A DNA stretch of 64,000 nucleotides from Candidatus Galacturonatibacter soehngenii (GTDB lineage Bacteria > Bacillota > Clostridia > Lachnospirales > Lachnospiraceae). The stretch is taken from assembly GCF_008830185.1 (NCBI RefSeq), contig NZ_WAGX01000004.1, forward strand, positions 868,001-932,000, read 5' to 3'. The first letter of the stretch is position 1, and each line of letters begins with the position of its first letter. Position numbers and translations under genes: made by a program. Positions 1 through 64,000 of the stretch are shown here, piece after piece. Below the pieces are notes generated by a model, which did no database searches, was not told the origin of the DNA, and saw nothing but the letters and a program-made list of their open reading frames with translations.

Positions 1-561
1 GTTCAGACCATGCATGGAATAGGTGTAAGAGTTATTTATCAGCCAGTGGATCAAAATACCTTTACGATAGGAGGTATTGAGTCCTTTCAAGAATCTGCCG
101 CCAGAAATCATAGAGAATCGAAAACGAAAGTAATACAATTTACAGAATTAATCGTAGATGAAAGAATTGCAAAACATAGCGGCTTTCCAATTGGCACCGA
201 ATTGTATTACATACAACGCGTTCGTTACCTTGATGGAAAGCCGCTTATATTAGATATTAATATGTTTTTAAAATCTTTGATTCCAAATCTTACAAAACAA
301 ATTGCCGAAAAGTCCATTTATGAATACCTGGAAAATGAACTTGGTATGTCTATTGTCACAAGTAAAAGAAAAGTGACCGTAGAAAGAATTACTGAAATTG
401 ATGAAAAATACTTGGAGCTAAACGACTATAACTGCCTAGCAGTAATCAGCAATCAAACTTACAATTCGGATGGTATTTTATTTGAATACACCAAATCCAG
501 ACATCGTCCTGACTATTTTTGTTTTCAAGATACTGCTACCAGAAAACGTACAAGCTCTTAA
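1..561 (+). CDS. GntR-family transcriptional regulator, 5'-truncated (UTRA effector domain)
   Basis: The reading frame is open from base 1, so the gene enters from the left edge; an internal ATG at 10 is not the true start. The first residues (GIGVRV) look like the last beta-wing of a GntR winged helix. The rest (about residues 25-175) has the HutC/FarR-type UTRA layout: an 'IQRVRYLDGKPL' strand, an 'IYEYLENELGM' helix and a C-terminal 'EYTKSRHRPDYF' strand, as in effector-binding domains of sugar-responsive regulators. The missing part would be the DNA-binding domain. It converges on the ABC exporter with only about 10 bp between stops. The ligand cannot be deduced. Confidence 0.85.
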   Translation, partial: VQTMHGIGVRVIYQPVDQNTFTIGGIESFQESAARNHRESKTKVIQFTELIVDERIAKHSGFPIGTELYYIQRVRYLDGKPLILDINMFLKSLIPNLTKQIAEKSIYEYLENELGMSIVTSKRKVTVERITEIDEKYLELNDYNCLAVISNQTYNSDGILFEYTKSRHRPDYFCFQDTATRKRTSS

Positions 562-571
562 AACCTTAAAA

Positions 572-2350
572 CTACACAATATTTGCAAACTGTGCCATAT
601 AAAGTTCATAATAAAAGCCTTTTTTTGCCATAAGTTTTGTTGCATTGCCTTCTTCCACAATGATCCCATCATCAATAACAAATATTCGGTCAGCATTTTG
701 AATGGTTGACAATCGATGTGCAATGACAAAAGAAGTTCTGTTTTTTAATAAAGCTTCGATTCCTTCTTGCACTAATATTTCAGTATGGGTATCTATACTT
801 GAAGTTGCTTCATCTAGTATAAGAATCTTTGGGTTTGAAACCATGGTTCTTGCAAAAGCCAATAATTGTTTTTGCCCCACAGATAATCCTGCCCCACGTT
901 CTTTTAGTACCGTGTCATACCCTTTTTCCATTTCCATTATAAATTCATGTGCATTTACTGCTTTAGCCGCTTGAATCACCTCTTCATCGGTTGCATCTAA
1001 TTTACCATATTTGATATTTTCTTTTATCGTTCCAGAGAATAAGAAATTATCCTGCGTCATAATCCCCATTTGTTGTCTTAAGCTCTCTATCGTAATCTTC
1101 TTTACGTCATAACCATCTACGGTAATTCTTCCTTTTTGGATATCGTAAAATCGACTAATCAAATTCACAATCGTTGATTTTCCAGCTCCTGTTGGACCTA
1201 CCAAAGCAATTGTTTCACCTGGCTTTACTTTAAAGCTAACATCATTTAGCACTTTACTATTTGCATCGTATTCAAAGGAAACATTTTGAAATTCTACCTC
1301 TCCTTTGATTTCTGGAAGCGTTGCAACATCTTTTTCATCTGTGATATCTGCTTTGGTATCCATGATTTCAAAGATACGCTCTGCCCCTGCAACATTCGTA
1401 ATCAATTGGTTATAAAAATTACTAAGATTTAAAACAGGGCGCCAAAACATTGAGATATATGTTCCAAATGCGATTAGTGTTCCTACTGGTACTTTATCTG
1501 CACCTATCATTTTAACACCAACATAATAAAGCATTAATGTACCAATTCCCCAACAAAAATCAACAATAGGTCCAAATGCATCTGCATATTTTACTGCTGC
1601 CATAAAGGAATTCTTATGCTCCGTAAGGAGCTCTTCAAACGTCTCTTGTGTCTCCTCTTCTGCTCCAAAGCTTTGAATAATATACATACCCGAAATATCT
1701 TCATGCACAAATGCATTTACATTCGAGCCTTTCTTACGAAATATTTGCCATTTCACATGTGCCTTTCTTTGGATGATGAATACACCAATTATCATGAACG
1801 GAAGGCTACTTAATGCGGCAATTGCCAATCTCCAATTCTTTATAAACATAATGAGAACTACGGATGATATCGTAATGAAATCTGGAATCAAAGTTGTTAC
1901 ACTATTTGACAATACTTCCTTTAACGAGTTTACATCTCCAATAATTCTTGCCAATATCTTACCTGTTGGTCTGCTATCAAAAAACTGAAAGCTTAAGGTC
2001 TGAATGTGTGTGTATAGTTCTTCTCGTATGGTTAATAATACCTTATTTGACACTTCTGCCATAATATACATTCTAGTTTTAATCAATATTACTAAAATAA
2101 TATTAATGCCCGCCGCAAATGCACCTAATCGTAAAAGACCAATTCTATCCTTTTGCTTTATATAGACATCAATGGCTCTTTCTATAATAAGAGGATTGAC
2201 TAACGTAATTGTTACACAACAAAACATAATCAGTAGTACAAATATAATCTTCTTTTTATAAGCCAGTAAATATCGAAACAGCCTGATTAATGTGACTTTT
2301 CTGGAATGCGACTCTAAAAGCTCATCTTCTTTTACTGAATTAATTGCCAC
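572..2350 (-). CDS. ABC exporter half-transporter, subunit with canonical catalytic Glu (BmrD/YheH-like)
   Basis: 592-residue half exporter: six-helix transmembrane domain (about 25-310) followed by an ATPase domain. Walker A reads GPTGAGKST, Walker B ILILDEATSS with the catalytic Glu near residue 514, and the H-loop IAHRLS is intact. The signature motif is LSVGQ (from about residue 489) instead of LSGGQ. This is the expected complement of the upstream partner, which lacks the catalytic Glu, so together they form one degenerate and one active ATP site as in heterodimeric multidrug exporters (BmrCD, TM287/288). The start is GTG at 2350, placed 5 bases after AAGGAGG. It lies 12 bp after the partner gene and is cotranscribed with it. 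The substrate is not predictable. Confidence 0.93.
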   Translation of the reverse strand: MAINSVKEDELLESHSRKVTLIRLFRYLLAYKKKIIFVLLIMFCCVTITLVNPLIIERAIDVYIKQKDRIGLLRLGAFAAGINIILVILIKTRMYIMAEVSNKVLLTIREELYTHIQTLSFQFFDSRPTGKILARIIGDVNSLKEVLSNSVTTLIPDFITISSVVLIMFIKNWRLAIAALSSLPFMIIGVFIIQRKAHVKWQIFRKKGSNVNAFVHEDISGMYIIQSFGAEEETQETFEELLTEHKNSFMAAVKYADAFGPIVDFCWGIGTLMLYYVGVKMIGADKVPVGTLIAFGTYISMFWRPVLNLSNFYNQLITNVAGAERIFEIMDTKADITDEKDVATLPEIKGEVEFQNVSFEYDANSKVLNDVSFKVKPGETIALVGPTGAGKSTIVNLISRFYDIQKGRITVDGYDVKKITIESLRQQMGIMTQDNFLFSGTIKENIKYGKLDATDEEVIQAAKAVNAHEFIMEMEKGYDTVLKERGAGLSVGQKQLLAFARTMVSNPKILILDEATSSIDTHTEILVQEGIEALLKNRTSFVIAHRLSTIQNADRIFVIDDGIIVEEGNATKLMAKKGFYYELYMAQFANIV

Positions 2351-2362
2351 TTTTTCCTCCTT

Positions 2363-4084
2363 CTATGCACGCATTACTTCTTTGTATTGTGCATGAAACG
2401 TCTTATAATATAATCCTTTCATTGCCAGTAACTCATCATGTTTACCACGTTCTGCTATTTTTCCTTTTTCTAAAACAATGATTTCATCTGCATTACGTAC
2501 CGCTGAAATTCGATGGGCAATGATTATTTTTGTTACATTGTCTAATTCATTTAAGTTATTTTGTATCTTATATTCTGTCTCCATATCAAGTGCAGATGTA
2601 GAATCGTCTAATACAAGGATTGGCATTCTCTTTGCAAGTGCCCTTGCGATACTGATTCTTTGTTTTTGCCCTCCTGATAAACCAACCCCACGTTCTCCGA
2701 TTAATGTTTCATACTGATTTTCCATTTTTTCAATAAAGTTCGTGGCATGAGATTCTCTAAGTGCCTCTCTTACTTCATCATTTCGAACTCTGTTTTTCTT
2801 ACCAAGCTTTACATTTGAATTAATCGTATCGGAAAACAAGAATACATCCTGCATAACAAGTGTAATATTCTTTCTTAATTCCTTTAGACTTAATTTTCGA
2901 ATATCTACACCATCTAATAAGATCTTTCCTTCTGATACATCATAAAAACGCTGTAACAAATTGATAATAGAGGTTTTTCCTGTACCTGTTGCACCCATAA
3001 TACCAATCGTTTTTCCTGCCTCTACCTCAAACGAAATGTCCTTTAATATGTACTTTTTATCAATTTGAAGGGATACCTGTTCAAATTTTACATTTCCTTT
3101 AACCTCTCCTAATGTGATAGGATTTTCTTCTTCTACAATTTGAGGCTTTTGATTATAAATGGTCTTAATCTTTTTATTTGATGCGATTGCGCTGGCAAGG
3201 TCATTAAATAACCAGCCAAGCATTTCCATCGGCCATACAATATTATTACAGTATTCTGCCGCCGCTCCTAGTGTACCAAGCGTAATCTCACCATTAATGA
3301 CAAGAACTCCTCCATAAACTATCGCAACTATTGGTAAAAGCTTTGTTATCATTTGAAACATAGGTTGATACTTTACCAATACCTTTGATTGTCTCATATT
3401 AAGATCATAGTATCTTTTGTTATGCGATAAAAATTTTGTAATCTCAAATTTCTCTCTTGCAAATGCTTTGACCGTTCTCACTCCTGCTAGATTTTCTTGT
3501 GCTACGGTATTTAACACAGCATTTTCTTCACTAATTTCTTCGTATACTCCACCCAATTTATTTTCCATCAAAATAGCCAGAAATCCTACAACTGGCATTG
3601 CAATGACTGGAATCATAAATAATTTAAAATTCAAATGAAACATACAAAATAATATAATGGTCGTATGTATGACAACTTCTATAATTAGCATACTGATATA
3701 TCCAAGAGCTGACCAGATTTTATCCACGTCATCCTTAACTCTTGCCATTATTTCACCTGTGTTATTTTCATTAAAAAATCCAATGGATAATCCTTGAATA
3801 TGGTGAAACAATCGCTTTCTCATATCAGAAGCGATACTTGCGCTTATTTTATCAAATATATATTCTTTTATATATCCAAACACACATCGCCCCGCACCGA
3901 TGAGAAAAATCATTAGTAGTAGCTGGGTTAATATTCCTATTTGTCCGTTTCCAATCACATCATCAATGATTTTCTTTGTCAACTGCGGCGAAAGCATATC
4001 TAATCCAACCTGAAATACCATGCAAATAATTGCAATGAAATAAAAATACCAATGCTCTAGTATATAGCTTGAAATTTTTTTCAT
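2363..4084 (-). CDS. ABC exporter half-transporter, subunit with degenerate ATP site (BmrC/YheI-like)
   Basis: 573-residue transmembrane-ATPase fusion. Walker A is GATGTGKTS, the signature LSGGQ is canonical, but Walker B reads ILVLDDSTSALD, with Asp (about residue 494) where the catalytic Glu should be. In heterodimeric exporters this Asp pairs with a deviant signature in the partner, and the partner here has exactly that (LSVGQ). An in-frame GTG at 4120 would lie at the foot of the attenuator hairpin without a ribosome site; ATG at 4084 follows AAGGGG and begins MKKISSYIL, so it is chosen. Expression is probably gated by the upstream leader peptide and terminator. Confidence 0.93.
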   Translation of the reverse strand: MKKISSYILEHWYFYFIAIICMVFQVGLDMLSPQLTKKIIDDVIGNGQIGILTQLLLMIFLIGAGRCVFGYIKEYIFDKISASIASDMRKRLFHHIQGLSIGFFNENNTGEIMARVKDDVDKIWSALGYISMLIIEVVIHTTIILFCMFHLNFKLFMIPVIAMPVVGFLAILMENKLGGVYEEISEENAVLNTVAQENLAGVRTVKAFAREKFEITKFLSHNKRYYDLNMRQSKVLVKYQPMFQMITKLLPIVAIVYGGVLVINGEITLGTLGAAAEYCNNIVWPMEMLGWLFNDLASAIASNKKIKTIYNQKPQIVEEENPITLGEVKGNVKFEQVSLQIDKKYILKDISFEVEAGKTIGIMGATGTGKTSIINLLQRFYDVSEGKILLDGVDIRKLSLKELRKNITLVMQDVFLFSDTINSNVKLGKKNRVRNDEVREALRESHATNFIEKMENQYETLIGERGVGLSGGQKQRISIARALAKRMPILVLDDSTSALDMETEYKIQNNLNELDNVTKIIIAHRISAVRNADEIIVLEKGKIAERGKHDELLAMKGLYYKTFHAQYKEVMRA

Positions 4085-4120
4085 TTTTTCCCCTTTCCAA
4101 TCTTTTCCTCTCCAAAGCAC

Positions 4121-4150
4121 AAAAAAGCCATAGCAAGATGCTACGGCCTT
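4121..4150 (-). terminator. Intrinsic terminator in the exporter leader (attenuator)
   Basis: On the minus strand a 9-bp stem GCCGTAGCA/TGCTATGGC (one G-U pair) with a 3-base loop is followed by six T. It sits between the leader peptide and the first exporter gene, so it would stop transcription before the structural genes unless read-through is induced. An AT-rich hairpin (about 4155-4188, arms ACATTAA.../...TTAATGT, T-rich loop) lies just upstream and contains the leader stop codon. Confidence 0.8.
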
Positions 4151-4180
4151 AACATTAATTTAAATAAAAAAAACATAAAT

Positions 4181-4264
4181 TTAATGTGATGCAATAGAGG
4201 TAATCTTACATTCATAATTCTTTATTAAGTTGATATTTCTTAAAACAATTCCAATTATAGACAT
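4181..4264 (-). CDS. 27-residue leader peptide of the ABC exporter operon
   Basis: A short ORF too small for standard calling. AGAGAGGT precedes ATG at 4264 by six bases; the peptide starts MSIIGIVLRN, has a basic middle (NLIKNYECK) and ends SIASH at TAA 4181-4183. It lies between a consensus promoter and an intrinsic terminator that precedes the two exporter genes. Known drug-efflux operons such as bmrB-bmrCD use a translated leader in which antibiotic-stalled ribosomes prevent termination; the same role is inferred here. The peptide has no resemblance I can recognise to a known leader. Confidence 0.7.
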   Translation of the reverse strand: MSIIGIVLRNINLIKNYECKITSIASH

Positions 4265-4307
4265 ATTTTTTACCTCTCTTTCTTTATATTTTTATTTCAC
4301 TTTTGTT

Positions 4308-4337
4308 ATTATATCCTTTGGACAAACACTTTGTCAA
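4308..4337 (-). promoter_or_regulatory. Promoter of the ABC exporter operon
   Basis: Perfect -35 TTGACA (4332-4337) and -10 TATAAT (4308-4313), 18-bp spacer. The predicted start of transcription is about 36 bases before the leader-peptide ATG. Confidence 0.85.
4321..4335. promoter_or_regulatory. Palindromic operator overlapping the exporter -35 box
   Basis: GACAAA-CAC-TTTGTC, a perfect 6-3-6 dyad, overlaps the -35 hexamer and the spacer of the exporter promoter. The position is that of a repressor site; the cognate regulator is not identifiable in the window. Confidence 0.5.
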
Positions 4338-4483
4338 CCAATTTCATAATATCTTACTTTTTCTAAATACAATACCTCAAATTATTTTAAGTATTGAATA
4401 AAATTTCACTGAATTATTATGGAAAACACACTCTCTTTCCGTTATAATGAATAACAAACATAAGATAAGGGAGGTTTAAATCT

Positions 4484-5344
4484 ATGGAACATATGCAACA
4501 TAACAAAGTCATAACACAAATCAAAGAATCTGGGCATTTACCAAAAATACCAAAAGCTTTTGGCGAAATATTAGACATGCTATTAGATCCATATGAATAT
4601 GATTTAGACGAATGCATTGATAAATTCATAAAATATCCCCAGCTTGAAAAAATTATGATACATTCTTTGGATTACAATTCTAATTTAAATCGCAAATTTT
4701 TAACTATCAGAGATGCCATTACATATCTTGGTGCTCGCAATGCAAAGATAGTAGCAATTTCTTATATCACTAATCTATTAGTTCCTATAGAAAAAGGTAG
4801 AGCAAAAGTATTCAATAATAAAAAATATTGGAAACATTGTCTTGGGACTTCGATTGCTGCATACAAAATTGCAGAAAAATCAAATTTGTCGGATAAAGAT
4901 AAAATGTTTATTTACGGTCTGGTTCACGATATTGGTGTTACTGTTTTAGATATATGCCTCCCTGATGAAATGGATCAGATTCATCAGTTACAAAAAAAAG
5001 GAGTTCATCAAATAGCAGCTGAAAAACTTGTATTACAAGGAATTACACATGCAGAGATCGGCTCATGGCTTTGCTTTGAATGGAATTTACCTGATGAAAT
5101 GCAAACCATCATAGCCAATCACCACACTCCTTTGCTAGCCACACGACATAAAACAGATGTAATGATTATACATCTTGCAGATAGCATTAGTACCACTTAT
5201 TATGAATCCTTACTTGGATGTGAATCTACTTTCATTTACTCAAAAAAAATCATGGAGTCACTGGGCATTGATGAAGATTTTATGAAAGAAATCATACATA
5301 CTCTTCCACAAGAAATTGAACGTCTTTACAAAATTGTGGTGTAA
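4484..5344 (+). CDS. HDOD-domain signalling protein
   Basis: 286 residues forming a single HDOD domain. Conserved features are the N-terminal 'LPKIPKAFGEIL' motif, the YLGARNAK segment, an HD pair (H148-D149 in GLVHDIG) and the late NHH motif near residue 208. HDOD proteins are HD-superfamily relatives linked to signalling and motility; whether this one hydrolyses anything is unknown. AAGGGAGGT lies 8 bases before the ATG, and a TATAAT box (4443-4448) without a good -35 lies upstream. It is a single gene between divergent and convergent neighbours, so no pathway follows from context. Confidence 0.85.
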   Translation: MEHMQHNKVITQIKESGHLPKIPKAFGEILDMLLDPYEYDLDECIDKFIKYPQLEKIMIHSLDYNSNLNRKFLTIRDAITYLGARNAKIVAISYITNLLVPIEKGRAKVFNNKKYWKHCLGTSIAAYKIAEKSNLSDKDKMFIYGLVHDIGVTVLDICLPDEMDQIHQLQKKGVHQIAAEKLVLQGITHAEIGSWLCFEWNLPDEMQTIIANHHTPLLATRHKTDVMIIHLADSISTTYYESLLGCESTFIYSKKIMESLGIDEDFMKEIIHTLPQEIERLYKIVV

Positions 5345-5366
5345 CTAAATCGTAAATTGTGACTTT

Positions 5367-5400
5367 CCCTTATCTTTTCCCTTGCGGGAGAAAATAAGGG
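5367..5400. terminator. Hairpin between convergent HDOD and permease genes
   Basis: CCCTTAT/ATAAGGG outer arms plus an inner CCC/GGG-rich stem around a TTGC loop. Neither side has a strong T-run, so termination may be weak; it may serve both converging transcripts. Confidence 0.45.
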
Positions 5401-5409
5401 TCAAAGCTT

Positions 5410-7740
5410 TCACAAATCATTGATGGTTGCAGTAATCGCCATATTGCGTATCCGTTTTGCCGGGGCATATACCGCAGCGACAGCACAAACAAAATCAAAC
5501 ACAACAACAATGACAAGCAACACTATCGGTAAGCTCCATGTAGTTCCAAAGTATCGCGTTAAAAGCTTGATATGCAAAAATCTACTCAGTGCAATTCCCA
5601 CTCCACAACCAACCACAAGGCCTGAAATAGCGTAAGTAAAGGCTTCTGCGGCTATCATCTGGAGAAGCTGTCTACCGTCCATACCAACAGCCCGCATAGC
5701 ACCATACTGTTTTATTCGTGCGCTCACGCTCATCGAAATGCTGTTGATCATATTAAACATCGTAATCATAGCTATAATTGCCAAAAAACTATATATAACA
5801 AATTGTGTAGCCAAATAGGTACTTGCATCTTCTTGATTTCTTTTGCGCGCATCACTATAAATCACATTGCTTTCAACAAGACTGTTAATTTGCTGTATCG
5901 TTTCATCGGTCGCATCTTTGCCTAGTTGTATGCCAAGCAAGCTATAATTTTGTTCTCCCGTCAGCCGCTTTAAAGTTTCCATGGAGCAAATGATACTGTA
6001 TTCACTGGGATATAAACCATTAGATGCAACGCACGTAATTTCAACCTCTTGCCCTGCAATCCAAATGATATCTCCAACTTTTAGTGGATTGTCTTTATTG
6101 ATGATTGTCATAACTTTATCGCTATCTCCATAGATTTCTAACAAATCCCCTTGAACCATACTATCTTTTGTATTTTCAAGCAGATAGTCACTATAAGCCA
6201 CCAGATTAACATGGTCAATTTCTTGTCGTGAAGAAGTTACTGGAACATTTTGAATATAGGAGCTTCCAAAAACATAATCCACACCTGAAATTGAACCAAT
6301 CGTATCACTCAACCTTTGACTTAGTACCCGTTCATTCGCATAACCGTTGAGTGTAATATCTGGCTGCCATGACCGTAAAGATGGCACCAATTCGCGTGCA
6401 AAATCAAGCCCTACCGAGAAACAAAGAAACAAAATGATACTAAGGGAGAAGCTGGCTGTCATCAGAAACCAGTTTTTCTTTGACGATGTTGCATGATGGA
6501 CACCTAACGTCTTTTCAATCTTACCAAAACTTAACTTTGAAGCATGCCGTATCGATGATACGGTCTGCGTATTACCTGAAACTGCTGCCATCGGAGAAAT
6601 CTTAGCTGCCCGTTTGGCAGGAGCCTGTGCTGCCAACAATACAGTTGCAACCCCAACTGCTGCACCACTAACAAGTCCGACGGGGCTAAGAGCAAATACA
6701 GGGGTGTTAGTAAATTCACCACCAATCCCGTAATGTAACAGCGCACAAACACTCCAACTGATTGCTGTCCCCAAAATCAAGCCAAATGGCACCGCCGTTT
6801 TACACCAATTCAATGCTTCCAACCTTACATACTGAATGATTTGCTGGCGACTTGCACCAATACAGCGCATCATACCAAAGAATTTTGTCCGTTGGGCTAC
6901 GTTGCTGTTCATACTGCCAGATATCATCAGCACACCAGCAAGCAGTACCAGAACAAACAAAATAGCCGCCATTCCATAAACATTTTTCATCGATTCATTG
7001 CTACTTTGCCCCGAAATACCCATGATAGCAGTATTTTCCTTAATGCTTCCTTCCTTCAAATCATACTGCTGTTTGATTTGTGAAATTGCTTTGGAAGCCT
7101 TTGAAGCATTTTGAAACTGCACATAGCAGATTGGGCTACTAGAAATATCATTTTGCTCCATAAGTGTTGCAAAAGCTGTTTGTGTCATATACACAGCAAC
7201 CAAATATGTTTGATCTTTATAATACTCTTTGTCATCCGCTCCAAAGCCTGATACTGTAACATCAGTATCACCAGCAGGGGTTTTCAAAGTTACACGGTCA
7301 CCGATTTGTACATCCAAAGCAAGCTTAGCATTGAGACTAAGTAAGACCTCATTATCGCTTTTTGGAAAATCTCCTTCTTCAATAGCACTGGCAAGCCTGG
7401 TCATATATATATTGTCTGTACCATATAAAACGGCTTTTTTCTCTCCGATATAGTATGGTTGATCTGCATTTGAATTGAATGCCTCTGACCAGCCAATTGC
7501 CGTAACATCAGGACGCCCACTTATTTCTGTTGCAATGTCAAAAGAAATATTTTCCAGTTGAATGTGCCAGTTTCCATGATTGTTTTTCATATCTTCACTT
7601 TTCGTTCGAATCATCATGTCCGCCACGCTGAAAATCGTTGTCACAAGTAGTACCGAAATAATAATACACATAATTGTCATGCGATTTTGTCGTTTTCTCA
7701 CCTTTGCACAAATCGGAATAAGGCTAAGATAGCTTCTCAT
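5410..7740 (-). CDS. MacB/FtsX-type ABC transporter permease
   Basis: 776-residue permease with two FtsX repeats: an N-terminal membrane helix (about 20-42), an extracellular MacB-like domain, three helices (about 255-390, including the FFGMMRCIGAS cytoplasmic motif), then a second helix, extracellular domain and C-terminal FtsX unit (about 640-775, motif QYGAMRAVGM). The start is ATG 7740, 8 bases after GGAGG; a GTG nine bases upstream overlaps that ribosome site and is rejected. It overlaps the ATPase gene by 17 bp. With the adjoining kinase and regulator this resembles antimicrobial-peptide or cell-envelope stress transport modules; the substrate is unknown. Confidence 0.88.
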   Translation of the reverse strand: MRSYLSLIPICAKVRKRQNRMTIMCIIISVLLVTTIFSVADMMIRTKSEDMKNNHGNWHIQLENISFDIATEISGRPDVTAIGWSEAFNSNADQPYYIGEKKAVLYGTDNIYMTRLASAIEEGDFPKSDNEVLLSLNAKLALDVQIGDRVTLKTPAGDTDVTVSGFGADDKEYYKDQTYLVAVYMTQTAFATLMEQNDISSSPICYVQFQNASKASKAISQIKQQYDLKEGSIKENTAIMGISGQSSNESMKNVYGMAAILFVLVLLAGVLMISGSMNSNVAQRTKFFGMMRCIGASRQQIIQYVRLEALNWCKTAVPFGLILGTAISWSVCALLHYGIGGEFTNTPVFALSPVGLVSGAAVGVATVLLAAQAPAKRAAKISPMAAVSGNTQTVSSIRHASKLSFGKIEKTLGVHHATSSKKNWFLMTASFSLSIILFLCFSVGLDFARELVPSLRSWQPDITLNGYANERVLSQRLSDTIGSISGVDYVFGSSYIQNVPVTSSRQEIDHVNLVAYSDYLLENTKDSMVQGDLLEIYGDSDKVMTIINKDNPLKVGDIIWIAGQEVEITCVASNGLYPSEYSIICSMETLKRLTGEQNYSLLGIQLGKDATDETIQQINSLVESNVIYSDARKRNQEDASTYLATQFVIYSFLAIIAMITMFNMINSISMSVSARIKQYGAMRAVGMDGRQLLQMIAAEAFTYAISGLVVGCGVGIALSRFLHIKLLTRYFGTTWSLPIVLLVIVVVFDFVCAVAAVYAPAKRIRNMAITATINDL

Positions 7741-8419
7741 TCGCAACACCTCCCAAATCAGTTAGAACCCCGTCTGATACTAAAAATACCCGATCAGCGG
7801 TCTGCGCAATACTTCGGTTGTGGGTAATCATAATAATCGTCTGCTCGTATTTTTTAGATGCCTCTCTAAGTAATGCAATGACCTCGCTACTGTTTTGCGA
7901 ATCCAAATTACCAGTCGGCTCGTCAGCCAGAATCAGTGCTGGACGGGTGATTAGCGCACGTCCAATTGCCACTCTTTGCTGCTGGCCACCAGATAACTGG
8001 CTTGGCAAGTGATTACGGCGCTCTTTCAGATTTAGCACTGTGAGAAGTTCTTCCAGATACTTCTTGTCAGGTTTTTGATAATCAAGGAGCATCGGAAATA
8101 TAATATTTTGCTCTACGGTGAGTTCTGGTACAAGATTAAACGCCTGAAAAATAAAGCCTATGTTCCTTCGCCGAAAAACGGTGAGCTTTCGGTCATTCAT
8201 CGAAAAAATATCCTTGCCGTCAATCTTTACCTTGCCCGATGTAGGAATATCCAGCGCTCCAATCATGTTTAAGAGCGTACTTTTGCCGGAACCCGATTCT
8301 CCGACAATCGCCACATATTCGCCCTTTGGGACAGAAAAGCTGACATTTTTTAGTGCGTTTACAGCAGTTTCACCGCTGCCATATGTCTTACAAATGTTAT
8401 TAACCTCTAATAAGTTCAT
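7724..8419 (-). CDS. ABC transporter ATP-binding protein (LolD/MacB family)
   Basis: 231 residues. Walker A GESGSGKST, Q-loop FQAFNL, signature LSGGQQQR, Walker B LILADEPTGNLDS and the H-loop MITHNRS are all intact, typical of the MacB/LolD/FtsE-like ATPases that partner FtsX-type permeases. AGAGGT precedes the ATG by about 10 bases. The gene overlaps the permease start, implying translational coupling, and follows the sensor kinase after a 110-bp gap that contains a large inverted repeat. Confidence 0.95.
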   Translation of the reverse strand: MNLLEVNNICKTYGSGETAVNALKNVSFSVPKGEYVAIVGESGSGKSTLLNMIGALDIPTSGKVKIDGKDIFSMNDRKLTVFRRRNIGFIFQAFNLVPELTVEQNIIFPMLLDYQKPDKKYLEELLTVLNLKERRNHLPSQLSGGQQQRVAIGRALITRPALILADEPTGNLDSQNSSEVIALLREASKKYEQTIIMITHNRSIAQTADRVFLVSDGVLTDLGGVANEKLS

Positions 8420-8451
8420 AGTGCAAATACCTCTTTCTTAATGATTTTGCT

Positions 8452-8486
8452 ACACAGGCAGATTTCTTTGTCTATCCTGCCTGTGT
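8452..8486. repeat. 10-bp perfect inverted repeat between kinase and ABC genes
   Basis: ACACAGGCAG and CTGCCTGTGT separated by 15 bases, located 33 bp upstream of the ATPase ATG. There is no T-run after it on the minus strand, so it is not an ordinary terminator. It could be a response-regulator binding site for autonomous control of the transporter genes, or an mRNA processing hairpin. Confidence 0.55.
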
Positions 8487-8529
8487 TGAAAGAATAGCAC
8501 ATGAATATTACTGCAAGGCTACAATCAGC

Positions 8530-9567
8530 CTACAATTTTGTAGGAATTAAAAAATTCATTGTAAAGGTCGTTCCCTTACCTAATTCACTGTCAACCTCTA
8601 TGGTGCCACTATGCGCTTCAATAATGGCCTTTGCCATAGGAAGTCCCAACCCAATCCCTTGCTTATCCTTCGAAAAACGACTACGGTAAAATCGTTTGAA
8701 AATATGATGCAAGTCCTCTGGATGGATACCTTTGCCATTATCTTTTACCGTAATCTGAATGGCACTGGATAAGGCTTTCCATTCAATGCAAACCTTGTCG
8801 CCTTTTTCTGTATGATCCAGCGCATTTTTCACAATATTGTCAATGCCCTCGATTAGCCAATCACGGTCACATAAGAGTGAAATATTATCTGAGCCAGACA
8901 AAACGATTTCTTTTTGCTCCTGTCTTGCCCTATACGCAAAATGTAGTTCGATGTCTCGCATTATGTCCGCTATGTTCTCCATGCTCTTTTCAATGATAAT
9001 AGAACCAGCATCTAGTTTTGTGATTTTTAACAAGTTTTGTACCAACGTCTCAATGCGGTCAAGTTCCTGCTCTGACAATGTGACAAATTCTTTTACCACA
9101 GGCATTTCCTCTGCTTCGTCTTGCAGTAGTCCATTATAAATGTTTAGAGCTGCGAGCGGCGTTTTTAGTTGATGAGAAATATCAGAGATGGTATTTTTCA
9201 AAAAATCCTTTTCCCGCAATTCATTTGCCGCATGGGCATTTAAGATTGCAGCCAGTGAGTTTATGGAATGGAACAGTCTATACAACTCGCCCTCTTCATC
9301 ACATTCAATACGGGCATTCTCATTACCGTCAAGGTAGGCGTTGATTTGCGATACCGCATTCTCCATGATCTTGTTTTGCCGACAAAAAAACCAATAAGAG
9401 ACTCCCCATATTGCGATTGTTGTCAACAAAGAAAGCAACAACAGCCAAAAGAAAACCTTCTGATACAGCAGCCAGACAATGCCTTCTGTCAGTAAAAGGA
9501 AAGCCAATAAAATAACCGTTAGAACAAGGAAAAAGTGTTTTATGTCTTTGTTTGCAAATATTTTCAT
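8530..9567 (-). CDS. Sensor histidine kinase, intramembrane-sensing type
   Basis: 345 residues. Two membrane helices (about 12-33 and 37-60) with only a few residues between them leave almost no extracellular domain, the architecture of intramembrane-sensing kinases that take their signal from a partner ABC transporter. Then a HisKA domain with H132 in SDISHQLKTPL and an HATPase_c domain with N-box (IVKNALDHT), G1 (DNGKGI) and G2 (GIGLGLPM). It starts 8 bp after the response-regulator stop. The neighbouring FtsX-type transporter is the probable sensory partner or target. Confidence 0.93.
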   Translation of the reverse strand: MKIFANKDIKHFFLVLTVILLAFLLLTEGIVWLLYQKVFFWLLLLSLLTTIAIWGVSYWFFCRQNKIMENAVSQINAYLDGNENARIECDEEGELYRLFHSINSLAAILNAHAANELREKDFLKNTISDISHQLKTPLAALNIYNGLLQDEAEEMPVVKEFVTLSEQELDRIETLVQNLLKITKLDAGSIIIEKSMENIADIMRDIELHFAYRARQEQKEIVLSGSDNISLLCDRDWLIEGIDNIVKNALDHTEKGDKVCIEWKALSSAIQITVKDNGKGIHPEDLHHIFKRFYRSRFSKDKQGIGLGLPMAKAIIEAHSGTIEVDSELGKGTTFTMNFLIPTKL

Positions 9568-9575
9568 AAGCTACC

Positions 9576-10262
9576 TCAGTCCACGACATTCCATTTATAG
9601 CCCATGCCACGAACAGTCAAAAGCATTTGCGGTTCACTTGGATTGTCCTCAACCTTCATTCTCAATCTACGCATATACACTGTAAGCGTACTGCTATCAA
9701 TATAGTTGCCCTCACTATCCCACAGCTTATCTAATATTTGATTCTTAGAAAGTACCATATTCGGATTTTGCATGAACAGGCACAATAACTTATATTCTGC
9801 CGCGGTCAAATCCAACAGCTCCTCGTTCTTAAGCGCCTGTCCCTGTAACAAAAGCACCTTGATACCGTTTGATTGCAGTATCGTGTCTTCTGAGCCAAAG
9901 TCCTTTGCCCTGCGAAGCAAGGCGTTGATTCTTGATACAAGTACTCCCAGCTTAAACGGCTTTGTGATATAATCATCACCGCCTATATCTAGCCCCATAA
10001 TAATGTTCATTTCTTCATCGGAAGCTGTTAAAAAAATAATTGGCACCTTGGAAACCTGCCGCACCTTCTTGCAAAATTCAAAACCAGACCCATCAGGCAA
10101 CGCTACATCCAAAACCAGCAGATTATATTTACCATCAGCCCACAAAGCATCCGCCTCTTTGAGTGTTCTGGCAACGTCCAATTCAAATCCCTGCTTTTTG
10201 AAAGCAAAAGAAAGTCCGTTAATCAAACTTAAATCATCTTCGAGAAGTAATATGTTACTCAT
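9576..10262 (-). CDS. OmpR-family response regulator
   Basis: 228 residues: receiver domain (about 1-115) with acidic pocket D9/D10, phosphoacceptor D52 (LVLDVALPDG), T79 (FLTAS) and K101 (TKPF), then a winged-helix Trans_reg_C domain ending in RGMGYKWNV. First gene of the four-gene cluster RR - kinase - ATPase - permease. AAAGGA precedes the ATG, with a consensus promoter about 100 bp upstream. It probably controls the downstream transporter genes. Confidence 0.95.
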   Translation of the reverse strand: MSNILLLEDDLSLINGLSFAFKKQGFELDVARTLKEADALWADGKYNLLVLDVALPDGSGFEFCKKVRQVSKVPIIFLTASDEEMNIIMGLDIGGDDYITKPFKLGVLVSRINALLRRAKDFGSEDTILQSNGIKVLLLQGQALKNEELLDLTAAEYKLLCLFMQNPNMVLSKNQILDKLWDSEGNYIDSSTLTVYMRRLRMKVEDNPSEPQMLLTVRGMGYKWNVVD

Positions 10263-10364
10263 GCTTTAATTCCTTTCCCTGTTTCGCTTGACTATTTAAC
10301 AAGCTTTTTAGCATTCTTTGGCTCAATTGTCATCTTCACAGCACAATAATCCACCACTGGGTAC

Positions 10365-10393
10365 ATTATAATTCCTTTGTTTCAACAATGCAA
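10365..10393 (-). promoter_or_regulatory. Promoter of the two-component/ABC operon
   Basis: -35 TTGCAT (10388-10393), 17-bp spacer, -10 TATAAT (10365-10370), giving a leader of roughly 95 nt before the response-regulator ATG. Confidence 0.75.
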
Positions 10394-10411
10394 GATTGCC
10401 GTTACCGTTAC

Positions 10412-10458
10412 TAATTATAAAAGCAGTCATACGCTTTTGTTACAATGCGTGTGACTGC
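10412..10458 (-). terminator. Terminator of the arabinofuranosidase operon
   Basis: GCAGTCACACGC/GCGTATGACTGC arms (12 bp with one mismatch on the minus strand) followed by TTTTATAATT, just beyond the GH51 stop codon. Confidence 0.65.
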
Positions 10459-10464
10459 TACTGA

Positions 10465-11967
10465 TTAATGAATTGAGATTTTCATTACACTGCAAGGTGG
10501 AATTTGAAAAGTAATTTCTCTACCTGTAATCTCAATCTCTGTAAATGGTTGAATTTTTACTTGATTTGGATTAGAAAATGTATTATGCGCCGCCATATCA
10601 TTTGTTAATATATCTGCCTTTACATCTATAATATTCTTTTCAGTCAGTATCGTTTCAATATCATAGGACTCTGTAAGTGATAAATTATTTAACGTTATAT
10701 GAATAACACCATCTTTATCTTTTGAAACAGACTCATGTAAGTTTGGTACTTTATATTCTTCCTCGATTCCTATTTCAGTTGTTTTGATATAACTTTCTAA
10801 TAAAGTTGCCTCTTGATGGCAACGATACATATGAAAAATATGATACGTTGGGGTAAGTATCATTTTCTCTCCTTCTGTTAAGATAACTGATTGCAATACA
10901 TTCACCATCTGTGCAAGATTAGCCATTTTGACTCTGTTACAATGCTTGTTAAATATATTCAGTGTGATTCCAGCAACTAAAGCATCCCTCATCGTATTTT
11001 GCTGATACAAAAATCCTGGATTCGTACCAGGTTCTACATCATACCAACATCCCCACTCATCTACTACCATAGCAATCTTTCTTTCAGGATCATATTGGTC
11101 CATAATTGCTTCATGTCTGCTTACTAACGTTTCCATAAAAAGAGCTTTGTTTAGAGTTTGATACCACATTTCCTTCGTAAAATCTGTTGCACTTCCTTTT
11201 GTCGTCCAGTTGTTTGGAACCGTATAATAATGCAATGAGAGTCCGTCCATAAAACCATGAAGATGTGGTGGGGTATTTTCATGTGTCACCTTAAGTACTT
11301 TGTCTGTCCAATCATAATCGCCTGAATTAGCACCACAGCAAATCTTTTTAATCTCATCCCCTGCTTTATAGTTTCTAACATAGGTTTGATATCTTCTATA
11401 CTCGTCTGCATAGTATTCTGGCCTCATGTTGCCTCCACAACCCCAATTTTCATTGCCAACGCCAAAATAATCAACCTTCCATGCCTCTTCTTGCCCGTTC
11501 TCTTTTCTTAAGTCTGCCATAGGTGATACTCCATCAAACGTCATATATTCCACCCACTCAGACATTTCTTGCACCGTACCACTTCCAAGATTCCCATTAA
11601 CATAGGTCTTACAACCAAGTTGTTTGCATAACTCCATAAATTCATGTGTTCCAAAGCTATTATCTTCTACTACACCGCCCCAATGTGTATTTATCATTTT
11701 TTTACGCTTTTCTTTTGGTCCAATACCATCCTTCCAATGATATTCATCCGCAAAACATCCTCCTGGCCAGCGAAGTACTGGTACATTGATTTCTTTTAAC
11801 GCCGCAATAACATCATTTCTCATACCATTGGTATTTGGTATGGCTTTATCTTCCCCTACATAGATTCCACCATAGATACATCTTCCCAAATGTTCTGCAA
11901 AATGCCCATAGATTTCTGCGTTAATATGCCCCGCCTGTTTGTTCTCATTGATAAATAATTTTGCCAT
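10465..11967 (-). CDS. abfA: GH51 alpha-L-arabinofuranosidase, intracellular
   Basis: 500 residues, the usual size for family 51 (residues 1-380 TIM barrel, C-terminal beta domain). The acid/base is E173 in GNENWGCGG and the nucleophile E304 in VVDEWGCW; the N-terminal [12 protein letters not shown] motif is also family-typical. No signal peptide, so it would act in the cytoplasm, releasing arabinose from imported arabino-oligosaccharides. GGAGG lies before the ATG, and the gene follows the GH43 gene by 33 bp in the same transcript; a terminator lies downstream. No arabinose importer is linked here. Confidence 0.95.
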
Positions 11968-12000
11968 ATTTAACCTCCATTTCGTGTGCTATGCACTCTT

Positions 12001-12954
12001 TTAATTAAAATCAAAAATGGGTTTGTTTTCTTTATCCCATTTTAGTTTCATAAACATCGTATGCCGATTGGGATCATTTAATGGATCTCCTACTATCTGA
12101 TCCGTTACTCTTGCATGATAGACCATAATATCATTTCCCTCTTCATCCACTGTAAAACAATTATGACCAGGACCAAATATCTTTTTTGCTGGATTCGATT
12201 GCAATACTGGTTCTTGATATTTCATCCAAGATAAAGGATCTAACAAATCCAAGTTGCCATCTGCCTCTAACATTCCAATACAATAACAAGCTCCCGTGGC
12301 ACTTGCAGAAAACGTTAAAAATATTTTATTTTCTTTTTTTATTACAAATGGACCTTCATTTACCCAAAATCCTACTCTTTCCCATTCATAATCTGGCGTT
12401 GTTAAAAGTACTTGCACTGTTTTTAATTTCCATGGGTGTTCCATTTTCGCGATGTAGAGATTGGAAATCTGACTCTTTACTCCAACTTTCTCAGCCCATA
12501 CAAAGTATAACTCTTCCTTATGCTCAAATACTGTTGCATCCAATGAAAATCCTTCAAAAGAAAAAGGATCTCCATCTGCACTTTGCATCATTCCAAGTTC
12601 TTCCCATTGTCCAGTTACTGGATCTTGGTCCTTACAAGTTAAAACATAGGGTCTAATTCGCCACACATCATCTGCATCTCCTGCTGCGAAATAGATATAC
12701 CAACGATTCTTTATATAATGAATCTCTGGAGCCCAAATGTGACTCCCCATATTTCCTTTTTCATGCTTTATCCATATTGTATGTTCACTCGCCTCTTTTA
12801 ATCCTGCCAACGTCTTAGATCGCCTAATGATAATTCTATCATAAGCTGGTACACTTGCAGTAAAATAATAATACCCGTCTGAATGTTTTAAAACATAAGG
12901 ATCTGCTCTTTGCAATATCCATGGCTCATTATACTTAAGTTCTTGACTATTCAT
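12001..12954 (-). CDS. GH43 glycosidase (arabinofuranosidase/xylosidase type)
   Basis: 317 residues forming one five-bladed beta-propeller. Family 43 catalytic residues are visible: general base D18 (RADPYV), pKa modulator D139 (SLDATVF) and general acid E200 (VNEGPFV). The tail HNCFTVDEEGNDIMVYHAR is also characteristic. An upstream TTG at 12966 lies inside the ribosome site; ATG 12954, five bases after GGAGGAAGAA's GGAGG, is preferred. No secretion signal is present. It is the first gene of a two-gene operon with GH51, so arabinan or arabinoxylan oligomers are the likely substrates. Confidence 0.92.
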   Translation of the reverse strand: MNSQELKYNEPWILQRADPYVLKHSDGYYYFTASVPAYDRIIIRRSKTLAGLKEASEHTIWIKHEKGNMGSHIWAPEIHYIKNRWYIYFAAGDADDVWRIRPYVLTCKDQDPVTGQWEELGMMQSADGDPFSFEGFSLDATVFEHKEELYFVWAEKVGVKSQISNLYIAKMEHPWKLKTVQVLLTTPDYEWERVGFWVNEGPFVIKKENKIFLTFSASATGACYCIGMLEADGNLDLLDPLSWMKYQEPVLQSNPAKKIFGPGHNCFTVDEEGNDIMVYHARVTDQIVGDPLNDPNRHTMFMKLKWDKENKPIFDFN

Positions 12955-13010
12955 TTCTTCCTCCAAACCGTCTCATTTACTTTTATTTAAATTATTTTAT
13001 GTATATCTAA

Positions 13011-13039
13011 ATTATAATACATAACAATCTATATTTCAA
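13011..13039 (-). promoter_or_regulatory. Promoter of the GH43-GH51 operon
   Basis: -35 TTGAAA (13034-13039), 17-bp spacer, -10 TATAAT (13011-13016). Confidence 0.8.
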
Positions 13040-13076
13040 ACATTTATTTATAAAAGCTTTTTTATTTTGTAATAGC

Positions 13077-13121
13077 AAAAAACCTAATGAAATGTGCATG
13101 AACTGCACCTTCATTAGGTTT
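13077..13121 (-). terminator. Terminator of the H-NOX receptor gene
   Basis: AACCTAATGAA/TTCATTAGGTT stem with an inner GTGCA/TGCAC stem, followed by a T-run on the minus strand. Confidence 0.9.
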
Positions 13122-13139
13122 CAAAGATTTTGCTTTATA

Positions 13140-14933
13140 TTAAATTCTATATTTACTTAAATCCTCTTGGAAATTCTTAATCATTTTATCAAATACAACA
13201 ATCTGTTGTGTTAATTCTGTAATCTGGTCAACATAAATCGCTACATTTGAACTAGCTTCTTCGGTTGCCGCTGAATTTTCCTCTGCGATAGCAGCAAGAT
13301 TTTGAATTCCATCAAATACTTCTGTAATATTATCTGCTTCTAGCTTTAAGTCTTGTGAAGACTTAATCATAAGGTTTGCTACCTGTTTTAGTCTATCATT
13401 TGATAACATTGATGTTCCTACTGCATCTGTAAGATTGGTATTTTGCTGTTCTAATACTTCATATTGTACATCAATTGCTTCTACCACATTACCAATACTG
13501 GAAATAAAATTCGTTAAACTACTATTAATCTGTTCCACTGCTTGATTGGTTTCTTCTGAAAGTTTCTTAACCTCATCGGCAACCACTGCAAAGCCTTTTC
13601 CTGATTCGCCAGCTCTTGCTGCTTCTATGGAAGCATTTAGCGCCAGTAAATTAATCTGATGTGCAATTGCTGATACAATGGAAACAATTTTCGTAATATT
13701 GGTTGCATTATCCTTTAATTCATTACCGCTTCTTCGTATATCATTGAATTTATGTAATACAACATCTAATTCAGATGCCGTTTGCTTTACATTCCCAAAG
13801 CTTTCTTCAATGCTAACCACTACATCCTCAATTTTATCTTTGTTATCCTGACTTTGGTTTGAAATATCCGTCACATTTTCAATACTTACACTGAGCACAG
13901 AAATTGCTTTTCCTGTATCTTCAGCTTGACTGGTTGCAGCCATTGCCACTTCATCTAATACATCTGTAATATCGTTTGACGCACTTTGCATGGTATTTGC
14001 AATATTTTCTATCGCATGATTGAACATATTCATTTCATCCACGATAGCATTAAAGCCCATGAAATCCTTTTGAACGCCGCCCTTTAACTCATTAATCTCG
14101 CCCATAATATCTTCATAGATATCCTTGGATTGCAAAATAACCGCCTCTGTATATTTTCGTTCCTTTAGTTTTTTAATCTCTTCTACAACAATCTTCATCG
14201 GTCTGTTAAGTAATTTACTTCCTACCATCGATGAAACAAAAGAAACTGCACCAAGTATAACAGCATACAGGTTATTTACTGGCATAATAAGTCCTGCCAC
14301 AATTACCAAAATCGAGTTAAACAGTGCTGTTTTCATCGATATGTCCTTTAGCACACCAAAGGAAAATAAGAGATTTAAATGAAACTTTTTCTTTACCTGT
14401 ATTTCTTTTTCAAATGTTAACTTAAGCTGTAGTTCATCTCCATTTTGACTGAGGAATGCAACATCTATCTTTTCGTTAAAATAATTTGATACTCCACTGA
14501 TTAAACCAGTTAAGTAATCGCCCATCCCACGTTTGGATCGATAAGTAAAGATTATCTCATGTGAGGATATCGGTGTTACATCAAGGATTGGCGGAACTGC
14601 TCCTTTGAAACGTTTCATAACAATCACATGAACATCATTCATGGATTTTAAAAACTCATATGCCGTATCATGTCTAAAAAATCCAGGATAGTTAGTACTA
14701 AACGTCTTAATATTTTGCTCGCCTACTATTTTCCAAATCTCTTTCGGCTCTTTTCCAACATTGCTTCCTATTTTTACAACAATGCCTTTTGCAATGTCAT
14801 CTTTTACATCTTCCAATGGTGAAAATATATAATCTTTTGACAAACCATTCGCAACTAGTGCATCATCTACCACTTTATCTCCGAACAACCTTCTGCTAGA
14901 TTGCACCCAAGTTGAAACTACTGTACCTTTCAT
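13140..14933 (-). CDS. H-NOX haem-domain methyl-accepting chemotaxis protein
   Basis: 597 residues. Residues 1-180 form an H-NOX domain beginning MKGTVVSTW; the proximal haem ligand H102 and the Y131-S133-R135 motif occupy the same numbers as in the Thermoanaerobacter tengcongensis (Caldanaerobacter) protein, and Y140, the distal O2-bonding tyrosine there, is also Tyr here. Two membrane helices follow (about 201-217, 221-240), then the MCP coiled coil with the conserved tip ([15 protein letters not shown]). There is no extracellular domain, so haem sensing is cytosolic. ATG 14933 follows AAGGAG; upstream in-frame codons belong to the leader. It is expected to signal O2 or NO to CheA/CheW, which are not in the window. 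Confidence 0.95.
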
Positions 14934-14978
14934 AATTTTGCTCCTTATCCAATAATAATTGTGAATAACATAATTAGT

Positions 14979-15007
14979 ATTATATCGCAATTATTTTTGA
15001 TTAGCAA
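14979..15007 (-). promoter_or_regulatory. Promoter of the H-NOX receptor gene
   Basis: -35 TTGCTA (15002-15007), 17-bp spacer, -10 TATAAT (14979-14984). No flagellar sigma-28 consensus is seen. Confidence 0.75.
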
Positions 15008-15090
15008 CCTAATTCGACAAAGGCCATAAGCAGGTTATACAAGTTATAATCTACGTTAGGACATAATTATAATGTATTTTCTTGTGCTTA

Positions 15091-15864
15091 TTACACTTTG
15101 TTTCGATATTTCTCACTCTCAAACAATAGAGGCTTTTGTAGTGATGCCCTGCTTATGATTTCATCATTTTCAAATATCACAGTGGGTATATCGTCTGCAA
15201 CAATCTCTCCATCTGCAAAGACGATTACCCTCTCGGCCCATTCCCATACAAAGTTCATATCATGGGTAGAGATAAGTAAGGTCACACCCCTCTTATGCAG
15301 CTTATCAATCTGTTCACGAAAAAGAGCTGTATTTTTACAGTCAAGACTGGCCATTGGTTCATCAAACAAAATGATTTCTGGTTCCATCACCACCACATCA
15401 GCTATTGTGACACGCTTTTTCTCCCCACCGCTTAAGAAATGAGGCGGACGCTTTGCATACTCTGTAAGATTCATCTCTTGCATCACGCCATTCACTTTCG
15501 TACGCACCTCCTTTGTTTTCATCCCGATGTTAAAAAGACCAAAGGAAATCTCACCTTCAACCGTTGACGCAATAATCTGATCATCAGGATTTTGAAACAC
15601 CATTCCAACACTTTTACGTAGCTTTACAAGATGATTTCGTGAATAATCTAGTTTCTCTCCATGAAAATACAGCTCACCTTCTAACAGCTTTACAACACCA
15701 TTTAACGTCAGAAAAAAAGTCGATTTTCCAGCCCCGTTACTGCCTATGACAGCTATTTTCTCTCCTTTGTTTATAGACACGTTAATGTCATGGAGTGCAT
15801 AGCGTCCTTCTTCGTAGGAAAAATACGCATGCTCTACCTTCAAAACATGTTTTGTCATACTCAT
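15091..15864 (-). CDS. cbiO: Cobalt ECF transporter ATPase CbiO
   Basis: 257-residue ATPase with Walker A GSNGAGKST, Q-loop FQNPDDQI (the DDQ form typical of ECF ATPases), signature LSGGEKKR, Walker B IILFDEPMASLD and H-loop STHDM. It energises cobalt uptake with CbiQ. ATG 15864 overlaps the cbiQ stop codon in an ATGA, and AAAGGA precedes it; the longer frame upstream lies inside cbiQ and is rejected. Last gene of cbiMNQO. Confidence 0.93.
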   Translation of the reverse strand: MSMTKHVLKVEHAYFSYEEGRYALHDINVSINKGEKIAVIGSNGAGKSTFFLTLNGVVKLLEGELYFHGEKLDYSRNHLVKLRKSVGMVFQNPDDQIIASTVEGEISFGLFNIGMKTKEVRTKVNGVMQEMNLTEYAKRPPHFLSGGEKKRVTIADVVVMEPEIILFDEPMASLDCKNTALFREQIDKLHKRGVTLLISTHDMNFVWEWAERVIVFADGEIVADDIPTVIFENDEIISRASLQKPLLFESEKYRNKV

Positions 15865-16673
15865 ATTAATATCCTTTCTACGCCAAGCAAGATAATTATC
15901 ACTAGAAAATACCCCCCGCATAATCCCAATTGCTTTTTTGTGGCAGGCTTTTCACTCTCCAAAAACCTGAGATTTCCGTCATACCCTCTCGCCTCCATCG
16001 CATCAAAATTTTTGGATGCCTTTTGAAAGGCAATGACAAAAAGGTTGGTGCAAATTCCAAAGAAGGATTGATAGGACCTTCTTAAATTTACGTATCCAAG
16101 TCTTGTTTTTGCAGCGGTTTTCATGTTGTAGTACACCTCAAGCAATACAAAGATAAAGCGATAAATCAAAAACATCAGTTCAATCATAATTTCTGGTAGC
16201 TTCCATTTTCGAAGCACTTTTATAATCTCATGCATGGGTGTAGATAAGCTAATCATATAAAGGCAAGTCACACTACACATTGCTTTTACACTGATTTTAG
16301 ACGCTGTAAAAAGTGATTCCCTCGTGATAATAAGATATCTATGTAAAATAGAAATGAATACAATCCCTTCCTCTATCCTTGAAATGTCAACCAAAAGCAC
16401 AATGCCGCTTAGCAATATAAAGGTAAATGGTATACGCAGTAAATGCCAATATTCCTTGACATTTACCTTACCAAAGAAAAGAATAACACCTATCATAATT
16501 ACAGCAATAACGATTGAAGTAAAACCGCAAGATAATAAGCAAAGAACCAATGAAATGATTCCTACCCACAATTTTAAATCAGGATTAACATAAGCTAATC
16601 CTGATTTCATTGCATAATGATAAAAAGCAAGTGTTCGGTGGTTGTGATGCTTTTTGTTGTGATAATGATGCAT
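15861..16673 (-). CDS. cbiQ: Cobalt ECF transporter transmembrane protein CbiQ
   Basis: 270 residues with about five membrane helices and the coupling motifs of EcfT proteins in the cytoplasmic loop (around 'AFQKASKNFDAMEARGYDG', containing the conserved A-x-x-x-R-G-Y). The N-terminus is unusually His-rich (eight His within the first 19 residues, starting MHHYHNKKHH), perhaps handling metal at the membrane. It is coupled to cbiO by a 4-bp overlap and follows cbiN by 6 bp. Confidence 0.93.
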   Translation of the reverse strand: MHHYHNKKHHNHRTLAFYHYAMKSGLAYVNPDLKLWVGIISLVLCLLSCGFTSIVIAVIMIGVILFFGKVNVKEYWHLLRIPFTFILLSGIVLLVDISRIEEGIVFISILHRYLIITRESLFTASKISVKAMCSVTCLYMISLSTPMHEIIKVLRKWKLPEIMIELMFLIYRFIFVLLEVYYNMKTAAKTRLGYVNLRRSYQSFFGICTNLFVIAFQKASKNFDAMEARGYDGNLRFLESEKPATKKQLGLCGGYFLVIIILLGVERILI

Positions 16674-16679
16674 CTTTAT

Positions 16680-16988
16680 TTATCCTTCTTTTAAGTACTT
16701 TTTTCTAGCTACTAAGAATCCAAAACAGTAAAACAAGATACCTGAGCCGATTGCAGCTTGAAGGCAAAACAATAAGCTCTCCGTCTCTCCTGGAAGTTCT
16801 CCGCCTAATATTGTTTCTAGAATTGGCGCAGCCCAAGGCTCATATCCTGGTGAAAGTTCTTCCACAATAGCTCCTGCTGCATCGTCAGCTCCACCAAACT
16901 TTGAGCCTGATGAAATAACAAACGGTATCACGGTCATTACCACACATACTAAAATTAAAGCAACAATTATTTTTGTATTTTTACTCAT
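16680..16988 (-). CDS. cbiN: Cobalt transporter auxiliary subunit CbiN
   Basis: 102 residues with one N-terminal and one C-terminal membrane helix around an extracytoplasmic loop carrying the family motif 'GADDAAG...IVEELSPGYEPWA'. CbiN contacts CbiM and helps load the metal. Located one base after cbiM and just before cbiQ, the classical order. Confidence 0.93.
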   Translation of the reverse strand: MSKNTKIIVALILVCVVMTVIPFVISSGSKFGGADDAAGAIVEELSPGYEPWAAPILETILGGELPGETESLLFCLQAAIGSGILFYCFGFLVARKKYLKEG

Positions 16989-16989
16989 A

Positions 16990-17739
16990 TTACTTTGCCT
17001 CCTTTAAAAATCCAATTTCAGAAAGCTCTGGTTTTGCATAGACTTCAAGTCCGATAAAAACAGCAACTGTTAACAAACCTTCGATGATTGCAAGCGGAAT
17101 CTGAGTCAGAGCGAAAATCCCTAAAAATTCGCCAATCGCACCGCCAATTCCTTCTGTTACACTTGGGTGAGCAATACCAAGCTGTACACTTGTAACACAA
17201 TAGGTAAATAAATTACCGAGTGAAGCAGCTAAAAATACAGTTACTTTTCTATTCCATTTCAGCTTTGTACCCAGCTTATAAATACCAAAGCTTACAATAG
17301 GACCTGCAATCGCCATGCTAAACGTATTGGCTCCAAGTGTTGTAAGACCGCCATGTGCCAACAAAATCGCTTGGAATAAAAGTACTATAATTCCGATTAC
17401 CGCCATTACATTTGGTCCAAATATCATCGCACCTAGTCCAGTTCCTGTCGGGTGACTAGAAGAACCAGTTACACTAGGGAATTTCAAAGATGAGAGCACA
17501 AAAGTGTAAGCACCTACCATAGCAAGTATCAATAACGTCTTTCTGTGTTCCCCTACCACTTTGTTAATTTTGATGATTCCCAGTGCCAAGAATGGAATAC
17601 AAAGTACTCCCCAAGCCACACAATAGCCTGGTTGTAAATACCCCTCCATAATATGCATGGCATTTACTGTAGGAATCTTACTAAAGATAAGAGCAAAGCC
17701 CAAAAGGGCAATAAATAAATTTTTTTCCTTTTTTCTCAT
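16990..17739 (-). CDS. cbiM: Cobalt substrate-binding membrane protein CbiM
   Basis: 249 residues: a signal peptide (about 1-25, ending NA) followed by [13 protein letters not shown]. Cleavage would expose the Met-His-Ile-Met amino terminus whose His2 is a metal ligand in CbiM proteins. About six further helices follow, with the [12 protein letters not shown] metal-loop motif. ATG 17739 follows AAGGAGG by five bases; the longer frame runs into the riboswitch terminator and is rejected. First gene of the operon, controlled by the cobalamin riboswitch. Confidence 0.95.
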
Positions 17740-17775
17740 TACTTCCTCCTTAAACGTATGTATTACCCCGAAAAT

Positions 17776-17820
17776 CAAAAAAATCTATTTACCATCAGCA
17801 CATCACGTGACAGTAAATAG
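17776..17820 (-). terminator. Riboswitch-controlled terminator before cbiM
   Basis: CTATTTACTGTCA/TGATGGTAAATAG stem (two G-U pairs, 10-base loop) followed by ATTTTTTT, ending about 37 bases before the cbiM ATG. A second strong hairpin (17860-17893, arms ending ATTATAAAA/TTTTATAAT) separates it from the aptamer and may be part of the switching platform. Confidence 0.85.
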
Positions 17821-17900
17821 ACTCCTAGCCAAAATAGGGGGCACCTTACGGTGCTATCTATTATAAAATGCTGTGCTCCGCAGCTTTTATAATCACGTAT

Positions 17901-18085
17901 CAAAAGGCAGGTCTTCTGACTCAGCTATCAACACCACATCTTACCTTCCCACGTTTACACGCAGTGGCTTATCAAAATGTAGCTCCTTCTTTACAGCGGC
18001 GGGACCGTATGGGATTCTCACCCATTTCCCTATTATCCTAATCCTATACTCGGATAGATTAGGCACCTTTTGCACCAACAACATG
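17901..18085 (-). ncRNA. Cobalamin (B12) riboswitch aptamer
   Basis: On the minus strand all landmarks occur in order: GGTGC (near 18072), ATAGGGAA, GGGTGAGAATCCC, ACGGTCCCGCCGCTGTA, the B12 box AAGCCACTGCG (17959-17970), GGGAAGG, and the closing GTCAGAAGACCTGCC (ending 17906). It lies upstream of cbiMNQO with an intrinsic terminator in between, so high adenosylcobalamin should switch off cobalt uptake. Confidence 0.96.
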
Positions 18086-18164
18086 AAGCAAAACAACTTC
18101 ATTTGTTATTATTATTCAATTCTATTGATGAATATAACATGAAAGTATGTAAACGTCAAACAAT

Positions 18165-19280
18165 TTACGCCGTTTGCAAAGCTTCTGAGACATCCTTCAT
18201 AACCTCACTGATTATGATGTGTTGCGGACATTCGCCTTCACAATGTCTACATGACATACACTCGCTTGCTTTTATTTCTAACTCCTCATATAATTCCTTC
18301 GCCTTTTCTTCGCCAAGAACTGCGCTCTTATTATATACCTCAAAAACCTCAGGAATATTTATCCCTGCTGGACATGGCAAACAATATTCACATTTTGTAC
18401 ATCGAACCAAAGCCTTTGTATCAAATACTTCTTTCGCCTTTTTTAACATCGCAATATTTTCTTCGCTTAACATTCCTACGCTGCTTCTTGAAGCATATAA
18501 TAAATTTTGCTCCACTTGCTCCATCGTACTCATTCCACTTAATAAAAGAGCCACTTCTTTATGATTCCATATATAATCAAGTGCCCATTCCACTGGTGAC
18601 TTCTCTTTTGAAAGTACACTTGCCACATTTTCGTATGGGTTTGCTAATTTACCACCAAGAAGTGGCTCCATTATAATCACACCAATTCCTTTTTCATAGG
18701 CGTATTTAAGACCTTCCAGACCAGCTTGATAGTCTGTGTTTATGTAATTAAACTGAATTTGGCAAAAATCCCAATTCTCATAATAGTCAATAATTTCTTT
18801 GAATACAGGTAATTCATCATGAAAAGAGAAACCAATATAAGATATTTTCCCAGCCTCTCTAGCCTCTTCCATGTGCTTAATTAAATTAAATTTCTTAATT
18901 TTATTTTCAAACCTATCTTTATCTAGTGCATGTAGTAAGTAAAAATCAATTTTTTCAACTTGAAGTTTATCTAGCTGTTCGTCTAGTAATCGTTCAAAAT
19001 CCTCTTCTTTATTAATTTCCCATACTGGACATTTGGTTGCAAGATATGTTTTTTCACGATATCCATCTTTTAATGCTTTTCCTACAACAATTTCACTTTC
19101 TCCTTGATGATATGGATAGGCAGTGTCTACATAATTAACCCCTGCATCTATCGCATGGCGAATCATTTTAATGGCTTCCTTTTCATTAATATGATTATCT
19201 TCTACAGGGAGTCTCATTGCACCAAAACCTAGTGCAGATATTTCATTGACAACATTTCCAAATTTCCTATAATTCATCAT
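18165..19280 (-). CDS. Aldo/keto reductase with C-terminal 4Fe-4S ferredoxin domain
   Basis: 371 residues. An AKR TIM barrel (1-270) has catalytic D52, Y57, K83 and H117. The C-terminal part has two cysteine clusters (CTKCEYCLPCP and CMSCRHCEGECP), expected to bind two 4Fe-4S clusters. This fused family is common in anaerobes, and its substrates are mostly unassigned. GGAGG precedes the ATGATG start. It follows the RhaM-like gene by 9 bp, so both are probably cotranscribed, suggesting a joint role in sugar or sugar-derived aldehyde metabolism (inference). Confidence 0.9.
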   Translation of the reverse strand: MMNYRKFGNVVNEISALGFGAMRLPVEDNHINEKEAIKMIRHAIDAGVNYVDTAYPYHQGESEIVVGKALKDGYREKTYLATKCPVWEINKEEDFERLLDEQLDKLQVEKIDFYLLHALDKDRFENKIKKFNLIKHMEEAREAGKISYIGFSFHDELPVFKEIIDYYENWDFCQIQFNYINTDYQAGLEGLKYAYEKGIGVIIMEPLLGGKLANPYENVASVLSKEKSPVEWALDYIWNHKEVALLLSGMSTMEQVEQNLLYASRSSVGMLSEENIAMLKKAKEVFDTKALVRCTKCEYCLPCPAGINIPEVFEVYNKSAVLGEEKAKELYEELEIKASECMSCRHCEGECPQHIIISEVMKDVSEALQTA

Positions 19281-19289
19281 CTTTTCCTC

Positions 19290-19940
19290 CTATTGACCCA
19301 TTGTAATAAGTGAATTTATAAATGTAAAATTTGATTGTTGAGGCCCTTTTATAAAATGTGATTCTGGTATTACCTGCAGCCAATCTTCAATCACCTTTGA
19401 ATTTTTTGACAAATCCCTAACTATGTTAATCTCCGTTCTTGGTTCCTCAAAATATGAAAATAAAATATTTTCATGTAAAGCAATGGATTGGTATTTGTCT
19501 CCATGTAAAAGTCCTTCTTTGGTAATCGCCACATGGTAATACACATAGTCAAATAATTTATCTGGTTTTAAAAAAGCAATTCTACCTCTTTGAAGTTCTG
19601 GTTTTCGTTCTCTTTTCCAATCCGTTATTCCTTCTGGAATGGCATGGTAAAACACATGATTCATTTGTACCCAATCACGCATGTACTTTTCTCCTGGCCA
19701 TTTCAACAAAGAACTAGAAAAGGGGGCAAAAAGTTCCTCTGGTTTTATTTCTTCACCAATTGACTCATAATAAGCAAACAACATATTCTCATGCTCATAC
19801 ATACATGCTGTCATTATCTTTTCCTTTTTGATGTATTGATGAATGATTTGCTTTGTATCATTTATGATTTTCTCCAAATCAATCGAAACGCTTGTGTTTC
19901 GATGACCTCTATAGTGATATCGATATATCGTATCTTTCAT
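19290..19940 (-). CDS. Tandem dimeric alpha/beta-barrel protein, RhaM (rhamnose mutarotase)-like
   Basis: 216 residues, not matched to a named protein. Two halves resemble each other: 'HENMLFAYYES...DWVQMNHVFYHAIPE' (about 49-103) and 'HENILFSYFEE...DWLQVIPESHF' (about 152-198). Each half recalls the small L-rhamnose mutarotase/EthD-like fold ('NLLFA.VE ... W...M'). I infer two fused ferredoxin-like barrels, so the protein may epimerise or bind a sugar or similar ligand. GGAGG precedes the ATG. It is cotranscribed with the downstream aldo/keto reductase. Confidence 0.5.
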   Translation of the reverse strand: MKDTIYRYHYRGHRNTSVSIDLEKIINDTKQIIHQYIKKEKIMTACMYEHENMLFAYYESIGEEIKPEELFAPFSSSLLKWPGEKYMRDWVQMNHVFYHAIPEGITDWKRERKPELQRGRIAFLKPDKLFDYVYYHVAITKEGLLHGDKYQSIALHENILFSYFEEPRTEINIVRDLSKNSKVIEDWLQVIPESHFIKGPQQSNFTFINSLITMGQ

Positions 19941-20043
19941 ATGTCCTCCGCTTATGTCTAGGTATCACGTATTTTACTCGTAATTAAATTCTTCTCTTTA
20001 AATTTTATGCTATATTACAATATCTGTAAAGATTTTTCTATAA

Positions 20044-20094
20044 AGAATTAAAATAACAGGCAAAAGCAAAACATTTAAACTTTTACCTGCTATT
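20044..20094 (-). terminator. Terminator of the 143-residue helical protein gene
   Basis: 15-bp stem AATAGCAGGTAAAAG/CTTTTGCCTGTTATT (two G-U pairs), then TTAATTCTT. Confidence 0.8.
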
Positions 20095-20112
20095 ATTCTA
20101 CCTTGTGGTTCA

Positions 20113-20544
20113 TTACAAAAATGCACGTAGGTCATTCATAAAATCTTGTTCAATTCGAATCAATCGATTTGCTAAATCCACTACTTCTTTTGAAGCATTT
20201 ACATATTGATTGACATACTCACTCAGTGATTGAATCCCCATATTGCAACCATCCATCATGATTTTGGCTATTTTATCAGAACTATCATTCATCATTAATT
20301 TTACTTCTGTACTAATCCATGAAAAAGTTTTTGCCATAGGGGTTGGGTCCTTATCTTCTTTCTTTTCCTCTTTTAATAATCGAGTACACTCTTCTCCTAA
20401 CGCAATATGAGGCTCGTTATAACGATCAATTAGTTTACGCAGTTCATCGTTTTCAACATATTCCATTACCTGTTCCATGCTGTCTGTTGCCATTTTACAG
20501 CCTGCATTGCATTCCTTTAAAAGACAAATGGTATCTTCATTCAT
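20113..20544 (-). CDS. Small all-helical protein, possibly ferritin-like (DUF2383-like)
   Basis: 143 residues with predicted long helices and no signal peptide. Heptad-like segments around MATDSMEQVMEYV, LIDRYNEPHIALGEECTRLL, TEVKLMMND and ANRLIRIEQDFMNDL suggest a four-helix bundle; a conserved-looking H/E pair occurs in the second helix. A ferritin-like DUF2383 relationship is only a guess. ATG 20544 lies 8 bases after AAAGGA; earlier in-frame Met codons overlap that site. It is a single gene with its own terminator. Confidence 0.55.
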   Translation of the reverse strand: MNEDTICLLKECNAGCKMATDSMEQVMEYVENDELRKLIDRYNEPHIALGEECTRLLKEEKKEDKDPTPMAKTFSWISTEVKLMMNDSSDKIAKIMMDGCNMGIQSLSEYVNQYVNASKEVVDLANRLIRIEQDFMNDLRAFL

Positions 20545-20616
20545 TGAATTCATCCTTTCGCACTTTGAATTTTTCTTTAACAATTAGTATCTGATTTTTG
20601 AGAATCATTATACATT

Positions 20617-21948
20617 CTAAATTGCGAATTTTTGGAATACCTGTTGAAAGCACCACATAAAATCAATTCGATTCACACTGTCTGTTAGTACTACATTCTT
20701 TATCTTCCATACTTCTCCGTTTAATAAATATTTAACCGTCCCCACTTGATCGCCAACCTTTACGGGTGCTTCTAATTCTTTCGTTATATCATATTGCACC
20801 TCTATCTTTTCATCGTCTCGAAGAAGTAAGCCCTCCTGCTTATCTTTATCAGAAGTAAGTTCTAGAACACGTAGCCCGCTATAAGCCTTACCACCTATAT
20901 ACTTCGTCTGCCCGTTCTTTATCAATATAGGTTCAAACTTTGTTTCATCAACAACCGCCTCATCAAAATAGTGAAACGAATAATTTTCAAGTCCATAACT
21001 CATTAGCTTTTTTGTATCACTCCACTTATAGCTTTTATTATTAGGCCATCCACATGCGAGTAATGCTACAACAAACGTTTTTCCGTCTTTTTTCAAAGCT
21101 CCTACATAACAATATCCTGCATTGTTTGTAAATCCAGTTTTTCCTGATAACGCTCCGTCCATCATATTTAAAAAGGCATTGTGATTATTACAAGAAAACG
21201 ATCTGCTTCCATTTTCTGTCGTTCCATCTTCTTTTGTTACCATATTATGAAAGCTGTAATTTGCTGTTCTTGTAATCTCAAGAAACTGCTCTTTCTTTGG
21301 CGATTCATTTATGCAGTACGACATGATTCTTGCCAGGTCTTTGGCTGTTGTAGAATGAACTGCTATACTTCCATCCTCCATATTCATTTGGGCATCTAAG
21401 CCATTAGGAGTAATAAAATATGTATTAAAGCAACCAATATCTCTCGCTTTTTGATTCATCATCTTGGCAAAAGCCTTGATATATTCTTTGCTTTGTTCCT
21501 TTGTAGCATCTTTTGCATCCACTCGGTCTGTAAATGCAGTTGATCCCACATACTCTGCAATTGCCGTCGCACTGTCATTATGTGATTCTAGCATTAATGA
21601 ATATAACAAATCTCTTAAATAGAATTGTTCCCCTGCTAAAGCATTTAGCTGTACATCTGGCATAGACGATGCATATTTTGAAAAGGTAACCAAATCATCG
21701 GTATTGGTATTTTCTAACGTTACAATCAATGTCATTATTTTAGTTGTACTTGCCATAGGAAGCTGTTGTGTTCCATTTTTTTCAAATAAAACTCTACCTG
21801 TATCAGCATCCATAAGTACTGCTGCTTTCGCATAAAGACTACCTATCTCCTCTTGTTGTGTTGAGGTATCTTGCTCTACTGCATATACTGAGGTAACATT
21901 CCATATTACTAAGTATAATATAAAAATGCATAAAAATATTTTCTTCAA
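20617..21948 (-). CDS. D-alanyl-D-alanine carboxypeptidase (PBP5/DacF family)
   Basis: 443 residues: signal peptide (1-23), S11 peptidase domain with the three penicillin-binding motifs S-T-T-K (in MASTTKIM), S-H-N (ESHNDSAT) and K-T-G (SGKTGF), then a PBP5_C-like beta domain (about 330-415) and a C-terminal hydrophobic/amphipathic tail for membrane attachment. It trims the terminal D-Ala of peptidoglycan pentapeptides outside the membrane. The start is TTG 21948 after AGAGGT. It is one of two such enzymes in this window. Confidence 0.95.
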   Translation of the reverse strand: MKKIFLCIFILYLVIWNVTSVYAVEQDTSTQQEEIGSLYAKAAVLMDADTGRVLFEKNGTQQLPMASTTKIMTLIVTLENTNTDDLVTFSKYASSMPDVQLNALAGEQFYLRDLLYSLMLESHNDSATAIAEYVGSTAFTDRVDAKDATKEQSKEYIKAFAKMMNQKARDIGCFNTYFITPNGLDAQMNMEDGSIAVHSTTAKDLARIMSYCINESPKKEQFLEITRTANYSFHNMVTKEDGTTENGSRSFSCNNHNAFLNMMDGALSGKTGFTNNAGYCYVGALKKDGKTFVVALLACGWPNNKSYKWSDTKKLMSYGLENYSFHYFDEAVVDETKFEPILIKNGQTKYIGGKAYSGLRVLELTSDKDKQEGLLLRDDEKIEVQYDITKELEAPVKVGDQVGTVKYLLNGEVWKIKNVVLTDSVNRIDFMWCFQQVFQKFAI

Positions 21949-22017
21949 TGGGACCTCTATAAAAGCACTTATTAGTTATTATTTATGACAGAAAAAAAGT
22001 TTTTATGTATCAAATGT

Positions 22018-22055
22018 GCAAAACAAAAGAACATGAAGAAAATTCCTCATGTTCT
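22018..22055 (-). terminator. Terminator of the ZIP transporter gene
   Basis: AAGAACATGA/TCATGTTCTT 10-bp perfect stem followed by TTGTTTT on the minus strand. Confidence 0.9.
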
Positions 22056-22061
22056 TAATTC

Positions 22062-22838
22062 TTAACCTAACGCAACATCAAGAGTCATCATAATTAAGAA
22101 ACCAATTGCAAAACCAATCGTTCCAATATTAGAATGTTCTCCTTGTGAAGATTCAGGTATTAATTCTTCTACTACCACATATACCATTGCGCCCGCCGCA
22201 AATGACAACAAATATGGTAACAATGGCACAACATAACTGGTAAGTAATATCGTTATAAATGCCCCAACAGGCTCCACAACACCAGACAAAATTCCATATA
22301 AAAAAGCTTTTCCTTTGCTTTTTCCTTCTGTTTTTAATGGAAGAGAAATAATTGCTCCCTCTGGAAAGTTCTGAATGGCAATACCGATTGCTAGTGCAAA
22401 TGCACCCGCTAATGTAATATTACTATTTCCTGTCATTACTCCTGCAAATACAACACCAACTGCCATTCCTTCTGGAATATTGTGTAGCGTAACAGCAAGC
22501 ACTAACATTGTACTCTTTTTTAGTGAGCTCTTAATTCCTTCTGGCTCATCACTACTCAAATGCAAATGTGGTATAATCTTATCCATTAATAGCAAAAATG
22601 CAATTCCGATTGCAAATCCTACAACCGCTGGTACAAAAGAAAATTTACCCATAGGTTCTGACATATCAATCGCTGGTATCAGCAACGACCATACAGAGGC
22701 TGCTATCATCACACCTGATGCAAAACCAAGCAAACATTTTTGAATCAGCGGGGATATTTGATCTCTTAAAAATAATACACAACCAGCTCCAAGTGCTGTA
22801 CCAATAAATGGTATTAAAATTCCAAGTGTAATATACAT
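22062..22838 (-). CDS. ZIP-family divalent metal transporter
   Basis: 258 residues with eight predicted membrane helices. The metal-binding helix motifs HNIPEGMAVG and NFPEG are both present; a charged, His-containing cytoplasmic loop (HLHLSSDEPEG) lies between helices III and IV. ZIP proteins import zinc or iron-group metals into the cytoplasm. GGAGATGA precedes the ATG. The TspO gene lies 75 bp upstream on the same strand and may be cotranscribed. The specific metal is not predictable. Confidence 0.92.
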   Translation of the reverse strand: MYITLGILIPFIGTALGAGCVLFLRDQISPLIQKCLLGFASGVMIAASVWSLLIPAIDMSEPMGKFSFVPAVVGFAIGIAFLLLMDKIIPHLHLSSDEPEGIKSSLKKSTMLVLAVTLHNIPEGMAVGVVFAGVMTGNSNITLAGAFALAIGIAIQNFPEGAIISLPLKTEGKSKGKAFLYGILSGVVEPVGAFITILLTSYVVPLLPYLLSFAAGAMVYVVVEELIPESSQGEHSNIGTIGFAIGFLIMMTLDVALG

Positions 22839-22913
22839 TTTATCATCTCCAATATATTCTCGTATTAAGTGTTAGGATACACCAAAAACAATTTTCTTAT
22901 TTGCTAATTATTG

Positions 22914-23384
22914 TTAATTCAAACAAATAATTGCAAGATTTAAATAACCTGCAAACATGACCCACAGTAAATACGGAATTTGTAATTTTCCAGCGGTCAT
23001 ATAAATTGCACTAAATCTTTCAATCATAATGTAAATAGCAAACCATAATAATATTAAAATGATAAATGCCAGTAAGTACGCTTGCATATTAAAAAACACC
23101 AAAGACCAAACAAAATTAAGTAATAGCTGTATACCATATACTCTTAGTGCGTCTTTCTTTTCCTTTGTGTCAGCATCCGATTGATATACCAAATAGGCCG
23201 AAATCCCCATTAGTATGTAAAGCAACGTCCACACCACAGGAAATAGCCATTGTGGTGGTGATAAGGGAGGTTTTTCAAGCTCACTATAAATAGCTACACT
23301 GTTTCGCGTTAAAAATCCTGCCAGTGTTCCTACTCCCAAACTAATTGCTATACTTATCATCAGTTCTTTCCATTTAAGGCACAT
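22914..23384 (-). CDS. TspO/MBR family membrane protein
   Basis: 156 residues with five hydrophobic helices and the family signature KPPLSPPQWLFPVVWTLLY near residue 38, plus LNFVWSLVFF in helix III and a late WVMFAGYLNL. TspO proteins bind tetrapyrroles and other hydrophobic ligands in the membrane. Start assignment is uncertain because the ribosome site before 23384 is weak; Met9 is an alternative. It lies between the FeoB-associated gene and the ZIP gene, a metal-related neighbourhood. Confidence 0.92.
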   Translation of the reverse strand: MCLKWKELMISIAISLGVGTLAGFLTRNSVAIYSELEKPPLSPPQWLFPVVWTLLYILMGISAYLVYQSDADTKEKKDALRVYGIQLLLNFVWSLVFFNMQAYLLAFIILILLWFAIYIMIERFSAIYMTAGKLQIPYLLWVMFAGYLNLAIICLN

Positions 23385-23449
23385 GATACACCATCTCTTT
23401 TTTTCTATTTTATGAAAAATGAGACTGGTTTATAACCTATTTATCTAAT

Positions 23450-23632
23450 CTAATGATGACACGAATTCTGTGTCGAAGCATGGCTGCATCCATCACACCC
23501 AGAGCCTCCACTGCAACAACTCTTTCCTTGTTTTTTATCTTTTATCATCTTTCGGATTATCATGGTTACCATTGTTATTAGCAATAAACTAATAATAATA
23601 GTCGCTAAATTCGATATTATAAATTGTAGCAT
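23450..23632 (-). CDS. FeoB-associated Cys-rich membrane protein
   Basis: 60 residues: one N-terminal membrane helix (about 5-26), a basic stretch (RKMIKDKKQGK) and a Cys/His tail (CCSGGSGCDGC...CHH). This matches the small proteins commonly encoded beside feoA/feoB. No feoB is present here, so it is an orphan copy. AAGGAGG precedes the ATG. A consensus promoter with a Fur box just downstream indicates repression by iron-loaded Fur. It is probably involved in ferrous iron uptake or handling at the membrane. Confidence 0.85.
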   Translation of the reverse strand: MLQFIISNLATIIISLLLITMVTMIIRKMIKDKKQGKSCCSGGSGCDGCSHASTQNSCHH

Positions 23633-23671
23633 AAAACATCCTCCTTTTCAAATAAGGCTTTCAATTGAATC

Positions 23672-23690
23672 GATAATGAAAGTGATTATC
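23672..23690. promoter_or_regulatory. Fur box
   Basis: GATAATGAAAGTGATTATC matches 16 of 19 positions of the classical Fur box. It lies just downstream of the -10 box, where Fur would block initiation. Confidence 0.85.
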
Positions 23691-23703
23691 ATTTTCTTTT
23701 ATA

Positions 23704-23732
23704 AGTATATTCCAATTTTTATTGAATGTCAA
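23704..23732 (-). promoter_or_regulatory. Promoter of the FeoB-associated gene
   Basis: -35 TTGACA (23727-23732), 17-bp spacer, -10 TATACT (23704-23709). Confidence 0.85.
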
Positions 23733-23756
23733 TGCTAGAACAATGAAATATCAACC

Positions 23757-24698
23757 TTATATAGTAGGATTGGAAGCTATTATCGTCATATTTCCATCTA
23801 ACTTATACGTTCCAAATTGATATGGCAATATAAAATGGTCGCCTTTTTTGATGTTGGTTCCATTTATACTCCCCTCACCTTCTACTACACTCATTATCTG
23901 AAATGCTTTATCCTGAAGGAATTCTTCTTCTTTCGTAATTTCGAATTTGTATACTTCATAGTAATTGCAAGCAATAAGCTTTTTGCACTGTGATTTTACG
24001 TCTTTATCTTCCTGATACTTTTCTTCTACAAAAGGTACATGAATTACATCAATACTCTTATCAATATGTAGTTGCCTTGGCTGTCCATCCGTCAAGCGGT
24101 CATAATCATAAACACGGTAGGTTATATCACTGTTTTGCTGTGTTTCTAATATCAACGTACCACCTTTTATAGCATGTACTGTACCAGGGTTAATCTGGAA
24201 AAAATCTCCCTTTTTAATAGAATGAGTTCGAATGAGTTGATTCCACTTTTTTTGTTCAATTAAGGAAACTAATTCTTCTTTTGACTTTGCATTGTGACCG
24301 ATTACTATTTCTTGATCTTCTTTGCAATCAAGAATATACCAGCATTCTGTTTTTCCAAGTGAACCATTCTCGTGCTCTTTTGCATAGGTATCATCAGGGT
24401 GAACTTGAATACTTAAGTCATCTTTTGCATCTATAATTTTAATAAGTAAAGGAAATTTGTCTCCACCTATATTTCCAAATAAAGCTTGCTGTTCTTTCCA
24501 TAATTTTGCCAGGCTCTCACCTGCAAACTGCCCATTTGATACCAAGCAATCACCATTTTCATGTGCACTGACTGCCCAGCATTCTCCTGTCGTATTACTA
24601 GGAATCTGGTAACCATACTCGGTATTCAATCGGCTGCCGCCCCATATGTTCTCTTTGAAAATTGGCTTGATAAATAAAATTTCTTTGTTTACTGACAT
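23757..24698 (-). CDS. manA: Class I mannose-6-phosphate isomerase
   Basis: 313 residues, the length of short Firmicute-type enzymes. Cupin metal-site motifs are present: IQVHPDD (about residue 96), KTECWY and PGTVHAI. It interconverts mannose-6-phosphate and fructose-6-phosphate in the cytoplasm. It is the last gene of the mannoside cluster, 80 bp after the esterase gene, where it would route mannose released by GH130 phosphorolysis (after a phosphomannomutase step) into glycolysis. An internal weak promoter may also serve it. Confidence 0.94.
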   Translation of the reverse strand: MSVNKEILFIKPIFKENIWGGSRLNTEYGYQIPSNTTGECWAVSAHENGDCLVSNGQFAGESLAKLWKEQQALFGNIGGDKFPLLIKIIDAKDDLSIQVHPDDTYAKEHENGSLGKTECWYILDCKEDQEIVIGHNAKSKEELVSLIEQKKWNQLIRTHSIKKGDFFQINPGTVHAIKGGTLILETQQNSDITYRVYDYDRLTDGQPRQLHIDKSIDVIHVPFVEEKYQEDKDVKSQCKKLIACNYYEVYKFEITKEEEFLQDKAFQIMSVVEGEGSINGTNIKKGDHFILPYQFGTYKLDGNMTIIASNPTI

Positions 24699-24778
24699 GA
24701 TATTTCTCCTAACATTTACAGTCGCTTATTTATTTTGTAAGTAATACTATATCACATTACGTTTTAAAATTAAATGAA

Positions 24779-25894
24779 TTATTCATAGGAGGTTATAATA
24801 GAACTGATGTATAGAGGTTGTAACCCATTATTCGAGCTTTCTATTATTTGTATTTTTATTTGATATACATGCTCTTCTCCATGAATTATTATTGGCTGGG
24901 TATATAAACAATCGCCCCAGTTTTCTTCAAAATTAGCATCCAAGATAATATCTGTTTCTTTTTCGTTAACGAATACTTTCGCTTTAGGTGCAGGCCTTTG
25001 AATCGTCTTTTTGTATTGTATTGCTATTTCAGTTCCTTCTAGATAAAAGGTTAATGTATCTCCTTTTCTTTCTCCAAACCATCCAGATTTGAAAATGTCT
25101 TGCAGGTCTTCTTTCTTGGACGAATCACAGATAAATCCTTTTGCTATAAAATTGCTATTGCTATTTTGATAAATCCTTGCTTTTTCATATGCATTTCTTG
25201 TGAATGGCTTTGGTAGATCTATCTTATCTTCTTTTTCATTTCTTTCTAGATAAATATGCTCTAACACTCCATTTACAATATCAGATACTAGTTTATGTCC
25301 CAAATCGTTTGGATGTAAATCATCGGGAGTGATATCTTCTTTTAACAACAATTTCGATTTCACACAAGGATATAAGCTATTTTTTAAGCTGATACAAGGT
25401 AGTCCATAGTGCTTGGCGATTTTGTTGTGACTAAACTGCGTGTTTTCTCCACTTTCATAATTCACATGATTTATTACGATTATCCCTGTCCCTATATTAT
25501 AATCTAATATTTTTCGAATTAGACCTTCAAACGTCTCCTCATTTAATGTATTTATGTTATCGTTAACACTAAAATCTATAATCAATATATTAGGTTCAAA
25601 CCTAAGCAAATCCTGTTCTACCCGTGCGCAACCAAAATGAGATGTAGTTGCACCAATTCCAGCGTTTCTATATTTTACAGACGCCTTTGGAAACTTACTA
25701 ACCCACCACTGGTATACAAGGTAAGCATAGCAAGTCTTTGGCGAGCTAGCTAAAGAGCCTTGTGTAATAGATCCTCCAATAAAACCTATCGTAATTGGTT
25801 TTCCATTTTCACCATTTCGCATTACCTTTTTTATATTTTCTAAATTTCCCCTTTGAACGATAGCATCCTTCACAAGTTCATTGATTTCTCTCAT
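24779..25894 (-). CDS. SGNH/GDSL-type esterase in the mannoside operon
   Basis: 371 residues. The N-terminal SGNH domain (about 35-220) has block I GGSITQG with nucleophile S42, G80, N111 (SVNDN) and the D191-x-x-H194 block (DDLHP). A C-terminal beta-rich domain of about 130 residues follows. No signal peptide, so it is cytoplasmic. Given its place after a GH130 phosphorylase and a sugar importer, removal of acetyl groups from imported manno-oligosaccharides is the likely job (inference). AAGGAGG precedes the ATG. Confidence 0.85.
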   Translation of the reverse strand: MREINELVKDAIVQRGNLENIKKVMRNGENGKPITIGFIGGSITQGSLASSPKTCYAYLVYQWWVSKFPKASVKYRNAGIGATTSHFGCARVEQDLLRFEPNILIIDFSVNDNINTLNEETFEGLIRKILDYNIGTGIIVINHVNYESGENTQFSHNKIAKHYGLPCISLKNSLYPCVKSKLLLKEDITPDDLHPNDLGHKLVSDIVNGVLEHIYLERNEKEDKIDLPKPFTRNAYEKARIYQNSNSNFIAKGFICDSSKKEDLQDIFKSGWFGERKGDTLTFYLEGTEIAIQYKKTIQRPAPKAKVFVNEKETDIILDANFEENWGDCLYTQPIIIHGEEHVYQIKIQIIESSNNGLQPLYISSIITSYE

Positions 25895-25930
25895 AGGCCC
25901 TCCTTATTTTAGTAGCTTCATCAATGGATT

Positions 25931-26956
25931 TTAACGAATCCCTATCTCCAAATCATTGTCAGTTACTACACTATGTTTCATTATGTAAGACACCACCTCA
26001 TCTACCGTCGTAAAGGCTAATCCGACATAACTATCTGCCGCACCATAATAAATGGCAATTCTTCCCGTATCCGAATCAGTAAGCGTTGCACAAGGAAATA
26101 CCACATTATTAACAAAGCCTCTTTCTTCGTACCATTCCTCTGGTGTGAGTAAAAAGTTTTCACAACGATAGATTACTTTAGAAGGGTTATCAATATCAAG
26201 GATTGCACCGCCAATACTATAAACAAAACCATTACAGGTTCCACTTACTCCATGATAGAATAAAAGCCAACCAACGCTAGTTTCAATCGGTGCTGCTCCA
26301 CCTCCAATTTTAACGGATTCCCACCAGCTTTGTCCTCTTCCCATTACATGTCTGTGTTTTCCCCAATAGGTCATATCTGGACTTTCACTTAAGAAAATAT
26401 CTCCAAACGGTGTATGCCCACTATCACTTGGTCTTGAAAGCAGTATATAATTTCCATTTATTCTTCTTGGAAACAAAACTGCATTTCGATTAAATGGAAT
26501 GAAGGGGTTTTCTAATCGTACAAATGTCTTAAAATCAGTCGTCTTTGCTAAACCAATCGCTGCCCCATAAAAATCTGTACACCATATGAGATAATATGCC
26601 TCTTCCACTTTCACAAGTCTAGGATCATATGCATAGTGAGGCTCAAATTCCTTTCCCTGTTCGTCTATAAAATGAACTTTTTCCTTTTCAAAGTCCCACT
26701 TAATCCCATCTTTGCTATAGCCTAAATAGATATAAGGAACACCATTTACCTGTTCACCACGAAAAACACCTATAAATGCATCCTTATATGCTACCACTGC
26801 ACTATTAAAAATTCGTGCAACATTTTCTAAAGGATTTCGGTCTATGATTGGATTGTGTTCATATCTCCATATTGGTGTATGGTTCGTACCTTCTTTTTTA
26901 TCTTGCCATGGAATATTTGGTAAACTATCTCTTGCTACTATTTTTATCTTACTCAT
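25931..26956 (-). CDS. GH130 beta-mannoside phosphorylase
   Basis: 341-residue five-bladed propeller with GH130 hallmarks: catalytic Asp in YDPRL (D111), the phosphate-site region with RNAVLFPRRINGNY, and LSRPSDSGHTPFGDI, GGGAAPI and FYHGV. Members phosphorolyse beta-mannosides (mannosyl-glucose, beta-1,4- or beta-1,2-manno-oligosaccharides) giving alpha-mannose-1-phosphate; the subfamily cannot be fixed by eye. It is encoded between the importer permeases and the esterase, with ManA downstream, consistent with intracellular mannan-oligosaccharide use. Confidence 0.92.
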   Translation of the reverse strand: MSKIKIVARDSLPNIPWQDKKEGTNHTPIWRYEHNPIIDRNPLENVARIFNSAVVAYKDAFIGVFRGEQVNGVPYIYLGYSKDGIKWDFEKEKVHFIDEQGKEFEPHYAYDPRLVKVEEAYYLIWCTDFYGAAIGLAKTTDFKTFVRLENPFIPFNRNAVLFPRRINGNYILLSRPSDSGHTPFGDIFLSESPDMTYWGKHRHVMGRGQSWWESVKIGGGAAPIETSVGWLLFYHGVSGTCNGFVYSIGGAILDIDNPSKVIYRCENFLLTPEEWYEERGFVNNVVFPCATLTDSDTGRIAIYYGAADSYVGLAFTTVDEVVSYIMKHSVVTDNDLEIGIR

Positions 26957-26969
26957 TTTTAACCTCCTG

Positions 26970-27821
26970 TTATTCCTTTACGGAACCTTGTGTAAGTCCA
27001 CTGTATATCTGTTTTTGAAGTAATAAAAATATAAGTAGTGTAGGTATAATTGTAATGATAACACCTGCACAAATCACTTCCCACTGCGTTCCATATGGCC
27101 CTTTGAACTTAAATAATGCCGTAGAAATCACCGCCAAATCCGTACTTGGCATATAAAGAAATGGTGTGTAAAATTCATTATAGAAATTAACCCCTTTAAT
27201 AATTAGTACAGTGACAATTGCTGGTTTCATTAACGGAATTAATATTCGAAAAAATATGGTTAAATAAGATGCTCCGTCCATAATAGCTGACTCATCCAAA
27301 GATCTTGAAATGTTATTTAAAAACTGTAAAAAGATATAAATTGAAATAATATCCGTCCCCGCAAATAATATGATTGTTGACATTCTCGTATTAAAAATCC
27401 CTAATCTAGAAATAATTTGAAACGTACTCATCTGCATGGTAATACTTGGTATTAGAGACGCAATTAAAAATGCCGCCTGAACCAATTTTTTTAACTTAAA
27501 ATCAAACCGACTTAATATATAAGCTGTCATAGTACCTGTTAACAGAGTTGCCAAAATGGAAAAGAATAAAATAAATAAGGTATTTGCAAAACCAAGCAAC
27601 ATCTTCCCCTCTACAAAAGCCCTTATGTAGTTATCAAAATTCAAAAAATTATGTGGCAATTCTAATACCTTTGTCGTGCTAAATTCCTCCTTTGTTTTAA
27701 AGGAACCTAAAAATACAACCATTAGAGGTACAATTGCAATCAGAGCGGCAAAAAGCAGAGAAACGTATTTCATAAAAACTACAACTACTTTAGAGATTTT
27801 GTGGTGAATACTAAGTTCCAT
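26970..27821 (-). CDS. Carbohydrate ABC transporter permease (MalG type)
   Basis: 283 residues with six membrane helices. The EAA loop near residues 185-205 reads 'DESAIMDGASYLTIFFRILIPLMKP', the MalG-type coupling helix for the ATPase. No ATPase is encoded in the cluster, so a shared MsmX-like ATPase elsewhere is expected. It is 2 bp from the MalF-type permease gene and followed 13 bp later by GH130. It imports the oligosaccharide captured by the binding protein. Confidence 0.94.
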   Translation of the reverse strand: MELSIHHKISKVVVVFMKYVSLLFAALIAIVPLMVVFLGSFKTKEEFSTTKVLELPHNFLNFDNYIRAFVEGKMLLGFANTLFILFFSILATLLTGTMTAYILSRFDFKLKKLVQAAFLIASLIPSITMQMSTFQIISRLGIFNTRMSTIILFAGTDIISIYIFLQFLNNISRSLDESAIMDGASYLTIFFRILIPLMKPAIVTVLIIKGVNFYNEFYTPFLYMPSTDLAVISTALFKFKGPYGTQWEVICAGVIITIIPTLLIFLLLQKQIYSGLTQGSVKE

Positions 27822-27823
27822 TC

Positions 27824-28750
27824 TTACGCCTCCTTGCCTTCAAAGAATTTTTTTTGAATCAACGTGATGATAAGGATAAATATTAGTAATACAACACCCA
27901 TAGCAGATGCCAGGCCAACTTTTTTCATTGTGAAAGCAGTTTCTAATGTCTTAGTAACAAAGGTAGCAGAGCCATTTCCTCCATTTGTCATAATATATGG
28001 AATCTCAAATACACTAATCGCACCTTTTACCGCTAATATCATATTCAGACTTACTACCAACTTAATATTTGGTAAAATGATATAGCGAAATTGCTGCCAC
28101 CTATTTGCACCATCTAACTCAGAGGCTTCATATAAATCACTATTTACAGAAGCCATCGCACCACTAAACATAACCATATTTTGCCCCATGTACCTCCACA
28201 CAGAAACAAAGGCTAAGGATACGTTAATCAAACTTCTATTATTTAACCATAACGGTATTTTTTCTTCTGCCACTCCAAAAGCCGTAAGAATGGAATTCAA
28301 AGTACCACCACTTTTAAAAAAATATAAAAATACAAAACCAATCGCAACTCCATTGATCAAATAAGGAAAAAATATGGCTCCTTTAAAAAAATTGGAAAAG
28401 CGTACTTTAAAATTAAGTATGGTAGCAAAATAAAGTGCCAACCCAATTTGAACAAAAGAACCCACCAAATAATACAAACTGGTTTTCAGTACGCCAAAAT
28501 ATTCAGGTCTTGTAAAGACTTCGATATAATTTTTTACTCCTATGCATTTCATGGTTTTACTCGTTCCGTTCCATTTAAAGAAGCTATATCTTACCATGTC
28601 CGTAAAAGGCATGTAGGTAAAAACAATCAATAAAAGCAAAGGTGCAAATAAAAATAAAATAATAACAACATTTTTTTGAACCTTTCTTGATGAAAATCTT
28701 TTCTTTCCCATTTCATGAAAAGTCAATTTGCTATCTGTTACGTCATCCAT
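27824..28750 (-). CDS. Carbohydrate ABC transporter permease (MalF type)
   Basis: 308 residues, six membrane helices after a cytoplasmic N-terminus, with EAA motif 'YEASELDGANRWQQFRYIILP'. ATG 28750 follows AGGAGG by about seven bases; the longer frame has no ribosome site and is rejected. It forms the membrane channel with the downstream MalG-type subunit and lies 110 bp after the binding-protein gene. Confidence 0.94.
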   Translation of the reverse strand: MDDVTDSKLTFHEMGKKRFSSRKVQKNVVIILFLFAPLLLLIVFTYMPFTDMVRYSFFKWNGTSKTMKCIGVKNYIEVFTRPEYFGVLKTSLYYLVGSFVQIGLALYFATILNFKVRFSNFFKGAIFFPYLINGVAIGFVFLYFFKSGGTLNSILTAFGVAEEKIPLWLNNRSLINVSLAFVSVWRYMGQNMVMFSGAMASVNSDLYEASELDGANRWQQFRYIILPNIKLVVSLNMILAVKGAISVFEIPYIMTNGGNGSATFVTKTLETAFTMKKVGLASAMGVVLLIFILIITLIQKKFFEGKEA

Positions 28751-28860
28751 ACCATTCCTCCTAAATATACAGGCTTCAAACATTTGCATAAACACATTAC
28801 AAATTATAAGAAACCTGTATTTTCAAAGATTATATAACTAGTTTTGATATAAAATGTGCA

Positions 28861-30225
28861 TTATTCGACTTCTAAACCTAATTCTTTTTGCCCTGTCGCC
28901 CATTTTTCATTCCAATCGTTCATAATATCATCAAAGCTTTCATTCGTGTTACCCATTGCAGCTTCCACAATTCGTTTCTTTTCTACATCTGTGTTAAGAC
29001 TTACTTCTGACGTATTACTCAATTCATCGAATAATCCCTCATTTTGTGCAGTGGCAGGTTCATCTACAATGAAGGTAACTTCTGAAAAATCTTTTAAGGT
29101 TTCTGGCAAAGGATCATTTTTTAATATGGAAATACTACCTTCACTAAGCGCAAAACCAGATTCATCAACCATAAAATCAATCCAAGCTCTTGCAAGCGCC
29201 TTTTGTTGGCTGTTTACGTTGATACCAAAGCAATAATCCGCACCAGCCGTTGCATATTGTACTCCATTTATATTCGTAGGGAATGGCATATAGCCTATAT
29301 CATCGCCATTGCTGCCAGCTCCCTTCATCTGAGAAATCGACCAAGAACCAAGCATCATACATCCGATTTCACCGTTATTTAGCATAACCTTTGACTGTTC
29401 CCAATCGGTTGTTACAGGATCTTTTTCGCATAAACCTTTTGAAACAATATCATATAAAAGCTTATAAACAGTATAATGAGAAGTACCTTCTCTAAATGGA
29501 TCTTTTTCATGAATAATCACATTGTTATGATAATTGGCATCTCCTGTTACAGAACCCCAAGCATGATCTTCCCATGCAGTCAAGGTCCAACCAGCCGCAT
29601 AGTTTGTATAGTATGGAATGGCATCTGTATTATCTTTTATTTTTTGTAATGCATTTAAGAATTCTTCTGGTGTTTTGGGCGTTTGTGTAATACCTGCCTC
29701 TTTAAAAATCCTCTTGTTGTATACAACACCTTGGGCATTTGCACAAGAAGGTAAGCCATAAACCTGCCCTTGACTAATTTTCGCATTTAAAAATTCTTCT
29801 TTATACTTATTTGACAATTCCTCAACACTTCCCAATGGTTCAAAATAATCTGCAAACTCATTACTTGGAACAGAACCTGGCAGCATTAATACGTCTCCAT
29901 AATCTTTGGTTCCCATTCTAATTGCTACGTCACCTTCGTAATCCGTTATTGCCTCAAACTTAATTGTTACATCAGGATATCTTGCTTCAAATTCCTTTTT
30001 GTAGTCTGCAAACTTTGTGTCAATCAAATCAGTACGATGTGTCAATACCGTTAAGTCTCCGCTAAACTCCGAAGTTTTTGATTTTACTTCCCCGCTTGAA
30101 TCTGAAGTAGCAGTTTGTTCATCTTCTGACTTTGTCACCGCTGTTTCCTTATCTGTTGTGCACCCTGAAAATAAAGCAGTTGTCATAGCAGCAGTTAATA
30201 AAACACTTACTAATTTCCTTCCCAT
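28861..30225 (-). CDS. Extracellular sugar-binding lipoprotein (family 1)
   Basis: 454 residues. Lipoprotein signal peptide with lipobox LFSGC (C22), a Ser/Thr/Glu-rich linker, then a two-lobe periplasmic-binding-protein fold (SBP_bac_1) with typical DVLMLPG and 'GEIGCMMLGSWSISQMKGAG' segments. It is anchored to the outside of the membrane and delivers ligand to the MalF/MalG permeases. First structural gene of the mannoside operon; a consensus promoter and LacI operator lie upstream. Confidence 0.94.
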   Translation of the reverse strand: MGRKLVSVLLTAAMTTALFSGCTTDKETAVTKSEDEQTATSDSSGEVKSKTSEFSGDLTVLTHRTDLIDTKFADYKKEFEARYPDVTIKFEAITDYEGDVAIRMGTKDYGDVLMLPGSVPSNEFADYFEPLGSVEELSNKYKEEFLNAKISQGQVYGLPSCANAQGVVYNKRIFKEAGITQTPKTPEEFLNALQKIKDNTDAIPYYTNYAAGWTLTAWEDHAWGSVTGDANYHNNVIIHEKDPFREGTSHYTVYKLLYDIVSKGLCEKDPVTTDWEQSKVMLNNGEIGCMMLGSWSISQMKGAGSNGDDIGYMPFPTNINGVQYATAGADYCFGINVNSQQKALARAWIDFMVDESGFALSEGSISILKNDPLPETLKDFSEVTFIVDEPATAQNEGLFDELSNTSEVSLNTDVEKKRIVEAAMGNTNESFDDIMNDWNEKWATGQKELGLEVE

Positions 30226-30282
30226 TGCTTACCCTCCATTTAACCAAAACACTTTTGACATTAAGTTATTTAGGTTTTATTT

Positions 30283-30298
30283 AAGTTATCGATAACTT
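30283..30298. promoter_or_regulatory. LacI-family operator of the mannoside operon
   Basis: AAGTTATCGATAACTT, a perfect 16-bp palindrome with central CG as in LacI/GalR sites, lies 8 bp downstream of the -10 box. A related half (TAAGTTATT) is 19 bp away at about 30261-30270. Confidence 0.85.
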
Positions 30299-30306
30299 AT
30301 ATTTTA

Positions 30307-30335
30307 ATTATATGATTTGTTATATTTTATGTCAA
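30307..30335 (-). promoter_or_regulatory. Promoter of the mannoside operon
   Basis: Perfect TTGACA (30330-30335), 17-bp spacer, perfect TATAAT (30307-30312). Being consensus, it must be held off by a repressor, consistent with the adjacent operator. Confidence 0.9.
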
Positions 30336-30470
30336 TATACTTTTTATATTTGGTAGTATTAAACAATTTTTCTTCTATTATTTTGTTGTATATGAATAAT
30401 CGTATTCAAATGCTTTTGATTGTAGAACGCTATAAAGTCCTCTTAAAGAAAGCTAACGTATTTTGGGTAC

Positions 30471-30502
30471 AAAAAAGGAAGATGTAAAATACATCTTCCT
30501 TT
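30471..30502 (-). terminator. Terminator of the lacI-type regulator gene
   Basis: 13-bp perfect stem AAAGGAAGATGTA/TACATCTTCCTTT with 3-base loop, T-run on the minus strand. It separates the regulator transcript from the mannoside operon. Confidence 0.92.
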
Positions 30503-30510
30503 ACCTAATT

Positions 30511-31524
30511 TTACTTAATTCTTTTCACAGATTCCCTTATAATTAAATTCCCACTTACTACTTTTCGCCCCATCAAATATTCTTCGTTGACAATTTTTTT
30601 AGAAATTGCATCTACAGCGATTTCTCCCATTGCCTCCATGTCCACACGAAATGTAGTTAATTGCGGAGAGCATATCGTAGAATAAATATAGTCATCAAAG
30701 CCAACAATCGATATATCCTCTGGTATTAAATATCCTCGTTCTTTTAATTGCTCCATTACATGATAAGCAACTTGATCGCAGTTGCACACAAACGCAGTTG
30801 GCATTTCTTCTGGAAATTCAATATTAATATATTTGCCTGATTCATCTCGATCACTTATGAGCCATTCTTTTTTCATTTCTATATTATGAAATAAAAGGGA
30901 CTTGTAATACCCCAGATAACGATCTAATATACTGCTTGTTGCAGTAATATTTCCTATAAAAGCGATTTGCGTATGCCCCATTGATATCAGATAATTCGTC
31001 AATAGATAACTGCCATAAACATTATCACTTACAATCGCTCCAATCTGTGAATGCTCATCATAAAAGTCAAGAAAAATATAGGGTATTCCCATCTCATCCA
31101 TATGCTCAATGTAACCTGTACTTATTTGCCCCATTAGTATAATTCCATCTACCTTATTATTTACTACCATATTTGGCATATTAAGTTCTACTTCATCTTC
31201 ATATGAAATGATTTCTAATATCCCAGAATATTTGATTCTAGTTAATTCCATAATAATCTTCTTATATAAATCCGAATAAAAGGAATTACTTGAAAAAAAT
31301 TTCTCTGATACCAATATTCCTATATTATAGCTGCTACCTTCTTTCATCGCTTTTGCTAATGAGTTATAGCGATATCCCATCTCTTGTGCTTTTTGTTTTA
31401 TTTTTGCCCTTACTTCGTCACTTACGCCTTCTTTATCAGAGAGAGCCTTAGATACCGTTACTGTACTTACCTCCAGCGCTTTTGCGATGTCTCTCATTGT
31501 TATACTTTTTCCCATACTTTTCAT
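30511..31524 (-). CDS. LacI-family transcriptional repressor of the mannoside operon
   Basis: 337 residues: N-terminal LacI helix-turn-helix (about residues 10-30, 'MRDIAKALEVSTVTVSKAL') with hinge helix (YNSLAKAM), then a periplasmic-binding-protein-like effector domain with typical DGIILMG, FVCNCDQVAYHV and ISIVGFDD strands. The start region has a weak ribosome site; ATG at 31515 is an alternative. It is encoded directly upstream of the mannoside operon, whose promoter carries a perfect LacI-type palindrome. A manno-oligosaccharide inducer is inferred. Confidence 0.93.
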   Translation of the reverse strand: MKSMGKSITMRDIAKALEVSTVTVSKALSDKEGVSDEVRAKIKQKAQEMGYRYNSLAKAMKEGSSYNIGILVSEKFFSSNSFYSDLYKKIIMELTRIKYSGILEIISYEDEVELNMPNMVVNNKVDGIILMGQISTGYIEHMDEMGIPYIFLDFYDEHSQIGAIVSDNVYGSYLLTNYLISMGHTQIAFIGNITATSSILDRYLGYYKSLLFHNIEMKKEWLISDRDESGKYINIEFPEEMPTAFVCNCDQVAYHVMEQLKERGYLIPEDISIVGFDDYIYSTICSPQLTTFRVDMEAMGEIAVDAISKKIVNEEYLMGRKVVSGNLIIRESVKRIK

Positions 31525-31703
31525 ATATGATATAAATATTAGGGGTCAAATGATTTTCCCCCTGATACCCGTGATTCGTTACGCACATTGTGGTATCTTT
31601 CCTATTCATATTTTCCTTTCCGTATTTCCTTACATTTATCTGATAGGTAATAGTATATCATATTTTTAAGTTACAGGATATTTTTTTACTTAATTTTTAA
31701 AAA

Positions 31704-34298
31704 CTATTCAAAATAATCAAATGGATTTTTTTTAAGCTCTTGTTTGATTAACTCCAAGGCAACTATAATATTTAAACACCACTGTGCAGTAACATTTGTG
31801 CTAATCCATGGGATTTCTAGCAATCCTTTTGAAAAAATATTTTCTTGTACTGTAACAGGTTCAAATCCCTTTTTATCACTAAACGTATAAATCACATCAA
31901 ACAAAGATTTCCATACCTTGTTCGCTAACGTACTATCCTTATAATAATGAGCTCCATATGCAGCCATGGATGCAGCCATGTATCCATGATCAAACTCTCT
32001 GCTTTGTGTTATCCCTTTACTTTTTCGTTCTTTTTCCTTTGGAGTATCAAAGTAAAAAACTCCAAAATCCGCTATCATTTTCTCCCACTCTTCATCTTCA
32101 ATTATATCTGCAAGTTCCATCCATATTTGAGCCGCCCCCATACAAAGTGCCAGATGCGACCCTCCTGTTGCAAATTCTCCTATGTAACGCAAATGACCAC
32201 TTTCTGGATCGTATTCATAATCAGAGCCAGACGTTAATTGAAGCGGTGCTTTTTTTAAATCTTCGATGCCTACTAAAATTTTATTTTTATAATGCTCATC
32301 TTCCTTTCGTTCCCACTGTGTCATCCAGTTGGCAACATAGCTAGACCAATCAGGCCCAGACCTTGCATGCGTTTTAAATACCATTTTATCCTTATCATAA
32401 AAAAAGCGTAAAGGATCCATATGTAGGGAGGAAAAGTCTGCATCTTTTACATCTTCAAAGATATCTTCCATTCGATGATCCCCAGTTAAATAATAGAAAA
32501 ATCTGTGATGTCCTGCCATCGCAATTCTTGGCTCCTTACAAGAACACCCCCAATGAATTACATTATGTCTGGAACCAATTCCTCTGTACTCACCTAAATG
32601 ATACACATCTACTTCCGAGCAATGTCTTGCCATCGCTTCTGCTAGTGAATAAATATCTTCTCTTCCTGTTCTTAAGAATGCATACCAAAGCCAATACGTT
32701 GGGACCAATTCTGTGTTTTGCCATGCATATCCCCCCATATCATACCTCCAACAGTGCCTATTCCTATCATAAGTATGCATAAAATCTCCATAATGAAACA
32801 GACCATACCAACTTCTTTGTTTTACTTCGTTTTTGTAAAATTCAATTGCCAAATCCATTTGCTTTTCAAGCCACTTTTGCGATGTTGTTTCATAGGAAGG
32901 CAAACTCCATAGTCCAAAAGCCTTTTTCTCATAATAATACTTAGGGCTTGCTATAAGTACTGCTGGCTTTTGAATTGTTTCGTACAATTCATCCAATTCA
33001 ATATCCGTTGCTACACGGTTTGTAACCCCCTTTAATATGATTTCATTTGTATTGGCTATTCCATAAGGGGTTGCGCCTAATTCATGAAATCCCTCATAAT
33101 AAGCATTTGCATGTCCTATATCATCATAATGTCTAAAATCCATTGCTTCATGCTCTGGTGACCAAATCCACGTAGTAATTTTACAGGAATCTTCCTTCAT
33201 TTCATCTATCCAGATTGAAGAAGGATATTTCTCCCAAAAATTTCTCATTCCAACCATAAGACCACCATTTTCACCAAATACACCAGCAACTCCTTTTGCC
33301 TTTTCTCCATCTACACAAGAAATATAGCAGCAGTTCTTTTTCTCTGTACTCTTTTGAATCAAGTAATGGTTGACACTATTTTGAATCACTCGATAGCTAC
33401 TCCATATTGTCATATCCTCGATTGCTTCTAATGTTTTATTATCTCCTTCATGATCGAAATGCAAAAAAGTACCCTCTAATTGTTTTTGATAGATTGAATC
33501 TGCAATAGGGGGCCTCCAGCTAAGAAGTAATTGCATTGCTTCATGAAACACCCCATTTTCTCCAAGGATTTTAACATGGCGATTATATAGTTTGCCTTCT
33601 AGTGGACAATTTATTTGAAATCCAATTCCTTTTAAGAAATCAAATTCTGGTATACCGTCATAGAAAAAGGTATGTGTCATATGTATTTCATCGGAATGAT
33701 AATATAGTGTAAAACGTACAATAAAAGGAAGCACTTCTCTTTGCGTCACCTCATTTTTATGAACGCCGCTTATTCTAATTACAATCTTTTGACTCCCTTC
33801 CTCTTCAATCATCGTTTCTTTAATAATCGATTGATAAGGTACTTCTTTCTTTATTATAATCTCCTCATCTTCACTTCTCTCCTCAAGTATGGCAATCAAT
33901 TGTCCCTGACAAGCACTTTTTTTTCCATCCAGATCCATCTCTTGTATCAAATAGTTGCCTTGGTTTGCAAATGCAACTTTCATTTTACCTGTATCTATCA
34001 CAATTGCCCCTTGCGTCTTTGTTAATTGAATGAAAGATTTGGGTTCCATTTGTTTCGTACTGGCTTCCAATGTAATTTGTTGTGCCTCTTTTTTTATATT
34101 TGCACAGTGAGCTGCCCATTTGACACTCCCATCTGGCCAATAAGCGGTGACTCTTGACTGCAACTCGCACTTTTCTTCATTTACTTTTAGTACAAAGCTA
34201 TCGCTTCTATTTACTTTACCTTTTTCCCATACACTTCCAAAATTTACATAACCATACTGTTTTCTATTTTCTAAAAAATGCATTTTTATTTTTTCCAT
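31704..34298 (-). CDS. PL26/YetA-type exo-rhamnogalacturonan lyase family protein
   Basis: 864 residues without a signal peptide, so cytoplasmic. N-terminal beta domain, a middle beta-sandwich and a C-terminal helical toroid part ('MGGYAWQNTELVPTYWLWY', 'SRHNVIHWGCSC', 'SGPDWSSYVANW') correspond to the PcRGLX/YetA family (exo-acting rhamnogalacturonan lyases; Bacillus YetA lies in the rhamnogalacturonan locus). It would degrade imported rhamnogalacturonan oligosaccharides. Last gene of the cluster behind the NodB deacetylase (69 bp). Activity of bacterial YetA-like members is not well established, so the exact reaction is inferred. Confidence 0.78.
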   Translation of the reverse strand: MEKIKMHFLENRKQYGYVNFGSVWEKGKVNRSDSFVLKVNEEKCELQSRVTAYWPDGSVKWAAHCANIKKEAQQITLEASTKQMEPKSFIQLTKTQGAIVIDTGKMKVAFANQGNYLIQEMDLDGKKSACQGQLIAILEERSEDEEIIIKKEVPYQSIIKETMIEEEGSQKIVIRISGVHKNEVTQREVLPFIVRFTLYYHSDEIHMTHTFFYDGIPEFDFLKGIGFQINCPLEGKLYNRHVKILGENGVFHEAMQLLLSWRPPIADSIYQKQLEGTFLHFDHEGDNKTLEAIEDMTIWSSYRVIQNSVNHYLIQKSTEKKNCCYISCVDGEKAKGVAGVFGENGGLMVGMRNFWEKYPSSIWIDEMKEDSCKITTWIWSPEHEAMDFRHYDDIGHANAYYEGFHELGATPYGIANTNEIILKGVTNRVATDIELDELYETIQKPAVLIASPKYYYEKKAFGLWSLPSYETTSQKWLEKQMDLAIEFYKNEVKQRSWYGLFHYGDFMHTYDRNRHCWRYDMGGYAWQNTELVPTYWLWYAFLRTGREDIYSLAEAMARHCSEVDVYHLGEYRGIGSRHNVIHWGCSCKEPRIAMAGHHRFFYYLTGDHRMEDIFEDVKDADFSSLHMDPLRFFYDKDKMVFKTHARSGPDWSSYVANWMTQWERKEDEHYKNKILVGIEDLKKAPLQLTSGSDYEYDPESGHLRYIGEFATGGSHLALCMGAAQIWMELADIIEDEEWEKMIADFGVFYFDTPKEKERKSKGITQSREFDHGYMAASMAAYGAHYYKDSTLANKVWKSLFDVIYTFSDKKGFEPVTVQENIFSKGLLEIPWISTNVTAQWCLNIIVALELIKQELKKNPFDYFE

Positions 34299-34367
34299 TG
34301 TCTCTTTTCCACTTAAAAAGCGGTGAAATACATTTCTTTCACCGCTTTCCCTTCCTATGTTCTATTT

Positions 34368-35177
34368 CTAGATTTCTATTTGTTTTCCAGAAGGAATTTC
34401 GATTATTTTCTCATCCACACTAATCCATACAGACATTGCAGACGGATTATAAACAAAGCTAGCATCTGCTGCATATTGCAATCTACTTGCTGCCTCCATA
34501 TAGTCGTAGATTTCAATGTTAGTAGCATACCATATATCATCTTTATGACTTGCTAGTTTACAAAAGTTCTCTATAACATCCCAATTATCTCTATCGGTAA
34601 ACTCATAACTATGTCCCCATACATACATCATATAGAGATATTGCTTCTTAAATAAATCAACAAACTGCTGACCAAGTTCTAATAGATTATGGTTATGATG
34701 GCAAGTAGATTTCCATGCTGTATAATCAGTTGGCATACCAAAATTATCAGAATTTCCAACCACTCTTGCATATTTAATTCCAAGCTTTGGTAGAATCTCT
34801 TGAATTTCCTTTGTATAGGAGCCATTTGGATAAGCCATTCCTCTTACTGTATAGCCCATTGTTTTTTCCAATACTTTTCTATCTTCAATTACTTGAGCAA
34901 TCACTTGATCGATTGGACACCTTTCAATGGTCGGATGGGTATAGGTATGACACGCCACCTCATGTCCTGCATATAACTCTTTGTATTCACTAAGAGGAAT
35001 TCGCTTGTCATCCCAATCAATTCCACCATTTAAGTTAAAGGTTCCTTTCATTCCATAATGATTCAATAATGCTACTAATCTACGATCTTCTTCCTTCCCA
35101 TCATCATAACTAAATGTTAGAACTTTGTGCTTTCCCTCTGGGAAACAAGTGTAAATATTTTTTAATAATCGACTCAT
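34368..35177 (-). CDS. NodB/CE4-type polysaccharide deacetylase
   Basis: 269 residues, no signal peptide. Residues 15-230 show NodB motifs: TFSYDDG with D25/D26 and the metal His pair in ACHTYTHPT, then GMAYPNGSY. CE4 enzymes remove acetyl groups from glycans. It is 10 bp after the PL11 lyase and before the PL26-type gene, so deacetylation of rhamnogalacturonan oligosaccharides inside the cell is suggested; no member acting that way is known to me. GGAGG precedes the ATG. Confidence 0.85.
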   Translation of the reverse strand: MSRLLKNIYTCFPEGKHKVLTFSYDDGKEEDRRLVALLNHYGMKGTFNLNGGIDWDDKRIPLSEYKELYAGHEVACHTYTHPTIERCPIDQVIAQVIEDRKVLEKTMGYTVRGMAYPNGSYTKEIQEILPKLGIKYARVVGNSDNFGMPTDYTAWKSTCHHNHNLLELGQQFVDLFKKQYLYMMYVWGHSYEFTDRDNWDVIENFCKLASHKDDIWYATNIEIYDYMEAASRLQYAADASFVYNPSAMSVWISVDEKIIEIPSGKQIEI

Positions 35178-35186
35178 TTTCTCCTC

Positions 35187-37616
35187 CTATTTTAGCAATT
35201 GGGGCAAGACATATTCCCACTCCATATCGGATGCATAATAAAACTTTGTATAACATGGCTGATTGTAGCAATTGTTTTGCCATGCTACTCCCGTTCGATA
35301 TTGTATATCATGCATCAAAGTAAATAATTTGTGTGTTGTAATATCCGTATTTGTATATATGCGTATGGCACTATTGTCAGCTTTTCGAAGAATTAGTTCT
35401 TCTCTAAAATCTCCAAAAATGTCCGCGATCAAACATGGGTTTCCTTTGGTACCATTATTGGTAGCCATTTGCTCTGGAATTAACATACTGCCGTGAATAT
35501 TATCATTAATTACACCTTGATGTTTTGCAAATAAATCCGTTCCATCTAATATCTGCGTTGTCAAATCAGCAGCCCAACGAATGCTTTGATTCGTACCAAG
35601 AAGCTTGTCAGAAAGAATCTCTCCCGTACAACTTCTTACATCATATACCCATACTTGTAATCCTCTGACTTGTGGGTTGATATCTCCTATCATACATCGT
35701 CCCAAATCTGTTTCTGCATATTCTCCAAAGATTACTTCACCAGTTTGTGCATCCCTTAGTGCAAAACCGTATGGAGCATATCTTGCTCCTTCAAAGACTT
35801 GGAATATTTCAAGACCTGGTTTATCTGGATCAATATTTGCAACATGCATGGCATCTCCATGGCCTAACTTTGCATAGGTTCCATCTGGCAGATATCCATA
35901 ACTGCTATATAAGATACTTCCATCATGGTCAATCACAGCACCGCCATATATGATTTCTTGAAACCCGTCACCATCTACATCTGCTGTCGACAAGCTATGA
36001 TTTCCTTGCCCTGCTAATATTCCATACTCACTGTTTGTTCCCACTCCCATATGCGGATTATCCTGAAATGGATTTTTCATTGGAACAAAACCAGAATCAA
36101 TACTAAAATACTCTTTTAATTTTCGTTCAAAGAAACTATATGCAACGATAGTCGTTCTTGTATAATATCCTCTGCAAATAATCAAGTATGGACGCTCTCC
36201 ATCTAAGTATGCTACTCCTGATAAGAATCTGTCAACCCTATTACATGGTTCGATTCGATTCATAGCATAATCTCCCCACATTAATCCATCATCGACACGG
36301 CCGTATTTAAAAGGAATTGTTTCAATTTCCTTTCCATCTCCCGCAAACATGGTCAGATATTCTGGACCTTCATAGATAAACCCTTCAAATTTATCCAATT
36401 CATTCTTGGGACTTTTTTCTTTTGCAAACACATGAATAAAATAATACACCAATTGACTGGCATCTTCTTTTGACAATGGATATTCATATTTTTGTTCGAT
36501 CCCAAAACACTCTTCTAAGGTTTTTGGCCAATTACCATTTCTTACTTCTTCGTGATTATGCCAATTCATAAATACCTCAACTAAGTGATCTACATAATCT
36601 TTTGAGCTACAAACATAATTATCAAAGTGGCGATACCCCTTATTTATATCTTCTTTGGGCATTGTTATGTATTTTTCTGCTTTAATACTTCCATCCTTAT
36701 TGTACAACGTCATTTTTGTACCAGGTGCAGTCTTTACAGCCATCTCTGCCTTCCCGTCATTATCAAAATCATATACCATAAATTGCGTATAATGAGCACC
36801 AGAGCGAATATTGACCCCCATATCAAGACGCCATAACAACGTTCCATCTAATTTATAGCAATCAATATAGCAATTACCAGTATAGCCTTTAATAGACACA
36901 TCATGTGAATTTGTTGGGTCCCATTTGACAATATATTCATATTCTCCGTCTCCATCCACATCTCCGATGCTCATGTCATTCACATGATATTCATATTCTT
37001 CTCCGACTGGTGTTACCCCGCCTTCTGGAATTTGCATGGGTATATCAATATAGTTTTCATTTGAAGCAAAACAAGTTACTTTATCCGACTTGTCATGTTC
37101 TACCTCATTAAATATAGCCGCAACTTGATAAGTATCCGCTTCACTTCCTTCTTCATCAAGATAATTCGTACTATCGGTAACCAATGCCAACCTTTTTTCA
37201 TTTTTATATATTATAAAGTCTGCTCCAGTTAACCCTGTATCTGAATATCCATCCACTTCATCTATCATCAATCTCCAACTTAAAAACACACCTTTTTTTG
37301 TTTTGGCAGCAATTAAGCCTCTGGATAATTTTTCTCGTTGTTCATGAAATACTTTTTTTACATCTGTCTTTAGTATCTTGGATTCTTCTTGTTCCACTCC
37401 ATTCATGACAGGTGCCACTTTTAGAAAATGTGGAACATGAGTACTTTTATTAAGCTGATACTCTGTTTCCTTTGTTTCTGTTAGGCATTTAAATTTCATA
37501 GTTGGAATATTTTTATCTGCCCAATACACGCGATAGCATTGTGCTTCTTTTATACTATCCCAACCTATAACTACATTTGAATCATTCAGTGCTTTCACTT
37601 TCAGATTACTTATCAT
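35187..37616 (-). CDS. PL11 rhamnogalacturonan lyase (YesW/YesX family)
   Basis: 809 residues. An N-terminal fibronectin-III-like part (1-100) precedes an eight-bladed propeller core; family landmarks are 'NDMSIGDVDGDGEYEYIVKWDPTNSHD', 'FDNDGKAEMAVKTAPGTK', GNHSLSTADVDGDGFQEI and GHGDAMHVA, several being calcium-binding DxDxDG loops. No signal peptide is visible, arguing for an intracellular, YesX-like exo role. ATG 37616 follows GGAGG. It comes right after the binding-protein gene and an intercistronic hairpin. Confidence 0.95.
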   Translation of the reverse strand: MISNLKVKALNDSNVVIGWDSIKEAQCYRVYWADKNIPTMKFKCLTETKETEYQLNKSTHVPHFLKVAPVMNGVEQEESKILKTDVKKVFHEQREKLSRGLIAAKTKKGVFLSWRLMIDEVDGYSDTGLTGADFIIYKNEKRLALVTDSTNYLDEEGSEADTYQVAAIFNEVEHDKSDKVTCFASNENYIDIPMQIPEGGVTPVGEEYEYHVNDMSIGDVDGDGEYEYIVKWDPTNSHDVSIKGYTGNCYIDCYKLDGTLLWRLDMGVNIRSGAHYTQFMVYDFDNDGKAEMAVKTAPGTKMTLYNKDGSIKAEKYITMPKEDINKGYRHFDNYVCSSKDYVDHLVEVFMNWHNHEEVRNGNWPKTLEECFGIEQKYEYPLSKEDASQLVYYFIHVFAKEKSPKNELDKFEGFIYEGPEYLTMFAGDGKEIETIPFKYGRVDDGLMWGDYAMNRIEPCNRVDRFLSGVAYLDGERPYLIICRGYYTRTTIVAYSFFERKLKEYFSIDSGFVPMKNPFQDNPHMGVGTNSEYGILAGQGNHSLSTADVDGDGFQEIIYGGAVIDHDGSILYSSYGYLPDGTYAKLGHGDAMHVANIDPDKPGLEIFQVFEGARYAPYGFALRDAQTGEVIFGEYAETDLGRCMIGDINPQVRGLQVWVYDVRSCTGEILSDKLLGTNQSIRWAADLTTQILDGTDLFAKHQGVINDNIHGSMLIPEQMATNNGTKGNPCLIADIFGDFREELILRKADNSAIRIYTNTDITTHKLFTLMHDIQYRTGVAWQNNCYNQPCYTKFYYASDMEWEYVLPQLLK

Positions 37617-37664
37617 GATACTTCCTCCGTTTACCAAATCATTTCCCTTTGAAACGTTTGATTT

Positions 37665-37700
37665 GAAAGAAAGGGGGCAAATAACCCCCTTCTTTCTTTC
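37665..37700 (-). other. Intercistronic stem-loop behind the solute-binding protein gene
   Basis: On the minus strand GAAAGAAAG(AA)GGGGG pairs with CCCCCTTTCTTTC around a 7-base loop, 13 bp with a 3-base bulge. The following bases are AAATCAAACG, without a T-run. It may protect the upstream binding-protein mRNA from 3' decay, raising its level over the lyase genes. Confidence 0.65.
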
Positions 37701-37703
37701 TGA

Positions 37704-39269
37704 TTATTTTGTTGCAGTGTACTGTGCGTTAACTTCTTCAATTACATTCTTACCGCCTTGTGTCAACCAGTTGTCCCAAGCTGCCTGAAGGCCAGCCTCA
37801 TCAATCTGTCCACAAATATATTGTGTTCTTGCGTCATCGATAATTTTATCTAATGTACTTCCACTTAATGAATAGGTATCTGAATTATTTAAGTATGAAA
37901 TTGCAGGATTAAATACTGCTACTGCCTCATTTTCTTTCTTTACCTTTTCTTCTAATTCAATTCTTTCATTTGTCTTTACAACTGGACTTAAAGCTTTTAA
38001 GTTAGGAATAAATGGAATTGTCTGATTTAAAGCTTGATATGCTTTTGTCGACACCTCATCACCTGCATCAAGGTCAATTAAATAGCCCTCTTCATCCAGA
38101 TTCCAATGTACATCTTTTATCCCATAGGTTGCTAAGGTAATCATTTCGTCAGAGCACATTTTGTCTAAATAATTCAAGCATGCAGCTAATTTTTCTTCTG
38201 TATCTGCCGCTTTTGTAATTACAAAGAAACCATTGTTTCCTGATGTAGCAAGTGTTTTACCTTCAATACTTCCAATTAAATTCATAGAAGCTGGTTTACT
38301 TGCATCTACTACAGATGGAACCTTTTGATCTTCAAAGTAATCCCAGATTTTTCTTGCCCCATCTAAAACATCAATGAACATTCCACATTCACCATTTTTT
38401 ACACTGTCTGCCCATGTAGCTGTATCACGTACTGCCCAGTCTTCATAGACTAAACCATCATCATACATTTTTTTAATCCATTTTAATGCTTCCATATATT
38501 CTTCTGTTTGGAATGTAGGTACTAATTTACCATCTTTTTCTACCCACTGATTTCCTACTCCAAACCATGTTTGCATAATATCAAATGGACCTGTATATTT
38601 ACAAAGAGCTAAACCATACGTATCATCTACACCATTTCCATCTGGATCACCATAGGTAAACTGATACATCATATTATAGACATCTTCAATTGTTGTAGGA
38701 GCACTAAGGCCTAATTTTTCCGCCCAATCTGCGCGATATCCCAAACCATTTCTTCCGATTGGTCTAGCTTTATACACACCGATTAATTGTCCATCAATGG
38801 TAACACCTTCGTTTACAGATTCGTTCGCTTGTGATAAATTTGGATACTTCTGTGCGTCAAACATATAATCTTTTAGATCCCAGAAGGCACCTGCTTTTGC
38901 AGCACCAACGATTACCGCTGACATTTTACTTACTGAAATGATCATTGGCATATCATCAGCAGAAGCCAATGTTAAGCTTAATTTATCTTCATAATTATCA
39001 TCTGGCACCCATGTAAAATCCACCTTAGTATTGGTGTATTCCTCCATCTGAGCAAGAACTTCATCGGAATGCTCGCCTGATACAGGACTACCTGAATAAT
39101 CATAGGTCATCATTGTAATATTTGCTTTTTCAAAAGTCCCAGAATCTGTCGTTTTTGTTCCTTCCTCTGTTTTTGTTGTACTTGTAGCGGCAGAACCTCC
39201 ACAACCAGCTAAACTTCCCACTGCAATTGCAAGCGTAAGCATTAATGCTGTAACTTTTTTCAATTTCAT
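37704..39269 (-). CDS. Extracellular oligosaccharide-binding lipoprotein (LplA/YtcQ type)
   Basis: 521 residues: lipoprotein signal with lipobox SLAGC (C23), Ser/Thr-rich linker, then a large two-lobe SBP fold. A DPDGNGVDDTYG calcium-loop-like motif (about residues 210-222) is typical of LplA/YtcQ proteins that serve pectin-derived oligosaccharide import. Third gene of the importer operon. Its mRNA end carries a strong hairpin, consistent with a higher need for the binding protein. Confidence 0.94.
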   Translation of the reverse strand: MKLKKVTALMLTLAIAVGSLAGCGGSAATSTTKTEEGTKTTDSGTFEKANITMMTYDYSGSPVSGEHSDEVLAQMEEYTNTKVDFTWVPDDNYEDKLSLTLASADDMPMIISVSKMSAVIVGAAKAGAFWDLKDYMFDAQKYPNLSQANESVNEGVTIDGQLIGVYKARPIGRNGLGYRADWAEKLGLSAPTTIEDVYNMMYQFTYGDPDGNGVDDTYGLALCKYTGPFDIMQTWFGVGNQWVEKDGKLVPTFQTEEYMEALKWIKKMYDDGLVYEDWAVRDTATWADSVKNGECGMFIDVLDGARKIWDYFEDQKVPSVVDASKPASMNLIGSIEGKTLATSGNNGFFVITKAADTEEKLAACLNYLDKMCSDEMITLATYGIKDVHWNLDEEGYLIDLDAGDEVSTKAYQALNQTIPFIPNLKALSPVVKTNERIELEEKVKKENEAVAVFNPAISYLNNSDTYSLSGSTLDKIIDDARTQYICGQIDEAGLQAAWDNWLTQGGKNVIEEVNAQYTATK

Positions 39270-39312
39270 ACTTATCCTCCTTAAAAAATTAATAATTTAT
39301 AGTATAACGGTC

Positions 39313-40242
39313 TTAGCCTTTTACGGCACCAACCATAACACCCTGTGCGAAATACTGTTGAACAAATGGATAAATCATTATAATTGGAACAGTTGCAACT
39401 ACGGTAGCAGCCATTTTAACAGCTTTATCCGGAGGTGCTCCATTTGTATTATAGGTCATCATTTCTGCTTCAATTTTACCTGTTAATAAAACAATTCTTC
39501 TAAGTACAATCTGAACCGTTTCTTTTGCTGGATTGTTTAAATAAATCATGGCATTAAAATAGTCATTCCAATGTCCTACAGCGTAAAACAAAGAGATGGA
39601 AGCAATAACAGGCTTTGATAAAGGAAGTGCAACTTTATAAAAAATTTCTAAATCATTTGCACCGTCGATTCTTGCTGCCTCATCCAGTTCTCCTGGTAAA
39701 TCTTCAAAGAATTTTTTCACTATTATCATATTAAATGGACTAATGGCTCCCATAAGCATTAACGCCCAAAATGAATTATATAGCCCCAACTGCTTAATCC
39801 ATAAAAAGGTTGGTATCATGCCACCTGAAAATAGCATGGTTACAATTACTAGATTCAAAACTAAATTTCTTCCTTTAAAATGTTTTTTTGACAGCGGATA
39901 GGCAAATGTTGTAGTAAAAAACATTTGAATAAATGTCCCTACTATGGTTAAAAAAATAGAATTTTTTAATCCTTTGAAAACTTCACCCGTCTTTACGATA
40001 TATTGATACGCATTAAAAGAAATTTCTGTTGGTATGATAAAGAATGCCTTTTCTGTTAATTCCCTTTCTGTTGCAAAAGAGCCTGCTAATACATAGAGGA
40101 AGGGAAGTAATGTAGCAATTCCGACGATACCAGCGATTAGATAAATTAATATCTGAACAATCCGATCTCCTGTACTTGATTTTATCTTGTTGTTTCCTGT
40201 AACTTTATTTTTTGTATTATTATAACTAGCTAAATCTGCCAT
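39313..40242 (-). CDS. Carbohydrate ABC transporter permease (LplC/YtcP type)
   Basis: 309 residues with six membrane helices; EAA loop 'LDEAARIDGANDLEIFYKVALPLSKP'. ATG 40242 follows AAGGAGG by eight bases; the longer frame begins inside the preceding gene and is rejected. It pairs with the LplB-type subunit. There is no ATPase gene in the cluster, as is usual for transporters served by a shared MsmX-like ATPase. Confidence 0.94.
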   Translation of the reverse strand: MADLASYNNTKNKVTGNNKIKSSTGDRIVQILIYLIAGIVGIATLLPFLYVLAGSFATERELTEKAFFIIPTEISFNAYQYIVKTGEVFKGLKNSIFLTIVGTFIQMFFTTTFAYPLSKKHFKGRNLVLNLVIVTMLFSGGMIPTFLWIKQLGLYNSFWALMLMGAISPFNMIIVKKFFEDLPGELDEAARIDGANDLEIFYKVALPLSKPVIASISLFYAVGHWNDYFNAMIYLNNPAKETVQIVLRRIVLLTGKIEAEMMTYNTNGAPPDKAVKMAATVVATVPIIMIYPFVQQYFAQGVMVGAVKG

Positions 40243-40258
40243 TACATCATCCTCCTTT

Positions 40259-41209
40259 CTAATAAATTCCACTCTCACCAGCACGTTTTGCCAACCAATT
40301 TGATCCAAGAACCATAATCAAACCTACTACTGATTTGAATAATCCTGAAGCAGTACTGTATGAATATTGTGCATTGGTGATACCTTTGTAATAAATATAA
40401 GTATCAAAAACCTCTGATGTTGATACGTTTAAAGAATTACGCATTAAGAAAATTTGTTCATATCCTGTATTTAAAATAGCTCCCACTTTCAAAATTAACA
40501 TTATGATGATAGTGCCTTTAATTGCTGGTAATGTAATGTGCCACATAAGTCTCCATCTTCCAGCACCGTCTACTTTTGCAGCTTCATATAATTGTGTATC
40601 TACTCCTGATAAAGCCGCTAAGAAAATAATCGTTCCATACCCTGTTTCCTTCCAGATACTTTGACCAACAATCAGACCTCTAAAATATTGTGGTAATCCA
40701 AGAAAATTAATTGTGTGTCCTGTTATTGAATTGATGATTTGATTTACAATACCATCATTAATATTGAACAATGTATAGGTAAGACTTGCTACTATAACCC
40801 AAGAAATAAAATGTGGTATATAGATGAAAGTCTGTATTAGTCTTTTATATTTATCATGTCTTATTTCATTTAATAAAAGAGATAATATAATTGGTGCTGG
40901 GAAAAAGAACATTAGGTTTAGTATTGAGATACCTAATGTATTTTTTAATAACATCCAGAAATCTGCACCGCTAAAGAAATTCTTAAAATGAGTAACACCA
41001 ACCCATTTACTTCCCATAATTCCTGTGAATGGACTATATTGTTGAAAGGCAATGATAATCCCTCCCATTGGAATGTAACGAAATAATATGAAGTATAATG
41101 CTCCGGGAATTAACATAATATATAACCATTTATGCTGATTAAAATATTTTATAAATTCACCTTTGTTTTTTGTCGGTTTATGTACATGTACATTTGCAAC
41201 CTTATTCAT
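40259..41209 (-). CDS. Carbohydrate ABC transporter permease (LplB/YteP type)
   Basis: 316 residues with six helices; EAA loop 'LYEAAKVDGAGRWRLMWHITLPAIKG' and the N-terminal 'YIMLIPGALYFILFRYIPMGG' helix typical of LplB/YteP proteins. First gene of the rhamnogalacturonan operon (importer, PL11, CE4, PL26), 85 bp behind a recognisable promoter. GGAGGTC precedes the ATG. Confidence 0.94.
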   Translation of the reverse strand: MNKVANVHVHKPTKNKGEFIKYFNQHKWLYIMLIPGALYFILFRYIPMGGIIIAFQQYSPFTGIMGSKWVGVTHFKNFFSGADFWMLLKNTLGISILNLMFFFPAPIILSLLLNEIRHDKYKRLIQTFIYIPHFISWVIVASLTYTLFNINDGIVNQIINSITGHTINFLGLPQYFRGLIVGQSIWKETGYGTIIFLAALSGVDTQLYEAAKVDGAGRWRLMWHITLPAIKGTIIIMLILKVGAILNTGYEQIFLMRNSLNVSTSEVFDTYIYYKGITNAQYSYSTASGLFKSVVGLIMVLGSNWLAKRAGESGIY

Positions 41210-41293
41210 AAATGACCTCCTTGATTTTAGTACCGAAACTTTGTTTGTGTAATTTGTATATCAAATCACATGTAACTTTATGTTTCTAGTGCA

Positions 41294-41322
41294 ACTATAC
41301 TATCACATATGTATTACAGCAA
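41294..41322 (-). promoter_or_regulatory. Promoter of the rhamnogalacturonan importer/lyase operon
   Basis: -35 TTGCTG (41317-41322), 17-bp spacer, -10 TATAGT (41294-41299). The imperfect hexamers fit activator dependence. Confidence 0.65.
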
Positions 41323-41476
41323 TAATCATTTCGTATACTTTATATGGAAAAGGATTGTCCATATCGATATTAAAATATAGTATTTACAGTAAATGCATTA
41401 TGAAGTAATCATTCTCTTTCTTGCTTTTTTGTATCAAAAAATAAAATGATTATTCAACTTCACGAATACAAGCGTA

Positions 41477-41516
41477 CAAAAAAACCGTATACTCATAAAA
41501 TTGACTGAGTATACGG
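41477..41516 (-). terminator. Terminator of the YesS-like regulator gene
   Basis: CCGTATACTC/GAGTATACGG perfect 10-bp stem followed by seven T on the minus strand. Confidence 0.93.
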
Positions 41517-41572
41517 TAGAATAGATTTTTAAGATATCACTTTTTACCAATCTAAAATTCAATTCTCTTCCA

Positions 41573-43936
41573 CTAATCTAATACTTTATTATAATCTTGT
41601 CTGAATTTGCCTGGCGTTGTTCCTACATGCTTACTAAAAAACCTTATAAAGTTTTGTGTATTGGTGTAATTTAGAGTTGCTGCAATATCTGCAACGGTTA
41701 GACTGGTAGTTGTTAACATTCTCTTTGCTTCTAAAACTTTGTATTCAGCAATATAATCACTAAATGTAATATTTTTTTCTAGTTTCATTATTTTCCATAT
41801 GTAACTAGGATGATAACCTAATCTTTCTGCACATTCCGCAAGTGTAATATCTCCTTTTGTTTCTTCGACAAGCCTTTGTATATTCTCCATTATTTCAGTC
41901 GTTCGATTCGTTCTAAACTTACTCAATTCTAAAATTATAGGAGTCACTACTTTATATTTAAAAAAGCTGGTCATTTTATCCATATCATAAAGCTGATTAA
42001 AGTTTAAAAATATATTATTTGCTTCTTGTCCAAAAATATCATTAATGACTAATCCAGCGTTACTTGCAATTAATATGATAGAAATCAAAAAACGATGCAT
42101 ATAAAAGGAGCATTCATTCGATGTGATTTTCTTACTTGTTAACTCTTCGATAAATTTATCGACTGTACGAAAAGCCCTCTCTCTATCACATAAATCAACT
42201 GCCTCTTTTATTTCTCCCTCAAAAGCGGTATTATAGACAAATCGATTTGCATTATTCGTAATATCGGAGTAAAACATGATTTGACTGTCTGCTTCGAATT
42301 CATTTAATTTCTGATCTTCTTGTTTATCACAAAATACTTCACTATTCTTTAATGCTTCTAAGCTTTCATGATATGCCGCTTGATAAAGGTAGAGATCTTT
42401 GAAAATCTTACTTACACCAAAATTAATCTCCATATGATAGTGCTGCTTTACATACTTAGCAAAGCTGTCAAAAATTCTAAGTATATTTGCCTCAAGTTCC
42501 TCTTTATTATCATGCGTAACTGACATTACCATCACTTTCGCACTGCAAATAGGTGACATAAATAGCTGCTCTAAAATTTCTTCTGGCATATTCTCAATCA
42601 CTGCGATTCTTACGGCATCTTGCTTCGTCTCGTCATACTCTTCAAAAGCGTCTTGTGAACGTATATTAATCGAAATTACTCCAAGATACTTTTGAGGCCT
42701 TAATTTTAATCTGGTTAAATATTGTTCTAGCTGATTTTTCTTAATCTCATTTCTCACTAACCTTAAATGGAAAAATTCTCTTAGTTGACCTTGCTGGCCC
42801 TCCATTAACTTTTCTAAGGCATTGTTCTTTCCTACAAGATTATCAATGCTTTTTGTGATAAACTCAAATTCATTTTCTTTCTTTTTCGTTCGATTTACAT
42901 TTGCCATTTCATGCACATGATCCGTTAAATCTAACACTGGCTCATAGATTCTTTTTGTTGCAAGAATTGCCATTCCAAACCCTAAGATTACGATCGCTAT
43001 CATTACAATTGAAAAAGACAAAATTTTATCAGCCGCATTCTTTATGTTGTTCGTATCATAGCTGACAACATATTTCCAGCCCATTTCATCCGAGGCTGCA
43101 ACTGCAACATTATAAACCTGACCATTCTCAAGTTTTATGGTTTGTACCTTTTCACTACTAAGATTTTCACCTCTTTGTTCACAATATTTATATATCTCTT
43201 GATTGGTCGTATAAATCAAACTGTCATTACTATCCAATACGGTTATATCGTTATTGCCTAAATTATCTCCAATCATCTTTTGTAACTTAGCTTGGTCAAT
43301 ATTTATAATCATTAACGAATATGGTTCTTTGCTCTTAGCTGGTAACTTACAGATGAACGACAAATTATTTAAATTAACTATTTCTCGTTTCATTTTGATA
43401 GGTTGAGTGAAACCAATTCGATTTAACCAAAAATTACGCACCAATGTATTTGCTTCGTATCGATAAAGCATATCGATATCTTCTTTATTTTCAACATCTT
43501 TATATTCATAAAGACCACGATTGCTTAATATCCACCCCGTATTAAAGTTAATAAAGGTGAATCCATCAATATATTCAGATAAATAAGTTGACCCATCTAA
43601 TACATCAATTGCCTTTACAAGTTCTGTATAATCAGAATAACTAATAAAGGTATTTAGCAACCATTTCACCTCGTCTGTATCTTCTACTTCCAAATAACTC
43701 TTTTTAATATTAATTAATACGCTATCTACTTGGTTTTTAACTTGATTTGCCGTTGCTTGCGTAGATAAATTCACATTTCTAGTGACTTCGGTTACATAGG
43801 TACGATAGGAAAAGAGTCCTAAAATTATAATAGGGGCAAAAACAATCACGAGTAAATACCATAAAATCCTATTTCTATAATTTATTTTTCCAAAAAAAAT
43901 GCTCATCCACTCTTTCTGTTTTATCTTCTCTAACAT
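41573..43936 (-). CDS. Membrane-anchored AraC-family regulator (YesS-like)
   Basis: 787 residues: membrane helix (about 25-47), extracellular sensor region (about 50-295), second helix (about 300-322), a cytoplasmic linker and a C-terminal AraC double helix-turn-helix (about 690-787, with 'LAECAERLGYHPSYIWKIMK' and 'IAATLNYTNTQNFIRFFSKHVGTTPGKFRQ'). Bacillus YesS, with the same plan, activates rhamnogalacturonan genes. ATG 43936 lies 8 bases after GGGGAT; earlier in-frame codons lack a ribosome site. It is flanked by the importer operon and the divergent acetylesterase, its likely targets. It probably senses an extracellular or importer-bound ligand. Confidence 0.92.
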   Translation of the reverse strand: MLEKIKQKEWMSIFFGKINYRNRILWYLLVIVFAPIIILGLFSYRTYVTEVTRNVNLSTQATANQVKNQVDSVLINIKKSYLEVEDTDEVKWLLNTFISYSDYTELVKAIDVLDGSTYLSEYIDGFTFINFNTGWILSNRGLYEYKDVENKEDIDMLYRYEANTLVRNFWLNRIGFTQPIKMKREIVNLNNLSFICKLPAKSKEPYSLMIINIDQAKLQKMIGDNLGNNDITVLDSNDSLIYTTNQEIYKYCEQRGENLSSEKVQTIKLENGQVYNVAVAASDEMGWKYVVSYDTNNIKNAADKILSFSIVMIAIVILGFGMAILATKRIYEPVLDLTDHVHEMANVNRTKKKENEFEFITKSIDNLVGKNNALEKLMEGQQGQLREFFHLRLVRNEIKKNQLEQYLTRLKLRPQKYLGVISINIRSQDAFEEYDETKQDAVRIAVIENMPEEILEQLFMSPICSAKVMVMSVTHDNKEELEANILRIFDSFAKYVKQHYHMEINFGVSKIFKDLYLYQAAYHESLEALKNSEVFCDKQEDQKLNEFEADSQIMFYSDITNNANRFVYNTAFEGEIKEAVDLCDRERAFRTVDKFIEELTSKKITSNECSFYMHRFLISIILIASNAGLVINDIFGQEANNIFLNFNQLYDMDKMTSFFKYKVVTPIILELSKFRTNRTTEIMENIQRLVEETKGDITLAECAERLGYHPSYIWKIMKLEKNITFSDYIAEYKVLEAKRMLTTTSLTVADIAATLNYTNTQNFIRFFSKHVGTTPGKFRQDYNKVLD

Positions 43937-44056
43937 CGCATATCCCCAATCTATATGGCAAATTAACTGCATTATTATGCACATACTTGTCTATTATATC
44001 TAATTTATGAAAAAAAAGAAAGCTTAATTCCATATTTATATATTTTTATGGGAGTA

Positions 44057-44085
44057 TTGCATAATAGCTTCTCATTCGGTATTAT
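44057..44085 (+). promoter_or_regulatory. Promoter of the acetylesterase gene
   Basis: -35 TTGCAT (44057-44062), 17-bp spacer, -10 TATTAT (44080-44085). TTCCATAT occurs at 44028-44035, 21 bp upstream of the -35, a sequence also found before the importer promoter. Confidence 0.7.
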
Positions 44086-44131
44086 AGTAGTGTTCGTATA
44101 AAATGTCAAAGCTTACTTGGAGGCACATAAG

Positions 44132-44806
44132 ATGAAAAGAATATTTTGGGCAGGAGATTCTACCGTCAAAGATAACTATATTGATACCTATCCACGCACT
44201 GGAATTGCACAAGGACTACGTCTGTATGTAAAACCAGATGTTGTTATTTTAAACCACGCTGAAAATGCAAGAAGTACGAAGAATTTTATTGCCGAGGGTC
44301 GTCTTGATCGTATAAAAAATGAAATACAAGAAAACGATTTCCTTTTTATTGAATTTGGCCATAATGATTGGAATGAAGATCCAAATAGACATACTCAACC
44401 TTTTGGTGATTACCAGCGTAACCTTCTACAAATGATTGATGTGGCAAGAAGTAAAAAAGCTTATCCTGTGTTAATCACTCCTCTTTATTGTCGGTTTTTA
44501 GATGAGAGACAATCATTAAAAGAAAATGTTCATTTTGACTACCCTGCTGCAATGATTGCCCTTGCCTTTGAACAAAACGTACCCTACATAGATCTTTGTA
44601 AAAAAAGTGAAACGCTCCTACTGAAAACTGACCTTGAGGTATCAAAGGGTTGGTTTATGAATCTAACAAAAGGTCGATATGTGGCCTATCCAGATGGCAT
44701 AAAAGACGATGCACATTTACAGCACGAAGGCGCCGTCGTTTTTGCAAAGCTAATTGCAGACGGTTTGAAAGAATTAGGTTCTATTTATGCAGAATTGATT
44801 CGTTAG
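44132..44806 (+). CDS. Rhamnogalacturonan acetylesterase (CE12, RhgT/YesT type)
   Basis: 224-residue SGNH hydrolase with block I AGDSTV (nucleophile S10), block III FGHNDWNED and the catalytic Asp/His in DDAHLQ near the C-terminus. GHND in block III and PRTGIAQGL after block I are typical of CE12 rhamnogalacturonan acetylesterases. No signal peptide is present, so it acts on imported fragments. ATG 44132 lies nine bases after GGAGG; an in-frame TTG at 44117 overlaps that site. It is divergent from the YesS-like regulator and has its own terminator. Confidence 0.9.
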   Translation: MKRIFWAGDSTVKDNYIDTYPRTGIAQGLRLYVKPDVVILNHAENARSTKNFIAEGRLDRIKNEIQENDFLFIEFGHNDWNEDPNRHTQPFGDYQRNLLQMIDVARSKKAYPVLITPLYCRFLDERQSLKENVHFDYPAAMIALAFEQNVPYIDLCKKSETLLLKTDLEVSKGWFMNLTKGRYVAYPDGIKDDAHLQHEGAVVFAKLIADGLKELGSIYAELIR

Positions 44807-44824
44807 TTCCATAAGTTCCATAAT

Positions 44825-44869
44825 AAAAAGGCATTTGCTCAAAGTTCAAGCGAATGCCTTTCTTTTTAT
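44825..44869. terminator. Bidirectional terminator between acetylesterase and aspartokinase
   Basis: AAAGGCATTTGCT/AGCGAATGCCTTT stem with T-runs on both sides (CTTTTTAT on plus; TTTTTATTA on minus). Confidence 0.9.
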
Positions 44870-46185
44870 AATTGTATTATTACAAAGATATCATAAATTG
44901 CTTTAATTGCAGCTTCAAAATCACTATTTTTCACACCAATGATTATATTTAATTCACTCGAACCTTGGTCAATCATCTTAACATTGATATTTGCATGTGC
45001 TAAGGCTGAGAAAATTCTTCCTGCAGTCCCTCTTGTTGCTCTCATACCGCGACCAACAACAGCAATTAATGCCAAATCTGTCTCCATATCAACGGAATCA
45101 GGCTCTGCTAATCGATGAATATCAGATAAGACTAGCTGTTCTTTTCCTTCAAATTCTGGTTGATGAACAAAGACTGTCATTGTATCAATGCCTGATGGTA
45201 CATGTTCAAATGAAATATCATGCTTTTCAAACGCTTCCAGCACTTTTCTTCCAAAGCCAATTTCTGAATTCATCATATCTTTTTCTATATTAATAGCTAC
45301 AAAACCTTTTTTACCAGCAATTCCTGTAATTGTATATTTAGGTTGTCTACAAGTACTTTCAACAATCATAGTTCCACTATCTTGTGGAGCATTTGTATTT
45401 TTAATATTAATTGGAATTCCTTCTTTTCTTACTGGAAAAATCGCGTCTTCATGTAAAACAGTAGCCCCCATATAAGACAGCTCTCTTAATTCTCGGTATG
45501 TAATTGTCTCAATTACTTCCGCTCCCTCAATAATTCTTGGGTCTGCGATTAAGAATCCTGAAACATCCGTCCAATTCTCATATAAATCAGCACGAACGGC
45601 TTTTGCTACTATGGAACCTGTTATATCAGAACCGCCTCTGGAAAAAGTCTTTACCTTACCATCTGGAAGCGCACCATAAAAACCTGGTATTACAGCTCTT
45701 TCTAAAGTAGAAAGTCTTTTTGAAAGTATTTCATTGGTCTTATCCGCATCAAAACTAGCATCTTCATCAAAAAAGATAACTTCTGCGCTATCAATAAATT
45801 CATATCCTAAATAATTTGCCATGATGATGCCATTTAGGTATTCTCCACGGGAAGCTGCATAGTCACTGCCTGCTTTTTTCTCAAATTCTTTTTGAATGAT
45901 TTCGAATTCTTTATCTAAAGATAAGTCTAGGGATAGACCTTCGATAATTTCATCATAACGCGCTTTAATGTTTGCAAGCTTTTCTTCATACGGTTTTTCT
46001 TCAATTACTGCTTTATAGCAATCATAAAGCATATCCGTAACTTTTATATCTTCTGCATAACGTTTTCCTGGTGCTGATGGAATTACATATTTTCTATCCA
46101 AGTCTGCATGAATAATATCTGCAACTTTTTTAAACTGCTGAGCACTTGCTAATGAACTTCCACCAAACTTAACTACTTTTTTCAT
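44866..46185 (-). CDS. lysC: Aspartate kinase
   Basis: 439 residues: amino-acid-kinase domain starting KKVVKFGGSSLA with the conserved FSRGGSDITG segment and FYGALPDGK, followed by two ACT domains (about 300-439, e.g. IAGKKGFVAINIEKD). It makes aspartyl-phosphate for the lysine/threonine/methionine pathways; the ACT pair implies feedback by an end-product amino acid. The 165-bp upstream gap shows neither a lysine riboswitch nor a T-box. GGAGG precedes the ATG. Confidence 0.95.
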   Translation of the reverse strand: MKKVVKFGGSSLASAQQFKKVADIIHADLDRKYVIPSAPGKRYAEDIKVTDMLYDCYKAVIEEKPYEEKLANIKARYDEIIEGLSLDLSLDKEFEIIQKEFEKKAGSDYAASRGEYLNGIIMANYLGYEFIDSAEVIFFDEDASFDADKTNEILSKRLSTLERAVIPGFYGALPDGKVKTFSRGGSDITGSIVAKAVRADLYENWTDVSGFLIADPRIIEGAEVIETITYRELRELSYMGATVLHEDAIFPVRKEGIPINIKNTNAPQDSGTMIVESTCRQPKYTITGIAGKKGFVAINIEKDMMNSEIGFGRKVLEAFEKHDISFEHVPSGIDTMTVFVHQPEFEGKEQLVLSDIHRLAEPDSVDMETDLALIAVVGRGMRATRGTAGRIFSALAHANINVKMIDQGSSELNIIIGVKNSDFEAAIKAIYDIFVIIQL

Positions 46186-46306
46186 ATTGTACTTCCTCCA
46201 TATCCTTTACACAAAAATGCGTCTTATAATAAAATCCCACATTTCTGTCTGTTTTGCAAGTGTTTTTTTTAACTTCCTAAAAAAAGAATACGAATTCTAT
46301 TCACAG

Positions 46307-46340
46307 AAAAAAAGAGCCTTTCAATGAAGACTCTTTTTTT
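46307..46340. terminator. Terminator behind the PfkB kinase gene
   Basis: AAAAAAAGAG/CTCTTTTTTT arms with a partly paired loop and T-runs; works for the minus-strand kinase gene. Confidence 0.85.
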
Positions 46341-46350
46341 ATTCGTCAAC

Positions 46351-47259
46351 TTATTTCCAAATGGTATTATAAAAAATCTCAACTTGCTCCTCTGTCAAGA
46401 ACCCATGTGCTGCACTTGGATTTCCTATCTTATAGGAGGCAAATAAAATAGCTGCTTTTAAGGAATAATAGGGATTTCCTGTTTTTTTATAAAAATGAAC
46501 AAATGCAGACAATTGAGAATCACCTGCTCCTAGTGTATTCACAATTTTACGGGTACGAACAGTTGGAAACGTTCCAATAAAATTATCCTTTTTAACATAT
46601 AAGATTGCACCCTTTTCACCCATGCCAAGGATAATTATTTCATTATGATATTTATTTTCTATTTCTTTTATAAAATCTTCGTAAGGCTCTTTTAGGTTCG
46701 CATGATTCAAGCATAATACATCTGCATACTGCATAAATTCTTTGTTATATTCATCATCCATATCTTTTATGTCATGAACATCCGTCACAATCATTTTTCC
46801 CGCATCTTTTGCCTTTTTCAAAAATGGTCTTGCATAATTGGAATTACAAAATACAACCGTATCACAATCTATGATTGCCTTTTCATAGATTGATTCATCG
46901 TATGCCACCTCGTTGCTTTCTTTTAAGTCATTTATGATTTGCCTGTTTTTTTCATCTGAAAATAATACAATGGTATGAGGTGTGGCATCTAAACAAGGTA
47001 TTACATACTCATTTGATATACCTGTTTTTGCAAGTTCATCATCTAACATTAATTTAAAAGAGTCATTTCCACAAAAAGATAAAAAACGAACAGAGTCACC
47101 AAGTTTTTTTAATGCACGGGATACGTTGTAACCATGCCCAGAAAAACCAGTTATAATACCAAAATTATTATCGATTAAACGATTATCTGGTAGCGGAATA
47201 CTTGAAACTTTTACCGTTGTCTCAGCATAAATCGGTCCCATTACTAATATTTTGCTCAT
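46351..47259 (-). CDS. PfkB-family sugar kinase
   Basis: 302-residue ribokinase-fold protein. Motif 1 (GFSGHGYNVSRALKKLG, about residues 38-54) and the C-terminal NTLGAGDSQLSAF with the catalytic Asp define the family. It phosphorylates a sugar or nucleoside using ATP; the substrate cannot be read from sequence. It is a single gene with its own terminator between scpB and lysC, so context does not help. GGGAGG precedes the ATG. Confidence 0.9.
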   Translation of the reverse strand: MSKILVMGPIYAETTVKVSSIPLPDNRLIDNNFGIITGFSGHGYNVSRALKKLGDSVRFLSFCGNDSFKLMLDDELAKTGISNEYVIPCLDATPHTIVLFSDEKNRQIINDLKESNEVAYDESIYEKAIIDCDTVVFCNSNYARPFLKKAKDAGKMIVTDVHDIKDMDDEYNKEFMQYADVLCLNHANLKEPYEDFIKEIENKYHNEIIILGMGEKGAILYVKKDNFIGTFPTVRTRKIVNTLGAGDSQLSAFVHFYKKTGNPYYSLKAAILFASYKIGNPSAAHGFLTEEQVEIFYNTIWK

Positions 47260-47359
47260 ATATCATACCTCCCGTCTAAATTTTGTTACATTCCTACTTT
47301 TATTATGCAACATTTGGGAGATTTTCTCAATATATATCCATTATTTTATTACTTTTTTA

Positions 47360-47929
47360 CTATACATCTAGTTTTAATTGGACTTCCTCCTCTGCCTCAG
47401 CCTTAAATCCTTCTACTTGCTCTTGATTAATGAGTGGTAACTCGTCAATTGATTGCACGCCAAAGGCACGCAAGAATTCTTCCGTTGTTCCAAACAAAAG
47501 AGGTCGTCCTGGTGCATCTAATCTTCCTAGTTCATGAATTAGATTGTACTCTACTAATTTATTCACTGCATGATCACTTTTTACACCACGTATCTTTTCA
47601 ATTTCTAATTTGGTAATGGGTTGCTTATAGGCAATGATTGATAGTGTTTCTAATAATACCTCTGATAGATTATGTTTTTTAGGCTGTCTTGCAATTCTTA
47701 TCAGATACTCATACATTTCTTTTTTGGTACACATCTGATAAGAATTCTCTAATTCAACAATTTTAATTCCTCTGTCCTCTTTCTCGTAACGATCCATCAT
47801 ATTATGTATTAATTTTTTTGTTGTCTCTTCATCGTGTTCAATGGCTGCTGCAATCTTACTTAATTCAACAGATTCTCCCATTGTGAATAAAATTGCTTCA
47901 ATAATTGCTTCCAATTTTTGTATCTCCAC
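47360..47929 (-). CDS. scpB: Segregation and condensation protein B
   Basis: 189 residues with two winged-helix domains; typical segments are IEAILFTMGESVELSKIA, LSEVLLETLSIIAYKQPITK and GLIHELGRLDAPGRP-like 'LIHELGRLDAPGRPLLFGTT'. ScpB dimers bind ScpA in the SMC condensin that compacts chromosomes. GTG start at 47929 after AGAGGG. It lies 23 bp after scpA. Confidence 0.96.
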   Translation of the reverse strand: MEIQKLEAIIEAILFTMGESVELSKIAAAIEHDEETTKKLIHNMMDRYEKEDRGIKIVELENSYQMCTKKEMYEYLIRIARQPKKHNLSEVLLETLSIIAYKQPITKLEIEKIRGVKSDHAVNKLVEYNLIHELGRLDAPGRPLLFGTTEEFLRAFGVQSIDELPLINQEQVEGFKAEAEEEVQLKLDV

Positions 47930-47952
47930 TGTAAACCCTCTCTTTACATACT

Positions 47953-48693
47953 TTAAGTAGTAATAATCAGAATATCATCGAATATTTTTTCCTGCGATAT
48001 TGCTATCAGTCCCGTCTTCATTAACTCCAAAATCGCAAGAAACGTTACAATTACTTCCATTTTACTGCATTGTTCTTCTAAAAGTTTTCGAAAACTGAAC
48101 TTATTGTTTTCAGTAGCAAACACCTTGATGTACTCAATTTTTTCTGAAAGGCTTACTTCCTCCTTTTCAATTTTCCCAAAACGACTTCGTATTGGATCAA
48201 TTTTATTTTCCTGCTTTCTAATAATCGACTTAAATATACTATGTAATCTGGCAAGTGACAATCCATCAAGTAATTCTTCCACATTTACTGGTTCACTATA
48301 TTCTTCTATTTCTTTTGGTATCGTTGGTTCTTTGAACAACACCTTTTCTGCATCTATTTGCCTGTCCTTTAGTTCATATGCCATGTATTTATACATCTTA
48401 TACTCAATAAGTTTTTCCACTAATTCTTGTCTAGGATCTGTTTCATCTCCTTCTTCATTGACTTCTCTTGGTAATAACATTTTTGATTTAATATCAATCA
48501 AAGTAGCAGCCATCACAAGGAATTCACTCATAATATTTAAGTCTTCTTTTTCCATTTGTTGTATATAGTCCAGATATTGCCTTGTTATTTCAACAATAGG
48601 AATATCATATATATTTACTTTATTCTTGTCAATCAAATGTAAAAGCAAATCCAAAGGTCCTTCAAATGCCTGTAGTTTAACTGGTATTCCCAT
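47953..48693 (-). CDS. scpA: Segregation and condensation protein A (kleisin)
   Basis: 246-residue kleisin with the N-terminal FEGPLDLLLHLIDKNKVNIYDIPI motif that binds the SMC neck and a C-terminal winged helix (TFLAILELMKTGLIAISQE) that binds the SMC head. It bridges the SMC dimer with ScpB. It follows the metallophosphoesterase gene by 22 bp in one operon. Confidence 0.96.
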   Translation of the reverse strand: MGIPVKLQAFEGPLDLLLHLIDKNKVNIYDIPIVEITRQYLDYIQQMEKEDLNIMSEFLVMAATLIDIKSKMLLPREVNEEGDETDPRQELVEKLIEYKMYKYMAYELKDRQIDAEKVLFKEPTIPKEIEEYSEPVNVEELLDGLSLARLHSIFKSIIRKQENKIDPIRSRFGKIEKEEVSLSEKIEYIKVFATENNKFSFRKLLEEQCSKMEVIVTFLAILELMKTGLIAISQEKIFDDILIITT

Positions 48694-48715
48694 TTTCTCA
48701 TTCCTTTATTTTATT

Positions 48716-49567
48716 TTACTTTTGGGATAATCTTATACTGATTAATTCTGCGCGATTATTGACACGTATATTAATGGTATGCGTTCCTAATCCTCGACTT
48801 AATATCATAGTACGCTCGCCTTCATAAAACTGGCCCCCATCATATTTTGGGAAAAACTCCACCTGCGGAGAAGCAAGTCCACCCAAATATGGAAGTCTAA
48901 TCAATCCTCCATGAATGTGCCCTGCCAAGGTCATATCAGCGCCCCATTTGGCATACGCTTCAAAATATTCAGGATTATGTGCGAGCAAAATATTATACTC
49001 CTCTTTATTCGGATTTCCTAATAATGCATTCAAATAATCATCTGCAAGCTTAGCTTTTTGAAACCTTTTATAATACTCTTTTTCTATCTCAAGTCCATGA
49101 ATGTTTAACGTTGTACCTTTTATAGTTATTCTTACTGATTTATTGTCTAAAATAATCACATTGTCGTGTTGTATTTCTTTTAAATAAGCCTCATACATTC
49201 CAACGTATTGTTCTGGATAAATCTTCATTCGATATTCATGATTTCCCATTCCATAATAAATCGGATACTTTTTTGCTAGTTGCTGTAGCAAATCAATTGA
49301 TACTTCCATACTCTCACGTGGTTTGGCCACAATCATATCACCCGCTATTAAAATGATATCTGGTGCTTCTTCTTCAATCGCCTTTATTAATTTTTCATTT
49401 TGCTTTCCATATACATGATTGTGCAAATCCGCTAGTACGACTATATTAATTTCTTCTTTTAAGCCTTTTAATTTTTTTGATTCTATGTGATATCTAGTAA
49501 CTTTAAAAACATGATTTTCATAAATAATATAAATAATAAATAAAATTAAAACTATATATTTTAACAT
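48716..49567 (-). CDS. Membrane-anchored metallophosphoesterase (YkuE-like)
   Basis: 283 residues: N-terminal membrane helix (1-18), then a calcineurin-like domain with metal motifs VLADLHNH, IAGDM, GNHEY, LLAHNPEYF and AGHIHGG. YkuE-type enzymes act at the cell surface or membrane; substrate uncertain. AAGGAG precedes the ATG. It is the first gene of the phosphoesterase-scpA-scpB operon. Confidence 0.92.
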   Translation of the reverse strand: MLKYIVLILFIIYIIYENHVFKVTRYHIESKKLKGLKEEINIVVLADLHNHVYGKQNEKLIKAIEEEAPDIILIAGDMIVAKPRESMEVSIDLLQQLAKKYPIYYGMGNHEYRMKIYPEQYVGMYEAYLKEIQHDNVIILDNKSVRITIKGTTLNIHGLEIEKEYYKRFQKAKLADDYLNALLGNPNKEEYNILLAHNPEYFEAYAKWGADMTLAGHIHGGLIRLPYLGGLASPQVEFFPKYDGGQFYEGERTMILSRGLGTHTINIRVNNRAELISIRLSQK

Positions 49568-49699
49568 ATATCTCCTTGCTTTTTTTACAGGATTTATTTT
49601 ATAATTTCAGTTGTAATACTAATTTTTATGTTATCATCCAAACGTTTTGCTTTATTGCAACCTATATAATACCATAATCTTGTAAGGAATGTCCATATA

Positions 49700-49740
49700 A
49701 AAACAAACGCCAGAGGAAATGAAACCTCTGGCTGTTTTTG
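49700..49740 (-). terminator. Terminator of the lipoprotein gene
   Basis: GCCAGAGG/CCTCTGGC 8-bp perfect stem, T-rich on both sides. Confidence 0.88.
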
Positions 49741-49749
49741 TATCATATT

Positions 49750-50370
49750 TTATTTTATCGCTGATATTTTATTTATGAAATCATTTTTTTCGTCCTCAGC
49801 ATCTGATGCATAACTAATAATAATGGAAGCCATATATTTTCCCATTTTGTGAGCATAGTATTCTTGATGCATCGCTCCTCCATAGGCTGAAAGTCGAATC
49901 ATTTCGAATTGTTTACCAGCCAACTCAACTGTATCTTGATTCAATAACTCATACTGAAAAGCCTCTTGCTGTAACAACATATCAGATAGTTGATTCATGT
50001 ATTCAGATACCGTATATTTTGTTCCACCTATTGTCATTGCCAGATTTTCAAATACAAGTTGAACATTAATTGTATTACTTGGATTACTAACTAAAAAAGG
50101 ATAAGCAGCTTTTAGTTTAGCCATAGCTTTCAGTTGTTCTTCACTAGTTCCTTCGACGTTAAGTGTTTCTGCACCTACTCCAACTAGTTCGTTAATCTCT
50201 TCTTGTGTTGCAATTTTCCAATCAGTTGGAACTTCAAATCTCATATTAATCCAACTGTTCTCATATTGATTCTCTTTCCATTCCCCTAAGGTAAATTCAG
50301 TTCGACTTTTACAGCCACTTAAAAGTGTTAACAGTACTACTAATAAAAATATTATCTTTTGTTTTTTCAT
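49750..50370 (-). CDS. Hypothetical lipoprotein
   Basis: 206 residues, not recognised. Signal peptide with lipobox LLSGC (C20) anchors it outside the membrane. The mature part starts with an aromatic-rich strand (GEWKENQYENSWINMRFEVPTDW), a pattern seen in small PsbP/Mog1-like exported proteins, with about 55 residues repeated in no obvious way. ATG 50370 follows GAGGGG; a slightly longer frame is rejected. It lies 77 bp downstream of the DD-carboxypeptidase on the same strand, suggesting a cell-envelope role. Confidence 0.7.
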   Translation of the reverse strand: MKKQKIIFLLVVLLTLLSGCKSRTEFTLGEWKENQYENSWINMRFEVPTDWKIATQEEINELVGVGAETLNVEGTSEEQLKAMAKLKAAYPFLVSNPSNTINVQLVFENLAMTIGGTKYTVSEYMNQLSDMLLQQEAFQYELLNQDTVELAGKQFEMIRLSAYGGAMHQEYYAHKMGKYMASIIISYASDAEDEKNDFINKISAIK

Positions 50371-50447
50371 AATTTTCCCCTCTCGATTTATCTTCATATA
50401 TTAACAAATCGTGAAATAAATGTCAAATTTTGTAAATACTATTTCAT

Positions 50448-51710
50448 TCACAACGTAAATAATTTAAGAGTACGCATAAAATAATCCATGTATTTTGCTT
50501 CCTCTACAGAGTTCGTAAATAGGATTTTTGTGTAACCAATCTCTTTTCCATTGAGTTTGTAAACTACTTTTCCTGCTACATCTCCCTTATTAACTGGTGC
50601 ATCAACACTTTCCGATAGTTGTGTTTCCTTTTCAATTGTTGATAAATCAGCACCTGTAACATCTAAGTATTTAAAGTTATCTGCATACTCGCATCCAACA
50701 CTTCGTTCTTTTCCTTTTTTTACTGCCAACTCTGGTAAAGGCTCTTTTGAATCGTCTGCATATACTTGACATTTCCCATATCCAAAGTTAAGTAGTGTAG
50801 TGGCATCTGCAAATCGAATTTTATAATCGGGTGCCGCCATAATGACGGCAATTAGCTCAATATTATTTTTAGACGCAGTGGCGGATACGCAGTATTTTGC
50901 AAGACTAGTGGAACCTGTTTTAAGCCCAGTTGCATATTCATACTGTCTAATTAGCTTATTCGTATTCGTTAAACCAAACTCAGTAGAACCTTTCTTTGTT
51001 ACGTGTGTAATATTCTCCATCCAAATCGTAGAATAATTATGTATTTGTGGATATTTTACAATCAACTCTCTTGACATTAATGCAACATCATATGCACTTG
51101 TCATATGCCCATCCACATCTAATCCGTTACAATTGACAAAATGAGTGGAACTCATTCCAAGTCCCTTTGCTCTCTCATTCATTTGATTTACAAATTCAGC
51201 TTCACTTCCATATATGTATTCTGCCATTGCTACACACGCATCATTTGCGCTTGCAACTGCAATACATTTTATCATGGTGTCGACCGTTTGTACTTCACCT
51301 GGCTCTAGAAATACTTGGGAACCTCCCATGCTTGCAGCATATTCAGAAACTGTAACCTCATCCTCTAACGATATCTTTCCTGCTTCTAGCGCATCAAAAA
51401 TGATAATCAATGTCATGATTTTCGTAATACTGGCTGGTCTTAACTGTTCTTTCGAGTTTTTTTCATAAATGATAGTACCTGTAGATGCTTCCATTAAAAT
51501 GGCAGAAGGAGCCGAAATTTCGATACCTGCATTATCAAATAAGGCAGTACTATCTGTATTTTCTGCTCCTTCTTGCATATCGGATTCTTCGCTTTGCGTA
51601 TCTTGCTCTCCTGACGTATCTAACTCAGTGGCATAAGTATGTAAAATTGGACATAAAGTATAAGTAAAGAATAATAAAATGACGACGACCCACGTCTTAA
51701 GCTTTTTCAT
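50448..51710 (-). CDS. D-alanyl-D-alanine carboxypeptidase (DacF-like), second copy
   Basis: 420 residues: signal peptide (1-28), an acidic Ser/Glu/Asp linker (about 30-52), S11 domain with S-I-T-K (PASITKIM), S-A-N (SANDACVA) and K-T-G (LKTGSTS), a PBP5_C beta domain and a C-terminal amphipathic anchor. It removes terminal D-Ala from peptidoglycan stems. It is clearly distinct in sequence from the enzyme at 20617-21948. GGAG precedes the ATG. Confidence 0.95.
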   Translation of the reverse strand: MKKLKTWVVVILLFFTYTLCPILHTYATELDTSGEQDTQSEESDMQEGAENTDSTALFDNAGIEISAPSAILMEASTGTIIYEKNSKEQLRPASITKIMTLIIIFDALEAGKISLEDEVTVSEYAASMGGSQVFLEPGEVQTVDTMIKCIAVASANDACVAMAEYIYGSEAEFVNQMNERAKGLGMSSTHFVNCNGLDVDGHMTSAYDVALMSRELIVKYPQIHNYSTIWMENITHVTKKGSTEFGLTNTNKLIRQYEYATGLKTGSTSLAKYCVSATASKNNIELIAVIMAAPDYKIRFADATTLLNFGYGKCQVYADDSKEPLPELAVKKGKERSVGCEYADNFKYLDVTGADLSTIEKETQLSESVDAPVNKGDVAGKVVYKLNGKEIGYTKILFTNSVEEAKYMDYFMRTLKLFTL

Positions 51711-51783
51711 AGCATTACTCCGACTATGTTGATTATTACTATCATATGTTTAATTTGTTAAAATATGCTTGAATAAATCTTTT

Positions 51784-52692
51784 CTATTCAAAGTACACCT
51801 GCTTTGCATTTTGATAAAAGATTCTTTCTTTCTCTTGCAAAGTAAAATTTGAATCCTCCATAATATAATCAATCAGATGACGGTACGAATCCTTTGTTAA
51901 TACAGATGGAATATCCGACCCATATATCAACCTTTGTGCTCCTACAATTTGCTTTGCCTGATTTAAGAAATACCTTGCATTTGTATAAGGATAGGTATCT
52001 GGTCCACAATTATGGTGAACTGCCGCCAAATCAAACCAAACATTTGGAAGATTTAATCGTCTCAAACCATCTTTCATTAACTCTTCCTGCTGCATATTGG
52101 CAGCAAGTAAATGGCATACCACAAATTTCATATCAGGATATCTTTTGATGGCTTCTCGTAGATTCTCTATCTGCCAACTTTCTGAACCACACTTTCCAAT
52201 ATCAATCACAAAAGTATGTCCCATTTGATTTGAATAGGAATAGCACTCGTCCATGACTTCTCCATTTAATGCTATTGTAGGGTGATTTGCCATTAAGCCT
52301 GAACCAGTACTGCATTCAAACTTTACGATTTTAAAATTTAGCTGATCAAATAAATGCTGACGTATTTGATCTTTTTTTCTAGAAAATGGATCATAAGAAG
52401 CCGCTCCAACAAAACGATTGGGATATTTTAATACCGCCTCATGCGTATATAAATTTTGAAATCCAAAAAAATTCCCTTGCAACAAAACTGCCTTTTCGAC
52501 CTGATTTTCGTCCATTAGCTCAATTATTTTTTCTGGTGTAACTTTATCATCATTAAATTCTTTTGGAATCATTTGATAAATCTCTCCACTGGCATACTGC
52601 GCTTTTCCATTTCCAATACTTCTCATTTCTCCACCAGAACCAGTACCAGCAATATATTGAACCAAATGAACATGTGCATCAATTATTTTCAT
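51784..52692 (-). CDS. Amidohydrolase-2 family TIM-barrel hydrolase
   Basis: 302 residues. Metal-site features are DAHVHL at the N-terminus, VVCHLLAAN in the middle and YGSDIPS with the catalytic Asp near residue 266. This superfamily includes decarboxylases and sugar-lactone hydrolases. It is 83 bp after the GH35 gene and probably its cotranscribed partner, so a sugar-acid lactone or related substrate is possible, though unproven. Confidence 0.82.
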   Translation of the reverse strand: MKIIDAHVHLVQYIAGTGSGGEMRSIGNGKAQYASGEIYQMIPKEFNDDKVTPEKIIELMDENQVEKAVLLQGNFFGFQNLYTHEAVLKYPNRFVGAASYDPFSRKKDQIRQHLFDQLNFKIVKFECSTGSGLMANHPTIALNGEVMDECYSYSNQMGHTFVIDIGKCGSESWQIENLREAIKRYPDMKFVVCHLLAANMQQEELMKDGLRRLNLPNVWFDLAAVHHNCGPDTYPYTNARYFLNQAKQIVGAQRLIYGSDIPSVLTKDSYRHLIDYIMEDSNFTLQEKERIFYQNAKQVYFE

Positions 52693-52775
52693 TTTTTCCT
52701 TCCCTTTCTATGTTATCACTCATATTGTAAGGGAAAATGAATGATACGTAAATACATGAGCCTTATTTTTATAAT

Positions 52776-54836
52776 CTAACGCAATAGAAACGATTGTCTT
52801 CTTTGTTGTTCCACCTCAACCTTTTGCAGGTGCATAATACCTTCCGCTCCCATGTCTGGCCAAGACTCCAGATAAACTTTTGTATCTTTGGTAAGTAAAT
52901 ACACTTCTAATGTGACTGACTTTGGAAATCCTAGACGTCGCAATCCAATTTCCCATGCATCACCATAATAAAAGTGATCTGCAACCATTTTTCCATCTAT
53001 ATAAAGTTTTGCACTTTCTCCTAGATAATCTAACCTTAAGAAATAATCCATTGCATCATCCTCATAGGAAATCTCAATTGTATAAGTAGTCTTTTTGTCA
53101 TCTTTCCCTTCAAAACAATGCTTTACATCTACAATTGAATTGCTTTCAACGCTTTCATAGATCGTAAAGATACCCTGTTTTCCAACCTTTTCAAACCCGT
53201 TCACTCCCTTATTGATTTCTGGATAAACAAGTAACTTTGCCTTTCCATTAAAAATCACCTCAATAGAATCATTTCTTTGAATTACTGTGTCCTCACTTAT
53301 GATTAAGTACTCTTGTTCACCTAATATTTTCCATGCATGCTTTGCTTCTTTTCTGCTTATTGTAATAATTTCCTTATCTTCTAAGTCTCCTTCTATCATA
53401 TAAGAAGGATTCTTATCTGTGTAAAAAACAAAGCTTTTATTATTTAATATACATAATGGCGTGGCAAGTGCTGTTTTTAATGTTGCGCCTCCAATCTTCA
53501 TGTTAAATGGTAGGAAAAAGTATTCTTCATTCTTAACGTCAAAATCAGGCAATTGAAGCAGCTCTTTTTCTAGTTGAATGGAGAGCTTCACCTTTTTATG
53601 CTCCTTCATAATCTGATGTCTCTGATAATTATTAATAAAAACAAATCCACTTTCACCATTATGTCGATACGAATACCTTAGATTCGTCATATCAAACGGT
53701 GTATTCGGATTTTCTTCTGGAATGATAGCAGGCATATCACACAGCATTTCACCAAAGTCTCGTAAAAACAGTGTCAGTAATTTAATTTCTCTATAACTAT
53801 CTGATATTTGCCCATATTCTCCAATCGGCGCCTGAAAATCATAAGATAATTCTGGTAAATCATTTGGGTATCCCGTATCCCTTGATTCCTGTAATGTAGA
53901 AAGAATACCGACTGGGTTCGTTCCTCCTGCATACATATAGTATCCCAAAAGATTAACTCCACTTCCAAGCTTTGCCAAAGACATTGCGCCAATATCTTTA
54001 CTTGTTACTCTTGGTCTTCTATGCTTTGTAACTTGAAGACCTCCTCCTAATTCCGCGGTTAGAAATGGAAAAGCATTGATATCAAAGGTAATTCCATGTC
54101 CTAAGCCATAATCACTTCCAATGTTGTGGTCATTTCTTTCATGTGTAAATATAAAATTTCCACTTGGTTCAATCTCAGTCATTCTTGCATCCCATGGTGC
54201 ATCGCAATAACCACCCATCACAGGTATAAGCCCTGCGGTAATGGCTCCTCCCCATCCAGTTGCTGTATAATATGGGACATCAAACCCTACTTCTTTGGCA
54301 ATCAAAGTAAGTCTTTTCATGTGTTCTTCACCAGCTTCACCTGTCAAACCACCTGCATGCCCGTATTCATTTTCAATCTGAATCCCTATAATTGGACCAC
54401 CTTGTTTAAAAAGCATCCCATCTACTTGTTCATAAATCTTTGCATAGAACTCATGTACAGTTTCAAAATACATCTCGTTATTTTCACGAAGGGGAAAGGG
54501 CTTTTTTAAAAGCCAGTCTGGAAATCCACCATTTCGTACCTCACCATGGCACCATGGTCCGATACGAAGGAAAACCTTTAAGTTTGCATTTTTACAACGA
54601 TTGAGAAACTCTCTTACATCTTTATTCCCTTCAAAATCATATCTACCTTCTATTTCTTCATGATGAATCCAGATACAATAAGTTGACACAACAAAAACAT
54701 TGCTTGTTTTCATTTTGTATAAATACTCATCCCATTCATTTCTTGGTACTCTCGAGTAATGTATTTCACCCATAATTGGAAACCAAGGCTTTTCATTCTT
54801 TGTCAAATACTTTGCGTTATATCCATATCTAGTCAT
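52776..54836 (-). CDS. GH35 beta-galactosidase
   Basis: 686 residues with no signal peptide. The GH35 core shows GEIHYSRVP near residue 23, IGPWCHGEVRNGGFPDWL, acid/base E157 in QIENEYG and the probable nucleophile E262 in FLTAELGGG. C-terminal beta-sandwich domains follow from about residue 390. It releases terminal beta-galactose from oligosaccharides in the cytoplasm. Its ATG lies inside the end of the DUF5107-TPR gene (8-bp overlap), so translation of both is coupled. Confidence 0.93.
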   Translation of the reverse strand: MTRYGYNAKYLTKNEKPWFPIMGEIHYSRVPRNEWDEYLYKMKTSNVFVVSTYCIWIHHEEIEGRYDFEGNKDVREFLNRCKNANLKVFLRIGPWCHGEVRNGGFPDWLLKKPFPLRENNEMYFETVHEFYAKIYEQVDGMLFKQGGPIIGIQIENEYGHAGGLTGEAGEEHMKRLTLIAKEVGFDVPYYTATGWGGAITAGLIPVMGGYCDAPWDARMTEIEPSGNFIFTHERNDHNIGSDYGLGHGITFDINAFPFLTAELGGGLQVTKHRRPRVTSKDIGAMSLAKLGSGVNLLGYYMYAGGTNPVGILSTLQESRDTGYPNDLPELSYDFQAPIGEYGQISDSYREIKLLTLFLRDFGEMLCDMPAIIPEENPNTPFDMTNLRYSYRHNGESGFVFINNYQRHQIMKEHKKVKLSIQLEKELLQLPDFDVKNEEYFFLPFNMKIGGATLKTALATPLCILNNKSFVFYTDKNPSYMIEGDLEDKEIITISRKEAKHAWKILGEQEYLIISEDTVIQRNDSIEVIFNGKAKLLVYPEINKGVNGFEKVGKQGIFTIYESVESNSIVDVKHCFEGKDDKKTTYTIEISYEDDAMDYFLRLDYLGESAKLYIDGKMVADHFYYGDAWEIGLRRLGFPKSVTLEVYLLTKDTKVYLESWPDMGAEGIMHLQKVEVEQQRRQSFLLR

Positions 54837-57800
54837 TGAAATCCTCCATAAATCGTCTACAATTTACATGATTTTTATCGAGTGCCAATGCCTTTTCAAA
54901 TGCCTTTTTGGCCTCTTTTATCTCTCCAAATCCTAACTTTCCTAATCCAATTAAATAATAACAATGAACTTGATTGCGAACCTTTAAATCCTCTTCAAAA
55001 ATCAGAAAATCTGGCAAAGAAACAGCAAAATACTCAATTCTTACTTCATCATGCAAATGGTTTTGCCCATATTCCACTAATCTTTCAAACCTAGCCTTCG
55101 CTTTTTCTTCTTCTCCTAATTTTTGAAAAGATAGACCTTGATACAAAATCATATCTGCTGGCTGATCATTATAATACATCATTCCTGCTGGTTCATTCGT
55201 TCCAATGGTTGCTAAGTGAAGGTATTCTTTTGCCTTTTCTAATTGTCCAAGTTCTTGCATCACACATCCAAGATAATAGTATATATCATTATCCTTTGTA
55301 CCTTCTAGCTTACCTTCTCCCAAATTATATGGATAAATGAGTGCTTGTTCTAAGTATTCTTTGGCTTCCTTTAATCTTTGTTCCTTGATTGCTATCTTGG
55401 CTAGCTCAATCAAGCATAGCTTATATTGGGAGGTTACTTTTCCTTCTCCACCTTCCCATGGGTGAAATTTACGCTTCATTAATAATTCATATGCACATTG
55501 ATAATGTCCAAGCATATTGTGAAGTACTACATATTCTAAATATAAATCATCTCGACTCATAAAGGTATCATGATATGCTTCATAATTAGCGAGGCGGATT
55601 TTAATGTCTACTCCAAGCTTTTTATAAAGTTGATCTAATTCAAGAAATACTCTGGCATCTGTCGTATCAAGGAAAAAAGCTTTTTCTAATACCTCTTTTG
55701 CTTTTTGCTTCTCATAAAACTTATTATAATAGGCAAGTGATAGATTACGAAGAACGGTTGGATACCTATCATCCAGTGCTAGCGACTGTTCCCAAAGCTT
55801 TGTTGCTTTTTTATACTGAAGCTTATCATAATATAAGTTGCCCAGATAATAATATGCTTTCGCACCTTTTTGATTTGCATTTATTGCATAGCTAAGCACC
55901 TTAATATCTTCAAGCTTATTTGGAAATGTAAGGCTTGGCTCTGTCTGCTCTGCCTTTTGTAGTAATTCTTTGCTATCTTTTCCAAATTTACTTAAATAAT
56001 ATGCTCTATAATAATATAACAACGGCTTTTCCTTCGTACACTCAAGTAAAATCCGAATCGCTTGTTCATATGCACCAAATTCTGCATAATCTCTTGCTGC
56101 CTGAAGATAATTTTCTTCAAAATTACGCATGATTTGATTCATTTCCCCTAGTATCTCATCTTTGTTTTCTGGCGATAAGCAGGCAAGTTCAAAAAGAGAC
56201 ACATAATCAAAGGAATCTATCCTCATACTTTCTTTGATCAATGCAATGGCTTCTTTTTCTTTTTTAAGCATTCTAAGTAAGTATGCCTTTAATCCTCTCG
56301 CCTTTACATGATGAGCATTTTTAATGAGACTTTTTTCTACAAATTCCAATGCTTCTTCATATTCTTTACGAAGTGTACTGATTGCACTTAAATAATAAAA
56401 GGACATTTCTTGTTGTTCACTCGACCAAGAGGCTTTATAAAATGCATCAAAGGCCTCTGCCATTTTTTCTTGATAAAAAAGAGACAACCCCAAATTATAA
56501 TAAGGTTCACTGTTATAAGGATTGGGATTTTTCCATGTCAAACGTTTTATAGCTGTCCTAAAATAATGCTCTGCTTCTTTAAACAGTCCCCTTCTCATTA
56601 ATAATGCGCCATATGCATTGTTAATTCTGATATCTTGCTCATCTCTTGCTAAGCCTTCTAAATAGTATGAATCAGGTAAATAGGTTGCATGGCGGTATTG
56701 TTCAATATGAAGACCTGTCAGATACAATTCCTCATTTGTTTTTATATCTTTTGGATCTTTAGCAGGCTTTGCAGGCTCTGGAAGCTGTTCTTGTGCTTTT
56801 TCCTTTGGCTGATATTCTACTAATAAGCGTTCTTTGTGCCAAACTTCAATTTTTAAATCTGTTTCATTTTCCACTTCTAGAGCATGTATTGTTTCAAAAA
56901 TATCCGTTGGAGATATCCGTACCACTTCTTCAAGGACTGTTTGATTATTCGCAATTAGGCGAATGATAGCATCTTCAAATGGCATCGTTGCATACACGCA
57001 AATATAAATTCCTTCTTGTCTTTTCTCAAGATTTAGAGCCGCATATATCGAGGCATTTTTCACCATTCCAACTTTTTTATAAGGCATAAAATACTGTTTA
57101 AAAGTCTTCTCTTCAAAAGGTTTTAACCACGTAAAATCTGGCTGATTATCAGTAAATACACCTGTCATTAATTCAATATATGGCCCGTCTTCATCCGTTA
57201 GATTACGATCCCATGCCTTTCCAAAGTCACCACACCCCCAAGTCCACTGTTTTTTACCTGGTGAAATATGATGATCTGCAACATGTAGAATACCCGCTCT
57301 TAATTTATGGTCATATCCTCCTACAAAATCATAATCGGATTTTTCAGCCATATAAGAGGTTGGAACTGGAATGTTTTTATACCTAGAGATATCAACTCCC
57401 TCGCTATAATCATGCTTATAGTATACACCCGTAGCAATTGGAAAACTTGAAACATCTCTTTTTCCATGATCCATTACAGCGTGTACATCTGGTGGGAAAA
57501 TAGACTGGGTATGCTCATTTGCTGCTATGGCTGGATTGGCCCACCATAGAAAAGTCTGTGGCATAGGGGTCCTATTATAAAGTTGTCCTTTAATTTCAAT
57601 GTATGCCCTATCTGGATATAACGTAAACCCTGCAATCCCTTTTGTTCCATACATTTGATCCACGTCATTAACAAATAAAGTCTTACTTCCATCTTGGTTA
57701 TTAGAAAGTTTGTAGTCTACTGGTGAAAATGTAGTAGGTCTGTGATGCTGTGGCCAGTTAAATTCTATTCCACCTGATATCCAAGGCCCAGTAAGTCCAA

Positions 57801-58110
57801 CTAAGGCTGGTTTAATTACTTGATTATAATAAACAAAATCATAATCATTTGTCTTATCGTAAGCTCTTTGTATTCTCCCACCTAATTCAGGCAGAATCAT
57901 CACTTTTATATATTTATTTTCTAAGAATACGGCCTTGTATTCCTTATCCACTTTTTCATCACTAATTGTATCAATCGTTGGATATGGATATATCTTACCT
58001 GTGCTTCCCTGATATACCCTCTTCTCCAAAAAAATGGGGTTTTTGTCTGCTTCACCTATCTCATAAGTTGGAATTACAACGATTTCTTCCCATATGTTTA
58101 CACCTTCCAT
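54829..58110 (-). CDS. DUF5107 domain protein with C-terminal TPR repeats
   Basis: 1093 residues. Residues about 45-370 form a DUF5107 domain, galactose-mutarotase-like in style (LPELGGRIQRAYDK, GGIEFNWPQHHRPTT), and about residues 470-1090 are a long array of TPR helices (for example AKAYYYLGNLYYDKLQYKKA and 'IYYYLGCVMQELGQLEKAKEYL'). No signal peptide. These proteins occur beside glycosidases, and their biochemical role is unknown; a sugar-binding or mutarotase scaffold is a guess. GGAGG precedes the ATG. First gene of an operon with GH35 and an amidohydrolase, divergent from an AraC regulator. Confidence 0.85.
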   Translation of the reverse strand: MEGVNIWEEIVVIPTYEIGEADKNPIFLEKRVYQGSTGKIYPYPTIDTISDEKVDKEYKAVFLENKYIKVMILPELGGRIQRAYDKTNDYDFVYYNQVIKPALVGLTGPWISGGIEFNWPQHHRPTTFSPVDYKLSNNQDGSKTLFVNDVDQMYGTKGIAGFTLYPDRAYIEIKGQLYNRTPMPQTFLWWANPAIAANEHTQSIFPPDVHAVMDHGKRDVSSFPIATGVYYKHDYSEGVDISRYKNIPVPTSYMAEKSDYDFVGGYDHKLRAGILHVADHHISPGKKQWTWGCGDFGKAWDRNLTDEDGPYIELMTGVFTDNQPDFTWLKPFEEKTFKQYFMPYKKVGMVKNASIYAALNLEKRQEGIYICVYATMPFEDAIIRLIANNQTVLEEVVRISPTDIFETIHALEVENETDLKIEVWHKERLLVEYQPKEKAQEQLPEPAKPAKDPKDIKTNEELYLTGLHIEQYRHATYLPDSYYLEGLARDEQDIRINNAYGALLMRRGLFKEAEHYFRTAIKRLTWKNPNPYNSEPYYNLGLSLFYQEKMAEAFDAFYKASWSSEQQEMSFYYLSAISTLRKEYEEALEFVEKSLIKNAHHVKARGLKAYLLRMLKKEKEAIALIKESMRIDSFDYVSLFELACLSPENKDEILGEMNQIMRNFEENYLQAARDYAEFGAYEQAIRILLECTKEKPLLYYYRAYYLSKFGKDSKELLQKAEQTEPSLTFPNKLEDIKVLSYAINANQKGAKAYYYLGNLYYDKLQYKKATKLWEQSLALDDRYPTVLRNLSLAYYNKFYEKQKAKEVLEKAFFLDTTDARVFLELDQLYKKLGVDIKIRLANYEAYHDTFMSRDDLYLEYVVLHNMLGHYQCAYELLMKRKFHPWEGGEGKVTSQYKLCLIELAKIAIKEQRLKEAKEYLEQALIYPYNLGEGKLEGTKDNDIYYYLGCVMQELGQLEKAKEYLHLATIGTNEPAGMMYYNDQPADMILYQGLSFQKLGEEEKAKARFERLVEYGQNHLHDEVRIEYFAVSLPDFLIFEEDLKVRNQVHCYYLIGLGKLGFGEIKEAKKAFEKALALDKNHVNCRRFMEDFND

Positions 58111-58173
58111 AATAACCTCCTTTGTTATAAAAAAAACAACTATAATCTACTTATATATTCCCTATCATATCGA

Positions 58174-58228
58174 ATTATATCGTAATATTCATTCTTTATT
58201 TTTGCTGATTCATATTAAAAAATTGCTT
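58174..58228 (-). promoter_or_regulatory. Probable activator-dependent promoter of the DUF5107-GH35 operon
   Basis: TATAAT (58174-58179, minus strand) has no recognisable -35. Instead two TTGCT elements (58202-58206 and 58223-58227 on plus), exactly 21 bp apart, cover and flank the -35 position, as for AraC-type class II activation. Confidence 0.5.
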
Positions 58229-58237
58229 TAAATCATA

Positions 58238-58266
58238 TTGACCTTTTCATCCATCCCTCTTATAAT
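58238..58266 (+). promoter_or_regulatory. Promoter of the cupin-AraC regulator gene
   Basis: -35 TTGACC (58238-58243), 17-bp spacer, -10 TATAAT (58261-58266). Transcription would start about 13 bases before the ATG, leaving just enough leader for AGAGGTG. Confidence 0.85.
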
Positions 58267-58285
58267 ACGCATAAGAGGTGATTGA

Positions 58286-59146
58286 ATGCAAACTTACGAA
58301 ACAGGTGTTTCAAATAAATCAGAGTATTATATTTATACAGCTGGCTCTCAAGCCAAAAGCATGTACTTTTATCCTTTATGCACTGGACATTTTTATTATG
58401 CCCCTGGTTACAAGCTAAGCAGAAACCGCTATGATAGTTTTTTATTTATGCTAGTTCTAGGCGGAGAATGTAACATTATTGTTAATAACAAGACCTATAC
58501 TGCAAAAAAGAATCAAATTGTCTTTTTGGATTGTTACCAGCCACATATTTATTATTCGGACAATGGTTGGGAAGCCAAGTGGTTACATTTTGACGGCCCT
58601 GTTGCTAGACAATATTTTGAAACCATTACTGACAACTTTAACGTGGTATTAACACTTAAAGATTCCTACTTATTTCAAAAAAACTTAGATAAACTTTATC
58701 GAAATTTTCGTGATAATCTTCCCATAAAAGATGCTCTTATTTCCCAATATATTACAAATATGTTGACACAATTGCTAATAGACAAAGATATCCCATCCAA
58801 AATTAATACAAGTGCGGATGTAATCGAAGAAACGACCGCTTATATTAGTGAGCATTTATGTGAAACACTAACCCTAGAACAGTTAGCCAAAAGAGCCTCT
58901 CTAAGTCCTTATTATTTTACACGAATTTTCAAAAAAGAAACTGGTTATACACCTCATGAATATATCATCGCCACCAGAGTCAATCATGCAAAGTTTTTGC
59001 TAAAGAACACAAATATTTCTATCAAGGAAATCTGTTTTTTATCTGGCTTTGCAAACGAAAGTAGTTTTTGTTCTACCTTTAAAAAATGGGAAAAGTTAAC
59101 TCCTGGTAATTATCGCTTAACTACCACTCAAACTACGAATCAATAA
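58286..59146 (+). CDS. AraC-family regulator with N-terminal cupin sensor
   Basis: 286 residues: an AraC_binding cupin (about 30-150, 'YDSFLFMLVLGGECNIIV' and 'VFLDCYQPHIYY') and a C-terminal double helix-turn-helix (about 185-280, 'LEQLAKRASLSPYYFTRIFKKETGYTPHEYI' and 'IKEICFLSGFANESSFCSTFKKWEKLTPGNYR'). Such proteins usually bind a sugar and activate neighbouring catabolic genes. It is divergent from DUF5107-GH35-amidohydrolase and upstream, on the other strand, of GH2; both target regions contain 21-bp-spaced TTGCT repeats. Confidence 0.94.
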   Translation: MQTYETGVSNKSEYYIYTAGSQAKSMYFYPLCTGHFYYAPGYKLSRNRYDSFLFMLVLGGECNIIVNNKTYTAKKNQIVFLDCYQPHIYYSDNGWEAKWLHFDGPVARQYFETITDNFNVVLTLKDSYLFQKNLDKLYRNFRDNLPIKDALISQYITNMLTQLLIDKDIPSKINTSADVIEETTAYISEHLCETLTLEQLAKRASLSPYYFTRIFKKETGYTPHEYIIATRVNHAKFLLKNTNISIKEICFLSGFANESSFCSTFKKWEKLTPGNYRLTTTQTTNQ

Positions 59147-59182
59147 ATTACATCTCATATAATCAAACAAATTTTTCTGTTC

Positions 59183-59210
59183 TTGTATTCATTTTTCAAT
59201 GTGGTACATA
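59183..59210 (+). promoter_or_regulatory. Possible promoter of the 41-residue ORF
   Basis: TTGTAT (59183-59188), 16-bp spacer, TACATA (59205-59210). Both hexamers deviate from consensus. Confidence 0.4.
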
Positions 59211-59233
59211 CTAACAGCGAAAGGTGGTGTCAA

Positions 59234-59359
59234 ATGTCTCATATGAAAGAAAAGAATTCGTCAAAAGATGTCTATGATGATGATAACATTCCAGAAATTG
59301 ATTTACCTAGGAAAAATTCCGTATCTCCCAAAGAAGACACACAAGAAGAAGGGCAATAA
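59234..59359 (+). CDS. Small acidic 41-residue protein
   Basis: ATG at 59234 lies 6 bases after AAAGGTGG; 41 codons end at TAA 59357-59359, immediately within a terminator stem. The product begins MSHMKEKNSSKDVYDDDN, is strongly charged (many Asp, Glu, Lys), contains IPEIDLPRK and has no hydrophobic segment, Cys or signal peptide; it is probably disordered. Good ribosome site plus dedicated terminator argue for a real gene. I do not recognise the family. Confidence 0.6.
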   Translation: MSHMKEKNSSKDVYDDDNIPEIDLPRKNSVSPKEDTQEEGQ

Positions 59360-59378
59360 CCCTTCTTCTAATACTTTT
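59344..59378. terminator. Terminator of the 41-residue ORF
   Basis: AGAAGAAGGG/CCCTTCTTCT perfect 10-bp stem, 6-base loop, then AATACTTTTATTAT. It may also stop the converging GH2 transcript. Confidence 0.75.
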
Positions 59379-59379
59379 A

Positions 59380-62088
59380 TTATACCTTAAGCATATAGTC
59401 AAGCAAACTGTTATACAGTTGTCTTACTTCTGGCAACTCAAGATTTTCCAATAAATCACTGGCACAAACCAAAAGTCTCCCATTTTCTACTTTCTTTTCA
59501 TAAATGAATCCTAATAAATGATTTCTATCGAAATTATCAATTACCTGTGCAATGATGTGATAATTTACCTCATCATCAAGGATAACACCTACTCCTTTAC
59601 TTACTATTTGTTGCCATTGCCACTGTGAATAGGTTCTAGTTGGGAAATGTTTCATGGCAGCATGCTCGGACTCAATCAATAACCCCATTGTACCAGGTGC
59701 TACTGGATTACCACTTTTGATACAAGCTTCGCAAAACATTGGATAACACCAAAAATCAGTTGGAAAAAATCCCTCTATGCTCTCTTCATGCTTTGAAGTA
59801 CAAAGCAGTACTTTTCCATTTTCTTTCAGTACGTTTTTAGCCTTCTCATTATAAGTATTCGTAACCCACACTTCTTGATTTTTGTTACTGCCTTTTGCAA
59901 ACTCAATTACAAACTCTTGCTCTTTTTCTTCCTTTTTAGAATCTATTAAGCTATCAATATACCCATCTATTTGTGGATAGAGCCAAACAACATATTCATT
60001 TTCATATTCTCCATATGTTATTTTAAGCTTTGCTTCGCATGCTCCTAGAAAGTCACTTGGTACTATGATTCCCTCCATGGCACGTGTTAGTTTTTGTTTT
60101 TCACTTACGACATCCTCTTTGTAAATACTTGTAATTACCTTATTAGCAATTAGTAATTCAACCGATAAACAACTCTTCTTACTATGTCCACTGTAATTAT
60201 AGATAAAAATTTCAAATGGAATATCTTCTCCAAACTCAAAACAATATTTTGGCAGGGTGGCCATTACTACTACTTCATTGCAAAACCTTCTAAAATCCTT
60301 GGCTTCAATAAATCCTTTATTATCCAAAAAACTATCCAATACACCTACCAAAGCAGTTCCTTGACCTGTAAAATCTTGCAGTCCCAGAAGTTGAAAACCA
60401 CTCATTCTCTCAGTTCTAAGATTTGCTTCAATTTCTGCCTTATAACATTCTACCAGCAGTGCTCCACTTGCATAGTAAAAGGCTTCATTTTTTGGAAGTA
60501 GCCCTTTTTCCTTTAATTTTTCTTCAAGTATAGTATATACATCTGCTCGTAACGGACCTTTGTATTTATTATAATCCGACAATAAAGGAAAAGACTGATA
60601 TTGCCCAATTTCATGTGCAATCAAAGGGATGTCTATGCCTTTTATCTCTTCATCATAGGTTGGCAGCGTTCCTACTCTATCTTTTGTCTGAATGCTTCCT
60701 AGTGGTAAGTCATTGTGAGAAAAAGAAGCTCTAATATTATTACCTGGTTTTGTACGCATGGTTACAAAAAATTGGTCTTCTTCACAAATTTGTGGATTTA
60801 GAAGGAAATTATTTGCTCCTTGGCAATACATGATATCTGTTCGGATTTTTTTTAGAGACTTTATCAATTTATTATATTCGTTTAAATTCCCTACCATTTC
60901 ATTTCCAACTGCAAATAAAACAAAACTTGGATGATTTCCAAATGTTTCTATTACCTTAACTGATTGATCATACAAGTAGTTATTTAATGCCGAATCATAC
61001 TGCGGTTCATCCTCGTGATACATACCATTTGCAAAACAAGATAATTCAACCTGTAAGTACATTCCTAATTGGTCTGCTGCCAAAAAAGCGGCTTCTGGAG
61101 GACACCAGCTATGAAAGCGGTAATGGTTCATCCCAAACGCTTTTATCTTCGATAAAATATTCATCCATTCTTCGACTTCAAAAGGACATGCTCCTGTAAG
61201 TGGATAGATGGCACAATCCAAACTCCCTCTTAACGATATTCTTTTTTGATTGATTCTAAGTTCGTGTTTTCTTGTTTCAACAAAACGTCTTCCCGTAATA
61301 ACTACGTAATCTTCGCATAGTTTTTCTTCGTGCTGATTAAGTATACTTACTTTTATTTCATAGAAAACTTGTGCATATTCGTCCCATAGTTGAAATGTCT
61401 CATTTGAAACAGAAATACTAATATCCTTCCAATTAAACAACGTTTTATATTCGTATACCTGATTTTTTGTATTATACTCTGTCATCGTTACAGAAACATA
61501 TAATTTTTCTTTTTGTTGTTTTACTGGGCAAATTTTAATGTCGATATCTAAATACTTTTCTAATCTATGGGTTAACACTTTGTCAACATAAATACCCTTA
61601 TGGCTTTCTACATATATGTCTCCTAAGATGCCATTCCAATTCGTTTGCGTATGTTGTGTATATTGATGTCCATTCAGTAAACTTTTTGGAAAATAATCAT
61701 ATTGTTCAAGATTATTGTCCACTCGTATTAATATTTCATGTTCTCCTGCTTCAAGCCTTCCCAAATCATATTTTTGTGCAATCAAGGTCTCGTAGGACTC
61801 ACCTATTTGCCTTTGATCCAGCCATACTTTAGTAAACTTACTTCGTTCCAAGCAAAGGCGTACATAATCATTATCCCATTCCCTAGGTAAAACAAACTTT
61901 CTACGATACCAGACAGCGCCACAAACAGGTCTTTTCCTACCCAAATACAATGAAGTCTTTTCGTTGTTTTCCTTACCAATGCCAGCTTGTTCGGTAGTTG
62001 ATGGTAGTTGAATTCTATCGTTATAATGTAATTCTACATCACTTTCTTCAAAGGCAACTTCCCATATTCCACTTAGATCTAATCTCAT
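59380..62088 (-). CDS. GH2 glycoside hydrolase (beta-galactosidase/beta-glucuronidase type)
   Basis: 902 residues: sugar-binding jelly roll (about 1-170, DLSGIWEVAF start, AVWYRRKF), immunoglobulin-like domain, a TIM barrel (about 260-560) with MNHYRFHSWCPPEAAF, acid/base Glu in AVGNEM and a probable nucleophile in LIAHEIGQYQ, then an unusual C-terminal extension of about 300 residues. No signal peptide. ATG 62088 follows GGAGG; the in-frame TTG at 62100 lies in that site. Single gene under a promoter with 21-bp direct repeats, probably regulated by the nearby AraC protein. Exact sugar uncertain. Confidence 0.9.
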   Translation of the reverse strand: MRLDLSGIWEVAFEESDVELHYNDRIQLPSTTEQAGIGKENNEKTSLYLGRKRPVCGAVWYRRKFVLPREWDNDYVRLCLERSKFTKVWLDQRQIGESYETLIAQKYDLGRLEAGEHEILIRVDNNLEQYDYFPKSLLNGHQYTQHTQTNWNGILGDIYVESHKGIYVDKVLTHRLEKYLDIDIKICPVKQQKEKLYVSVTMTEYNTKNQVYEYKTLFNWKDISISVSNETFQLWDEYAQVFYEIKVSILNQHEEKLCEDYVVITGRRFVETRKHELRINQKRISLRGSLDCAIYPLTGACPFEVEEWMNILSKIKAFGMNHYRFHSWCPPEAAFLAADQLGMYLQVELSCFANGMYHEDEPQYDSALNNYLYDQSVKVIETFGNHPSFVLFAVGNEMVGNLNEYNKLIKSLKKIRTDIMYCQGANNFLLNPQICEEDQFFVTMRTKPGNNIRASFSHNDLPLGSIQTKDRVGTLPTYDEEIKGIDIPLIAHEIGQYQSFPLLSDYNKYKGPLRADVYTILEEKLKEKGLLPKNEAFYYASGALLVECYKAEIEANLRTERMSGFQLLGLQDFTGQGTALVGVLDSFLDNKGFIEAKDFRRFCNEVVVMATLPKYCFEFGEDIPFEIFIYNYSGHSKKSCLSVELLIANKVITSIYKEDVVSEKQKLTRAMEGIIVPSDFLGACEAKLKITYGEYENEYVVWLYPQIDGYIDSLIDSKKEEKEQEFVIEFAKGSNKNQEVWVTNTYNEKAKNVLKENGKVLLCTSKHEESIEGFFPTDFWCYPMFCEACIKSGNPVAPGTMGLLIESEHAAMKHFPTRTYSQWQWQQIVSKGVGVILDDEVNYHIIAQVIDNFDRNHLLGFIYEKKVENGRLLVCASDLLENLELPEVRQLYNSLLDYMLKV

Positions 62089-62206
62089 TTTCCCCTCCAA
62101 TCGGATACAAGACTAACGTAAATGAAACCTTTCCTAATTACTTAGCAAATTCTTGCATCCTTTATATTAGATATATCATATCAATATTTTACATCATTAT
62201 CATTAC

Positions 62207-62237
62207 TAGTTCTTGCTTTTTCATGTATAGTTCTTGC
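62207..62237 (-). promoter_or_regulatory. Tandem 10-bp direct repeats (21-bp period) upstream of GH2
   Basis: TAGTTCTTGC at 62207-62216 and again at 62228-62237, identical and exactly two helical turns apart, 119-149 bp before the GH2 ATG. A possible -10 TATGAT lies at 62175-62180. The arrangement is that of an AraC-family activator site. Confidence 0.7.
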
Positions 62238-62273
62238 TCTTAATTTGGGTGAAGGAGTTGCCTATTATATATA

Positions 62274-62306
62274 TAAAAAGTCCTTGTAGCACAAACTACA
62301 AAGACT
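62274..62306 (-). terminator. Terminator of the ferredoxin-hemerythrin operon
   Basis: AGTCTTTGTAG/CTACAAGGACT stem (one G-U) followed by TTTTTATATA on the minus strand. Confidence 0.88.
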
Positions 62307-62314
62307 CTTAATCA

Positions 62315-62719
62315 CTAAATAAAAAGATATATCTCTTTTTCTTCTTTTAAAATACGATCCTCGATTGCACAAATCACTACTTTTGCTTCTTCAACAAACG
62401 ATTCTTTCTTTTCTAATAACTTTGACTTTACATTATATTTATCTTTGAAGCTCTTAAAACGTTCTTGTAAATCTCCCATCTCATTTTGATAATCTATTGC
62501 CATTTGTTTGATAGCCATATCTGGATTGGCTATTAGTGATGGATATAAGAACTTGTCTTCATTCATTAGATGTATCTTAAGTTTACCAGATAACTGATTG
62601 ATATGGAGTGCTATTTCCTCAGCATGCTCTTCCACTTTTACTGTAGTTAAATTAGATTGAATCCAGTTTATTTCATCACGTATTGATTTATGCTGTTCTA
62701 AATAGCTTGAAAGGTTCAT
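62315..62719 (-). CDS. Hemerythrin-like (HHE) domain protein
   Basis: 134 residues forming a four-helix bundle. Candidate di-iron ligands are the His in EQHKSI (helix 1), the His in ALHINQL and the H-x3-E pair IHLMNEDKF (helix 2); the later helices lack an obvious His pair, so the site is incomplete compared with true hemerythrins. ATG 62719 follows GGGAGG; the longer frame lies in the ferredoxin gene. It begins one base after the ferredoxin stop. A role in O2/NO or iron handling, or in repair, is inferred from the pairing. Confidence 0.75.
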   Translation of the reverse strand: MNLSSYLEQHKSIRDEINWIQSNLTTVKVEEHAEEIALHINQLSGKLKIHLMNEDKFLYPSLIANPDMAIKQMAIDYQNEMGDLQERFKSFKDKYNVKSKLLEKKESFVEEAKVVICAIEDRILKEEKEIYLFI

Positions 62720-62720
62720 T

Positions 62721-62912
62721 CTAAGCCTCCCGCTCTTCAATCGCTGACACAGGGCACATATCAATTGCCTGCGCTACATTTTCTTTTGTCTCATCTGTCG
62801 TAGCTGCATATCCTTCTGCTCTTTCATCCTCATTCATTCTAAATACACTTGGTTCTATACCAACACAAAGTCCGCAGCCTATACACGTATCTTGATCAAC
62901 AAATGCTTGCAT
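62721..62912 (-). CDS. Single 4Fe-4S cluster ferredoxin
   Basis: 63 residues with ligands C10, C13 and C16 (CIGCGLC) and C53 (MCPVSAIE), the arrangement of monocluster ferredoxins. Acidic, typical of an electron carrier. ATG 62912 lies nine bases after AAGGAGG; the longer frame upstream has no ribosome site. It is translated directly before the hemerythrin-like gene, probably from the same mRNA. Confidence 0.93.
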   Translation of the reverse strand: MQAFVDQDTCIGCGLCVGIEPSVFRMNEDERAEGYAATTDETKENVAQAIDMCPVSAIEEREA

Positions 62913-63041
62913 ACCATCATTCCTCCTTCTTGGATATAACAAAAATTACTTATAAAGGTAAAAATTTCATTTCCTTGTTATATGATAGCATGCATCAATA
63001 ATTTTTTCAGTAACATTTGAGACATTATTAAGTATTTCTCT

Positions 63042-63632
63042 TTAATCTCTATAAATAACCGCTTTAATCGTTTCCTGCCACTCACTCACGCTTTTTGGCA
63101 TACTATCAACCTTGGCTTCTAACAAACTAACTGTAAAATCTAACGTAAAATAAACGATTACAATCGTTCCAATTCGAATACCAACAGACATCGGATAACC
63201 TTCTACTACCGCCTCCACAAATTTTTGCAAAAACGCAAACATAAATATAGTATAAAATCCCCAAGCGATCGTACTCTCAAGGCATAATATCCCTTTGTAA
63301 TTGAATGGCTTGTTATTATAATCCCACCACACTTCTCCAAAGATACGTATCATAAGTTTGGCTGTTACATATTCAAGAAATGTTGCAAGAATCGCTCCAC
63401 AAAAATAAAGCAAAATATAATTTTGGCTGAATGGCTTTAAAATAAAATAAACCGATAATGCACCCACTCCATAAATAGGGCAAATTGGTCCTCTAATAAA
63501 TCCCCTGTTCGTAATCTTTTTATTACAGATTGACATGTATATTGATTCAACTAACCAGCCTAAAATACTATAAACAAAAAACCAATGAACAATATGATAT
63601 ACATCAGTTCCTAGTAGTTCTCGACTCCACAT
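63042..63632 (-). CDS. CmpB-like membrane protein (putative ABC transporter permease family)
   Basis: 196 residues with about five membrane helices. Family landmarks are FVYSILGWLVESIYM, the RGFIRGPICPIYGVGA loop and EYVTAKLMIRIFGEVWWDYNNKPFN-type 'WWDYNNKPFNYKG'. It belongs to the poorly characterised ABC_trans_CmpB family of Firmicutes, with no assigned substrate. ATG 63632 follows GGGGGAT. A short palindrome and TATAAT lie upstream (63681-63697). Confidence 0.85.
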   Translation of the reverse strand: MWSRELLGTDVYHIVHWFFVYSILGWLVESIYMSICNKKITNRGFIRGPICPIYGVGALSVYFILKPFSQNYILLYFCGAILATFLEYVTAKLMIRIFGEVWWDYNNKPFNYKGILCLESTIAWGFYTIFMFAFLQKFVEAVVEGYPMSVGIRIGTIVIVYFTLDFTVSLLEAKVDSMPKSVSEWQETIKAVIYRD

Positions 63633-63964
63633 TAGAAATCCCCCTTTGTATCTTATAAACATAGTACTTTTAAAAATTCATATGCTATTATAGCATAGCT
63701 CTTTCTATAATACTAGTAGTTATCTTCGTCATAATTTTACGATTATATTACAATAACCTTATATTTCTTGTCACCCTTTGTATTTCTTATTTTCAAAGCA
63801 AATCTACCTCTTAATTTTCCTTTATTTATTCTTATTTTTGACATATAATGATAGGGGACAATGCGTTTGCTTGCGATTTTCCCTGAGGGGTTTTACATAG
63901 AAAAGTACGAAGAACTTTTTTAATGCAATAAACACTCTTAATCTAGAGTTACAAAGGAGCAATT
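63633..63964. other. Gap upstream of the right-edge gene
   Basis: Very AT-rich. It contains a 7-3-7 palindrome TATGCTA-TTA-TAGCATA (63681-63697) that includes a minus-strand TATAAT for the CmpB-like gene, a TATAAT (63844-63849) facing right without a good -35, and a short hairpin AAAAGT/ACTTTT plus T-run (about 63900-63921) that could be a weak attenuator. No RNA family was recognised. Confidence 0.4.
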
Positions 63965-64000
63965 ATGAATTTAATCTATGATATATGGACAGAAAAGGAA
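63965..64000 (+). CDS. Unidentified gene, 3'-truncated by window edge
   Basis: AAAGGAG lies 5-6 bases before ATG 63965, and twelve codons (MNLIYDIWTEKE) run to the edge. The ribosome site makes a real start likely; nothing can be said about the product. Confidence 0.55.
   Translation, partial: MNLIYDIWTEKE

Follow-up and report, generated by a model that had tools for sequence, protein, structure and literature searches.

The heterodimeric ABC exporter of the window, the 64,000-nucleotide stretch of Candidatus Galacturonatibacter soehngenii DNA analyzed here (contig NZ_WAGX01000004.1, positions 868,001 to 932,000), is preceded by a leader that is likely to be a cis-acting transcription attenuator reading a ribosome held at the start of its leader ORF. 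The leader begins with a sigma-A type TTGACA-18-TATAAT promoter (window positions 4308..4337, minus strand; TTGACA 4337-4332, TATAAT 4313-4308), which matches the consensus at 12 of 12 positions and was the sole such site among 17 promoter sites in the 5.5 kb scanned. It is followed by the leader ORF MSIIGIVLRNINLIKNYECKITSIASH, of 27 aa plus the stop codon (4181..4264, minus; ATG 4264 to TAA 4181), behind a strong ribosome-binding site, AAGAGAGGTAA, by a predicted AT-rich hairpin containing the leader stop codon TAA 4183-4181 (about 4152..4187, minus), and by an intrinsic terminator (4150-4124, minus) of 12 pairs, 5 of them G-C, with a T run at 4126-4121. A 5.5 kb scan contained seven terminator-like sites, versus 4.0 (sd 1.8) in shuffles. 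Every element of this arrangement, from the promoter to the exporter genes, had been described in the first-pass annotation of this DNA and was confirmed on the minus strand.

The exporter is encoded by two adjacent half-transporter genes, subunit A (573 aa; 2363..4084, minus) and subunit B (592 aa; 572..2350, minus), each with ABC_membrane and ABC_tran profile domains. According to the translations, the catalytic glutamate is replaced with aspartate in the degenerate site of subunit A (LDDSTS) and is kept in the canonical site of subunit B (LDEATS). Subunit A most likely starts at ATG 4084 rather than at the listed GTG 4120, because a likely Shine-Dalgarno, GGAAAGGGG, can be read from the sequence at 4090..4098 (minus), and relatives have a MKKIS start. 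The structurally solved sequence relatives of subunit A (PDB) include TM_0288 and YheI, the latter of which we take to be BmrC of B. subtilis. Judged by its domains and motifs, the pair is a heterodimeric exporter of the multidrug type. Two orthologue-bearing relatives fall within the genus of the window genome. An HDOD-domain protein (4484-5344, plus; Pfam HDOD E 1e-28) is encoded divergently from the exporter operon, and an FtsX-like permease, an ABC ATPase, a sensor kinase and a response regulator, named by eye from their translations, follow in a row at 5410-10262 (minus), in what looks like a peptide-antibiotic resistance module.

Four segments of the leader enter into the alternative pairings. 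Segment 1, the anti-antiterminator 5′ strand, is the leader Shine-Dalgarno AGAGGTAA (4270..4277, minus), and this stretch, AGAGGUAA (4277-4270), is the exact 8-bp complement of UUACCUCU (4203-4196), located within the leader ORF, four codons before the stop. Segment 2, TGTAAGATTACCTCTATTGCA (4190..4210, minus), has the core TTACCTCT (4203-4196), which pairs with segment 1, and its full stretch is able to pair with segment 3, GGCCGTAGCATCTTGCT (4132..4148, minus), which comprises the 5′ arm and loop of the terminator as defined by the terminator scan and duplex test. Segment 4 (4124..4135, minus; terminator scan) is the 3′ arm of the terminator and overlaps the end of segment 3. The single leader of the window folds no better than shuffles (z −1.22), and no Rfam family reached its gathering score in this leader; the best match, rli61, was rejected as an identity for the leader, being far below the threshold (22 bits versus 50).

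We compiled 50 distinct orthologous exporters with at least 250 bases of upstream sequence (46 to 100% identity in one search, 47% or more in another). Left out were L002 and L003, which duplicate the genomes of L031 and L032, L045, for which the upstream sequence was too short, and L019 and L056, in which a contig start truncates the gene. The full layout of Shine-Dalgarno, leader ORF, near-end complement and terminator was found by eye before 34 of the 50, in a count that admits G-U pairs and shorter or once-mismatched stems. A 35th leader, L012, is partial, with all but the Shine-Dalgarno, its contig starting inside the leader, and the layout was absent before 15 of the 50. Two orthologues without the layout, L047 and L060, have another hairpin upstream (GAGGGAUGU...GGGUCCCUC, with a T run), which may represent a different kind of attenuator. 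A promoter-like site with at least 10 matches was present upstream in 31 of the 34 related leaders with sufficient upstream sequence, versus a fraction of 0.116 of mononucleotide shuffles. This recurrence, together with the promoter-like sites, places the layout beyond chance.

In 22 of the 50 regions upstream of orthologues, a GAGG-type Shine-Dalgarno can form a 1:2 stem with at least seven Watson-Crick pairs, its partner lying 40 to 120 nt past the start codon, versus 0.51 expected from dinucleotide shuffles. Of the 1910 starts of the GAGG type that occur in the window and loci L031-L110, 59 have the same stem, the leaders themselves included. A wide, locus-by-locus version of this test was underpowered, with 18 of 41 loci reaching p 0.05 and the window giving p 0.12. 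Around GAGG, pairing was above permutation at positions −1, +1, +3 and +4 (0, 0, 0 and 1 of 2000 permutations, respectively, reached the observed value) and not at −3, −2, +2 and +5 (2000 permutations), but the anchors were chosen by eye partly for complementarity, so these 1:2 covariation counts are biased, whereas the 2:3 test is unaffected.

In most leaders, segment 2 is also complementary to segment 3. For 49 curated leaders (35 from orthologues, 13 from pattern scans and one RsgA-like locus), the 2:3 duplex with the leader's own partner had a mean energy of −12.30 kcal/mol, versus −8.64 (sd 0.36) for permuted partners, and none of 20,000 permutations gave a value as low. Ahead of this test, a nearer hairpin replaced the terminator given by the finder for six leaders, and L120 was left out, the finder having failed there although a hairpin was visible. 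The excess holds although kinship favours the permuted pairs, and the test is free of the selection affecting the 1:2 counts, because segments 2 were chosen without use of the terminator. The fit is nevertheless uneven: foreign segments 3 did better than the leader's own in 41 of 48 cases for L006, 45 of 48 for L115, 36 of 48 for L053 and 34 of 48 for L036. The window's own duplex is of no more than middling strength: 12 of the 48 foreign partners pair better, and 6% of shuffles are equally good. A joint change was seen in L114 and L122, in which the terminator CCUAGGUAAAG accompanies the leader UUUACCUCGGG.

Gene-blind scans of the 397 genomes of the family with the pattern AAAGNGAGGTAAN{38,68}TTACCTC yielded 14 sites in 13 genomes, versus one site for the reversed pattern. 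Nine of these sites lay directly before a subunit A orthologue (L111, L112, L113, L114, L118, L119, L120, L121 and L122), three of them already in the set (L119 is the window, L112 is L004 and L118 is L032). As for the other five, L116 and L117 precede an RsgA-like GTPase, L115 runs to the contig end, L123 precedes a short ORF of unknown kind and L124 lacks a leader ORF. The pattern AAGGAGGYAG...CTRCCTC was too noisy, with matches in 29 of the 397 genomes versus 39 genomes for the reversed control; the 30 loci listed for it included six exporter leaders (L130, by eye, L131, L139, L141, L142 and L148), two of which were known beforehand (L139 is L010 and L148 is L006). The pattern AAGGAG...CTCCTT was uninformative in the own genome (16 matches versus 12 in the control). 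Viral contigs gave 25 pattern matches, none of which resembled the element, and no frame within 110 nt after each of them matched the exporter. Three of the viral contigs (L176, L181 and L193) carry a 32-codon ORF with a Shine-Dalgarno complement; the hairpin after it, AGAGGUACUU...AAGUACCUCU, lacks a T run.

The leader ORFs of 48 leaders were 22 to 47 codons long. With respect to the start codon, the CCUC core of segment 2 kept one frame in 38 leaders, the remaining two frames accounting for 6 and 4, and its distance from the start codon was 46 to 118 nt (46 to 71 nt in 43 leaders). Because many leaders are related, these frame and distance counts are not independent. In 45 of the 48 leaders the stop codon ended 15 to 31 nt past segment 2, and in the other three 57 to 64 nt past it. 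No conservation of the leader peptide was found across the 48 leaders, and the residues encoded at segment 2 varied (KITS, ACL, SPAS), whereas the RNA was constant. Since the frame is mostly kept and the residues change over a constant RNA, these comparisons favour an ORF that is translated but the peptide of which is itself irrelevant. The first-pass annotation had proposed to look for conservation of the peptide frame in relatives: the frame was kept in 38 of the 48 leaders and the peptide was not.

We folded transcripts of growing length by a partition-function method, with bases masked as they would be by a ribosome, and recorded the maximum expected number of 2:3 pairs over the scanned 3′ ends; L012 was left out, its contig starting inside the leader, and 48 leaders remained. 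The expected number of 2:3 pairs was predicted to be 3.56 for free RNA, 11.06 with the start masked and 0.15 with segment 2 masked. The start mask raised the predicted 2:3 pairing in all 48 leaders, with at least four pairs in 48 leaders versus 13 for free RNA; in the window leader, the predicted values were 2.8, 12.7 and 0.0 pairs for free RNA, start mask and segment 2 mask, respectively. With one fixed 3′ end, predicted pairing increased in 47 of 48 leaders and reached at least four pairs in 36 of 48, versus 8 for free RNA. For the window leader, the fixed-end values were predicted to be 1.7 and 2.0, a small rise explained by the upper part of its long terminator being already able to form, and the increase to 12.7 requires the 3′-end scan. 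Once the terminator is complete, it is what minimum-energy folding predicts for the window leader, and masking the start does not change this, so the switch would have to be decided during transcription, with 2:3 forming before segment 4 emerges.

Two elements of the first-pass mechanism did not survive this analysis. The AT-rich hairpin, suggested as a switching element, is predicted whether or not the antiterminator forms and lies at the apex of that structure when it does, and by eye the related leaders have another, weaker or no hairpin at its place. A ribosome paused near the leader end, suggested to change terminator folding, would cover segment 2, for which the predicted 2:3 value is 0.15, and would therefore favour termination rather than read-through. 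The underlying claim of a translated-leader attenuator ahead of a heterodimeric ABC exporter was upheld, since the element occurs in relatives, with a terminator and a mostly kept frame.

Sequence comparison and folding established the four segments, their recurrence, the 2:3 covariation and the mostly conserved frame; from these we infer the kinetic order and the role of ribosomes as the signal. With no ribosome on the leader, or with one already past, segment 1 would pair with segment 2, leaving segment 3 free for segment 4, and transcription would stop ahead of the exporter genes. A ribosome translating the last leader codons would cover segment 2, with the same outcome, termination. A ribosome held within the first few codons, the start codon included, would mask segment 1; the emerging segment 3 would then pair with segment 2, no terminator would form, and the exporter would be transcribed. 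Because the start mask raises 2:3 pairing in the folding model, the segment 2 mask abolishes it, and the frame is kept while the peptide is not, the signal read by the device is probably a ribosome detained at the start of the leader, as would occur with initiation-blocking drugs. The predicted inducers are thus drugs holding ribosomes at initiation or in the first codons, and the natural inducers would be inhibitors stalling initiation or early elongation. By analogy, the present leader may respond to such drugs: tetracycline and retapamulin are described as holding ribosomes at start codons in E. coli (PMC12121999), and the account of cplR in C. difficile describes induction by retapamulin and lincomycin (PMC10201436). 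These data suggest a possible route by which Lachnospiraceae and their relatives turn on efflux under a translation block. If occupancy of the Shine-Dalgarno by a ribosome suffices, a switch of this kind would work without any particular peptide, and others like it could be identified from sequence data alone.

Peptide-specific arrest, of the kind represented by ErmCL and TnaC, would be a rival mechanism: the nascent leader peptide, acting together with a drug or ligand, would stall the ribosome close to the end of the leader and so open the terminator. The pause suggested in the first-pass annotation would be a version of it. The mostly kept frame (38 of 48 leaders) and the recurrence of CKITS or a near form in close relatives would be consistent with an arrest of this type, but the conserved residues fall on pairing bases, the RNA remains constant as the residues change from KITS to ACL or SPAS, and the model predicts that a ribosome over segment 2 abolishes 2:3 pairing; we therefore consider such an arrest unlikely here. 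It is quite unlikely that the leader is a constitutive partial terminator with a chance ORF, merely setting a basal level of expression. The 15 of 50 orthologues without the layout and the ordinary fold of the single leader are in keeping with such an arrangement, whereas the 2:3 covariation, the shared frame and the 1:2 excess argue against it.

Amino-acid attenuation, through slow decoding of particular leader codons under starvation, could draw on the richness of the leaders in Asn and Ile (11.9% and 10.8% of residues, respectively). However, an A+T-rich leader code could yield the same composition, no run of codons for one residue was seen by eye at a fixed or conserved position of the listed peptides, and the genes controlled encode an exporter and do not form a biosynthetic operon, making this explanation very unlikely. 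We found no point in favour of a ligand riboswitch or of a leader RNA bound by a protein; conservation falls on the Shine-Dalgarno and its complements, and the Rfam result given above provides no family for such an element, which we regard as extremely improbable. The attenuator reading a ribosome held at the leader start is the preferred interpretation.

Ribosome-controlled attenuation is a known class, and by analogy the exporter leader is a variant form of the vmlR/CplR logic. The vmlR leader of Bacillus subtilis, as described in the text of PMC9226507, resembles the mechanism proposed here in the blocking of an anti-antiterminator by a ribosome stalled on the leader ORF and in the replacement of an intrinsic terminator by an antiterminator; it also has a hairpin at the antiterminator apex, the proposed pause hairpin SL-2, at the same place as the AT-rich hairpin here. 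However, the vmlR uORF has three codons, and its Shine-Dalgarno is described as single-stranded before SL-1 (PMC9226507), whereas in the exporter leader the Shine-Dalgarno is the anti-antiterminator strand, segment 2 lies within the 27-codon ORF, and an ABC exporter rather than an ABC-F protein is encoded downstream. The cplR leader of Clostridioides difficile similarly places its uORF in a 5′ hairpin and has an antiterminator as well as a terminator, but differs, according to the text of PMC10201436, in its three-codon uORF, its ABC-F target, and a terminator that also hides the Shine-Dalgarno of the gene itself. From comparison and folding, the exporter leader has the three mutually exclusive structures of the vmlR/CplR type, the first overlapping the leader ORF; it has neither the uORF of about three codons with a conserved peptide (22 to 47 codons here, peptide unconserved) nor the ABC-F target, its target being an ABC exporter with a membrane domain. 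The use of the Shine-Dalgarno as a pairing strand may already have been described for cplR, the legend of Figure 3B in PMC10201436 naming an anti-SD element, and an earlier description is made likely by the presence of such a pairing in an ABC-F leader of the own genome (L196, see below).

The first-pass annotation likened the layout to that of bmrB-bmrCD of Bacillus subtilis. The comparison holds for the kind of target, both systems having a leader ORF and a terminator ahead of a heterodimeric multidrug ABC exporter, and translation of the bmrB leader is described as required for the induction of bmrCD by lincomycin (PMC4191407). It does not hold for the build of the leader: bmrB encodes 53 aa and its terminator lies inside the coding region (PMC4191407), whereas here the ORF stop ends at 4181 and the terminator (4150-4124) starts about 30 nt past the stop codon, and the logic is closer to that of vmlR and CplR. 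The toiL-topAI system of E. coli would share the signal proposed for the exporter leader, start-codon stalling by tetracycline or retapamulin, but it acts by freeing the topAI ribosome-binding site, with Rho-linked translational repression, and a switch based on an intrinsic terminator does not appear in the available text of PMC12121999. For the duf1127 uORF of Sinorhizobium meliloti, the ribosome-binding site likewise pairs with its own codons when ribosome-free, and stalling at initiation relieves attenuation, but the attenuation is presumably Rho-dependent and the pairing is described as preventing it, which is the opposite effect (PMC12218461). A 2010 survey of premature terminators reported 205 attenuator candidates before ABC transporter genes (PMC2965389), and attenuated exporters as such are therefore to be expected. 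Our literature search, which covered the main text of mostly open-access papers, found no account of this exporter leader or of an attenuated RsgA paralogue.

Similar leaders precede other genes. Starting from the RsgA-like GTPase genes of L116 (267-1265, minus) and L117 (1859-2863, plus), we assembled 12 loci by adding ten with at least 40% identity to the L117 protein, including L158 of the own genome (C8:311749-312666); weaker matches (33 to 37%) were assumed to be the canonical gene. A leader with a Shine-Dalgarno complement and a terminator was seen by eye at eight of the 12 loci (L116, L117, L157, L158, L159, L161, L168 and L169); no such leader was seen by eye at L155, L156, L160 or L162 in the few hundred bases read. 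The L158 leader is shorter and has a different sequence; in the folding model, its 2:3 pairing rises from 1.7 to 8.7 pairs with the start mask, little change is predicted for L157 (8.7 to 10.1), L159 (6.8 to 10.3), L168 (9.7 to 10.6) and L169 (16.2 to 17.0), and L161 fails the test (3.4 to 0.0), the masks for L158, L161, L168 and L169 being approximate, because the scripted start codons differ from the leaders read by eye. The RsgA relatives behind these leaders are apparently distinct from the canonical gene and are candidates for ribosome-protection, resistance or rescue factors.

One of the four ABC-F loci of the own genome that passed the family cut-off, L196 (C5:1110139-1111650), carries the leader MRK, of three codons, and a hairpin and T run precede the gene; by eye, the other three have no such leader. 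The MRK ORF lies behind AGAGAGAGGU, the complement of which is a stretch that begins with AACCUCUCU 103 nt past the start codon, and the predicted 2:3 value increases from 1.3 to 14.7 with the start mask. It is conceivable, albeit doubtful, that the exporter leader belongs to a general type of device in Clostridia, in which the leader-ORF Shine-Dalgarno serves as the sensor strand and the occupancy of the initiating ribosome is converted into transcription whatever the peptide, and that this device would unite a translation-stress regulon of the exporter, an ABC-F protein and the RsgA-like GTPase as an unrecognised ribosome-protection or rescue factor. One relative (locus L214, G019:C2:1-12500) has both an RsgA-like gene and the exporter pair preceded by leaders of this kind; the two are on the same strand, separated by about 6.5 kb, and a frame between them was named by eye as MATE-like.
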